43,419 bases of DNA from contig CACBRW010000007.1 in NCBI GenBank assembly GCA_902541745.1, positions 1-43,419 on the forward strand, written 5' to 3'. Numbering within the stretch: the stretch's first letter is position 1; each line of letters begins with the position of its first letter. The stretch comes from an uncultured Pelagibacteraceae bacterium. GTDB lineage: Bacteria; Pseudomonadota; Alphaproteobacteria; Pelagibacterales; Pelagibacteraceae. Shown here piece after piece: positions 1-43,419 of the stretch. A program made the translations under genes and the position numbers. Below the pieces are notes generated by a model. That model searched no databases. It saw nothing but the letters and a program-made list of their open reading frames with translations, and was not told where the DNA came from.

Positions 1-279
1 ATTATTACCAACATATTTAAAATTATCTTTAATAAACTTTTGATAATTAATTATAGTTTTTTTTACTTTATTATATTTTTCTAAGTTTATTTTTTGATCA
101 ATTTTTGATTTATTATTAATCAGTTGAGGAGCCATAATTGTTTTTTCAACCTTTAATGAATTACAATTATGACAACTCAAAAGTTTTTTCTTTTTTAATC
201 TTTCATATTCATTTGAGGATGCAAACCAACTATCAAATTTTAAATTACAATCTTTACAAATAAGTTTATATTTAATCAT
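1..279 (-). CDS. DUF1178-like zinc-ribbon protein (3' end cut by window edge)
   Basis: Reverse-strand reading from ATG at 279: MIKYKLICKDCNLKFDSWFASSNEYERLKKKKLLSCHNCNSLKVEKTIMAPQL..., with CxxC pairs typical of DUF1178; open to the window edge. Confidence 0.75.
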   Translation of the reverse strand, partial: MIKYKLICKDCNLKFDSWFASSNEYERLKKKKLLSCHNCNSLKVEKTIMAPQLINNKSKIDQKINLEKYNKVKKTIINYQKFIKDNFKYVGNN

Positions 280-317
280 AATTCTTAATTAGTGGTTAAA
301 TTTAATTTTTCAATAAG

Positions 318-1617
318 TTAACTTCTGTAATCTGCATTAATTTCAATATATTTTTTCGTAAAGTCCATGGTATAAGCTGTGAAGTTTTTATTTCCTGTAA
401 AAGTTTCAATATTTATTTCTATATTTTCAGACTTCATATAATTTGCTGCTTGTTTTTCATCATAACTTTGATTTAGTTTTCCACCTTCTACAATTGTTAT
501 ATTTCCAAACTTAATTAATAATTTATTTAAATTGATTTTAGGACCAGCTTTACCGATTGCCATTATTACTCGACCCCAATTTGGATCTTCTCCAGCAATT
601 GCAGTTTTCACTAATGGAGAATTTGCAACAGAGAAAGCAATTTTTTTAGCATCTTTCTCGTTTTTACATTTGCTAACATTTATTGTTATGAATTTTGACG
701 CTCCTTCACCATCTGAAACAACTCTTTTAGCCAAATTCAAAAGAACATTATTTAATGCTTTATCAAAATTTTTAATTTTATTTTCATTCACACTTTTTAC
801 TTGAGAATTTTTAACTTTATTAGTTGCAAAAATAGTTGCCATATCATTGGTACTAGTATCTCCATCACAAGAAATAGCATTAAATGTGTTGGTTATATTT
901 TTTTTTAATAGCTTTCCTAAAATATCATTAGATAAAGTTGCATCAGTAAATATATACGCAAGTGTTGTAGCCATATTCGGATGTATCATTCCCGAACCTT
1001 TAGCAATTCCATATATTTTTACTTTTTCACTTCCAACATTACATTCCTCCATAGCTAATTTTGGCTTTGTATCTGTAGTCATGATTGCAAGTGCTGCCTT
1101 CATCCAAATAAATTTATTTTGGGTATAAGTAATTTTTTTTATTAAATTTTGAATATTATTAGAAATTTTTTCATATGGAAAAATTTCTCCAATAGTACCA
1201 GTGCAGCCAAAAATAATATTTTTTGTAGAAATTTTTAGGATTATCCTCATCTTCACCTTGTTTATTATTTAATTGTTTTGCGGTTAAATCTGCTATTTTT
1301 TTTAAACTTTCATACCCTTGCTTTCCAGTGAAAGCATTAGCATTTCTTGTATTTACTAATAGAGAAAATATTTTTTTTGCTTTTTGATTGATATTCCATT
1401 TTATATTTTCGGATACTATTTTTGACTGTGTATAAACAGAAGCATAATTTGCTCCTTCTCTAAAATAAAACATAGTTAAATCATCTCTGATATCTTTATA
1501 TAAATTTGCTGAAACAACTGAAATTGAAAGACCATCTATATGATCAAGGTCTTGAAAATCAATCATTTTAGTATTTTTTGATTGAGATGATAAAAAATTT
1601 GTTAAATTAATTCCCAT
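318..1617 (-). CDS. argJ: Bifunctional glutamate N-acetyltransferase / amino-acid acetyltransferase (ArgJ), interrupted by an apparent +1 frameshift near 1232-1236
   Basis: Two overlapping minus ORFs join as ...NNKQGEDEDNPK|ISTKNIIFGCTGTIGE... if one A is removed from the coding-strand A-run; GEGASKF and GEDPNWGR motifs present. Confidence 0.85.
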
Positions 1618-1682
1618 ATTGTTTAAATTATTTATTTAATACATATATTAAACAATATAAGTAAAGAATAAATCAAATAGTC

Positions 1683-4251
1683 ATGTTTAACCCATTAAAT
1701 TTAATAACAAAATTTATCAAATCTAGTAATCAAAAAGAACTAAATAAAATTGGTAAAATTGTTGAAAAAATAAACTTACATGAGGAGGATTTTAAAAATT
1801 TAAGTGATGCCGACTTTCCAAAAAAAACAAATGAATTTAGAAATCAAATCAAAAATGGAAAATCTTTAGATGACTTACTTCCTGAAGCTTTTGCTTTAGT
1901 AAGAGAGGCTGCCAAAAGAACAAGAAATGAAAGACATTTTAATGTTCAGCTAATCGGAGGTGTAGCTTTACATCAAGGTAAAATTGCTGAGATGAGGACT
2001 GGAGAAGGAAAAACTTTAACTATAACACTTGCTGCTTATCTAAATGCATTAAGCGAAAAGGGTGTTCATATAGTAACTGTAAATGATTATCTTGCAAAAA
2101 GAGACTCGATTGAAATGGGCCAAATTTATAATTTTCTAGGTCTTACATCAGGGTTTATTAACAACTATCAAGATGACACTGAACGAAAGAAAAATTATAA
2201 TTGTGACATTACTTATGCAACTAATAGTGAATTAGGTTTCGATTACTTAAGAGACAATATGAAATTTTCTGAAGAGCAAATGGTTCAGAGAGATCATAAT
2301 TTTTCTATAGTAGATGAAATAGATTCATGTTTGATTGATGAAGCGAGAACACCTTTGATAATTTCTGGAGCGGCTGAAGATAAAACAGCCCAATATCTAG
2401 CAATTGATAAATTAATAAGAATCTTAAATAATAAAGATTTTGAAATAGACGAAAAAGAAAAGAGTATTTTATTAACAAATGATGGAATTAATAATGTTGA
2501 AAAACTTTTTTCTGACGCTGGAATTCTAAAAAATAATAATTTTTATGATCCAGAAAATTTGCATTTAGTTCACCATGTTAATCAAGCTTTACGAGCAAAT
2601 CATTTATTCGAAAAGGGTAGAGACTATATTGTTAAAGATGGAAGTCTTAAAATCATTGACGAACTTACCGGAAGAATTTTAGAAGGTAGACGTTTTGGAG
2701 ATGGTTTGCATCAAGCGTTAGAAGCTAAAGAAAAAATTCAAGTGCAGGCTGAAAATCAAACCTTAGCTTCAATAACTTATCAAAATTATTTTAAACTTTA
2801 TAAAAAAATATCTGGTTGTACTGGTACCGCTGCAACGGAGTCTGAAGAGTTTTTTGAAATTTACAATCTTCCTGTTGTTGTTATTCCAACAAATAAAGAA
2901 ATGATCCGGAAGGATTTTAACGATTTAATTTTTAGAACAGAAAAAGAAAAGAATAATGCCATTATAGAAAAAATAATTGAAAGAAACAAATTAGGTCAGC
3001 CTATTTTAGTATTTACTTCGAGTATCAATAAATCTGAAGTTTATTCAAATTTATTAAATCAAAAAAAAATTAAACATGAGGTGTTAAATGCAAAAAATCA
3101 TGAAAATGAGGCGGAGATAATTGCAAATGCTGGAAAAGAAAATTCATTAATTATTACAACAAGTATTTCAGGAAGAGGTGTTGATATTCAACTTGGTGGT
3201 AAGAAAGGTTCTATGCCAGAAGACCAACTTAAAATAAATAAAGATAATATTAAGTCTTTAGGGGGTTTATTTGTTATTGGTACAGAAAGAATGGAATCTA
3301 GAAGGGTCGATAATCAGGCTAGAGGTAGATCTGGAAGACAAGGAGATGAGGGTAGCTCTGTATTTTACGTCAGTCTAGAGGATGATTTAATGAGAATTTT
3401 TGGATCGGAGTCGATGAATACTATGCTCGAAAAAACTTGGACTTAAAGACGGTGAAAGTATTGATCATCCATGGATTAATAAAGCATTAGAGAGAGCGCA
3501 GCAAAAAGTAGAGGCTAGAAATTTTGACATAAGAAAAACACTTATCAAATTTGACAATGTTCTTAATGATCAAAGGCATGTTGTGTTTTCTCAAAGGAAA
3601 AATGCGATGAATAGTGAAAATATCTTTGATTATTCAGATGAATTTTTAAAAGAGATATCTGATAATTTAATTAGGTTAAAAATTTCAAATTTATCCAATC
3701 CTAAAAGTAATGAATTTAATAATAAAACTAAGCAAATAGTTGGGAAAAGCTTTGAAGAAACTGAATTTAAGGATTTAATTGAAGCACAAGATAAAGATTT
3801 CAGAGAAAAGATTTCTAATAAATTTCAAGAAACTAGAAATGAACGGATTAAACTTCTTGGTGAGGACCATGCAAAAGAAATTGAAAAAAAGAATTTTTCT
3901 GCAATCGATTGATTTAAATTGGAAATCACATATCCAATATTTAGAGCAATTAAGACAAGTTATAGGGTTAAGATCTTATGGTCAGAGAGATCCATTAGTT
4001 GAATATAAGAAAGAGGCTTTTGAATTATTTTCAAATCTTTTAGAAAAATTAAAATTAGATTATGTAACTATTTTAATGAACTTAAAGGTAGTAATGGAGC
4101 CAAATAACGAAGAAAAAAATTCTAAAAAAAATAAATCCATCTGACAATCCAAAATGTTTATTGTTAATAAAAAAAAAATCAAAAAATTTCTAGAAACGAT
4201 AGATGTGAGGCTACAGGAAAAAAATTTAAAAACTGTTGTGGAGCTTTATAG
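1683..4251 (+). CDS. secA: Preprotein translocase ATPase SecA, interrupted by four apparent +1 homopolymer frameshifts
   Basis: MRTGEGKT Walker [31 protein letters not shown]; the C-terminal SEC-C zinc motif [21 protein letters not shown] is readable to TAG at 4249-4251 after correcting four A-runs. Confidence 0.9.
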
Positions 4252-4254
4252 AAT

Positions 4255-5349
4255 TTAAATTAGTAAAAAGATTGAAGAAAGTAAAATTAATCCACCAATA
4301 ATCGCTAGTAATATTTTTTTTGATTTAAAAATTTGATCTAAATTATTTTTCTTAATTGTTAATGTACTTGGATCGTCAGTACTAGTTATAAAACCATCAT
4401 TCCTTCCAATTTTTAGAAATTTATTTTTTCTCTCAGTCATTATTTCTTCTGAGGATAATTCGTCAAAATAATTTAAATTTTTTGTTAAAGTTTGTTTAAC
4501 ATTATTTAATATTATATCTCTATCTCTGTGGGCACCACCTAATGGTTCGTCAATTATTTCATCAATAACTTTTAAATCAAGTAAATCTTTAGCTGAAAGC
4601 TTCATAGCTTTCGCAGCATCTAGCATTTTTTTTGGATCTCTCCATAGAATAGTCGCACATCCCTCAGGAGATATTACTGAATAAATTGCATTTTGTAACA
4701 TTAGGACTTTATTTGATGAAGCTAATGCAATTGCTCCGCCAGAACCACCCTCGCCTATAATTATTGCAATTGTTGGAACTTTAAGCTCCATACAGCATTC
4801 AATTGATTTTGCAATTGCTTCGGCTTGTCCTCTCTCTTCTGCTCCTACACCTGGATATGCTCCTGGAGTATCAATAAAAGAAATTATGGGAATATTGAAT
4901 TTGTTTGCTAAGTTCATTAATCTTATTGTTTTTCTATAACCCTCTGGTCTCATCATCCCAAAATTTCTCTCAATCCTACTATCTAAATCTTCTCCTTTTT
5001 CTTGACCTATTACTAAAACAGATTTTCCATTGAACTTTGCAAATCCAGTTAATACTGATTTATCCTCTCCATAATATCTATCCCCAGATAATGAAATAAA
5101 ATCTTCAAACAAATTATCAATAAAAAATTTTGCTTTAGGCCTATCTTCATGACGAGCAACCATAGTAGTCTGCCAAGGATCTAGATTAGAATAAATATTT
5201 TTTAATTTTTCATCTATTTCTGATTGAGTGCTTGAAATTTTTTGAGTATCGACTTCTGATAATCCCTCTTGATTGTAAGGATCTTTCAGTTTTTCTAGTT
5301 CGTTTTCTAGATCTTTAATTTCTGTTTCAAAATTTAGATAATTTTTCAT
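4255..5349 (-). CDS. accA: Acetyl-CoA carboxylase carboxyltransferase subunit alpha, with a C-terminal hydrophobic tail
   Basis: IISFIDTPGAYPGVGAEERGQAEAIA, GEGGSGGAIAL, SVISPEGCATILWRD motifs. Confidence 0.93.
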   Translation of the reverse strand: MKNYLNFETEIKDLENELEKLKDPYNQEGLSEVDTQKISSTQSEIDEKLKNIYSNLDPWQTTMVARHEDRPKAKFFIDNLFEDFISLSGDRYYGEDKSVLTGFAKFNGKSVLVIGQEKGEDLDSRIERNFGMMRPEGYRKTIRLMNLANKFNIPIISFIDTPGAYPGVGAEERGQAEAIAKSIECCMELKVPTIAIIIGEGGSGGAIALASSNKVLMLQNAIYSVISPEGCATILWRDPKKMLDAAKAMKLSAKDLLDLKVIDEIIDEPLGGAHRDRDIILNNVKQTLTKNLNYFDELSSEEIMTERKNKFLKIGRNDGFITSTDDPSTLTIKKNNLDQIFKSKKILLAIIGGLILLSSIFLLI

Positions 5350-5461
5350 ATTTTATTTATAGCGGATGTTAAAAATACAAAAAAAGGCAATAAAATGATA
5401 TTAAATAAGGTGTAATTCTTATTAATTGACTTAAATCATTTAACAGATACAAATTCATTAT

Positions 5462-5601
5462 CGGGAGAGACTATTTATAGCGCCGAAGGAGCAACCACCC
5501 CGGAAACTCTCAGGCAAAAGGACCGATTAAAGCATAACACTCTGGAAAGAGATTGATTTCCGCCGAAGGAGTAAAGCTCTCAGGCAAAAATACAGATGGG
5601 G
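5462..5601 (+). promoter_or_regulatory. Tandem glycine riboswitch upstream of malate synthase
   Basis: Two copies of the glycine aptamer core: CGCCGAAGGAGCAA...CTCTCAGGCAAAAGGACCG and CGCCGAAGGAGTAAAGCTCTCAGGCAAAAATACAGATGGGG, directly 5' of glcB. Confidence 0.93.
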
Positions 5602-5617
5602 TACGAAATTAAGTGCT

Positions 5618-7792
5618 ATGCAAGAAAAGTATATTAAAATTAACAATCTTCAAGTATCAGAAAAGCTATTAAACTTTGTAAATGATGAATTATTAAAAAA
5701 TACAAATGTATCTTCAGAGAATTTTTGGTCAGGTCTAGAAAAAACACTCGATGAGCTTGCACCAAAAAATAAAGAATTAATTAAATTAAGGGAAGATTTA
5801 CAGAAGAAAATAGATGATTGGCACATCAAAAATAAAAGTAAAGAATTTAATTTAGATGAATACAAAAAATTTTTATTAGAAATTGGTTATTTAAAAAATG
5901 AAGGACCTGATTTTGAAATAGAAACTGAAAATGTTGATGAAGAAATTGCAAGTATAGCCGGACCTCAGCTAGTTGTACCTGTCATGAATGCGAGGTATGC
6001 ATTAAATGCTGCTAATGCAAGATGGATGAGCTTATATGATAGTCTTTATGGTACAGATGTAATTGAACAGTCTGAAGACAGCGTATCTGAACGGTATGAC
6101 CCTTTAAGAGGTGAAATGGTTATAAAATATGGAAGAGATTTTTTAGATAAATACTTTCCACTAGCGGGATTAAGTTGGAATAAAATTACAAGTTTTGCTG
6201 TAAAATATGGGAAATTAAAAGTTTTAAAAGGTGCTGATATTTTTGATTTGGAGGACGAAAATAAATTTGTTGGGCACCGAGGCGAAAGCGATAATCCGTC
6301 TGCAATTATTCTAAAGAATAATAATTTACATATTGAAATTCTAAAAGACTCAAGAGCTTTTGCTGCTCAACAAGATCATGCAGGTATAAGTGATATTATA
6401 CTAGAATCTGCAGTGTCAACAATTTGTGATAACGAAGATAGTGTAGCAGCCGTTGACTCAGAGGATAAAATTATTTGTTATCGAAATTGGCTAGGTCTAA
6501 TGAAAGGAGACCTTAAGTCAAAATTTGAAAAAGAAGGAAAATTGTTTGAGAGAAAATTAAATCCACACAGAAGCTATATCTCAAAAGATGGGAAAGGTTT
6601 AAAGTTACATGGTAGGAGCCTTTTGCTTGTAAGAAACGTTGGTCATCTTATGAAAAACCCTTCGATTTTATTGAGTGATGGAAGTGAAATACCTGAGGGT
6701 ATTATGGATGCATTTATAACTACAGCAGCAGCACTACATGATATCAAAAATAAAAATAATTCAAGAACCGGATCAGTTTATATTGTAAAACCTAAAATGC
6801 ATGGTCCAGACGAGACAGCATTTACAGATTTAATTTTTTCTAAAGTTGAGGAAGTTTTAAATTTACCTAAGTACACTTGTAAGATTGGTATTATGGATGA
6901 AGAGAGAAGAACATCAGCAAATTTAAAAGAATGTATTAGAAGTCTTAAAAATAGAGTTTTTTTTATTAATACTGGATTCTTAGATAGAACTGGAGATGAA
7001 ATGCATACATCAATGGAAGCCGGTCCTATGATTAAAAAAGGTGATATGAAATTGTCTAAATGGATTAATGCCTACGAAAATAACAATGTTGATATTGGTT
7101 TAAGTTGTGGGTTTTCTGGTAAAGCTCAAATTGGAAAAGGAATGTGGGCAATGCCAGACAAAATGAAAGATATGATGGAGCAAAAAACAGGACACTTAAA
7201 AGCAGGTGCAAACTGTGCATGGGTTCCTTCTCCAACAGCAGCTGCATTACATGCTTTACATTATCATGAAATAAATATTTTTAACGAACAAAAAAAATTA
7301 ATTGATAGAGAACCAGCTAAGCTTGATGATCTCTTAACCATCCCAATAGCAGATAGACCTAATTGGTCTGTAGAAGATATAAATAAAGAAATTTCCAATT
7401 CTGCACAAACTTTATTAGGGTATGTTGTGAGATGGGTCGATCAGGGTGTAGGTTGTTCTAAAGTGCCAGATATTAACAACATAGGTTTGATGGAAGACAG
7501 GGCCACTCTTAGAATTTCATCTCAGCATATAGCAAACTGGATACATCATGGTATTACAACCAAAATACAAGTAACTGAAATAATGAAAGAGATGGCAAAA
7601 ATAGTAGACGACCAGAACAAAAATGATCCACTATATGTTAAAATGAGCAGTGATTATGAAAACTCTATAGCATTTCAAACTGCGTGTGATTTAGTGTTTA
7701 AAGGTAAGGAACAACCTTCAGGTTATACTGAACCATTACTTCATTTAAATAGATTGAAAAAAAAATCTAATCTGAATTCGAAACCAAATTAG
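5618..7792 (+). CDS. glcB: Malate synthase G
   Basis: 724 aa; RSLLLVRNVGHLM, GIMDEERRTSANL, FINTGFLDRTGDEMHTSMEAGPM motifs. Confidence 0.95.
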   Translation: MQEKYIKINNLQVSEKLLNFVNDELLKNTNVSSENFWSGLEKTLDELAPKNKELIKLREDLQKKIDDWHIKNKSKEFNLDEYKKFLLEIGYLKNEGPDFEIETENVDEEIASIAGPQLVVPVMNARYALNAANARWMSLYDSLYGTDVIEQSEDSVSERYDPLRGEMVIKYGRDFLDKYFPLAGLSWNKITSFAVKYGKLKVLKGADIFDLEDENKFVGHRGESDNPSAIILKNNNLHIEILKDSRAFAAQQDHAGISDIILESAVSTICDNEDSVAAVDSEDKIICYRNWLGLMKGDLKSKFEKEGKLFERKLNPHRSYISKDGKGLKLHGRSLLLVRNVGHLMKNPSILLSDGSEIPEGIMDAFITTAAALHDIKNKNNSRTGSVYIVKPKMHGPDETAFTDLIFSKVEEVLNLPKYTCKIGIMDEERRTSANLKECIRSLKNRVFFINTGFLDRTGDEMHTSMEAGPMIKKGDMKLSKWINAYENNNVDIGLSCGFSGKAQIGKGMWAMPDKMKDMMEQKTGHLKAGANCAWVPSPTAAALHALHYHEINIFNEQKKLIDREPAKLDDLLTIPIADRPNWSVEDINKEISNSAQTLLGYVVRWVDQGVGCSKVPDINNIGLMEDRATLRISSQHIANWIHHGITTKIQVTEIMKEMAKIVDDQNKNDPLYVKMSSDYENSIAFQTACDLVFKGKEQPSGYTEPLLHLNRLKKKSNLNSKPN

Positions 7793-8384
7793 ACCTATTT
7801 TTAAAAGCAGAAAATAAAGTTCCATCATCTAAACTTTCAATTTCTCCACCTACAGGTAATCCTTGTGCTAATTTGGTGATCTTAACATTCAAGTTTTTTA
7901 AACTATCTTGAATATAATATGCAGTTGTTTGACCTTCAACAGTTGCACTAGTTGCGAGTATGACTTCTTCTATCTTGTCTTTTTTAACTCTTTGCACTAA
8001 AGAACTAATTAATAAATTCTCTTTTTTTTGTCCAACTGATGAAATAGTGCCTCCTAAAATGTGAAAATAACCTTTATATATATTTGAACTTTCTATACTC
8101 CACTGGTCAGATATATTTTCTACTACACAAATTTTTTCATATTTTTTATCTAAAATTTTACAATTTTCATAATCACACTCTATTGAAATAGATTTTAGAG
8201 CCCCACAAATTTTGCATCTAGAAATATTTTTATAAACATCCGCTAATGATTTTGCTAAAGGTTTTGCTAATTCATCTCTGTTATTAATTAACTTTAATAC
8301 AATCCGCTTTGCTGATTTAGGACCCAAGCCAGGCAATTTTGAAATCAGTTTAATTAAATCATCTATCTCATTACCATTTTCCAT
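7767..8384 (-). CDS. recR: Recombination mediator protein RecR
   Basis: LPGLGPKSAKRIVLKL, C4 zinc motif, TOPRIM, TAYYIQDSLK...ITKLAQGLPVGGEIESLDDGTL. Confidence 0.93.
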   Translation of the reverse strand: MENGNEIDDLIKLISKLPGLGPKSAKRIVLKLINNRDELAKPLAKSLADVYKNISRCKICGALKSISIECDYENCKILDKKYEKICVVENISDQWSIESSNIYKGYFHILGGTISSVGQKKENLLISSLVQRVKKDKIEEVILATSATVEGQTTAYYIQDSLKNLNVKITKLAQGLPVGGEIESLDDGTLFSAFKNRSNLVSNSD

Positions 8385-8387
8385 ATT

Positions 8388-8717
8388 TTATAAGGGCCAT
8401 TTGAAACCTGGAATTCCAAACCCACCTGTTGCTTTTGAAATTTCCTCAGTTGTTTTTGATTTAAGTTGAGATTTGGCACTATTATGTGCTGCAACAATTA
8501 GATCTTCAATTATGGTTTTGTCTTCTTTCATAATTTCATCAGATAACTTTATTGTTTGCATCTCTCCCTCTCCATCTAAAGTTATCTTTACAGAATTTGA
8601 ACCCGAAACTCCTTCAACTCTAATTTCCTTAATCTTTTGTTGGCTTTCTTTCATTTTGGCCTCAAGTTCTTTTGCTTTATCTAAAATTTTACTAAAATCA
8701 GTCATTATCAACTCCAT
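8388..8717 (-). CDS. YbaB/EbfC family nucleoid-associated protein
   Basis: 109 aa, AKELEAKMKESQQKIKEIRVEGVSG...GGFGIPGFKWPL; located between dnaX and recR as in many bacteria. Confidence 0.9.
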   Translation of the reverse strand: MELIMTDFSKILDKAKELEAKMKESQQKIKEIRVEGVSGSNSVKITLDGEGEMQTIKLSDEIMKEDKTIIEDLIVAAHNSAKSQLKSKTTEEISKATGGFGIPGFKWPL

Positions 8718-10350
8718 CTTTTTTTGAATTTACATCAATTAATTCTGCATCAGGAAATCTATCCAACACACTTTTAAATATTTCTGAATTTTTCATTTCA
8801 TCTATCAATTGTTTTTTTACATTTTTTTCTTTGTCTTTTAATGACATTTGTCCTTTTAATTTACTAAATGTAATAATCCATCTCTCACCGGTCCATTCGA
8901 AAAGTTTTGATGATAAATCTTTTACAAAATCTTTATCTAAACTTTCATTAAAAGATATTTCAATTCTATTTTTTTCAAATTTTACGAGATTAACGTTTTT
9001 TTCTAATTCGTATTTTAGTTTGATCTCCTTTTTTTTTGAACAGATTTCAATTAGATCCTCAAATGCATTTATGTTAATTTTCTTTTCTGCTTTAATTTCT
9101 GTTTGTACTTCTGGTTTAGTTTTTTCTTCTTGTGCTACATTCTTAATTTGATTGATTGTTTTAGAAGTTAATTGAGTTTCTTTATTATTAACTAAATTTT
9201 CACTCTTCAAATCAATCTCAACTTTTTCAACTTTATTTTTAGATTTTACAGAACTTAAATGCATTAGTCTTATTAAGAACATTTCAATTGAAAGGTGTTG
9301 ATTAAAAACAATATCGATTTCTTCGAGAGAAGAAATGGCAAATTGCCAAAATAATATCAATACTTCTGAATCTATTTGATTTGATAAATTTTTAATTTTA
9401 GAAAATTCTTCATCATTTAATGAAAAGTTTGTACTTTCTAAAGTTAAAGAATTAATATTTTTAAAATAATAAAGTAACTCTAAGAAGTCATTAATAAAAA
9501 CTTTTGGTTCAACACCTTGATCATAAATTTTTCTATAAATATTTATTACTTTTGTTTCTTCACCTTTTAAAATCAGCTCAAATAAATCAATTAATTGAGA
9601 TTTATCGAAATATCCAAAAATTTTCTGAGCTGAATTTAAATCCAATTCCTTTCCATCATCCAAACTTAATAATGCTCTATCTAATAATGATAAAGCATCT
9701 CTAACAGAACCTTCCGAAATTTTTACTATAAGCTTTAAAGCATCTTCTGTTATTTTTCCATTTTCCTTATCTTTAATTAATTTTATATATTCTAATAATT
9801 CTGAGGATTTAATTCTAGACAAATCAAATCTTTGACATCTAGAAACAACAGTAATAGGAATTTTTTTTATTTCTGTTGTTGCAAAAATAAATTTTAAATA
9901 TTCTGGTGGCTCTTCTAAAGTTTTTAATAATGCATTAAATGCTTGCTTGCTAAGCATATGAACTTCATCAATTATGAAAATTTTATATTTTGCAGATGTT
10001 GGCCCGTATCTAGAAAATTCAATCAAATCTCTTACGTCATCTACTCCTGTTTTACTTGCGGCATCCATCTCAAGAACATCGATATGATTTGAGTTTGTAA
10101 TCGCATCACAATTATCACATTTAATTTTACATTTATTTTCTATTCCATTTAAGCAATTAAGTGCTTTTGCAACAATTCTTGCTGTTGTAGTTTTCCCAAT
10201 TCCCCTTATTCCAGTGAATAAATATGCATTTGGTATTTTGTCAGCTTTAATTGAGTTGATAATAGTTTCCACAACAACCTCTTGACCAATAAGATCATCA
10301 AAAGTTTGTGGTCTATATTTTAATGCTAATACTTTTGAGTTATTATTCAT
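8698..10350 (-). CDS. dnaX: DNA polymerase III subunit gamma/tau
   Basis: LALKYRPQTFDDLIGQE, FTGIRGIGKTTTARIVAKALNC, Zn motif, IFIIDEVHMLSKQAFNALLKTLEEPP. Confidence 0.95.
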   Translation of the reverse strand: MNNNSKVLALKYRPQTFDDLIGQEVVVETIINSIKADKIPNAYLFTGIRGIGKTTTARIVAKALNCLNGIENKCKIKCDNCDAITNSNHIDVLEMDAASKTGVDDVRDLIEFSRYGPTSAKYKIFIIDEVHMLSKQAFNALLKTLEEPPEYLKFIFATTEIKKIPITVVSRCQRFDLSRIKSSELLEYIKLIKDKENGKITEDALKLIVKISEGSVRDALSLLDRALLSLDDGKELDLNSAQKIFGYFDKSQLIDLFELILKGEETKVINIYRKIYDQGVEPKVFINDFLELLYYFKNINSLTLESTNFSLNDEEFSKIKNLSNQIDSEVLILFWQFAISSLEEIDIVFNQHLSIEMFLIRLMHLSSVKSKNKVEKVEIDLKSENLVNNKETQLTSKTINQIKNVAQEEKTKPEVQTEIKAEKKININAFEDLIEICSKKKEIKLKYELEKNVNLVKFEKNRIEISFNESLDKDFVKDLSSKLFEWTGERWIITFSKLKGQMSLKDKEKNVKKQLIDEMKNSEIFKSVLDRFPDAELIDVNSKKDGVDND

Positions 10351-10361
10351 ATATCAAAATA

Positions 10362-10445
10362 GGAGACTAGAACCTGAATAACTGTCTCTACGACTGCTTC
10401 CGTTAAGATCTGGTCGGGTTCAAGCAGCATCCACCTCTAGCCTCC
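10362..10445 (-). ncRNA. ffs: Bacterial (small) signal recognition particle RNA
   Basis: Minus-strand GGAGGCTAGAGGTGGATGCTGCTTGAACCCGACCAGATCTTAACGGAAGCAGTCGTAGAGACAGTTATTCAGGTTCTAGTCTCC: complementary ends and SRP domain IV-like CCAG...GGAAGCAG; next to dnaX, a common location. Confidence 0.88.
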
Positions 10446-10491
10446 AAAACCATTATAGCAGTTAAAATTTCCAATCTACAAGAAAAGATTC

Positions 10492-11328
10492 TTATTTATT
10501 TTGTCTCAAACTATCAGCTTCAAAAACACCTAGGACGTGAAAATCCTCACAATGTAGGCCCAGCTCTTCAAGAGATTTTTGAACTTTTGAGTCTTCAATA
10601 TGTCCATCTAAATCACATAAGAAAAAATAAGAATCGAAACTATTTTTTTCTGGATAACTTTGTAGTTTAGTTAAATTAACACCATTAATAGCAAAACCTC
10701 CTAGTGATTGATAGAGGGCAGCTGGCTTACTCTTTAATTTAAATAAAAAAGAGGTTATGTAAGTTTTGTCTTTAAATTCTGGTTGAGAAATATTTTTTCC
10801 CATAACCAAAAATCTTGTCAAATTTCCACTTTCATTTTCTATATTTTTTTTAATTACTTCTAAGCCATAAATTTTAGCACTTAAGGAAGATGCTATCGCA
10901 GATTGTTTGATATCTTTTGTTTTAGAAATCATTTCAGCAGATCCAGCAGTATCTGCTCTAATATGTTCTGCTAAATTATTTTCTTTTATAAATTTTGAAC
11001 ACTGAGACAATCCTTGAGCATGTGAGTATACTTCTTTGATATCTTTTAATTTAGCTCCAGGTTGTCCTAATAAGTTGTGTTCAATTTTTTGAAAATGCTC
11101 TTTATAAATATTTAGTCTGTGTTTAAATATTAAATATTCAATTCCAATATTACCAGTAATTCTATTTGATTCTGGAATTATAATTCTGCTATCTGGCTCT
11201 TCGGATGCTTTGTTAAAACACTCATCAAAAGTTTTACATGGCAAAATCTCAGCTTTAGGATCAATAGAAAGCGCTGCTAAATGAGAATATGCGCCAAAGG
11301 TTCCCTGAAAATAAATTTTACTCATCAA
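10492..11328 (-). CDS. pheA: Prephenate dehydratase
   Basis: YFQGTFGAYSHLAAL, IIPESNRITGNIG, ESGNLTRFLVMG motifs. Confidence 0.9.
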   Translation of the reverse strand: MMSKIYFQGTFGAYSHLAALSIDPKAEILPCKTFDECFNKASEEPDSRIIIPESNRITGNIGIEYLIFKHRLNIYKEHFQKIEHNLLGQPGAKLKDIKEVYSHAQGLSQCSKFIKENNLAEHIRADTAGSAEMISKTKDIKQSAIASSLSAKIYGLEVIKKNIENESGNLTRFLVMGKNISQPEFKDKTYITSFLFKLKSKPAALYQSLGGFAINGVNLTKLQSYPEKNSFDSYFFLCDLDGHIEDSKVQKSLEELGLHCEDFHVLGVFEADSLRQNK

Positions 11329-12056
11329 TTCTTATATTCCATTATTTTTTTTAAGGCTAGATAATCTTCTTCTGTATCCACTCCTATTGGAGATGACATA
11401 GCAAGCGAAACATTGATATCAATATTATTATCTAATGCTCTTAACTGCTCTAGTCGATTTTCTATTTCATTTTTGGATTGATTCAAGTGAACAAATTTTT
11501 TAAGACAATCTCTTGAATAACAATAAATTCCAATATGGTGATAAATATTTTCTACCTGATCAGATTTTCTTGAAAAGGATACCGCCTTTGAAAAATGATC
11601 CCTTTCTAGACTGTTTTCAGTGATGACCTTAACAATATTTTCATTCTTGAGGTTTTTATTATCTTTTAATTTTGCGGCAAGAGTTCCTAAATTAGAATTA
11701 TTTTTTACCATTTTGTCATTCAAACTTTTGATATCATCAATGTCGATTGCCGGTTCATCACCCTGTAAATTCATAATAAAATCAACATCCTTAATATTTG
11801 ATTTTTTAAGTGCTTCGTAAATTCTATCAGTGCCTGTTTTGTGTTTATTGCTTGTTAAAATAGCATTTAAACCATTTCCTTTAACATCATCAATAATTTC
11901 CTGGTCCTCTGTAGCTACAATCACATCTCCAATATTGGCCTCTTCTGCTTTTTTAGATACATGTGAAATAATTGATAAACCATTTATTTTTAACAAAGGT
12001 TTACCTGGCAGCCTAGTTGCGGACATTCTAGAGGGTATAATTACTAAAGTTTTCAT
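11325..12056 (-). CDS. kdsB: 3-deoxy-manno-octulosonate cytidylyltransferase
   Basis: VIIPSRMSATRLPGKPL, VATEDQEI, NLQGDEP motifs. Confidence 0.93.
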   Translation of the reverse strand: MKTLVIIPSRMSATRLPGKPLLKINGLSIISHVSKKAEEANIGDVIVATEDQEIIDDVKGNGLNAILTSNKHKTGTDRIYEALKKSNIKDVDFIMNLQGDEPAIDIDDIKSLNDKMVKNNSNLGTLAAKLKDNKNLKNENIVKVITENSLERDHFSKAVSFSRKSDQVENIYHHIGIYCYSRDCLKKFVHLNQSKNEIENRLEQLRALDNNIDINVSLAMSSPIGVDTEEDYLALKKIMEYKN

Positions 12057-12169
12057 TATTTTTTCAAATTATTATACTCATTAAACAACTATAGAGGCAA
12101 ATTTATACATTAAATTTTAGCTTTTTTTTAATTTATCATGTTATACGTTCACTACAAAATTTAGAAAAA

Positions 12170-12709
12170 ATGGATTCTTTCGAAATAAATAAAATAGTTG
12201 CTGCAGTTTTAATGGTTGCCCTACTTGTTATCGGTATTGGAAAATTATCTGATGTTATATTCCATGTAGAGAAACCTGAAACGCCTGGTTATTCAGTTGA
12301 AGTAGAAACTGCCACTACTGTATCCACAACTAGCTCAAGCACGACGTCAGACAAAATTGATATATCAACATTAATGGCAATGGGAGATATTGCGCATGGC
12401 GAAAAAGTATTTAAAAAATGTGCAGCTTGTCATTCAATAGTTAAAGGTGGAAAGAATGCTATTGGTCCAGCACTATATAATGTTGTGGGAAGAAAAGTTG
12501 GAGCGGTTGAAGATTATAAATATTCTAAAGCTTTAGCAGCGTATGATAAAGAATGGACTTTTGAAGAACTAAACGGATTTTTAATTAAACCCGCAAAGTG
12601 GATAAAGGGAACAAAGATGGCATATGCAGGTCTTAGAAAAGAAAAAGATAGAGCCTCTGTAATAAAATATCTAAATGAGAATTCAGACAGCCCTTTGCAG
12701 CTACCTTAA
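12170..12709 (+). CDS. Membrane-anchored class I cytochrome c
   Basis: N-terminal hydrophobic segment, CAACHS haem motif, GPALYNVVGRKVG, KMAYAGL. Confidence 0.9.
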   Translation: MDSFEINKIVAAVLMVALLVIGIGKLSDVIFHVEKPETPGYSVEVETATTVSTTSSSTTSDKIDISTLMAMGDIAHGEKVFKKCAACHSIVKGGKNAIGPALYNVVGRKVGAVEDYKYSKALAAYDKEWTFEELNGFLIKPAKWIKGTKMAYAGLRKEKDRASVIKYLNENSDSPLQLP

Positions 12710-13630
12710 TTTTCCAAAACAATATAATAAAATACTTTTTTGTACATGAACTCTATTAAGTGCTTGTTGCCACACGTGAGATCTTTTACCTAAGAAAACT
12801 TCATCACTTACCTCATTACCTCTCGGCAAACAATGTAAAAAAATGCAATCTTTTTTTGCATAACCCATTAAATTTTTATCAATTTTAAAATTTTTAAATG
12901 CTTGTATTTTCTTCTTCTTATTAACTTTATCATTTAAAGAAATAACTTTGTCAGAAAAAATTATATCTGCGCCAGTCATTGCTTTTTTAGCATCATTATA
13001 AATATAAATTTTTTTGTTATTTTTTTTAACCCAAGCTCTAACTTCTTTTCCTGGTTCAAATTTTTTAGGACAACCAATACTTAGTTTGAAAGAAAATTTT
13101 ACTGAGGCAGCAATTAAACTATCCAAAACATTATTAGAGTCACCTATCCAACAAATGTTTAATTTTGAAATAGGTTTCTTCTTTATTTCCTCAACTGTAA
13201 AAACGTCAGATAAAACCTGTGTTGGATGAGATGAGGGGCTTAAACCATTAATTATCGGTATTGATAAATATTTTGCAAAATTTTCAACCTTTTTATCACT
13301 ATCAGTTCTGAGCATAAATCCATCGCCGTAAGTAGATAAAATTTTAGCAGTATCAGCAATACTTTCTCCCCCTTGACCCAAATGAAGCTCATTAGATCTT
13401 AAAGTCAAAGTACCACCACCTAATTGTTTGATAGCTAAATAAAAGCTTAATCTTGTTCGCAAACTAGATTTTTCAAACATTTGAATTAATAATTTTCCTT
13501 TTAAGGGTGCGCCCTTATCAACCTCTAATGTACTTAATTTTTTTCTTAAACTTTTTCTTTTCTTAGCATCAATAATTATCTTTCTTAGATCTTTTGCAGG
13601 TATATCCTTTAAATTAATGAAATGTTTCAT
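12701..13630 (-). CDS. argF: Ornithine carbamoyltransferase
   Basis: FEKSSLRTRLSF (STRTR-like), HPTQVLSDVFTVEE, HCLPRGNEVSDEV. Confidence 0.93.
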   Translation of the reverse strand: MKHFINLKDIPAKDLRKIIIDAKKRKSLRKKLSTLEVDKGAPLKGKLLIQMFEKSSLRTRLSFYLAIKQLGGGTLTLRSNELHLGQGGESIADTAKILSTYGDGFMLRTDSDKKVENFAKYLSIPIINGLSPSSHPTQVLSDVFTVEEIKKKPISKLNICWIGDSNNVLDSLIAASVKFSFKLSIGCPKKFEPGKEVRAWVKKNNKKIYIYNDAKKAMTGADIIFSDKVISLNDKVNKKKKIQAFKNFKIDKNLMGYAKKDCIFLHCLPRGNEVSDEVFLGKRSHVWQQALNRVHVQKSILLYCFGKLR

Positions 13631-13631
13631 G

Positions 13632-14798
13632 TTATTTTATCTGCGAACAGACCTTTTCAATAATTTTTAATGCCAAATCTAGTTCAGTTTTTTTAACATT
13701 CAATGGAGGTAAAATACGAACAATATTTTCTGCTGCTCGAATAGTCAATAACTGATTGTCCATTAATTTTTTAATAAATTCAGTTTGATCTTTACACAAT
13801 TGTATACCAATCAAAAAACCTCTTCCTCTTATTTCTTTAATTACATTTGGATATTTTGCCTGAACTTTATTTAATTTTGATAAAAAATATTTCGATAGAG
13901 TTTTTACGTTATTTAAAAATTTTTTATTTGATATAATATCCATTACAGTATTTCCAACAGACATAGCTAATGGATTTCCTCCGAATGTTGATCCGTGAGT
14001 ACCTGGCGTCATACCCGATGCAACTTTTTTATTCATTAACACTGCTCCAATAGGAAATCCTCCACCTATTCCTTTTGCAATTGGCACAATATCAGGTTTT
14101 ACTTTTGATTTTTCAAAAGCAAAGAAATCACCAGATCTTCCTATTCCACATTGAACTTCATCAAGGATTAATAGTATTTTTTTCTTGTTACACAATACTC
14201 TTAATTCTTTTAAACACCAATCTGGTATCACTTTTATACCACCTTCACCCATAATTGTTTCAACCATAATAGCAGCGGTATTTTTGTTTATTTTCTTTTT
14301 GAGAGAATTATGGTCTCCAAAGTTGAAGTGATCGAAACCTGTTATTTTTGGACCAAATCCCTCTGTCATTTTCTTTGATCCACTGGCAAAAATTGCTGCT
14401 AAAGTTCTTCCGTGGAAGGAATTTTTAATGCATAAAATTCTATTTTTATTTGGTTTGCCAATGGAATAAAAATATCGTCTAGCAACTTTAATTGCTGCTT
14501 CAGTAGCTTCGGCCCCACTATTTTGAAACATAACATGGTCAGCAAAAGTTTTTTGACATAACTTTTTAGCTAATGTTTCTCCTTCTGGAATTTGAAATGC
14601 ATTTGAAACATGCCAAAGTTTTTTTGATTGATCTTTTATTGTTTTAACTAATTTTGGATGGGTATGACCTAAAGAGTTAACTGCTATTCCTTGAACAAAA
14701 TCTAAATATTTTTTTTTATCTGTTGAATACAAATAGCTACCTTTGCCATATTTAAAGGAAATTTTTTTTCTATTATAGTTTTTTGCTAGATAGCTCAT
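13632..14798 (-). CDS. argD: Acetylornithine aminotransferase
   Basis: FQNSGAEATEAAIKVARRY, LILDEVQCGIGRSG, AKGIGGGFPIGA (PLP lysine), HGSTFGGNPLA. Confidence 0.93.
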   Translation of the reverse strand: MSYLAKNYNRKKISFKYGKGSYLYSTDKKKYLDFVQGIAVNSLGHTHPKLVKTIKDQSKKLWHVSNAFQIPEGETLAKKLCQKTFADHVMFQNSGAEATEAAIKVARRYFYSIGKPNKNRILCIKNSFHGRTLAAIFASGSKKMTEGFGPKITGFDHFNFGDHNSLKKKINKNTAAIMVETIMGEGGIKVIPDWCLKELRVLCNKKKILLILDEVQCGIGRSGDFFAFEKSKVKPDIVPIAKGIGGGFPIGAVLMNKKVASGMTPGTHGSTFGGNPLAMSVGNTVMDIISNKKFLNNVKTLSKYFLSKLNKVQAKYPNVIKEIRGRGFLIGIQLCKDQTEFIKKLMDNQLLTIRAAENIVRILPPLNVKKTELDLALKIIEKVCSQIK

Positions 14799-14966
14799 AA
14801 ATTTATTTGTTTTTATAAATTTTAATTATTAGATACAAGTTATGATTGAAAATGAATTATACTCAACTAGACAAATTAATGTTGATAACTGTATTTTTTT
14901 CATTGTTTAAATCAATTTTATATCAGTATATTGTTGTTTAAAATAAATAACATACAATATATTGAT

Positions 14967-15467
14967 ATGAGTTGGACAGAGGAAAAAGTTGAAAAGTTAA
15001 AACAATTATGGGGTAAAGGAAACACTGCAAGCCAAATCGCGGAGATTATTGGGGGTTTGAGTAGAAACGCTGTTATTGGTAAGGCGCATAGACTAAATCT
15101 TTCAGCAAAAATTAAAACGAGGACCGCAACATCAAATCAAAATTTCGAGAATTCATTAGAAGAAAAAAAAATAAAACTTAGAAAAGGCCGTAAAAGCAAA
15201 TTTAAATCTTTAATTATTGAAAAAGATTTTGAACCAGAAAATCCTAAACAACTTGAAGAACTTGACGAAAGCACTTGTAAATGGCCTGTAGGTCATCCTA
15301 ATGAAAAATCTTTCTATTTTTGTGGAAGATCTTCTTTAAAAGATTTTTCGTATTGCAAATTACATCTGTTATATGCTTTCCAGCCAAAAGGTAAAAAGGA
15401 AGATGTAACGGATAAAGAGGAAGTTCCGGAATTTCTTGAGAAGAAGATAAAGACAAAGTCTGCTTAG
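14967..15467 (+). CDS. gcrA: GcrA family cell cycle regulator
   Basis: MSWTEEKVEKLKQLWGKGNTASQIAEIIGGLSRNAVIGKAHRLNL; start placed at MSWTEE rather than the ORF-track start. Confidence 0.92.
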   Translation: MSWTEEKVEKLKQLWGKGNTASQIAEIIGGLSRNAVIGKAHRLNLSAKIKTRTATSNQNFENSLEEKKIKLRKGRKSKFKSLIIEKDFEPENPKQLEELDESTCKWPVGHPNEKSFYFCGRSSLKDFSYCKLHLLYAFQPKGKKEDVTDKEEVPEFLEKKIKTKSA

Positions 15468-15493
15468 GACAATACTATTCTATTCATGTTATC

Positions 15494-16456
15494 TTAATCC
15501 TTTTGATATTTTTCAGTAGAAAATTGACCACCATCTCTCCACATATAGCAGTATTTTTTTACTTCCTCATCAAAATATTTTTTGCTTGGGACTCCAATTT
15601 CTGAATTAGTTTTGTATTTACCAGATTTAATATTATCGTATTTTAAAAGTCTTAACTGATCTTTTGTAAGCAATGGTTCAGGAAATAATTCATAAAATCC
15701 TGCTACTAATTTAGCTAAAGGTAAAGGGAAAGGTAATAAAAGTCTTTTTTTATTTATTAACTTTAAAAGTTTCTCTAAAATATTTTTAAATGTCAGTACC
15801 TCTGGTCCAACACATTCGATAATGTTTGCATATATCTTTTTAGAAATTACAAAGTATATTATATCAGTTAAATCTGAACAATGAATAGGTGAGAATTTTG
15901 TTCTTCCTTTATAAAAAATTGGAAAGCCTGGAGTTCTATTTAATAAAGTCATAAAATTTGTTGTAAAGTTATCATCAACCGAATAAACAATTGAAGGTCT
16001 TAGAATAATTGCATTTGGAAAACTTTTTAAAATATTATTCTCACCTTCAAGTTTACTTTTAGCATAAATAGAATCTACAGCATCATTTATACCAAGAGCT
16101 GACAAATGAATAAAATGTTTAAGTTTATATTCTTTACAAAGCTTCGCTAATAGTGATGGAAAAATTGAGTGTATATTTTTAAATGTATTACCTATTTTTT
16201 TTTCATACAAAATACCAATTAAATTTATACATATGTCTGCTTTTTTAAAAAGTTCTCTTATTTTTTTTTCATCAAATATTTGCGCTTCGACTACATCTAT
16301 ATAACCAGCATTTGCTTGAGTTTTTATAATATAGCTTTTCTGGTGAATATTTCTTGTAACTACAGTAACTTTATAGTCATTCTTTGTAAGTTTTCTAATC
16401 AGGTTTCTACCTATTTGGCCACTTCCACCAAAAATTAGACAATTTTTTGCTTTCAT
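15494..16456 (-). CDS. NAD(P)-dependent epimerase/dehydratase, complex I NDUFA9-like
   Basis: N-terminal IFGGSGQIGRNLIRKL Rossmann motif; HFIHLSALGINDAVDSIYAKSKLEGE; LRPSIVY. Confidence 0.82.
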   Translation of the reverse strand: MKAKNCLIFGGSGQIGRNLIRKLTKNDYKVTVVTRNIHQKSYIIKTQANAGYIDVVEAQIFDEKKIRELFKKADICINLIGILYEKKIGNTFKNIHSIFPSLLAKLCKEYKLKHFIHLSALGINDAVDSIYAKSKLEGENNILKSFPNAIILRPSIVYSVDDNFTTNFMTLLNRTPGFPIFYKGRTKFSPIHCSDLTDIIYFVISKKIYANIIECVGPEVLTFKNILEKLLKLINKKRLLLPFPLPLAKLVAGFYELFPEPLLTKDQLRLLKYDNIKSGKYKTNSEIGVPSKKYFDEEVKKYCYMWRDGGQFSTEKYQKD

Positions 16457-16472
16457 ATATATATGCTAAACA

Positions 16473-17087
16473 ATGAGTAATAATATTAAACTGTACAAAA
16501 ACGATTTACCAGATGATTTGAAATTAGGCAATATAATAGCGGTTGACGGCGAATTTATGGGACTTAATGTAAGACGAGATCCCTTATGTTTAATTCAAAT
16601 TTCCTCTGGCAATTCAGATGCTCATATAATTCAATTTGATAGAAACAATTATAGTGCACCTAATTTATGCAAAATACTAAGTGATAATGAAATAACAAAA
16701 ATTTTTCATTATGGTCGTGCCGATCTGGCTTATATTAAATTCTATTTAAAAACTGAAACAAATAATATTTTAGATACTAAAATCGCATCAAAACTAGCTA
16801 GATCTTATTCTGATAACCATTCTCTAAAAACTTTAATTAAAGAATTTGTTAATATAGATATCAGCAAACAATTTCAAAGTTCAGATTTTGGTGGAACATT
16901 GACTCCAGCACAACTTAAGTATTGTGCCAACGATGTTATATATCTTCATAAGATCCACGAAAATTTAAAAAAAATATTAGATAGAGAGAATAGAATAAGT
17001 CTTTATGAGGATTGTTTAAAATTTTTAAAGACAAGAGTTGAGCTTGATCTAGCATTATTTAAAGACGATATATGGTCTCACAAATGA
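16473..17087 (+). CDS. Ribonuclease D-like 3'-5' exonuclease
   Basis: AVDGEFMGLN, FHYGRADLAYI, DTKIASKLA, YCANDVIYLHKI (DEDDy motifs). Confidence 0.9.
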   Translation: MSNNIKLYKNDLPDDLKLGNIIAVDGEFMGLNVRRDPLCLIQISSGNSDAHIIQFDRNNYSAPNLCKILSDNEITKIFHYGRADLAYIKFYLKTETNNILDTKIASKLARSYSDNHSLKTLIKEFVNIDISKQFQSSDFGGTLTPAQLKYCANDVIYLHKIHENLKKILDRENRISLYEDCLKFLKTRVELDLALFKDDIWSHK

Positions 17088-18052
17088 AAAATAAAAAATT
17101 TATACCCGATGCGCACAACGTAATTAATCTTCAAATTAAAGCTTTACAAAAATTAAAAAAAAATCTCAATAAATCTTTTAATGAAGCTGTAATTAAAATT
17201 GCAAAATGCCAATCAAAAGTAATCTTGTGTGGTGTTGGTAAAAGTGGTTTAATAGCATCTAAAATAGCTGCAACTCTTGCATCTGTTGGTACTCCCTCAT
17301 TTAGCTTAGCAGCTAGCGAGGCATCACACGGTGATCTTGGCATGATATCGAAAAATGATATTTTAATACTCATTAGCAACTCAGGACAAACAAGTGAGCT
17401 TAAAAATATTATAAAATATGCCAATAGAAATAAAATTCTATTAATAGGAGTTGTATCAAAAACTAACTCTATTTTATATAGAGCATCAGATATTAAGCTT
17501 TTAATTCCAGATGTTACTGAGGCCGGGGGAATAGTACCTACCTCGAGCACTACTACACAACTAGCTTTGGGTGACTCTTTAGCTATAGCCTCAATGAAAT
17601 ACAAAAAATTTAGCAAATTAGATTTTAAAGAATTACATCCTGCTGGCAGTCTTGGCGCTCAACTCAAAACAGTTGAGGATATAATGCTAACTGGAAATAA
17701 GATTCCCTTCGTACATGAAAATTTAAATATGAAAAAAGCTTTGCAAATATTAAGTAAAAAAAAATTAGGATTTTTACTAATACAAAATGCTAAAAAAATT
17801 ACTAAAGGTATCATAACAGATGGTCAAATCAGAAGATTTAATGAGAAAGAGAATAATTTATATGAATTAAATGTAAGAGAAATTATGACAAAAAATCCAA
17901 TTAGTGTGGATAAAGATCTTCTTGCGGTTAAAGCGCTAGCAATAATGAATGAAAAAAAGATTACTTCATTATGTGTTCACAATAAAAAAAACAAATTTAA
18001 AACAATTGGAATTTTACATATTCATACACTATTACAATCTAGCATTAGCTAA
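17084..18052 (+). CDS. kdsD: Arabinose-5-phosphate isomerase (KpsF/GutQ family)
   Basis: CGVGKSGLIASKIAATLASVGTPSFSLAASEASHGDLGMI, SIS domain plus two CBS repeats. Confidence 0.92.
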   Translation: MKNKKFIPDAHNVINLQIKALQKLKKNLNKSFNEAVIKIAKCQSKVILCGVGKSGLIASKIAATLASVGTPSFSLAASEASHGDLGMISKNDILILISNSGQTSELKNIIKYANRNKILLIGVVSKTNSILYRASDIKLLIPDVTEAGGIVPTSSTTTQLALGDSLAIASMKYKKFSKLDFKELHPAGSLGAQLKTVEDIMLTGNKIPFVHENLNMKKALQILSKKKLGFLLIQNAKKITKGIITDGQIRRFNEKENNLYELNVREIMTKNPISVDKDLLAVKALAIMNEKKITSLCVHNKKNKFKTIGILHIHTLLQSSIS

Positions 18053-18630
18053 TGATTAAAATCAAAAATAAAAAATTAATAATACTAACGTTATCCTTAT
18101 TAATTTTTTTTTTTATTTATTTAAAATTCTTTAAATCAGAGGAAATAAATCAAGTGATTAAGGAAGAGGTTAAAGAAGAAAATTTTACTAACTCAAATAT
18201 AATTAAAGATATTAAATATTCATCAAAGGATTTAAAAGGAAACGAATATATTATCCTGGCAAAAGAAGGCGAAATAGATTTAAATAATAATGATATTATT
18301 TTTCTCAAAGAAGTTAATGCATATATCAAAATGATAAAAAGTAATGAGATAATTGCTATCGAGTCAGACTATGGAAAATACAATACTGTAAATTATGATA
18401 CGATTTTCTCAAAAAATGTCCAAATTAACTACTTGGATAATAAAATTATTGGAGAATATCTTGATTTTTCAATGGCTAAGAATAAGTTAATTATTTCAAA
18501 AAATGTAGTTTATACAAATTCAGAGAATGTTCTAAAGTCAGATGTTGTTGAATTGGATACAACTACACAAAATACAAAAATTTTTATGTATAATTCTGAA
18601 AAAAAAGTCAATATAGAAAGTCTGAAGTAA
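18052..18630 (+). CDS. lptC: LPS export ABC transporter periplasmic protein LptC (OstA/LptC-like)
   Basis: Single N-terminal TM, LptC/OstA-like repeats (AKEGEIDLNNNDIIFLKEVNA), located between kdsD and lptB. Confidence 0.75.
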   Translation: MIKIKNKKLIILTLSLLIFFFIYLKFFKSEEINQVIKEEVKEENFTNSNIIKDIKYSSKDLKGNEYIILAKEGEIDLNNNDIIFLKEVNAYIKMIKSNEIIAIESDYGKYNTVNYDTIFSKNVQINYLDNKIIGEYLDFSMAKNKLIISKNVVYTNSENVLKSDVVELDTTTQNTKIFMYNSEKKVNIESLK

Positions 18631-19407
18631 ATGGCCTTAATAAAAAAATTTAGAATTAAATCATATAAAAATCCAATTCCAATTATTTCTTTTGAAAATA
18701 TATCTCTTTCATATGGAAACAGATTAATATTAGATAATATAAATTTTAAAATCAATGAAGGTGAAATTTATGGAATGTTGGGTCCTAATGGTGTTGGAAA
18801 ATCAACAATATTTAACTTGATTACAGGTCTAATAGCTCCTGACAATGGTACGATTAAAATTAATAACAACGACGTCATAAATTATCCTATTTATCTTAGA
18901 ACAAAAAAATTTAAAGTTGGTTATGTTCCTCAATATGGAGGATACTTTAATGATCTAACTTTATATCAAAACCTAAAATCTATAGCTGAAATTGTAATTA
19001 ATAACAGTAAAGCTGAACATGATAAAATAAATGAATTAATAACAAAATTTGAACTTGAAAATTTAAAAAATATTAAAGCAAAGTTTTTATCTGGTGGTCA
19101 AAAAAAAAAATTGGTTATAGCAATGTCTCTACTAAGTGATCCGAAAGTACTTCTTTTAGATGAATGTTTTGCAGCTCTTGACGTTTTAACAATAAAAATG
19201 TTGCAAGAAATTATTGTTAATTTACAGAAAGAAAAACGCATTACCATTTGTATATGCGACCATCAAGCAAGAGATTTATTAGCTTGTGTTGATATTGCAA
19301 TGATTCTTAGTAATTGTAAAATTATTGCGGAGGGTTCTCCATCAGAGCTTGTAAATAATATTGAAGCAAAAAGTGCTTATTTTGGTGATTCATTTAGTTT
19401 TAAATAA
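18631..19407 (+). CDS. lptB: LPS export ABC transporter ATP-binding protein LptB
   Basis: GMLGPNGVGKSTIFNLITGL Walker A, VGYVPQYGGYFNDLTLYQNL, LSGGQKKKLVIAMSL, LLLDECFAALD. Confidence 0.9.
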   Translation: MALIKKFRIKSYKNPIPIISFENISLSYGNRLILDNINFKINEGEIYGMLGPNGVGKSTIFNLITGLIAPDNGTIKINNNDVINYPIYLRTKKFKVGYVPQYGGYFNDLTLYQNLKSIAEIVINNSKAEHDKINELITKFELENLKNIKAKFLSGGQKKKLVIAMSLLSDPKVLLLDECFAALDVLTIKMLQEIIVNLQKEKRITICICDHQARDLLACVDIAMILSNCKIIAEGSPSELVNNIEAKSAYFGDSFSFK

Positions 19408-19416
19408 AAAAACATA

Positions 19417-20748
19417 ATGCCAAATACAATTACAATTAAAAAAAAAATAAATAATTTTAACAATACGATTCTAGTCCCGGGTGATAAAAGTTTAAGTATA
19501 AGATGGGTTTTATTTTCTTCTATTGGAACTGGAGTATCTAAAGCCAAAAATTTACTTATGTCGGAAGATGTAATTGCAGCAATAAATGCAATTAAAAAAT
19601 TAGGCATAAAAGTTATTTTTAAAAAAAATGAAACAAAAATATATGGTAGAGGAATTAAAGGGTTTAAATATAAAAAAAATTTAGAAATAAATGCTCAAAA
19701 TTCTGGTACATTAGGAAGATTAATACTTGGACTGTTAATAGATACACCATTTCCAATTACATTAGTTGGTGATAAAAGTTTATCAAAAAGAGATTTTAAA
19801 AGGATTTCTGATCCATTAAGTAAGTTTGGAGCAAATTTTAAACTAAAAAATAATAAACATCTTCCACTCAAAATTATAGGCTCGTCTAATTTAAACTCAA
19901 TAAAATACTTTGAAAAAAAAGGATCTGCTCAATGTAAAAGTTCGGTAATTTTTGGAGCTATGAAAGCTAACGGTACGACAATTATCAAAGCAAAACAATC
20001 AAGGGACCATACAGAGCTACTTTGCAAATACCTTGGATTACCAATCTCAATAAAAAAGAAAAAAAAATATGACGAGATAAAAATTAAAAAAATTAATTCG
20101 ATAAAAAATATTAATTACAATATACCCTCAGATATAAGTTCAAGTGCTTTTTTTATTGTTCTAACTGTATTATCAAAAAATTCAAAATTAATTATTAAAG
20201 ATGTAAACATTAATCCATCTAGGACTGGTATTATTTCTATTTTGAAAAAAATGGGTGCTGAAATAATTCTTAAAAATTTACAAATTTACAAAGGAGAAAA
20301 AAAAGCTGATATTGAAGTGAAAAGTTGTGATAAACTCAAAGCTATTAATTGCCCAGCAAAATTTAATAGTGGAGCTATAGATGAATTTTTAGTAATTTTT
20401 TTAGTAGCTGCAAAAGCTAACGGTTTGTCTTATTTTAAAGATCTTGGTGAACTTAATCAAAAAGAAAGTCCAAGATTAAAATGGGCCGAAAAAATATTAA
20501 ATAAAATGGGAGTTAAAACAATTTCAACAAAAGACAGTATTAAAATATTTGGAAATCCCAATTTAAATATTGATAAAAAAATTATTATAAAAAATTACTT
20601 GAAAGATCATAGAGTATTTATGACAAGTGTTGTAGCAGCCCTATCTTTTGGAGGTAAGTGGACTATTCATGATAAAGACTCTATAAAAACATCTTTCCCA
20701 AATTTTTTAGAAACTATAGAAAAAATTAAAAATAATATAAATGATTAA
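19417..20748 (+). CDS. aroA: 3-phosphoshikimate 1-carboxyvinyltransferase
   Basis: VPGDKSLSIRWVLFSS, NSGTLGRLILGLL, GDKSLSKRDFKRI, SSAFFIVLTVLS. Confidence 0.92.
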   Translation: MPNTITIKKKINNFNNTILVPGDKSLSIRWVLFSSIGTGVSKAKNLLMSEDVIAAINAIKKLGIKVIFKKNETKIYGRGIKGFKYKKNLEINAQNSGTLGRLILGLLIDTPFPITLVGDKSLSKRDFKRISDPLSKFGANFKLKNNKHLPLKIIGSSNLNSIKYFEKKGSAQCKSSVIFGAMKANGTTIIKAKQSRDHTELLCKYLGLPISIKKKKKYDEIKIKKINSIKNINYNIPSDISSSAFFIVLTVLSKNSKLIIKDVNINPSRTGIISILKKMGAEIILKNLQIYKGEKKADIEVKSCDKLKAINCPAKFNSGAIDEFLVIFLVAAKANGLSYFKDLGELNQKESPRLKWAEKILNKMGVKTISTKDSIKIFGNPNLNIDKKIIIKNYLKDHRVFMTSVVAALSFGGKWTIHDKDSIKTSFPNFLETIEKIKNNIND

Positions 20749-21397
20749 AAGAAAAAATATTTTAAAGATAGCTATAGACTCACCAGCAGCAGCTGGTGCT
20801 GGGACTTTGGCAAAAGCTATATCAAAGCATTATAATTTGATTTACATTGATACTGGTAAAATATATCGTTTTATAGCTTATAATAAATTAAAAAAACCAG
20901 GTAAGTTTAGTATTAATTTCATTAAAAAAAAAATTAAAAACTTAAAAATAAAAGAGCTTAATAATAAAAAACTATTATCTGATGAAGTGGGAACAGAAGC
21001 ATCAAAAATTGCAAAAAACAATAATATAAGAAAGCTAATTCATTCTTTTCAAACTAACTTTGCTTATAATCCACCAGTAAATTATAAAGGATCTTGTCTT
21101 GATGGAAGAGACATTACATATAAAATTGTTCCTGATGCTGACTTTAAGTTTTTTATAACTGCGAATTTAAAGACCAGAGCTAAAAGAAGATATAAAGAAC
21201 TAAAAGGACTTAAAAAGTCAATAACTTACAAAGAAGTCCTTAAAAGTGTGAAAAATAGGGATAAAAGTGACTATAATCGTAAGATTTCTCCTTTAAAGAA
21301 AACAAAAGATTCTATGTTGATAAACACGACAAAGTTATCTAAAAGATCGTGTTTTTTAAAAATAAAAAAAATTATAGACAGGAAATTAAATATTTAA
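20741..21397 (+). CDS. cmk: (d)CMP kinase
   Basis: IAIDSPAAAGAGTLAKAISKHYNLIYIDTGKIYRFIA, CLDGRDITYKIVPDADFKFFITA. Confidence 0.88.
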   Translation: MIKRKNILKIAIDSPAAAGAGTLAKAISKHYNLIYIDTGKIYRFIAYNKLKKPGKFSINFIKKKIKNLKIKELNNKKLLSDEVGTEASKIAKNNNIRKLIHSFQTNFAYNPPVNYKGSCLDGRDITYKIVPDADFKFFITANLKTRAKRRYKELKGLKKSITYKEVLKSVKNRDKSDYNRKISPLKKTKDSMLINTTKLSKRSCFLKIKKIIDRKLNI

Positions 21398-23125
21398 TGG
21401 AAATTTATAAAGACTTATCAAGCCCAACATCTCAAGAATTCGAAAAGCTACTCAATAGCCAATTATCAAAAGTAAACATAGAAGAAGGTAAAATTATTGA
21501 GGGTAAAATCAATAAGATTACAGAAAAATTTGTTTTCTTATTTGTTGAGGGGCTTAAATCAGAACCAATTTTGGATATAAACGAATTAAAGAGTATGGGT
21601 CTCTCAGAAAAAATAAAGGAAGGAGAGACTATATCTGTCCTATTAGAAAAAATTGAAGATAAAAACGGTGAAGTCATTGTTTCAGCCAGTAAAGCACAAA
21701 AAATTAAAGGTTGGGATAAACTAGTTGAAGCTTATGAAAAAAAATGAACCTATTATGGGTAAAATTACTTCTAAATGTAAAGGAGGGTGTATCGTTGAGC
21801 ATATTGATACTGGATCATTAATGTTTTTACCTGGATCTCAGATAAGTGATAAACCACTTAAAGATATTAGTCACCTAATGAATGAGCCTCAAAAATTTGC
21901 CTTAATAAAATTAGATAAAGTTAGAGGTAATGCATGTGTATCTAGAAGAGAAATTATTTCCTCGTTTAAAAAAGAGGATAAAGCAAAAATAATCGAAAAA
22001 TATAAAATAGGAGACATAATTAAAAATGCAGAGGTTAAAGGATATAGCTCATTTGGTTGCTTCTTTAACGTAAATGGTGAGTTAGATGTTTTAGTTCATT
22101 TACAAGAAATATCCTACTCAAGAGTAAATCATCCTGATGAAGTCTTCAATATTGGTGAAAAGCATGATCTAAAAGTCATAAGTGTTGATAAAGAAAAATT
22201 ACAAGTAGGTTGCTCAGTAAAACAATTATCCCCAGATCCCTTTGAACATATTGAAAACTATGAATTAAATAAAATTTACAAAGTAAAAGTCGTAAAGATT
22301 ATGGACTTTGGTGCATTTTGTGAATTAGAACCAGGTTTAACTACGCTTCTACACTCAAGCGAACTAAGCTGGACTAAAAAAAATATTTCAGCAAAGAAAA
22401 TGTTTAAAATTGGAGATGAAATAGATTGCGTAATTACAGAAATTGATAAAGATAAAAGAAGAGTGGCTATTTCTCACAGATTAACACAGGATAATCCTTT
22501 TGAAAGTTTTCAAAAAAAATATCCAGTTAATAGCATTATAGAGGGTGAAGTTGTAAATAAAAATGAATATTCATTATTTGTGAAAATAAATGAATTTGAT
22601 ATAGACGCATTCTTACATTGTAATGATTTAACATATTCAAATAATGGTGAAGAAGAATTAGAAAAATTTAAAAAAGGTGAAAAAATTAAAGTAAAAGTTC
22701 TTGAAATAAAAACATCGGATCAAAAAATTAGAGTTGGTTTAAAACAAACTCAACCAGATCCTTTCGATTGGTTTAAAAATAAAAATAAAAATCAAATAAT
22801 TACAGTTAAAGTTATTTCTACTGACAATAAGGGTTTAACAGTCCGTCCTGAAGGATGTGAAATGGATTTTCAGATTAAAAAATCTGCAATAGCTATTAAT
22901 GCAGCTGACGCCAGACCAAACAGATGGACTGGTGGTGAAAAACTAGATTGTGCAATAGCAGATCTTGATTTAAATAAAAGAAAAGTTACACTAAGTATCA
23001 AGCTTCTTGAAGAAATAGAAAAAAAAGAAGCCTTAGAAAAATATGGGTCAGAGGGATCAGGTAAAAACCTTCCTTTTTCATCATTATCAGAAGATCTGAA
23101 AAAAAAAGAAGAAGAAAAAGAATAA
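21397..23125 (+). CDS. rpsA: 30S ribosomal protein S1, interrupted by an apparent +1 frameshift at 21737-21744
   Basis: Multiple S1 domains (PVNSIIEGEVVNKNEYSLFVKI...); the two ORFs join as VEAYEKNEPIMGKITSKCKGG on removing one A from an 8-A run. Confidence 0.93.
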
Positions 23126-23141
23126 TTGAAAAAGTAATAAA

Positions 23142-23432
23142 TTGGCGATTGTAAAATCAAAGCTTTTAAAACAACTATCAAACAATTATCCAAATTTCTT
23201 AAAAAGAGATCTAGAAAAATTCACAAATATAATATTAGATGAAATAAAAAGAGCTCTTAAACGAGGGGACAGAGTAGAGCTTAGAGGTTTTGGTGTATTT
23301 TCCACAAATATTCAAAAAGCCCGGATTTCAAGAAATCCTAAAACTGGAGAAAAAGTTAATACTCCAGAAAAAAGAACAATTCACTTTAAAATGTCAAAAG
23401 ACTTGTTTAAAAAAATAAATAATGAAGAATAA
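23142..23432 (+). CDS. ihfB: Integration host factor subunit beta / HU family DNA-binding protein
   Basis: VELRGFGVFSTNIQKARISRNPKTGEKVNTPEKRTIHFKMSKDL; TTG start; adjacent to rpsA. Confidence 0.9.
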   Translation: MAIVKSKLLKQLSNNYPNFLKRDLEKFTNIILDEIKRALKRGDRVELRGFGVFSTNIQKARISRNPKTGEKVNTPEKRTIHFKMSKDLFKKINNEE

Positions 23433-24114
23433 ATGTATATTTGTTGCTTGTGATACTTCAAATCTAAATGAAATAAACAAAATAATAAATCAAACTAATT
23501 CAAATAAATTAAAAATAATCCCTAAATTTGGCCTTCAATTCTTTTATTCGAAGAATGGACGAAAATTTTTAGAGAAATTTAAAAAAGATTTTTGGTTAGA
23601 TTTAAAGATAAATGATATACCCCAAACTGCATTATCTGCCATAGACAGTTTAAAAGATTTAAAAAAATGTAAATACATAACAGTTCATGTAAATGGTGGT
23701 TTGGATATGCTTAAATCAATAAAAAAAAAGGCAAGGAAAATAAATAAAAATTTAAAAGTTTTAGGGGTTACAATTTTAACAAGTCTAAATAATAAATCTC
23801 TTAGAGAAATAGGTCATACAAAAAATGTAACGCAATTAGTTTTAAGGCAAGCAGAATTAATAAAAAAATCAGGATGTGACGGTATAGTTTGTTCTGCGCA
23901 AGAGGCTTTGATGGTTCGTAGAAAATATAAAAATTTCTTAATAATAACTCCAGGAATAAGATTGCCTGGTGATAGTTCAAATGATCAAATGAGAATTATG
24001 ACGCCTAAACAAGCTTTCAAAAATAAGGTTTCTGGTATTGTTATAGGAAGATCTCTTACAAAAGGTAATATAAAAAATAATACCATGAAACTTATTGATC
24101 ATTTAAATAAATGA
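23422..24114 (+). CDS. pyrF: Orotidine 5'-phosphate decarboxylase
   Basis: FWLDLKINDIPQTA, HVNGGLDML, GVTILTSL, GCDGIVCSAQEA, ITPGIRLPGDSSNDQMRIMTPKQA. Confidence 0.92.
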   Translation: MKNKCIFVACDTSNLNEINKIINQTNSNKLKIIPKFGLQFFYSKNGRKFLEKFKKDFWLDLKINDIPQTALSAIDSLKDLKKCKYITVHVNGGLDMLKSIKKKARKINKNLKVLGVTILTSLNNKSLREIGHTKNVTQLVLRQAELIKKSGCDGIVCSAQEALMVRRKYKNFLIITPGIRLPGDSSNDQMRIMTPKQAFKNKVSGIVIGRSLTKGNIKNNTMKLIDHLNK

Positions 24115-24741
24115 TCAAGGGTTGTAAAATTTGTGGTGTAAAAGACTCTGATACTTTAAATTACATAATTAATCATCCCCATCCTCCAAAATTTATTGGC
24201 TTCATTTGTAATTACCCAAAAAGCTCAAGATATGTCGAACTTAACTCTCTAAAAAAAATTATTAAATGTTAAAAAAAACAAAAGTGAATTTGTTGCTATT
24301 TTAGTGAACCCTAACAATAAAATTTTAGAAGAAATAAAAAGTTTACCTTTTGATTATTATCAATTATATGACTGCACACCTGATATCATTAAAAGTATAA
24401 AACAAAAATATCAAAAGAAGATTATTACAGCTTTAACAATAAAAGATGAATCTGATGTTCTTAGGTATAAGTCATTTACTAAAGTAACAGATATCTATTT
24501 ATTTGATAGTAAAGGTTATGAAAAAAGTAAGAGCTTTGATCACAACTTGATAAAAAATATCAAATTAAACAAGGAATTAATGCTAGCTGGTAATATAAAA
24601 TTCGATGATAATATAAAAAATTATGAAAAAATTGCTAATTATTTAGATTTGTCTGGAGGCTTAGAAACTTCTGGATTAAAAGATATATCCAAAATAAATA
24701 TTTTTTTAAACAACTTAAATGAATTAAAAAATGAAACTTAA
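24111..24741 (+). CDS. trpF: Phosphoribosylanthranilate isomerase, interrupted by an apparent +1 frameshift at 24251-24258
   Basis: MIKGCKICGVKDSDTLNYI...FIGFICNYPKSSRYV...LKKLLNVKKNKSEFVAILVNP after removing one A; YDLSGGLETSGLKD-like C-terminus; upstream of trpB. Confidence 0.88.
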
Positions 24742-25960
24742 AAAAAAAATTCCTTTAATTGATCAGCATGATCGTTACGGTTTTTGGGGTGGTAAATTTG
24801 GAGGAAGTTTTATTCCTGAAACTTTAAAAAAACCTGTAGAAGATCTAACACGGGAGTTTTCAAAATTAAGAAATAATAAGAAATTTTTAAAAAAGAGAGA
24901 TTATTACTTTAAGAATTATATAGGATCACCTACATCTTTTTTAAAATTAAACAATTTATCCCATCATTTAGGTGGTGCTCAAATATGGGCAAAGGTTGTA
25001 TCAGAAGCTAATGGTGGTGCCCACAAAATATACAATGCAACTGTTCACGCCTTAATTTGCAAATCTATGGGGAAAAAATATATAGTTGGTGACACTGGCG
25101 CTGGTTATGCTGGCAAAATGTTGAGTATGGCAGCTAAGAAATTTGGTCTTAAATGTAAAATTTTCATGGGTGCAAAAGACATTAAGAGACAAAAACCAAA
25201 TTGCGATGCTATGAGAAAAAATGGTGCTGAAATAGTTCCTGTATATTCAGGCAGTCAAACCTTAGTGGATGCAGTCAGTGAATGTATGAGATATTGGGTA
25301 TCAAATTGTGATACTACACATATGTGTGTTGGAAGTACCGTTGGTCCAAATATATTTGTAAAAATTTGTGGATGGAGTACTGCACAAATTTCACGAGAAT
25401 TAAAAATTCAAATTGAGGAAGAGTTCAACAAAATTCCAAAAAAAATAAAATTAATTAACTGTGTAGGCGGTGGAAGTTCAGCATACGGTTTTTGGAGCGA
25501 ATTTATAGATTTTAAAAAATCTCAGATTGAATTAATTGGTGTTGAAGCTGGAGGTCCAAAAAAATCAAAACTGCATGCCGCTCCTTTAAGTAGAAATGCT
25601 AAAATTGGAATTTTACATGGTGCAGCTTCTTATGTTTGTCAAAACAATGAAGGTCAAATAAATGATACTGAGTCTATAAGTGCCGGATTAGATTACCCAG
25701 GCGTCAGTCCAATACATTGTTTTTTAAAAGATACAAAACGAGCAAGATATACTTATGCAACAGATGAAGAAGCACTCAAAGCACATGTAATGGTAACTAA
25801 ATTCGAAAAACTTAATCCAAGTTTAGAACCTAGCCATGCATTTGCTGAGGCAATAAAAATTGCTCCAAAGTTAAGTAAAGATACAATAATAATTGTTAAC
25901 TCTTGTGGTGATGCTAAAAAAGATAGAGATATTTTAAGAGAGAGACTGGGTAAAAATTAA
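24731..25960 (+). CDS. trpB: Tryptophan synthase subunit beta
   Basis: GRYGFWGGKFGGSFIPETL-like start, GGAHKIYNA PLP lysine region, GVEAGG, GLDYPGVSP. Confidence 0.95.
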   Translation: MKLKKKIPLIDQHDRYGFWGGKFGGSFIPETLKKPVEDLTREFSKLRNNKKFLKKRDYYFKNYIGSPTSFLKLNNLSHHLGGAQIWAKVVSEANGGAHKIYNATVHALICKSMGKKYIVGDTGAGYAGKMLSMAAKKFGLKCKIFMGAKDIKRQKPNCDAMRKNGAEIVPVYSGSQTLVDAVSECMRYWVSNCDTTHMCVGSTVGPNIFVKICGWSTAQISRELKIQIEEEFNKIPKKIKLINCVGGGSSAYGFWSEFIDFKKSQIELIGVEAGGPKKSKLHAAPLSRNAKIGILHGAASYVCQNNEGQINDTESISAGLDYPGVSPIHCFLKDTKRARYTYATDEEALKAHVMVTKFEKLNPSLEPSHAFAEAIKIAPKLSKDTIIIVNSCGDAKKDRDILRERLGKN

Positions 25961-26760
25961 TGAGTTCATTAATTAATAAGGCGTTCTCAAATGCTAAGAA
26001 TGAAAACAGGCCTGCATTACTTACTTATACAGTTGCTGGAGATAATACTAAAAAAAAGTCCTTAGAAATATTAAAATCAATTTCTAATTACGTAGATATT
26101 TGTGAATTAGGTTTTCCACATAATACTCCAATAGCTGATGGAGGACAAATACAAACAAGTGCATACCGAGCAATTAAAAATGGTATTAAAATTAATGATG
26201 TATTTTCAATTGCAAAAAATTTTAAAAAAATAAAAAAAAATAAACCAATTATACTGATGGGTTATTACAACATGATCTATCAATATAATGAAAATAAATT
26301 TTTAGAAAAATGTAAAAAATCAAAAGTTGATGGTTTAATTGTTGTTGATTTACCCTATCCCGAAAATAAAAATTTTGCATCAAAATGCAAAAAAAAAGGA
26401 ATTAATTTTATTCAATTAGTTTCACCAACTACTTCTCAGATAAGACTAAAAAAAATAATAAAAGACTCACACGACATGATTTATTATATAAGTATGTTAT
26501 CTACAACTGGTGGAAAACTTAAAGTGTCATCAAAGAAAATATTAGAAAAATACAACAAAATAAAAAAACAAAATAAATCGAAAAATGTTGTTATTGGCTT
26601 TGGTATTACAGAAAAAACAATCAAATCTCTAAAAAAAGCTGATGGTTTGGTGGTTGGTAGTGCAATTTGCAAGGAAATCTCTAAATCAATTGAAAAGAGA
26701 CAAAATGCTGTCACAAATGTTACTAATATCGTTAAGAGATTAAAGAACAAAATTCTATGA
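25960..26760 (+). CDS. trpA: Tryptophan synthase subunit alpha
   Basis: ICELGFPHNTPIADGGQIQTSAYRAI, ILMGYYNMIYQY, YYISMLSTTGG. Confidence 0.93.
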   Translation: MSSLINKAFSNAKNENRPALLTYTVAGDNTKKKSLEILKSISNYVDICELGFPHNTPIADGGQIQTSAYRAIKNGIKINDVFSIAKNFKKIKKNKPIILMGYYNMIYQYNENKFLEKCKKSKVDGLIVVDLPYPENKNFASKCKKKGINFIQLVSPTTSQIRLKKIIKDSHDMIYYISMLSTTGGKLKVSSKKILEKYNKIKKQNKSKNVVIGFGITEKTIKSLKKADGLVVGSAICKEISKSIEKRQNAVTNVTNIVKRLKNKIL

Positions 26761-27686
26761 ACTGGATAACTAAAATTATTAAAGCAGGTGAGAAAATTAA
26801 AACTGCTATACGTGAAAGAGCTACAAAAGAAGATATTGCAAAAAGCGATTGGACATCGTGTTGCAAGGGTCCAATTTTAAAAAAAGATTTAGAGGAAAAC
26901 TTGTGGGTATGTCCAGATTGTAAACGTCATCATAGAATAAAACCATATCAAAGATTTGATATTTTGTTTGGAAAAAATAATTATGAGATTTTCAAAACTC
27001 CAATACCAAAAGATGATCCGCTAAATTGGACAGATTCTAAACCTTACAAAGAAAGATTAAAAAGTGCTCGAAAAAAAACAGGATTAGAATGCGGAATGAT
27101 GGTTGCCTCTGGAAATATAAATAATATTAAAATTACAGCTGTGGCCTCTGATTTTGATTTTTTAGGAGCTTCAATGGCAGCAGCAGAAGGTGAGGCTTTT
27201 TTATATGGAATACAACATGCTATAGAAAATCAAACACCTTTTTTATGTATTAGTGCAGGTGGGGGAATGAGAATGATGGAAAGTTTAATTTCATTATCTC
27301 AAATGACAAGAACAACTCTTGCAATTAATGAATTGAAGAAAAATGGTCTTCCATATTTAGTTTGTATCACTGATCCAACAGCTGGAGGCATTACCGCATC
27401 ATACGCTATGTTAGGTGATATTCATATTGCAGAACCAGGAGCTTTAATTGCATTTGCAGGTGCAAGGGTAATACAAGGAACTGTTAAAGAAGAATTACCT
27501 GAAGGTTTCCAAAAAAGTGAATATGTTGAAAAAACTGGTTTTGTTGATTTAATCGTTGAACGTAAAGATCTCGCCTCTAAAATTGGAACTTTATTATCAA
27601 TATTGTTAAAGAAAAACTCTGATATAAGTGCTGAACAAAATGAAACTTCAGAAGATAGTCAGTCGCTTACAAGAGCTGCATCCTAA
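26757..27686 (+). CDS. accD: Acetyl-CoA carboxylase carboxyltransferase subunit beta
   Basis: Zn-ribbon CCKGPILKKDLEENLWVCPDC, SAGGGMRMMESLISLSQMTRT, DPTAGGITASYAMLGDIHIAEPGALIAFAGARVI. Confidence 0.94.
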   Translation: MNWITKIIKAGEKIKTAIRERATKEDIAKSDWTSCCKGPILKKDLEENLWVCPDCKRHHRIKPYQRFDILFGKNNYEIFKTPIPKDDPLNWTDSKPYKERLKSARKKTGLECGMMVASGNINNIKITAVASDFDFLGASMAAAEGEAFLYGIQHAIENQTPFLCISAGGGMRMMESLISLSQMTRTTLAINELKKNGLPYLVCITDPTAGGITASYAMLGDIHIAEPGALIAFAGARVIQGTVKEELPEGFQKSEYVEKTGFVDLIVERKDLASKIGTLLSILLKKNSDISAEQNETSEDSQSLTRAAS

Positions 27687-28909
27687 AGAAATAGATTTAA
27701 GTCTAGATCGTATTCAAAGTCTCTGCAAAAAATTAGGCAACCCTCAAGATAAAATCAAAGCAATTTCAATTGTTGGTACTAATGGAAAGTACTCAACAAT
27801 CCAAGCAATGTTTTCTATTTTAAAGGAAGCAAATTTCAATTGTAATATCTACACTAGTCCTCATATCAAAAGTATTAATGAAAGGTTTGTTTTTAATAAT
27901 GAAGAATTAAATGATAAAGATTTAGCAAATTTACTTGAAGAAGTTGAAAATGCTAACAAAGGTGAATCAATTACTTTTTTTGAAATACTGACTGCAGCAT
28001 ATTTTTTAAAAGCATCTCAATATCCAGATAATATCAATTTAATTGAAAGTGGATTATTTTTTAGATTTGATGCTACTAATATCTTAAAAAATAATCTTGC
28101 TAGCGTTGTAACATCTATTGGCCTTGATCATTTAGATTGGCTACCTGAAAATGAGCAAACTGTTGAAAAAATTATTTTTGAAAAAACATCAAGCCTTTTA
28201 AACTCAAATATTATAGTTGCAAAACAAAGTACTAATAAAATTAAAGAAAATATTAAAAAAAACAATTTCAAATAATAGATCAAATAAGTTTTTCCATAAT
28301 GAAAATTATAGTTTTACGATGCAAGAAAATGACTTCTTTTATTATGAAGATCAATTTGGTGGAATAAAATTACCGATGCCAAATGTTAAGGGTCAATTTC
28401 AATTAGAAAATGTCTCAACAGCTATCGCAACGTTAAGAACTTTAAGAGATTTAAATATTAAAGATAATCACATTAAAAAAGGTATTTTAAAAATAAATTG
28501 TATCGCAAGATTACAAGAAATTAAATCTGGAAAACTTAAAGAGCTTGTAAAAGATCACAAACTTTTTGTTGATGGATCTCACAACCCTTTGGGAGCAAAA
28601 GTTTTGAATGAATACTTAGAAAGTTTAGATTGTAATAAACATATAATTCTTGGAATGATGGCAAATAAAGATCATAGTGAATATATGAGTTTCTTTAAGG
28701 ATATTGCAACATTAACTACAATAGATATACCTAATCAACCTAATTCAATTAAAGGGAAAGAATTAAAAGATAAACTAAATAGCTTTTCGAATATTACTTA
28801 TAAAGAAAGTATAGGGGATGCTATAAAGTCAATCCCATTAAAGGAAAACGATATAATCCTGATTACTGGATCTTTATATCTTGCGGGTGAAGTTTTAAAT
28901 TTAAATTAG
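27640..28909 (+). CDS. folC: Folylpolyglutamate synthase / dihydrofolate synthase, interrupted by an apparent +1 frameshift at 28255-28262
   Basis: ISIVGTNGKYSTIQAMFSIL, YTSPHIKSINERF, SIGLDHLDWL; second half LFVDGSHNPLGAKVL; joins as NIKKTISNNRSNKF on removing one A. Confidence 0.9.
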
Positions 28910-29223
28910 ATATTTTTATCTAAAAATTCTTTCATGTGACTTTCGGGAACTCCACCAACTTTTCTATCTACTTCAACGCCTTTTTTATAGATAATAACTG
29001 TTGGAACACCTCTGATACCTGCTGCACTTCCGGTATTTATTCCACCATCTTCAACATCAGCATAATAAAAACCAGCCTTATCTTTATATTCATCAGACAA
29101 CTTATCCATTACTGGTTTTAGTGCCTTACATGGACCACACCATTCAGCTGAAAACTGGATTACTGAAACATCTTCATTTTTAATTTTAGTATCAAAATCT
29201 TCGTCTTTGAAATTTGTAAGCAT
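28906..29223 (-). CDS. trxA: Thioredoxin
   Basis: VIQFSAEWCGPCKALKPVMD, IRGVPTVIIYKKG. Confidence 0.93.
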   Translation of the reverse strand: MLTNFKDEDFDTKIKNEDVSVIQFSAEWCGPCKALKPVMDKLSDEYKDKAGFYYADVEDGGINTGSAAGIRGVPTVIIYKKGVEVDRKVGGVPESHMKEFLDKNI

Positions 29224-29257
29224 ATTTCCTTTCTATTAATTAGAGCCTTAAAGTCAA

Positions 29258-30694
29258 CTAGGCAATTTCATATTTTTTTTCTATAGACATAATAAATTCA
29301 TTTATTTCATCTAATTTTTTTAGTTCCTCTTCATCATCTCGATTTGATGCTTGATCTCTTAAGGTATCAATTTCTTGATAAGCCATTCCTATGGTTTGCC
29401 ACTTTTCCCTATTTTTACTTAAAATTCGTCTAGCAATTTCACTTTTTATATTTTTATATAAATCTGGTGGCAAAATATGTGGTGCTTCTTGATAAATGAT
29501 TTTTTGGCCGAACCAACTACATCTTTTATCAGTAAACTTATCCAACATTCTTAATTTATCCTCCCATGACGAGCTGTGCCATGTTTTAAATAAAGCAGTG
29601 TCTTTATTAGGAATAAATTTTTCATATAAAGTTTCCTCCGGCAATAAATCTTCTTGAGTTTTAGTTTGTTCTTTTTCTTCCGCTGCTTCTCTGTGAATAG
29701 TTTGAATATTTTTACAAAAATTTTCACTATTTCTAACTAAATGTGCTCTTTTTTTAATTGTTTCTAAATCTAAATCTGAGTATGGCTTTTGTTTTAATGC
29801 AAACTGTTTATCTAAAACCACTGGAGCTTTATTAGTTTTTAAAACTCTTAAAGCCTTAGGACTGATTTTTTTTAAAACATCTCTAAGCTGGTTAACTGGT
29901 AAATCTAATAATGGTTCTGGATCTCTACGACAATCCCACAAATATCCCCATGAAGCATAGGACGGATGAAAAGAATGTTTAGGATGTAATGAGCATCCAA
30001 GATACATCATATTTCTTCCTTTTACGTTTTCAAAAATAGAGTATATCCCCTCATTTTTTAAAAGTGTTTCTACACTAGATTTTGTTGATGTTTTTAAAAA
30101 TTCTTCCCAATTTTCTTTATGCTTGTCTTTCACTATTCTAAGTACTTTTAGAGCTGTATAAGCATCATGGTAAGCTGTGTGTTGTTGAGAAGTGTCAAAT
30201 CCTTGCATCCGAGCTAGTGCTTCGAGAGCCAGACTTGGGTTACCCGCATCGGTAAGCTCGGTTTTTAAAGTTTCAGAATTTAATGTTTGAGCAGCCCTTG
30301 TTATATGAAGACCATCATGTTCTTGATTAGGTGAAGAGTGAGTAATATATGGGTATCGATTTCCTTTGAAAAAATTAAAATGGAACATACGACGATCAAA
30401 ATTTAAATTGGACCAGCCCATAAACAAACTTGGTCCACACTTGGTGAAAAAGTTTTCAACTGCACCCAAAAAATCGTAGTGGGAATAATTACCTTTTGTT
30501 AACAAATCAATACTAGTCGAATTTACTAATAATGCTTTTCCACTGGGCACTTCTCCCTCAGGCATTCGTCCCCGAATACTTAACTTTCCAATTTCTTTTA
30601 AATTTTTATCAACTACTACAGCTCCAAATTCTATTATGGACCCCCATATTGTTGAGTTCGTCGTTTCAGTGTCGTATATTACAATTTTATCCAT
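29258..30694 (-). CDS. sbcB: Exodeoxyribonuclease I-like DEDDh exonuclease
   Basis: IYDTETTNSTIWGSIIEFGAVVVD, FMGWSNLNFDRRMFHFNFF, HTAYHDAYTALKVL; ExoI-like C-terminal region. Confidence 0.8.
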   Translation of the reverse strand: MDKIVIYDTETTNSTIWGSIIEFGAVVVDKNLKEIGKLSIRGRMPEGEVPSGKALLVNSTSIDLLTKGNYSHYDFLGAVENFFTKCGPSLFMGWSNLNFDRRMFHFNFFKGNRYPYITHSSPNQEHDGLHITRAAQTLNSETLKTELTDAGNPSLALEALARMQGFDTSQQHTAYHDAYTALKVLRIVKDKHKENWEEFLKTSTKSSVETLLKNEGIYSIFENVKGRNMMYLGCSLHPKHSFHPSYASWGYLWDCRRDPEPLLDLPVNQLRDVLKKISPKALRVLKTNKAPVVLDKQFALKQKPYSDLDLETIKKRAHLVRNSENFCKNIQTIHREAAEEKEQTKTQEDLLPEETLYEKFIPNKDTALFKTWHSSSWEDKLRMLDKFTDKRCSWFGQKIIYQEAPHILPPDLYKNIKSEIARRILSKNREKWQTIGMAYQEIDTLRDQASNRDDEEELKKLDEINEFIMSIEKKYEIA

Positions 30695-30698
30695 TTTA

Positions 30699-31385
30699 TT
30701 AACTTAGATTATTCATTTCATTAAATTTTTTTAATCTTCCTAAAAATAAATTTTGATATGTTATTAGTTCAGCACCTTGAATTTTAAATTCCTGAAATAA
30801 ATTATCAACTGTGCAAAGAAGAATTACACACGAAGAGATATGGGAATTATAAACAACGTTATGTGCTAGTGAATAAGCTGCCGTCTGCAATAACCAGGTA
30901 TCTATATATTCAATTTTTTTTGGTTTTAGGCTGTTTTTAAAATCTATGATTGAAGGTTGGCCGTCGTAAACTCCAACGCAATCAGCTGTTCCTGCATATC
31001 GATCAGGATAATGAAGAACACATTCAACTCCCCATATTTCTTCTAATCTATTTTTTAAACCTTTTTCAATTATTTCTTTGGCCATTATTTTGTATTGTTC
31101 AGTATCATCAAAAAAACTTAAATTTTCTCGTCCTAAAAGAAAAGATTCAAGATAGTTGTGAAGAGATGACCCACGAGATGTAGCATCTTTAACAATTTTA
31201 CTTGCCGCTGCTTCACCTGTCCTTGCACGCCAATTTGCTAATGCAGCTTTTTCTTCATCACTACGAGTGGAATCTAGCACGGATGTAACTGATGGTAGCT
31301 TTGATTCTCCTAATAAATATCTTCTTATTCCATCTTCGGTGGCTCTTGAACTTGAAGGATAATTGTATTTCTTATTCCAACGCAT
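30699..31385 (-). CDS. RecB-family / MGME1-like PD-(D/E)XK exonuclease
   Basis: LPSVTSVLDST..., RGSSLHNYLESFL, YAGTADCVGVYDGQPSIIDFKNSLKPK...LLQTAAYSLAHN; start set at MRWNKKYNYPS to avoid most of the rmuC overlap. Confidence 0.78.
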   Translation of the reverse strand: MRWNKKYNYPSSSRATEDGIRRYLLGESKLPSVTSVLDSTRSDEEKAALANWRARTGEAAASKIVKDATSRGSSLHNYLESFLLGRENLSFFDDTEQYKIMAKEIIEKGLKNRLEEIWGVECVLHYPDRYAGTADCVGVYDGQPSIIDFKNSLKPKKIEYIDTWLLQTAAYSLAHNVVYNSHISSCVILLCTVDNLFQEFKIQGAELITYQNLFLGRLKKFNEMNNLS

Positions 31386-31422
31386 GTAATTTCTTATAGA
31401 GGGTATTTTCTGAAAAAAGAAA

Positions 31423-32520
31423 TTATTTTTTAACTTGTCTATTTCTCTCAACAAAATTCTCAACGTTTTCAGTTTGTATAGCTTTCTCAACCTGCTCGGG
31501 ATCTTTAATGTTTTCTAAAGTTCTTGAAATTGATCTTGCATCCGTTCCAAATTTATCAACAACTCCCATAGCATCCTCTAATTTTTTTCTTAGAACTATA
31601 ATGTTGTCAAAATGTTTAGAAAATCTTGTACTGATTGTTTTTAAATGATCATAAATCTCTGTGGCATTTTTAGAAATCTTGAGAGATTGAAATCCCATAT
31701 GCAAAGATTGCAAGTACGCAGAAAGAGTGTTAGGCCCACATATTACAACTTTATATTTTTTCATTAATTCTTGGGTTAATAATTCTTTTGTACTTGGATC
31801 TTGATATTCAGTTAGCTCTTTATACAAACTTTCTGTTGGTGCATATACAATTGCAAAATCAGTAGTTTTTGGTGGTGAAATATATTTTTCATTTACACTT
31901 TTAGCTTTTGCTTTAAATGCTGAGGCTAATTTTGCTCTAGCATCTGCAACAGCCCGTTTATCTTCCGCGTCATGACCATCGGTAATTGCCTTAAATTTTT
32001 CAACTGGAAAATGACTATCTACAGGAACCAAAACATCCCCTTGAAGCTTAATGGCAAATTCTACATTCTCACTAGTATTATCTTTCATCTTCACATTAGT
32101 CATGAACTGAGATGAAGGTAAAAGATCTTTTATTAAAGCCTCTAAAGAAAATTCTGCCAAAACCCCGTATTTTTTCACTCCAGCAAAAATTTTTGTAATA
32201 CCCTCTTGGCTTTGATTTAATAATTGAACTTGTTGGTTAAAATTTCCAACTTTTTCATCTACCTTTGTTAATGCTGCAGTCATATCTTTAGTAACACCTG
32301 TCGACAAGTTGTTGAATGAAGTAGACATTGCACCAAGTGATGTATTAATTGTATTATTCAAAGTATCTTTTAAACTTGAAATTTCTAATTTTAAATTAGC
32401 TATTTCTTCTGCTTCCTTATTTTGATTTTCATCTGTTGTTTTAGTTTTTAAATTTAAGTACAGGATAGCTAAAGCCACTCCTAATAATAAAACCAAAATA
32501 ATTAATAAAACTGTATCCAT
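31423..32520 (-). CDS. rmuC: RmuC family DNA recombination protein
   Basis: N-terminal TM, coiled coil, VEFAIKLQGDVLVPVDSHFPVEKF, VICGPNTLSAYLQSLHMGFQSLKI. Confidence 0.9.
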   Translation of the reverse strand: MDTVLLIILVLLLGVALAILYLNLKTKTTDENQNKEAEEIANLKLEISSLKDTLNNTINTSLGAMSTSFNNLSTGVTKDMTAALTKVDEKVGNFNQQVQLLNQSQEGITKIFAGVKKYGVLAEFSLEALIKDLLPSSQFMTNVKMKDNTSENVEFAIKLQGDVLVPVDSHFPVEKFKAITDGHDAEDKRAVADARAKLASAFKAKAKSVNEKYISPPKTTDFAIVYAPTESLYKELTEYQDPSTKELLTQELMKKYKVVICGPNTLSAYLQSLHMGFQSLKISKNATEIYDHLKTISTRFSKHFDNIIVLRKKLEDAMGVVDKFGTDARSISRTLENIKDPEQVEKAIQTENVENFVERNRQVKK

Positions 32521-32562
32521 GATTCGTATGTTATACCTCCTTGATTATATTTAAAGTTTTTT

Positions 32563-32772
32563 TCAATTTACTTTTACGATTAGATTGTTTTTTAAAGTAA
32601 CTTCTGCAAAAAATTCTTTCCCAGAATTACTTGTTAAATGAGGTCTATTACTGCCAACCAAAATGCCATTAGACTTATATTCCAGCCCAAAAATGCTAGT
32701 TTCTGTGTAATTAAGCTTTTTACCAATATTAGCTTTAAGCTCTTTTTTTGATCTGTAATTAAAAATAAGCAT
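32563..32772 (-). CDS. Small hypothetical protein (69 aa)
   Basis: ORF with coding-like composition; overlaps the stop/start boundary of the upstream collinear gene at 32772. Confidence 0.55.
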   Translation of the reverse strand: MLIFNYRSKKELKANIGKKLNYTETSIFGLEYKSNGILVGSNRPHLTSNSGKEFFAEVTLKNNLIVKVN

Positions 32773-33062
32773 TAATTGAGTAACCTTTTTGGAACCTTCC
32801 CCATCATAATTTCCTTCATATCAGAAAATTCATTGGCAACATGATTTTGAACTGTTTTTATAAAAGAATTAATTGTTTTTTTATCAAAACCTAAATTTTT
32901 AAGAATATCTTTAGCCTCTTTTTCATTTTCAGTTGAAATATAGTGCTCGGCTATAGATAAATATCTAAAGAAAACTTCTTTTTGATTTTCTGTTTTAAGT
33001 TCAGATAGTTTCAACTCCATTAAGTAACTTTTATCCATGATTTGGTAAATATCTTTAGGCAA
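32772..33062 (-). CDS. Hypothetical protein (96 aa)
   Basis: Collinear ORF overlapping the vsr 3' end (33055-33062). Confidence 0.6.
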   Translation of the reverse strand: MPKDIYQIMDKSYLMELKLSELKTENQKEVFFRYLSIAEHYISTENEKEAKDILKNLGFDKKTINSFIKTVQNHVANEFSDMKEIMMGKVPKRLLN

Positions 33063-33429
33063 TGATTAGACGTTCCAGAGTGTTAAAAGTTTTATCGATA
33101 TTCTTTCTTTTTAAAGTACACTCCCATACATCAATTACTTTCCAGCCTAATTTAATTAATTTACTTTTATTCAAAAAGTCTCTTTTCTTATTAAGCTCCA
33201 ATCTTTCTATCCAATATTGAGTTTTAGTTTTTGGTACATTGCTATGAGCGCAGCCATGATAATGCCAATAGCAACCGTGGACATTTAAAATTGTTTTATG
33301 TTTATGAAGAACAATATCTGGTTTACCAGGAAGTTTTTTTACATGAATTCTAAATCTGTATCCGTTCTCATATAGTTTAGATCTTATTAATTTTTCTGGT
33401 TTTGTATTTTTAGACTTTGATAATGCCAT
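33055..33429 (-). CDS. vsr: Very short patch repair (Vsr)-like endonuclease
   Basis: SKNTKPEKLIRSKLYENGYRFRIHVKKLPGKPDIVL, VHGCYWHYHGC, NKKRD, LGWKVIDVWEC: Vsr motifs complete. Confidence 0.92.
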   Translation of the reverse strand: MALSKSKNTKPEKLIRSKLYENGYRFRIHVKKLPGKPDIVLHKHKTILNVHGCYWHYHGCAHSNVPKTKTQYWIERLELNKKRDFLNKSKLIKLGWKVIDVWECTLKRKNIDKTFNTLERLIIA

Positions 33430-33446
33430 ATTTAAAATTTCTTAAT

Positions 33447-34637
33447 TCATTTAATTAAATTCAGATTGTTTTTTTCACTTATTACTTTTACTACAGTACT
33501 TAAATCGTTAAAATTTTTCTTATCTTCATATCTTCTAAAAACTTCTTGATCTAAATTTGAAAAATGGTCATCTTGAAATTTCTCATTTGATATTGATTTA
33601 TCTAAAGCTGCAAAATTTCTAAGTTTTCTCCATACTCCTGTGGGATTTCTAAAATTATCATTAGGATCAAAATTTTCTCCATGTTCATTTTTAAGTAATT
33701 TGATTGCTGAACTAATGGAACTATGGACTTCTCCAACCTCACCCAATATTTCTTCTTTGTCCTCTTTATGATAAAACCACAAACAAATAGATAATTCATT
33801 TCTTGTCCAAGGAGGATTTTTTTTCTTTTCACTTTTATTACCTGATCTAGCATCAATATCTTTCCAAATACCAAATTCATCCTTTATTTCAGAATTTATT
33901 TCTGAAGGACTCAGATCCCAAACATCTTTATTTTTAGAAAGTATTAAAATATCTTTATATAATCTTGGATAAAGAACTCCTTTTTGATTATATTCAGTAC
34001 CATTATCATCTTTTATTTTTCGATGATTATCTGCTCCTTTTCTTTGCTTTCCAGCTACTGGATCAAAATATAAATCATAGCAAAGTTGAACTACGCTTGG
34101 GTTTTTCCATAAATCCATTCTTGAAATGAATTGTTCACACATATTTGATCCCTGATGTGTTGGAGTAGATAAGCAAAATTTTAAGCTTTCAACTTGTGTC
34201 GGGTTTGTTGCGACTAGTATCCAAGGAGTCCTTATTAAATGTCTTTTCCCTTGAAAAAATCTTTTTTTGTAAATAAATCTAACTATTTCCGTTGCTCTAC
34301 CACTAAATACATTTTTTATGTAAAAAGCAGTTAGCCAATTCCATAAATTTACATCATTATTAATTTTTGCAAAATCACATTTGGAAAGTTTATTAAATAG
34401 ATACACCCCAAGCTCATGCCTGTCCTTAAAACTTTTTTGCTCTATCTCATCTGCTTGTTCAACTGTCTCTACTTTCGATACATTTTTAGATAACTCAATA
34501 ATTTGTTTTAATAATTTTTGAACTTTCGTGCTTTCTAACTTATTTTTTTTTCCAACAGAACAAAGTTCTTCAATCTTATTTTCAAATTCCTCATTACCTG
34601 TCTTGTTAAATCTCTTAATTTTAATCATTTTTTCCAC
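33447..34637 (-). CDS. DUF6339-like protein with a C-terminal McrA-associated-like region
   Basis: LWNWLTAFYI...RHLIRTPW...NPSVVQLCYDLYFDPVAGKQRKGA resembles DUF6339; C-terminal WTRNELSICLWFY...FRNPTGVWRKLRNFAALD resembles the region preceding HNH in McrA-like endonucleases; recognised from memory only. Confidence 0.6.
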   Translation of the reverse strand: MEKMIKIKRFNKTGNEEFENKIEELCSVGKKNKLESTKVQKLLKQIIELSKNVSKVETVEQADEIEQKSFKDRHELGVYLFNKLSKCDFAKINNDVNLWNWLTAFYIKNVFSGRATEIVRFIYKKRFFQGKRHLIRTPWILVATNPTQVESLKFCLSTPTHQGSNMCEQFISRMDLWKNPSVVQLCYDLYFDPVAGKQRKGADNHRKIKDDNGTEYNQKGVLYPRLYKDILILSKNKDVWDLSPSEINSEIKDEFGIWKDIDARSGNKSEKKKNPPWTRNELSICLWFYHKEDKEEILGEVGEVHSSISSAIKLLKNEHGENFDPNDNFRNPTGVWRKLRNFAALDKSISNEKFQDDHFSNLDQEVFRRYEDKKNFNDLSTVVKVISEKNNLNLIK

Positions 34638-35422
34638 AATAGCTTTTTGTTTGGCTCTATGTCCTCATTTGGCATTATATCGATAAGTTTAAGATTTTTT
34701 TTATTTGGTTTTTCTGTAAATCTTGATACAGCATCATTTATCCATTTTTCACCTTCTGTAAAATTTTCATCTCCAGAATAAAAATCAGATTTTGATGGTG
34801 GTTTTCTTCCAACAAGTTCAGAAAAGTGTTTAACCCAATTTTTTTGATATTCACAATCTTGAAATTCATCTGGCATTAGTAAATATTTTGTTAGAACTTG
34901 ATTTATTGCTGCTGTGAAAATAAAAACTTTAAAAAAATTTGACTCCTTTAAAAGGACTTTAAGACCATAATTTTTTTTAAAATAAACAGTTGGGATTTCA
35001 TCAGGGCTTACCTCAATTTCAAAAATTCCATCCTGCTCCCTCTCTGCATATTTTAATAAAGTACTTCCTTGTTTAGGTTTAATTGGTTCTATTAAACATA
35101 AAATATTTTTATTTTTATCAACTATCTTAAAAGAAAAATTTAAACCATCTCTAGAAGTTTCCACATCTTTTATTTCACTCAAAGGATTTTCAACAGTCCC
35201 AAAATCAAAAGGGGTTGAAACAAAATTATCACCAGATGTAGAATAAAGTTGAATTCTGATCTTTGAGTCACCAGGAAAGTCTCTTTTTTTATCAAAGTTA
35301 AAAAATGGTTCAAACTTTATACCGTTGTCGGTATCATAAATTTTTATTTCAACCTCTGGATTATCACCACCAGTTCTTAAGAAATCTTTTCTTCCAGTAT
35401 AATTAAAAGTACTTACACCCAT
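34625..35422 (-). CDS. Hypothetical protein, 'FNYTGR' N-terminus, paraMORC-operon partner
   Basis: 265 aa ORF starting MGVSTFNYTGRKDF, 3 bp from the paraMORC stop and overlapping the next gene. Confidence 0.7.
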   Translation of the reverse strand: MGVSTFNYTGRKDFLRTGGDNPEVEIKIYDTDNGIKFEPFFNFDKKRDFPGDSKIRIQLYSTSGDNFVSTPFDFGTVENPLSEIKDVETSRDGLNFSFKIVDKNKNILCLIEPIKPKQGSTLLKYAEREQDGIFEIEVSPDEIPTVYFKKNYGLKVLLKESNFFKVFIFTAAINQVLTKYLLMPDEFQDCEYQKNWVKHFSELVGRKPPSKSDFYSGDENFTEGEKWINDAVSRFTEKPNKKNLKLIDIMPNEDIEPNKKLLWKK

Positions 35423-35425
35423 ATT

Positions 35426-37559
35426 CTAATTTTCAATTTTTCCTACCCATGGTCTAATAGTCAGGTCAGAGGGCACTCCCTTTTTTGAAGAAAGTTTATT
35501 TGTTATTAATTCATAATAAAAATCACTATTTTCAACTTTAAATGTAATTAAATTTCCTTCTTCCCCACCTTCATCTAAATCCTTTAGTCCTTTTTTTTCA
35601 ATATTAAACTTTGATCCTATATCCTTTTTAAAATGAAAATCATTTATAGGATCATAAAATTTTTTACTTCTCTTGCCGCCATATTTTTGAAGATCTTCAT
35701 AAATATGCAGCCTTACATTACAAGGATATAAATCTTTACAATTATTTAATAATCGTTTTTCTAATTTCTTTTTTTGTTTTTTTAGCCTATTTAAATCATC
35801 CTCTGTAATATCTTTTTCTTTTGCTTCATCATCTTTCAATTCTTTTTTCTCTTTCTTTTTCTTATCAATTTCAATTAATTTATTTATCTCATCAATATTT
35901 TTTTGAGTTTCCTTTTCAACATCTGATCCTGAAATTGCAAAGCCATATTTTTTATTTTTTTCTAATTTCCTAATTTCATAAATTTTTGGATCATCAAATA
36001 AATATTTTGGAATTTTAAATCTAGTTACTTTTCCGTTTCCATCAGTATCTGAAGAGCTTTCATCCTCATTCTCATCATCATCACCAAATCCAAACCAATC
36101 TTTTGTAGCATCAATACTTTTGGACTCAGCATCACTCTCTACAAGAGCGTTATGAAATGACTCAGATAAATTTTTAATAAGTCTAATTTCATTACTAGGC
36201 CTAACATAAATGTTTTTTTCTTTTAAAGTTGCTGCATCAAAAGTTTTATGATTTTCAGATTCTGATAGTCTGCAAAATTCTGCGGTTTCTTGATCATCTA
36301 TAATTGTCAATCCATGAACGTCTCTCTGATCAAATTTTCTTTCACCAGAAACAGGCATTAGCTGTCTAATTAAATCATCGCACCCATGATTTGACTCTGT
36401 TTTTTTAATAAAAAATTTCACTGATGCGTCAAAACTTGAATTATCTTGCTTTTCAATATTAAAAGTTGCTTTTACACCAATTAATTTTTCATTATCAAAA
36501 TCTTTAGAAAGTCTATCTAATTCCTCTTTTGATATAAAATTTTTTTTAAATTTTGAAGAATGCTCATCAATCTTTAAAATAAAAAAATCCTCATTATTAA
36601 AAGCACTTACATTGTTAAGAAAATCAAAATATTTCTTATATTTATTTAATTCTTCAGGTAAGTGTTTTTTGACAAAATCTATAATTTTTTCTCTGTTTAA
36701 AATTTGTCCATTAATCTCAAGTTCTATTTGATTGTTAAAAATTGCATATCTGTATCTATCAACAATATTTCTATACATTAATTTCCATGAACAAACTTCT
36801 TGGTTTGGAAATGGAACAATCATACTCAAACCTGGTTCATCAAATTCTCTAGTTAATTTTAAACCCTGATGTATCTCTTTAAGTTTATTTTCATCCATAA
36901 CAGGTGAAAAATAATCATTTTTCATTACACCAAATCTTGCGAATGGGTCTAAACTATTTCCATTTTTATCCTCATTTTTTCCTAATACTGACAAACCACA
37001 AAATATTTTTTTTCCTTTTTTTTTATCTGATGGCACAGAGTAAGAAAAAAATGTCTGAATATTAGATGAGTATGCAAAAGTTAATCTTCCAATTCCAACG
37101 CTGCCTCCTTTACCTTTTTCTTTATCACCTGAAAATATAGACCACCAGAAAGCATAAAAGTCATTTCTTTTATTATCTATTTTCCTTTTGTGAATATCTG
37201 GATCTCCTGTAATACCAGTTGTATTAAAATCCTCAAATAACAAACAAGGTACCTCTTTAATTTTTTTATTTAATATATCTTTATTTTCATTTTCTATTGC
37301 GTCTGATTTATCAATGAAATCTTTAAAATTTTCATCTACTAAATTTTCGTGAAAAAAGTCATAAGAAACTTTTACTAAAGAAATTTTGATTTTCGGTTTT
37401 TTTCCCTTCTTGAGAGTTATCACCTGTATTTTGAGTACCCTCTTCACCTAATGGAGTAGAATGTTCATCAAAAAAATTTTTTCTTATAGGAGGCAATGAT
37501 GGAGCTGTAATGTTTGGTCTGTAACTCTCTCGATGCCAATAAGGCAAATTTTTACTCAT
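35426..37559 (-). CDS. paraMORC-type GHKL ATPase, interrupted by an apparent +1 frameshift at 37397-37403
   Basis: LLFEDFNTTGITGDPD (D-x-G-like motif), WWSIFSGDKEKGKGGSVGIGRLTFAYSSNIQTFFSYSV (glycine-rich ATP lid), DEPGLSMIVPFP; N-terminus MSKNLPYWHRESYRPNIT joins through NSQEGKKPKIKISLVKVSYDFF on removing one coding-strand A. Confidence 0.75.
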
Positions 37560-37830
37560 AATTTTTCAACTCTCTTTTTATAACCTTGATTTCATTTAAG
37601 CATTTGCTTAAAATAAATCTGCTTTTTAAAACTTTGATAAATTTTAGTGTATTAGTTGGTAAATTAAGTATTTTGTTTAATAAAAATAATATTTTATTAT
37701 TTTTATAAAACTCTAATTCTGTTTTTTTTGTAAATTCAACACTCTGTAAATATATTGTATAATCCTTTGCAAATTCTTGAGCGTATTGCAATCTATCCTG
37801 CAAACAAGAATGGAAATAATTTTTTTTCAA
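37552..37830 (-). CDS. Small hypothetical protein (92 aa)
   Basis: TTG start preceded by AGGA; stop overlaps the paraMORC start (37552-37559), consistent with translational coupling. Confidence 0.6.
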   Translation of the reverse strand: MKKNYFHSCLQDRLQYAQEFAKDYTIYLQSVEFTKKTELEFYKNNKILFLLNKILNLPTNTLKFIKVLKSRFILSKCLNEIKVIKRELKNYE

Positions 37831-37849
37831 TCAAATTCCTTTATAGTTA

Positions 37850-38060
37850 TTTTTTAACGCGTACAAGCTACATAGAAAGAAAGAAAGGTGTAGCTTTGCA
37901 CGCATTAAAATTTGCACAGTTAACTTGCTAATTGCAACTTTTGAACTTAAGCATAAGACAAAACCAGGATGCACTCTGGTGAGAGGTTTACTATAAGTTC
38001 TAACGATAGAGTTGCATACCGTGTATGACAACCTCCTCTTTATAACGTGCATCAATTCCA
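37850..38060. ncRNA. Candidate structured RNA element within the paraMORC operon
   Basis: Higher GC (about 38% by hand count over 37861-38040) and several complementary stems: 37859-37872/37889-37903, 37968-37974/38047-38053, 37981-37986/38032-38038, 38011-38019/38023-38032. Confidence 0.45.
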
Positions 38061-38072
38061 TAATTCGCATAA

Positions 38073-38420
38073 TTAAAAGTATTTTTTTTCCCTATCTACT
38101 TTTGTAAAAGCATGCCTCAAATTACTTAAAGCATCCTGTAAATTTTTTATGATAACTTTGGCCTCCTCATCTGAATACTCATAGCTATTTTTATTAGCCA
38201 TGTTCTCACACAGTCCAATTGCTTCAATAGCTCTTTTAAGCCTTTTTTCCCTGTATTTGATAAATCTCTCTCTTCGGGTTAGCTTTTTTTCTTTATCCTC
38301 TTCTGACATTTTTTTTCCTTTCTTTTCTATTTTGTCTAAAGCGTTCAATTCTCTTGTTATTTCCCATAAATTGAGGTTTTTTCTCTCAAAAATACCAATA
38401 TAACTACCTAAACTATCCAT
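38073..38420 (-). CDS. Small charged helical hypothetical protein (115 aa), head of the paraMORC operon
   Basis: ORF with coding-like Lys/Glu-rich composition; divergent from the methyltransferase. Confidence 0.6.
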   Translation of the reverse strand: MDSLGSYIGIFERKNLNLWEITRELNALDKIEKKGKKMSEEDKEKKLTRRERFIKYREKRLKRAIEAIGLCENMANKNSYEYSDEEAKVIIKNLQDALSNLRHAFTKVDREKKYF

Positions 38421-38435
38421 AAACCTCTATATAAT

Positions 38436-38526
38436 ACAACATTATTGTTTTGTCTAGTGTTATTTTTAAATTATTTGTATATTTTTGTTCTGTGTAATAC
38501 ATTTTGCTTTTATTACACAACATTAT
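38436..38526. promoter_or_regulatory. Divergent intergenic region with perfect inverted repeat and direct repeats
   Basis: TGTGTAATA (38491-38499) and TATTACACA (38511-38519) are perfect reverse complements; ACAACATTAT occurs at 38436-38445 and 38517-38526. Confidence 0.5.
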
Positions 38527-38544
38527 GGCTATATTGTGAGTTGT

Positions 38545-39741
38545 ATGAAAAAAAAAATAGCTGAATTATTCTGTGGTGCTGGAGGTTTTGCTGAAGGAGC
38601 CAAAGAAGCAGGATTTAAACATGTATGGGGTGTCGACAATCATCAGGACTCTTGTAAATCATTTGAAGATAACCAGGGATGCGAGTCTTATTGTGAAGAT
38701 ATTGAAAATTTTACTAAACCTTCGAGACTAAAGAAAATTAGAGAAAATCATGGAGATATAGATGGTCTATTATTTGGTTTTCCATGCAATGATTTTAGTT
38801 TGGTTGGAAAAAATCAAAAAATGGAAGGTAAATTTGGAGGGCTTTACAAGTATGCATGCAAAGTTCTTAACTTTTTTGAACCAGAATTTTTTGTTGCTGA
38901 AAATGTTACAGCTCTTGGAAAAAAATTAAAATTTAATTCATCTGAACAATTACTTGTAAAAGATATTTTTGATAAAGAAAAGTTACAAAATCAAAATTAT
39001 CAGAATTTTAAAAAAATAATGGGAGATCTGGCAAATTGTACTGAAAATGGTTATCGAATTTATGCAGATAATTATAAATTTGAGGAATATGGTGTTCCTC
39101 AAACTAGACACAGAATTATATTAGTTGGATTTAGAGAAGATTATTTTATCAAAAACAAAATAAATTTTGAAAAACCAAAAAAAATTGAGGGTGACTTTGT
39201 AACCTGTAAAAAAGCTTTAGACAAAATACCAAAATGGGCAACACACCAGGAAAAAACCAAACATGATGATAAAGTAATCAGACGTTTACAAAAAACAGCT
39301 GAAGGCAAAAACGTTTGGGATTTAGGAAATGATGAAGACGGATTACCAGGTGTCAAAAAAGCAAGAATGAGTCATATTTACAAAAGATTAGATAGTTCAA
39401 AACCTGCTTATACAGTAACTGGAAGTGGTGGTGGCGGAACCCATGTTTATCATTATAAAGAAGACAGAGCTTTAACAAATAGAGAAAGAGCAAGATTACA
39501 AACTTTTCCTGATAAATATAATTTTTTTGGTGGTAAAGAGTCTGTTAGAAGACAAATCGGAATGGCAGTTCCAGTGCTGGGAGCAGAAAAAATAATGAAA
39601 GCTGTAAAAAAATCTTTGAAAAAATCAAAAAAACAAATTTCTTTTCATCACGATTGGATGATTAAAGGAAAAGGGAAGGATTTATATTTTACTGGAAAAG
39701 AAGATTTAAGTCCTCAGATGAGTTTTGATTTTAATAATTAA
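38545..39741 (+). CDS. DNA (cytosine-5-)-methyltransferase
   Basis: IAELFCGAGGFAEGAKEAGF (motif I), FGFPCNDFSLVGKNQ (motif IV), VAENV (VI), YGVPQTRHRIILVG (VIII), RERARLQTFPDKYNFFG...RQIGMAVPV (IX/X). Confidence 0.95.
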   Translation: MKKKIAELFCGAGGFAEGAKEAGFKHVWGVDNHQDSCKSFEDNQGCESYCEDIENFTKPSRLKKIRENHGDIDGLLFGFPCNDFSLVGKNQKMEGKFGGLYKYACKVLNFFEPEFFVAENVTALGKKLKFNSSEQLLVKDIFDKEKLQNQNYQNFKKIMGDLANCTENGYRIYADNYKFEEYGVPQTRHRIILVGFREDYFIKNKINFEKPKKIEGDFVTCKKALDKIPKWATHQEKTKHDDKVIRRLQKTAEGKNVWDLGNDEDGLPGVKKARMSHIYKRLDSSKPAYTVTGSGGGGTHVYHYKEDRALTNRERARLQTFPDKYNFFGGKESVRRQIGMAVPVLGAEKIMKAVKKSLKKSKKQISFHHDWMIKGKGKDLYFTGKEDLSPQMSFDFNN

Positions 39742-39756
39742 ATGATAAGATAATAA

Positions 39757-39888
39757 ATGGAATTAATTTTTATATTAAAAATTTTATTTGTTATAGGTGC
39801 TCTTATTGCGCTTTATGCTGTGATAAGAAATCTTGATATTATCAAAATTATATTAATTTATTGGAAAGACTTAATTTTTAGAAAGTAA
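39757..39888 (+). CDS. Small membrane protein (43 aa), convergent with hisG
   Basis: ATG...TAA: MELIFILKILFVIGALIALYAVIRNLDIIKIILIYWKDLIFRK; one hydrophobic segment. Confidence 0.45.
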   Translation: MELIFILKILFVIGALIALYAVIRNLDIIKIILIYWKDLIFRK

Positions 39889-40563
39889 TTTTACTATTTT
39901 TTTAAGACCCATTTTATTATTGGATGACTTAGAAATCATCATGCAGGCCTCTGATCTTAATATTTCTCCATCCTTCAAAATACGTAGATTGTTTGCTTTT
40001 AACGTTTCTCCGGTAGAAGTGATATCTGTAATTATTTCCGATGAGCCGGTAAAAGGATAAGCTTCAGTTGCACCCAAACTATCAATTAATTTGAATTGAG
40101 TAACGCCCTTTGAAAACAAAAATTCCCTTGTTAAGTTTGGATATTTTGTTGCTACTCTTAATCTTTTCTTTTTCTTATCTTTAAATTCAAATGCAATTTC
40201 CTCTAAATCTGCAACTGTTTGTACATCTATCCATGGATCAGGAATTGCAACTACTAATGTGGCCTTCCCAAAATTATATCTTTTAAACACATTGACTTTC
40301 TTTTGAGTGTTAATTTCACTTTCCTTTAATAAATCAAAGCCAGAAAAACCTATGTCTAAAGATCCGTCTCCAAGTCTTTCTATGATCTCTCTTGCATGAA
40401 GATATAAAATCTTAATATTTTTAAATTGTTTTATTGATCCTAAAAGGTCTCTCTCTCCTCTTTCAGAAATGAGATTTAATTTATTTTTTTTAAAAATATT
40501 TAAAACATCTTTTCTAAGTCTACCTTTGCTTGGAATTCCAATATTTAAAATATTTTTTGTCAT
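39871..40563 (-). CDS. hisG: ATP phosphoribosyltransferase catalytic subunit (short form)
   Basis: LNIGIPSKGRLRKDVLNIFKK, GDGSLDIGFSGFDLL, SLGATEAYPFTGSSEIITDITSTGETLKANNL. Confidence 0.93.
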   Translation of the reverse strand: MTKNILNIGIPSKGRLRKDVLNIFKKNKLNLISERGERDLLGSIKQFKNIKILYLHAREIIERLGDGSLDIGFSGFDLLKESEINTQKKVNVFKRYNFGKATLVVAIPDPWIDVQTVADLEEIAFEFKDKKKKRLRVATKYPNLTREFLFSKGVTQFKLIDSLGATEAYPFTGSSEIITDITSTGETLKANNLRILKDGEILRSEACMMISKSSNNKMGLKKIVKLLSKN

Positions 40564-41618
40564 TAGTAATTTAAATTTAAAGCAGCACCAACTGCTGGAG
40601 TTTGTTTTTTTGATCCTAAGTCTGAAATTAAACCATCATAACGTCCACCATTAATAATATTTTTTAATGATTTTTTGGATTTAATATCAATCTTAAAAAC
40701 CATTCCGGTGTAATATTCTAGTTGCCTTCCAAAGGATGCTGAAAATACTACATTTAATTTTGAAACCTTATTATTAGAGATTGGAAAATATTTTTGATCT
40801 ACAGCTAAATTTATTTTGTTTTTTTTAAAAAATTTATTTAACTCAATTGCTGCTTTATTTATGGGACATTTAATTTTTAAGAAATCTTTAATTATTTTTG
40901 AAACATTCTTTCCTTTACTAGCTCTTCTAGGATCTTTTATTTTCTGATCAAACCTTTTTAATATTTCATTAATTGTTCTTCCTGCAACAATATTTGATAA
41001 ATCCTCTTTAAGCATTTTCACGTAACGCTTTTTATCTATTTCGACAATTGTCGGATCTACATCTGAATTAGTTTCTAATCTTTTTAATAAATCATTAAAA
41101 TATTCTTCTCTCCAGAAGTGTCTGGATAATCGTAGCTTCCATCTCTTTGGAATATCCAATTTTGAAATTAACAAATTAAATATTTCAACATTTCCAATAG
41201 TAAGTGTTCCTGAAGAATATTTGATATTTTGAAGCGATTTAAGAGATGTATTTATAATTTCTTTATCATCATTTTTTTCATCCTTAGATCCTAAAATTTC
41301 AAATCCAATTTGATTTCTAATGATCGAATCTTTTTTGTTTTGTGATTTTCGATAAGCTTGACCACTGTAAAAAATTTTTTCTTTACCTTTTAAATTATTT
41401 TCTAAATATCTTAAACAAGATGCAATCGTCAAATCTGGTCTTAGACATAACTCACTTCCATTCTGATCAGTAAAAGAAAAGATAAATTTTCTAAAATTTT
41501 CTCCCGATCTTTGAACGATATGATTGGCCTCAATTACTGAGGGTAAATCAATATATTTAAAACCCCTAGATTTTACTGATCTAAGGATATTTTCAGATAA
41601 GTTTTTTGACTTCATCAA
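40563..41618 (-). CDS. hisZ: ATP phosphoribosyltransferase regulatory subunit
   Basis: HisRS-like without an anticodon-binding domain; LCLRPDLTIASCLRYLE, FYSGQAYRKS, YYTGMVFKI, GGRYDGLI; adjacent to short-form hisG. Confidence 0.9.
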   Translation of the reverse strand: MMKSKNLSENILRSVKSRGFKYIDLPSVIEANHIVQRSGENFRKFIFSFTDQNGSELCLRPDLTIASCLRYLENNLKGKEKIFYSGQAYRKSQNKKDSIIRNQIGFEILGSKDEKNDDKEIINTSLKSLQNIKYSSGTLTIGNVEIFNLLISKLDIPKRWKLRLSRHFWREEYFNDLLKRLETNSDVDPTIVEIDKKRYVKMLKEDLSNIVAGRTINEILKRFDQKIKDPRRASKGKNVSKIIKDFLKIKCPINKAAIELNKFFKKNKINLAVDQKYFPISNNKVSKLNVVFSASFGRQLEYYTGMVFKIDIKSKKSLKNIINGGRYDGLISDLGSKKQTPAVGAALNLNY

Positions 41619-42987
41619 TTAAATTTTCTTTTGGAAATGTTTTATTGTTTTCACCCTTAACACCTTTAAGGCTTTTTATAGTGACTGTATTTTCATTAAA
41701 TTCATTTTCACCGCATATTATTGCAACATCCAACTCACGTTTATTTGCTAGGGTTAGTTGCTTACCTAAATTTTTTTTTGTATCTAAAAAAATTTCAGCA
41801 TTGATATTATTATTTCTTAATAGATCTAAAATTTCATAATAACTTTTAAGATATTTTTCATCCATTACACAAACTAAAACTGGTTTTTGACTATCTACTT
41901 TTACTTGATCCAATTGCATTAAAGCAAATAACAATCGATCAACACCAAAACTAATTCCAGTACCTGGAATATCCACTCCTTTAAATCTCGAAATTAACTT
42001 GGCGTACGATCCCCCAGAACAGCAACTGCCTAAAGAAACTTCTTTACCTTTGTTATTTGTAACTTTTAAATTTAAATTGGTTTCAACAATAAATGAATCA
42101 TAGTACGAGAGACCTCTCACTATACAGAAATTGTTCCTAACTTGGTCTATGTTTTTTCCATAACCAAGTATTTTATATAATTCCTCTAATTCACTAATAC
42201 CCTCTTGAGATAATGGATTTTTTAATGTTTCTTTTAATTCTTTTAAATCTTTAATTTTTAAAAAATTAAGTATTTCAGACGCTTGTTCATCGTTTAAATC
42301 TGCACCTTTGGTAATTGCACCACTTATATCTTTTCTCTCTTTTTTAAGAAGATCTTCAACACCTTTTAAACCAAAACCTGGTTTATCTAATTTATCAATT
42401 GCCCTAATTACTTTTACTTGCTTTTCTTCTGATATTTTTAAATCATCTATTAATCCTTGAACTATTTTTCTGTTACTAATGTTAATTGTAAATTGATCTT
42501 TTTTTAGTCCACAATCTAATAAAGTACTTGATATTAAATTACAAAGCTCAGCATTTGCCTGAGCAGGATTAACATTTCCCACGATGTCAAAATCTGCTTG
42601 CATAAATTCCCTGTACCTTCCGTTACCAGGCTTTTCATTTCTAAATACATTTTGAATCGCATATCTTTTAAAGATTGATGGAAGCTCTTGATTATTTTGA
42701 GCAACAAATCTAGCTAGTGGGCTTGAGAGATCATACCTAAGAGTAATGCTTTTTTCTCCATCCTGAAATGAGAATACATCAGACATAGGATTAGCGTCAT
42801 CTTCTGCCAAAAAAGATCCTATATTTGAACTTATCTCAAACGAAGGGGTTTCCAGAGGCTCTGCTCCAAATTTAATAAAATTATTCTCAATAGCTTTTAA
42901 AAGCTTTTTTTTGAGAAGAAGTTTTTTATCCCAACGATCTTCAAATCCTGAAGGTAATCCAGGAATTAATTTTTTTTCTTTATTCAT
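41593..42987 (-). CDS. hisS: Histidine--tRNA ligase
   Basis: LRYDLSSPLARFVAQN, RNEKPGNGRYREFMQADFDIVG, GTGISFGVDRLLFAL; start set at MNKEKKLIPGLPSGF (42987) because the longer ORF runs into tRNA-His. Confidence 0.93.
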   Translation of the reverse strand: MNKEKKLIPGLPSGFEDRWDKKLLLKKKLLKAIENNFIKFGAEPLETPSFEISSNIGSFLAEDDANPMSDVFSFQDGEKSITLRYDLSSPLARFVAQNNQELPSIFKRYAIQNVFRNEKPGNGRYREFMQADFDIVGNVNPAQANAELCNLISSTLLDCGLKKDQFTINISNRKIVQGLIDDLKISEEKQVKVIRAIDKLDKPGFGLKGVEDLLKKERKDISGAITKGADLNDEQASEILNFLKIKDLKELKETLKNPLSQEGISELEELYKILGYGKNIDQVRNNFCIVRGLSYYDSFIVETNLNLKVTNNKGKEVSLGSCCSGGSYAKLISRFKGVDIPGTGISFGVDRLLFALMQLDQVKVDSQKPVLVCVMDEKYLKSYYEILDLLRNNNINAEIFLDTKKNLGKQLTLANKRELDVAIICGENEFNENTVTIKSLKGVKGENNKTFPKENLIDEVKKLI

Positions 42988-42992
42988 TCTTT

Positions 42993-43067
42993 TGGTACCC
43001 GGGCTGAGAGTCGAACTCAAACTTAAAGTTCCACAAACTTCCGTGCTAACCATTACACCACCCGGGC
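42993..43067 (-). tRNA. tRNA-His (GTG)
   Basis: Minus-strand GCCCGGG-TG-GTGT...GAAGT-TTGTGGA-ACTTT...TTGAG-TTCGACT-CTCAG-CCCGGGT-ACCA: complete cloverleaf, GTG anticodon, encoded CCA. Confidence 0.93.
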
Positions 43068-43242
43068 TTATCCTATTTGTTTTTATCTTATTTTATGTGG
43101 ATTTAAAATTATAATATAAATAAATAGCCTACTGGCTATGGAAACAGTTTCTGTGAGTACTTCTAAAAGTCTTTCTGTATGTAATATTTATATTCATGAG
43201 CAGTCTTTTAGACAAAAAAAATTAATATTCAAGGTCTAAATA

Positions 43243-43284
43243 GAAAAAGGACGTTTATCTATTTGATAGATAAAACGCCCTTTA
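43243..43284 (-). terminator. Rho-independent terminator of the cold-shock gene
   Basis: Minus strand AAAGGGCGTTTTATCTATCAAATAGATAAACGTCCTTTTTCTA: long stem followed by a T run. Confidence 0.8.
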
Positions 43285-43304
43285 AATTGAATTTACAAAA
43301 ACAG

Positions 43305-43419
43305 TTAATCTACTTTTTTTAAGTTAACTGCTGAAGGTCCTTTTGGTCCATCTTCGAGAGTGAATTCAAGTTTATCCCCTTCATTTATATATCTCATACC
43401 AGCAGCTTTTACAGCGCTA
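43305..43419 (-). CDS. Cold-shock (CspA-family) protein, partial (5' end outside window)
   Basis: Reverse strand: ...AVKAAGMRYINEGDKLEFTLEDGPKGPSAVNLKKVD*. Confidence 0.9.
   Translation of the reverse strand, partial: SAVKAAGMRYINEGDKLEFTLEDGPKGPSAVNLKKVD

What the first reader, a model, noticed from the sequence alone, without database searches (positions are those of the whole stretch)
32563..39741. Uncharacterised paraMORC / DUF6339-like / Vsr operon with divergent C5 methyltransferase: candidate defence system
Seen: a packed minus-strand operon whose adjacent genes overlap or lie within about 20 bp. It encodes a small protein, a GHKL ATPase with paraMORC-like motifs, a 265-aa FNYTGR protein, a DUF6339-like protein, a Vsr-like endonuclease and two small proteins, with a C5-MTase divergently transcribed. 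Established: prokaryotic MORC/paraMORC GHKL ATPases were predicted by Iyer, Abhiman and Aravind (2008) to act in restriction-modification-like systems with SF2 helicases and endonucleases. Inference: this locus is a compact variant, because I find no Z1 or other SF2 helicase and no classical restriction enzyme here; the Vsr-like enzyme is the only evident nuclease in the paraMORC segment. Defence systems are uncommon in streamlined SAR11-type genomes, which adds interest.
Basis: partly seen in the sequence, partly recalled or inferred. Interest (0 to 1): 0.85.

Follow-up and report, generated by a model that had tools for sequence, protein, structure and literature searches.

The report
Swappable paraMORC restriction cassette island
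A streamlined marine-type bacterium carries a 7-kb defence-type island in which a fixed DNA-methylation part is paired with an interchangeable three-gene part built around a MORC/topoisomerase-like ATPase; the three-gene part is a known but untested defence candidate, and its swapping against a constant methylation mark is the new observation.

Summary
The operon is real. It fills a discrete site between hisG and rmuC that lacks it in most related genomes (about 32,530-39,745). Its centre is a three-gene unit: A (paraMORC GHKL ATPase), B (the FNYTGR protein) and C (DUF6339-like). In relatives this unit matches PADLOC's untested candidate PDC-M33A/B/C. A relative's predicted fold confirms GHKL (topo VI-B, Hsp90, MORC2). 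A carries the ExxxH mark of Iyer's paraMORC2 family. A and C recur together at 24 of 24 loci outside the genus, with B detected at 22, across bacteria and archaea; a C5 methyltransferase was found near 17 and a Z1 helicase gene at two.

In eight islands of the genus the methyltransferase (70-93%, specificity loop nearly invariant), Vsr (84-98%), small ORFs and a 230-nt element are conserved, while A, B and C are exchanged together between types only 8-39% identical. Vsr does not travel with the triad and is absent from 13 of 24 triad loci, so it is probably a 5mC-repair gene, not the restriction nuclease. No nuclease was recognised in the triad.

The window's A gene has a one-base frame change at an A7 run. 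Best reading: helicase-free, modification-gated restriction whose effector is swapped under one methylation mark. No function has been tested.

The parts
32530..39745 (.). whole island between rmuC (31423-32520) and hisG (39871-40563)
   Evidence: In most of 29 related genomes without the island, hisG directly abuts rmuC, with no orf69, orf96 or vsr; about 10 of 399 genomes of the genus carry it
38485..39741 (+). C5 cytosine DNA methyltransferase (likely true start ~38545)
   Evidence: PF00145 1e-60; 70-93% identical among the 8 islands, putative target-recognition stretch nearly invariant
38421..38544 (.). divergent MTase|S promoter region with palindrome TGTGTAATA-N11-TATTACACA (putative operator)
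   Evidence: nearly the same in G413, which has the same S type; G415/G501 share a different palindrome
38073..38420 (-). S: small protein (115 aa), putative controller
   Evidence: homologues of 73-82 aa upstream of the triad or vsr in L011, L012, L045, L090; L039 carries one too
37835..38066 (-). 230-nt conserved element without gaps, probably noncoding
   Evidence: 88% mean column identity in 8 islands; fold z -2.7 to -4.9 on the operon strand; full-length copies found only in islands, 7 of 250 genomes
37552..37830 (-). ORF92, conserved small protein; its 3' end is the upstream edge of the exchanged segment
   Evidence: 82-95% identical in 7 islands; stop overlaps A's start
35426..37559 (-). 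A: paraMORC GHKL ATPase (PDC-M33A), frame change at the A7 run 37397-37403
   Evidence: PDLC04582 3.8e-15; GHKL fold of relative; N-box in the 66-aa frame
34625..35422 (-). B: FNYTGR protein (PDC-M33B family by homologues)
   Evidence: same position in 9 sister islands; homologues match PDLC04583
33447..34637 (-). C: DUF6339 family (PDC-M33C by homologues) with an extra ~125-aa C-terminal extension unique to this allele
   Evidence: homologues match PF19866 and PDC-M33C; alignment A5; helical model, no fold match
33055..33429 (-). Vsr mismatch endonuclease, short N-terminus; codon ~5 is the downstream edge of the exchanged segment
   Evidence: TIGR00632 1.3e-35; E. coli Vsr 1cw0 2.9e-27; junction
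32772..33062 (-). ORF96, island small protein
   Evidence: 81-99% identical in 8 islands; not detected at the empty sites
32563..32772 (-). ORF69, island small protein
   Evidence: 77-97% identical in the islands where found; not detected at the empty sites

Best explanation
A chromosomal restriction-modification-type defence island made of two separable parts. The fixed part is a C5-MTase (self mark), a Vsr that repairs T:G mismatches arising from deaminated 5-methylcytosine, a small controller-like protein S with palindromic sites, small ORFs and a conserved 230-nt element. The exchangeable part is the co-evolved triad A-B-C. Proposed action: A, a MORC/topo VI-B-like GHKL ATPase, dimerises on ATP as a clamp on incoming DNA that lacks the mark; B and C act as its recognition and effector subunits and block or destroy that DNA. 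Phage pressure favours replacement of the triad by homologous recombination within ORF92 and vsr, while the methylation mark stays the same. Shown by sequence: composition, island boundaries, GHKL fold of a relative, co-transfer of A-B-C, constancy of MTase and Vsr. Inferred: defence function, gating by methylation, the clamp mechanism, and which subunit damages DNA.
For: A: a relative's model matches topo VI-B (4e-8), TRAP1, topo IV, SMCHD1 and human MORC2 (3.8e-4); E, Q, N of the N-box, G boxes and an R...ExxxH motif conserved in 20 sequences. A-B-C as a unit: A and C at 24/24 and B at 22/24 loci outside the genus, including 11 loci not used to build the models (11/11 C, 9/11 B). Identity matrices of A, B and C correlate (rho 0.72-0.86, p<=0.004) but A does not correlate with MTase (0.00) or Vsr (0.04). 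Window and G413 share rmuC 98%, Vsr 98% and S 95%, but A only 27%. G626 carries the G413 triad (93-97%) with an MTase only 72% identical. Modification genes: C5-MTase near 17/24 triads; PAPS-reductase and cysteine-desulfurase genes with a GmrSD_N protein beside one triad, and similar neighbours at a second. PADLOC lists the trio as a phage-defence candidate. SAR11 lacks mutS/mutL and recombines promiscuously (PMC12374537); no MutL above cut-off in 14 genomes of this family.
Against: No phage challenge or methylome exists. No nuclease was recognised in A, B or C: C has no PDB or viral fold match and B was not modelled. A constant MTase with a wholly changing restriction partner is unusual if the partner must read the same DNA site. 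The triad occurs without a detected C5-MTase at 7 of 24 loci, so methylation gating is not universal. The window's own A gene has a frame change.
Confidence: 0.58

Rival explanations
1. A self-contained phage-sensing defence triad (PDC-M33) that sits inside an unrelated MTase/Vsr unit for regulation or carriage only; the methylation is not its licence.
For: A does not co-vary with MTase (rho 0.00); 7 of 24 triads have no detected C5-MTase near, e.g. Enterococcus with AIPR and Acetoanaerobium with HsdR; an MTase with a nearly invariant specificity loop serves very divergent triads.
Against: MTase near 17/24 triads, often in the same or abutting operon (L035, L091, L094); a different modification-type gene set beside two others.
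Confidence: 0.27
2. Iyer-type paraMORC restriction in which Vsr is the DNA-cutting subunit.
For: Vsr is the only recognisable nuclease in the segment; Iyer 2008 lists Vsr-superfamily endonucleases in these neighbourhoods.
Against: Vsr does not travel with the triad (rho 0.04); absent from 13/24 triad loci; 10 of 11 Vsr genes at triad loci sit with a C5-MTase (Fisher p=0.08, not significant); alignable to E. coli Vsr along its length with the zinc and catalytic-region motifs kept.
Confidence: 0.1
3. The window copy is a decaying allele (not exclusive of the others): the frame change is real and A is inactive, leaving an MTase/Vsr with a silenced effector.
For: One-base frame change at an A7 run in an otherwise open 673-codon frame; seven complete sister copies intact; 125 other homopolymer runs of 7 or more in intact ORFs of the window show no break.
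Against: No second lesion in A, B or C; the assembly is partial (82% complete, 55 contigs), so one indel error is plausible.
Confidence: 0.3
4. Ordinary chance clustering of unrelated genes.
For: None found.
Against: Recurrent order in sister islands and 24 other loci; clean empty sites.
Confidence: 0.01

Closest known systems
PADLOC candidate PDC-M33 (A, B, C)
   Same: same three gene families in the same order: GHKL, ~290 aa protein, DUF6339
   Different: PADLOC lists only a candidate; here it sits in a fixed MTase-Vsr-S island and is exchanged as a unit. The window's B and C fall below PADLOC detection and were assigned through homologues
Iyer/Abhiman/Aravind 2008 paraMORC restriction systems, paraMORC2 family (PMC2292703)
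   Same: GHKL fold, ExxxH motif, methylase and Vsr neighbours; the paper's figure 2 legend lists Candidatus Pelagibacter
   Different: no SFII helicase in the island; constant partners B and C were not mentioned in the text read; swapping not described
Z1-associated triad loci (L099, L100)
   Same: A, C and C5-MTase in one cluster, with a B-sized ORF or gap between A and C
   Different: they carry a ~900-aa Z1 protein; the window does not
Eukaryotic MORC2 / SMCHD1, archaeal topo VI-B
   Same: predicted fold of the GHKL-transducer part
   Different: sequence identity ~10%; no zinc-finger or topoisomerase A partner seen
dcm-vsr modification and repair pairs
   Same: C5-MTase with a zinc-type Vsr
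   Different: Vsr has a short N-terminus and the host family lacks MutL

Membership tests
GHKL ATPase superfamily | Bergerat (GHKL) fold | tested here: met
   AlphaFold model of L010 A (27% identical to window A; pLDDT 71.5): 22 PDB matches E<=1e-3, all GHKL proteins
GHKL ATPase superfamily | N-box and glycine boxes | tested here: met
   E, Q, N of the N-box and the G-box glycines conserved; window N-box EGTQNTGD lies in the 66-aa frame. Pfam detects no GHKL domain in any of 18 members
paraMORC2 (Iyer 2008) | conserved ExxxH in the C-terminal part of the S5 domain | tested here: met
   E449...H453 invariant in 20 sequences; window has ESENH; definition. Position inside the S5 domain not checked separately
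paraMORC restriction systems | SFII helicase in the operon (about 70% of the MORC neighbourhoods) | tested here: not met
   no helicase among the Pfam or NCBIfam matches of the island ORFs
PDC-M33 | A matches PDLC04582 | tested here: met
   3.8e-15
PDC-M33 | B and C match PDLC04583 and PDLC04584-04587 | tested here: inconclusive
   window B and C do not match directly; homologues in the same position do
MORC proper | GhXhhpXXRhl motif in S5 | not tested
   motif not scanned
restriction-modification system | cognate MTase present | tested here: met
   PF00145 1e-60; that it is cognate is inferred
restriction-modification system | restriction of unmodified DNA | not testable with these tools
   needs experiment
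Vsr | PD motif, HGCxWHxHxC and WEC | tested here: met
   alignment to 1cw0

The most novel reading that the evidence does not exclude
A plug-in immunity design: one fixed 5mC mark licenses many very divergent MORC-type effector triads, which are exchanged as a three-gene cassette between species at one chromosomal site. It would restrict without a helicase or any known nuclease, perhaps by ATP-driven trapping of unmarked DNA, and it may be helped by an island-specific structured RNA.
Probability: 0.25. Interest if true: 0.82.

Novelty: new variant of a known kind. Interest (0 to 1): 0.62.

Why it matters
It turns a vague prediction (bacterial MORC-like ATPases act in restriction) into a minimal three-protein unit with seven intact natural alleles in one genetic setting under one methyltransferase. 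That makes two open questions directly testable: what bacterial MORC relatives do to DNA, and whether methylation is their self-signal. It also suggests that streamlined, mismatch-repair-lacking ocean-type bacteria can diversify immunity by replacing the effector rather than the specificity.

Tried and rejected
Protein scan of genome contigs with window A found nothing, nor with an Arthrobacter C; the first paraMORC alignment was too divergent to scan. Profile search of the PDB with A, B and C gave no GHKL or nuclease hit; the weak 8vd6 hit for C covers one short stretch and was ignored. hhalign of A to MutL found only the N-box, E 0.009, so the fold was settled by structure prediction. C's model has no fold match in PDB or BFVD. 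Rfam has no credible match to the 230-nt element. Its sense frame is open in all 8 islands, but substitutions show no third-position excess (25/19/19), so coding was judged unlikely. Short matches of the element elsewhere are small fragments, judged chance. RNA covariation is weak: three pairs, all from the same two sequences. A phage search with A gave no match. Vsr as a dedicated partner of A: rejected because they do not co-vary.
Full report
Observation. The ORFs, strands and packing are as described. Vsr and the C5-MTase are unambiguous. The 673-aa ORF matches PADLOC's PDC-M33A (3.8e-15). It lacks the first GHKL motif, which lies in the preceding 66-aa frame: window EGTQNTGD corresponds to EDGQNKID, EDGQNRGD and EFIQNTID in sister copies, and the 66-aa frame starts at the same stop/start overlap with ORF92 as the sister genes. 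The two frames are separated by one base at an A7 run, 37397-37403. The window holds 125 runs of 7 or more A/T inside other, intact ORFs, so neither an assembly error nor a true mutation can be excluded.

Where it sits. In most of 29 related genomes without the island hisG lies directly upstream of rmuC and no orf69, orf96 or vsr is present. The island is therefore everything from about 32,530 to 39,745. A search of 399 genomes of the genus with Vsr found 11 with a match, window included; ten of these carry the triad (two on broken contigs) and one (G318) carries a different locus with a more distant MTase and Vsr.

A cassette swap. Pairwise identities fall in two classes. MTase is 70-93% identical among islands, ORF92 82-95%, Vsr 84-98% (63-66% to one outlying island, G517) and ORF96 81-99%. 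A, B and C are only 8-39% identical between types but 77-97% within a type: {G413, G403, G626}, {G501, G552}, {G597, G517}, and singletons window, G415 and G615. The last has DUF6339 and GHKL genes plus an 872-aa protein with RNA polymerase alpha-CTD and sigma region 4 domains. A, B and C co-vary (rho 0.72-0.86), while A is uncorrelated with MTase or Vsr. The edges are sharp: the end of ORF92 at A's start codon and about codon 5 of vsr. The putative MTase target-recognition stretch (GKNVWDLG...GTHVYHY) is nearly invariant; its role as the recognition region is inferred from its place late in the C5-MTase fold. The number of loci is eight and some share ancestry, so the p-values are indicative.

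A general three-gene unit. Searches seeded with A or C gave 24 loci outside the genus: class relatives L011-L013, L044, L045 and L090-L100; L043 from the same phylum; and plasmids of Rhizobium, Halobacterium, Halomicrobium, Synechococcus, Enterococcus, Acetoanaerobium and Arthrobacter. A and C were found in 24, B in 22; in the other two a B-sized ORF or gap lies between them. Thirteen of these loci helped build the models; the eleven later ones did not, and give 11/11 for C and 9/11 for B. Partners vary: C5-MTase near 17, Vsr near 11, Z1 protein in 2, PAPS-reductase, cysteine-desulfurase and GmrSD_N genes in one and probably a second, HsdR in 1, AIPR in 1, and a Shedu gene beside the Arthrobacter triad.

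What A is. Pfam finds no GHKL domain in any of 18 members and PDB profile search finds none. The predicted structure of the sister protein L010 (27% identical to the window) matches only GHKL proteins at E<=1e-3: topo VI-B, TRAP1, topo IV, SMCHD1 and human MORC2. R...ExxxH is invariant in 20 sequences, the mark that Iyer and colleagues gave for paraMORC2.

What Vsr does. Its motifs match E. coli Vsr along the length. It stays with the MTase when the triad changes, is missing from 13 of 24 triad loci, and 10 of the 11 Vsr genes at triad loci have a C5-MTase near (Fisher p=0.08). A repair role is therefore more likely than restriction. Sister and window Vsr lack the N-terminal RSxxM segment present in most relatives from other lineages; the host family has no MutL above cut-off, and the 2008 paper's references include work tying the Vsr N-terminus to MutL.

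Regulation. The MTase and S are divergent. Islands with the same S type share a palindrome there (window and G413: TGTGTAATA...TATTACACA, with two changes in G413; G415 and G501: TTGACATT...AATGTCAA). S as a controller is inference. A 230-nt element after S is as conserved as the genes, has no gaps, folds better than shuffles on the operon strand (z -2.7 to -4.9), and was found in full only in islands. Covariation is too weak to claim a structure.

Mechanism. The best reading is modification-gated restriction by an ATP-driven GHKL clamp with B and C as recognition and effector subunits. GHKL fold, unit structure, exchange and constancy of the methylation part are shown by computation; gating, target and the DNA-damaging step are inferred. 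The clamp idea rests on established behaviour of GHKL relatives (ATP-driven dimerisation; C. elegans MORC-1 topologically entraps DNA, as stated in the abstract of PMC8277788), not on a test here. The main rival is a phage-sensing triad indifferent to the MTase.

Novelty. The triad is catalogued as a candidate (PDC-M33) and paraMORC restriction was predicted in 2008. DUF6339 and PDC-M33 appear in no paper of the held library. The exchange of the whole triad beneath a fixed MTase and Vsr is, as far as these searches show, new.

Noticed in passing
window 37835-38066 (-): Gap-free 230-nt element, 88% mean column identity across eight islands, folds better than shuffles on the operon strand, no Rfam match; candidate regulatory RNA.
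   Followed up: partly
L026:7036-9654: 872-aa protein with RNA polymerase alpha-CTD and sigma region 4 domains follows the triad in island G615; possibly an extra DNA-binding subunit.
   Followed up: partly
L097, L098: PDC-M33 triad beside PAPS-reductase-like, cysteine desulfurase and GmrSD_N genes (Pfam-tested in L097; GmrSD_N and HNH_2 in L098), suggesting a phosphorothioation-type partner instead of a C5-MTase.
   Followed up: partly
window 33447-33820 (C-terminus of C): The window's C carries a ~125-aa extension (PPWTRNELSICLW...NPTGVWRKLRNFAALD) absent from its aligned homologues; may be an added DNA-binding domain.
   Followed up: no
hisG, window 39871-40563: Islands G413, G403, G415 and G501 sit beside a hisG only ~50% identical to the window's, so replacement tracts sometimes reach into the histidine genes.
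   Followed up: no
L104:760-1600: A different small ORF occupies the hisG-rmuC gap in G358, so the site may be a wider hotspot.
   Followed up: no
window 5452-5535 (+): Glycine riboswitch aptamer, 65.7 bits.
   Followed up: no
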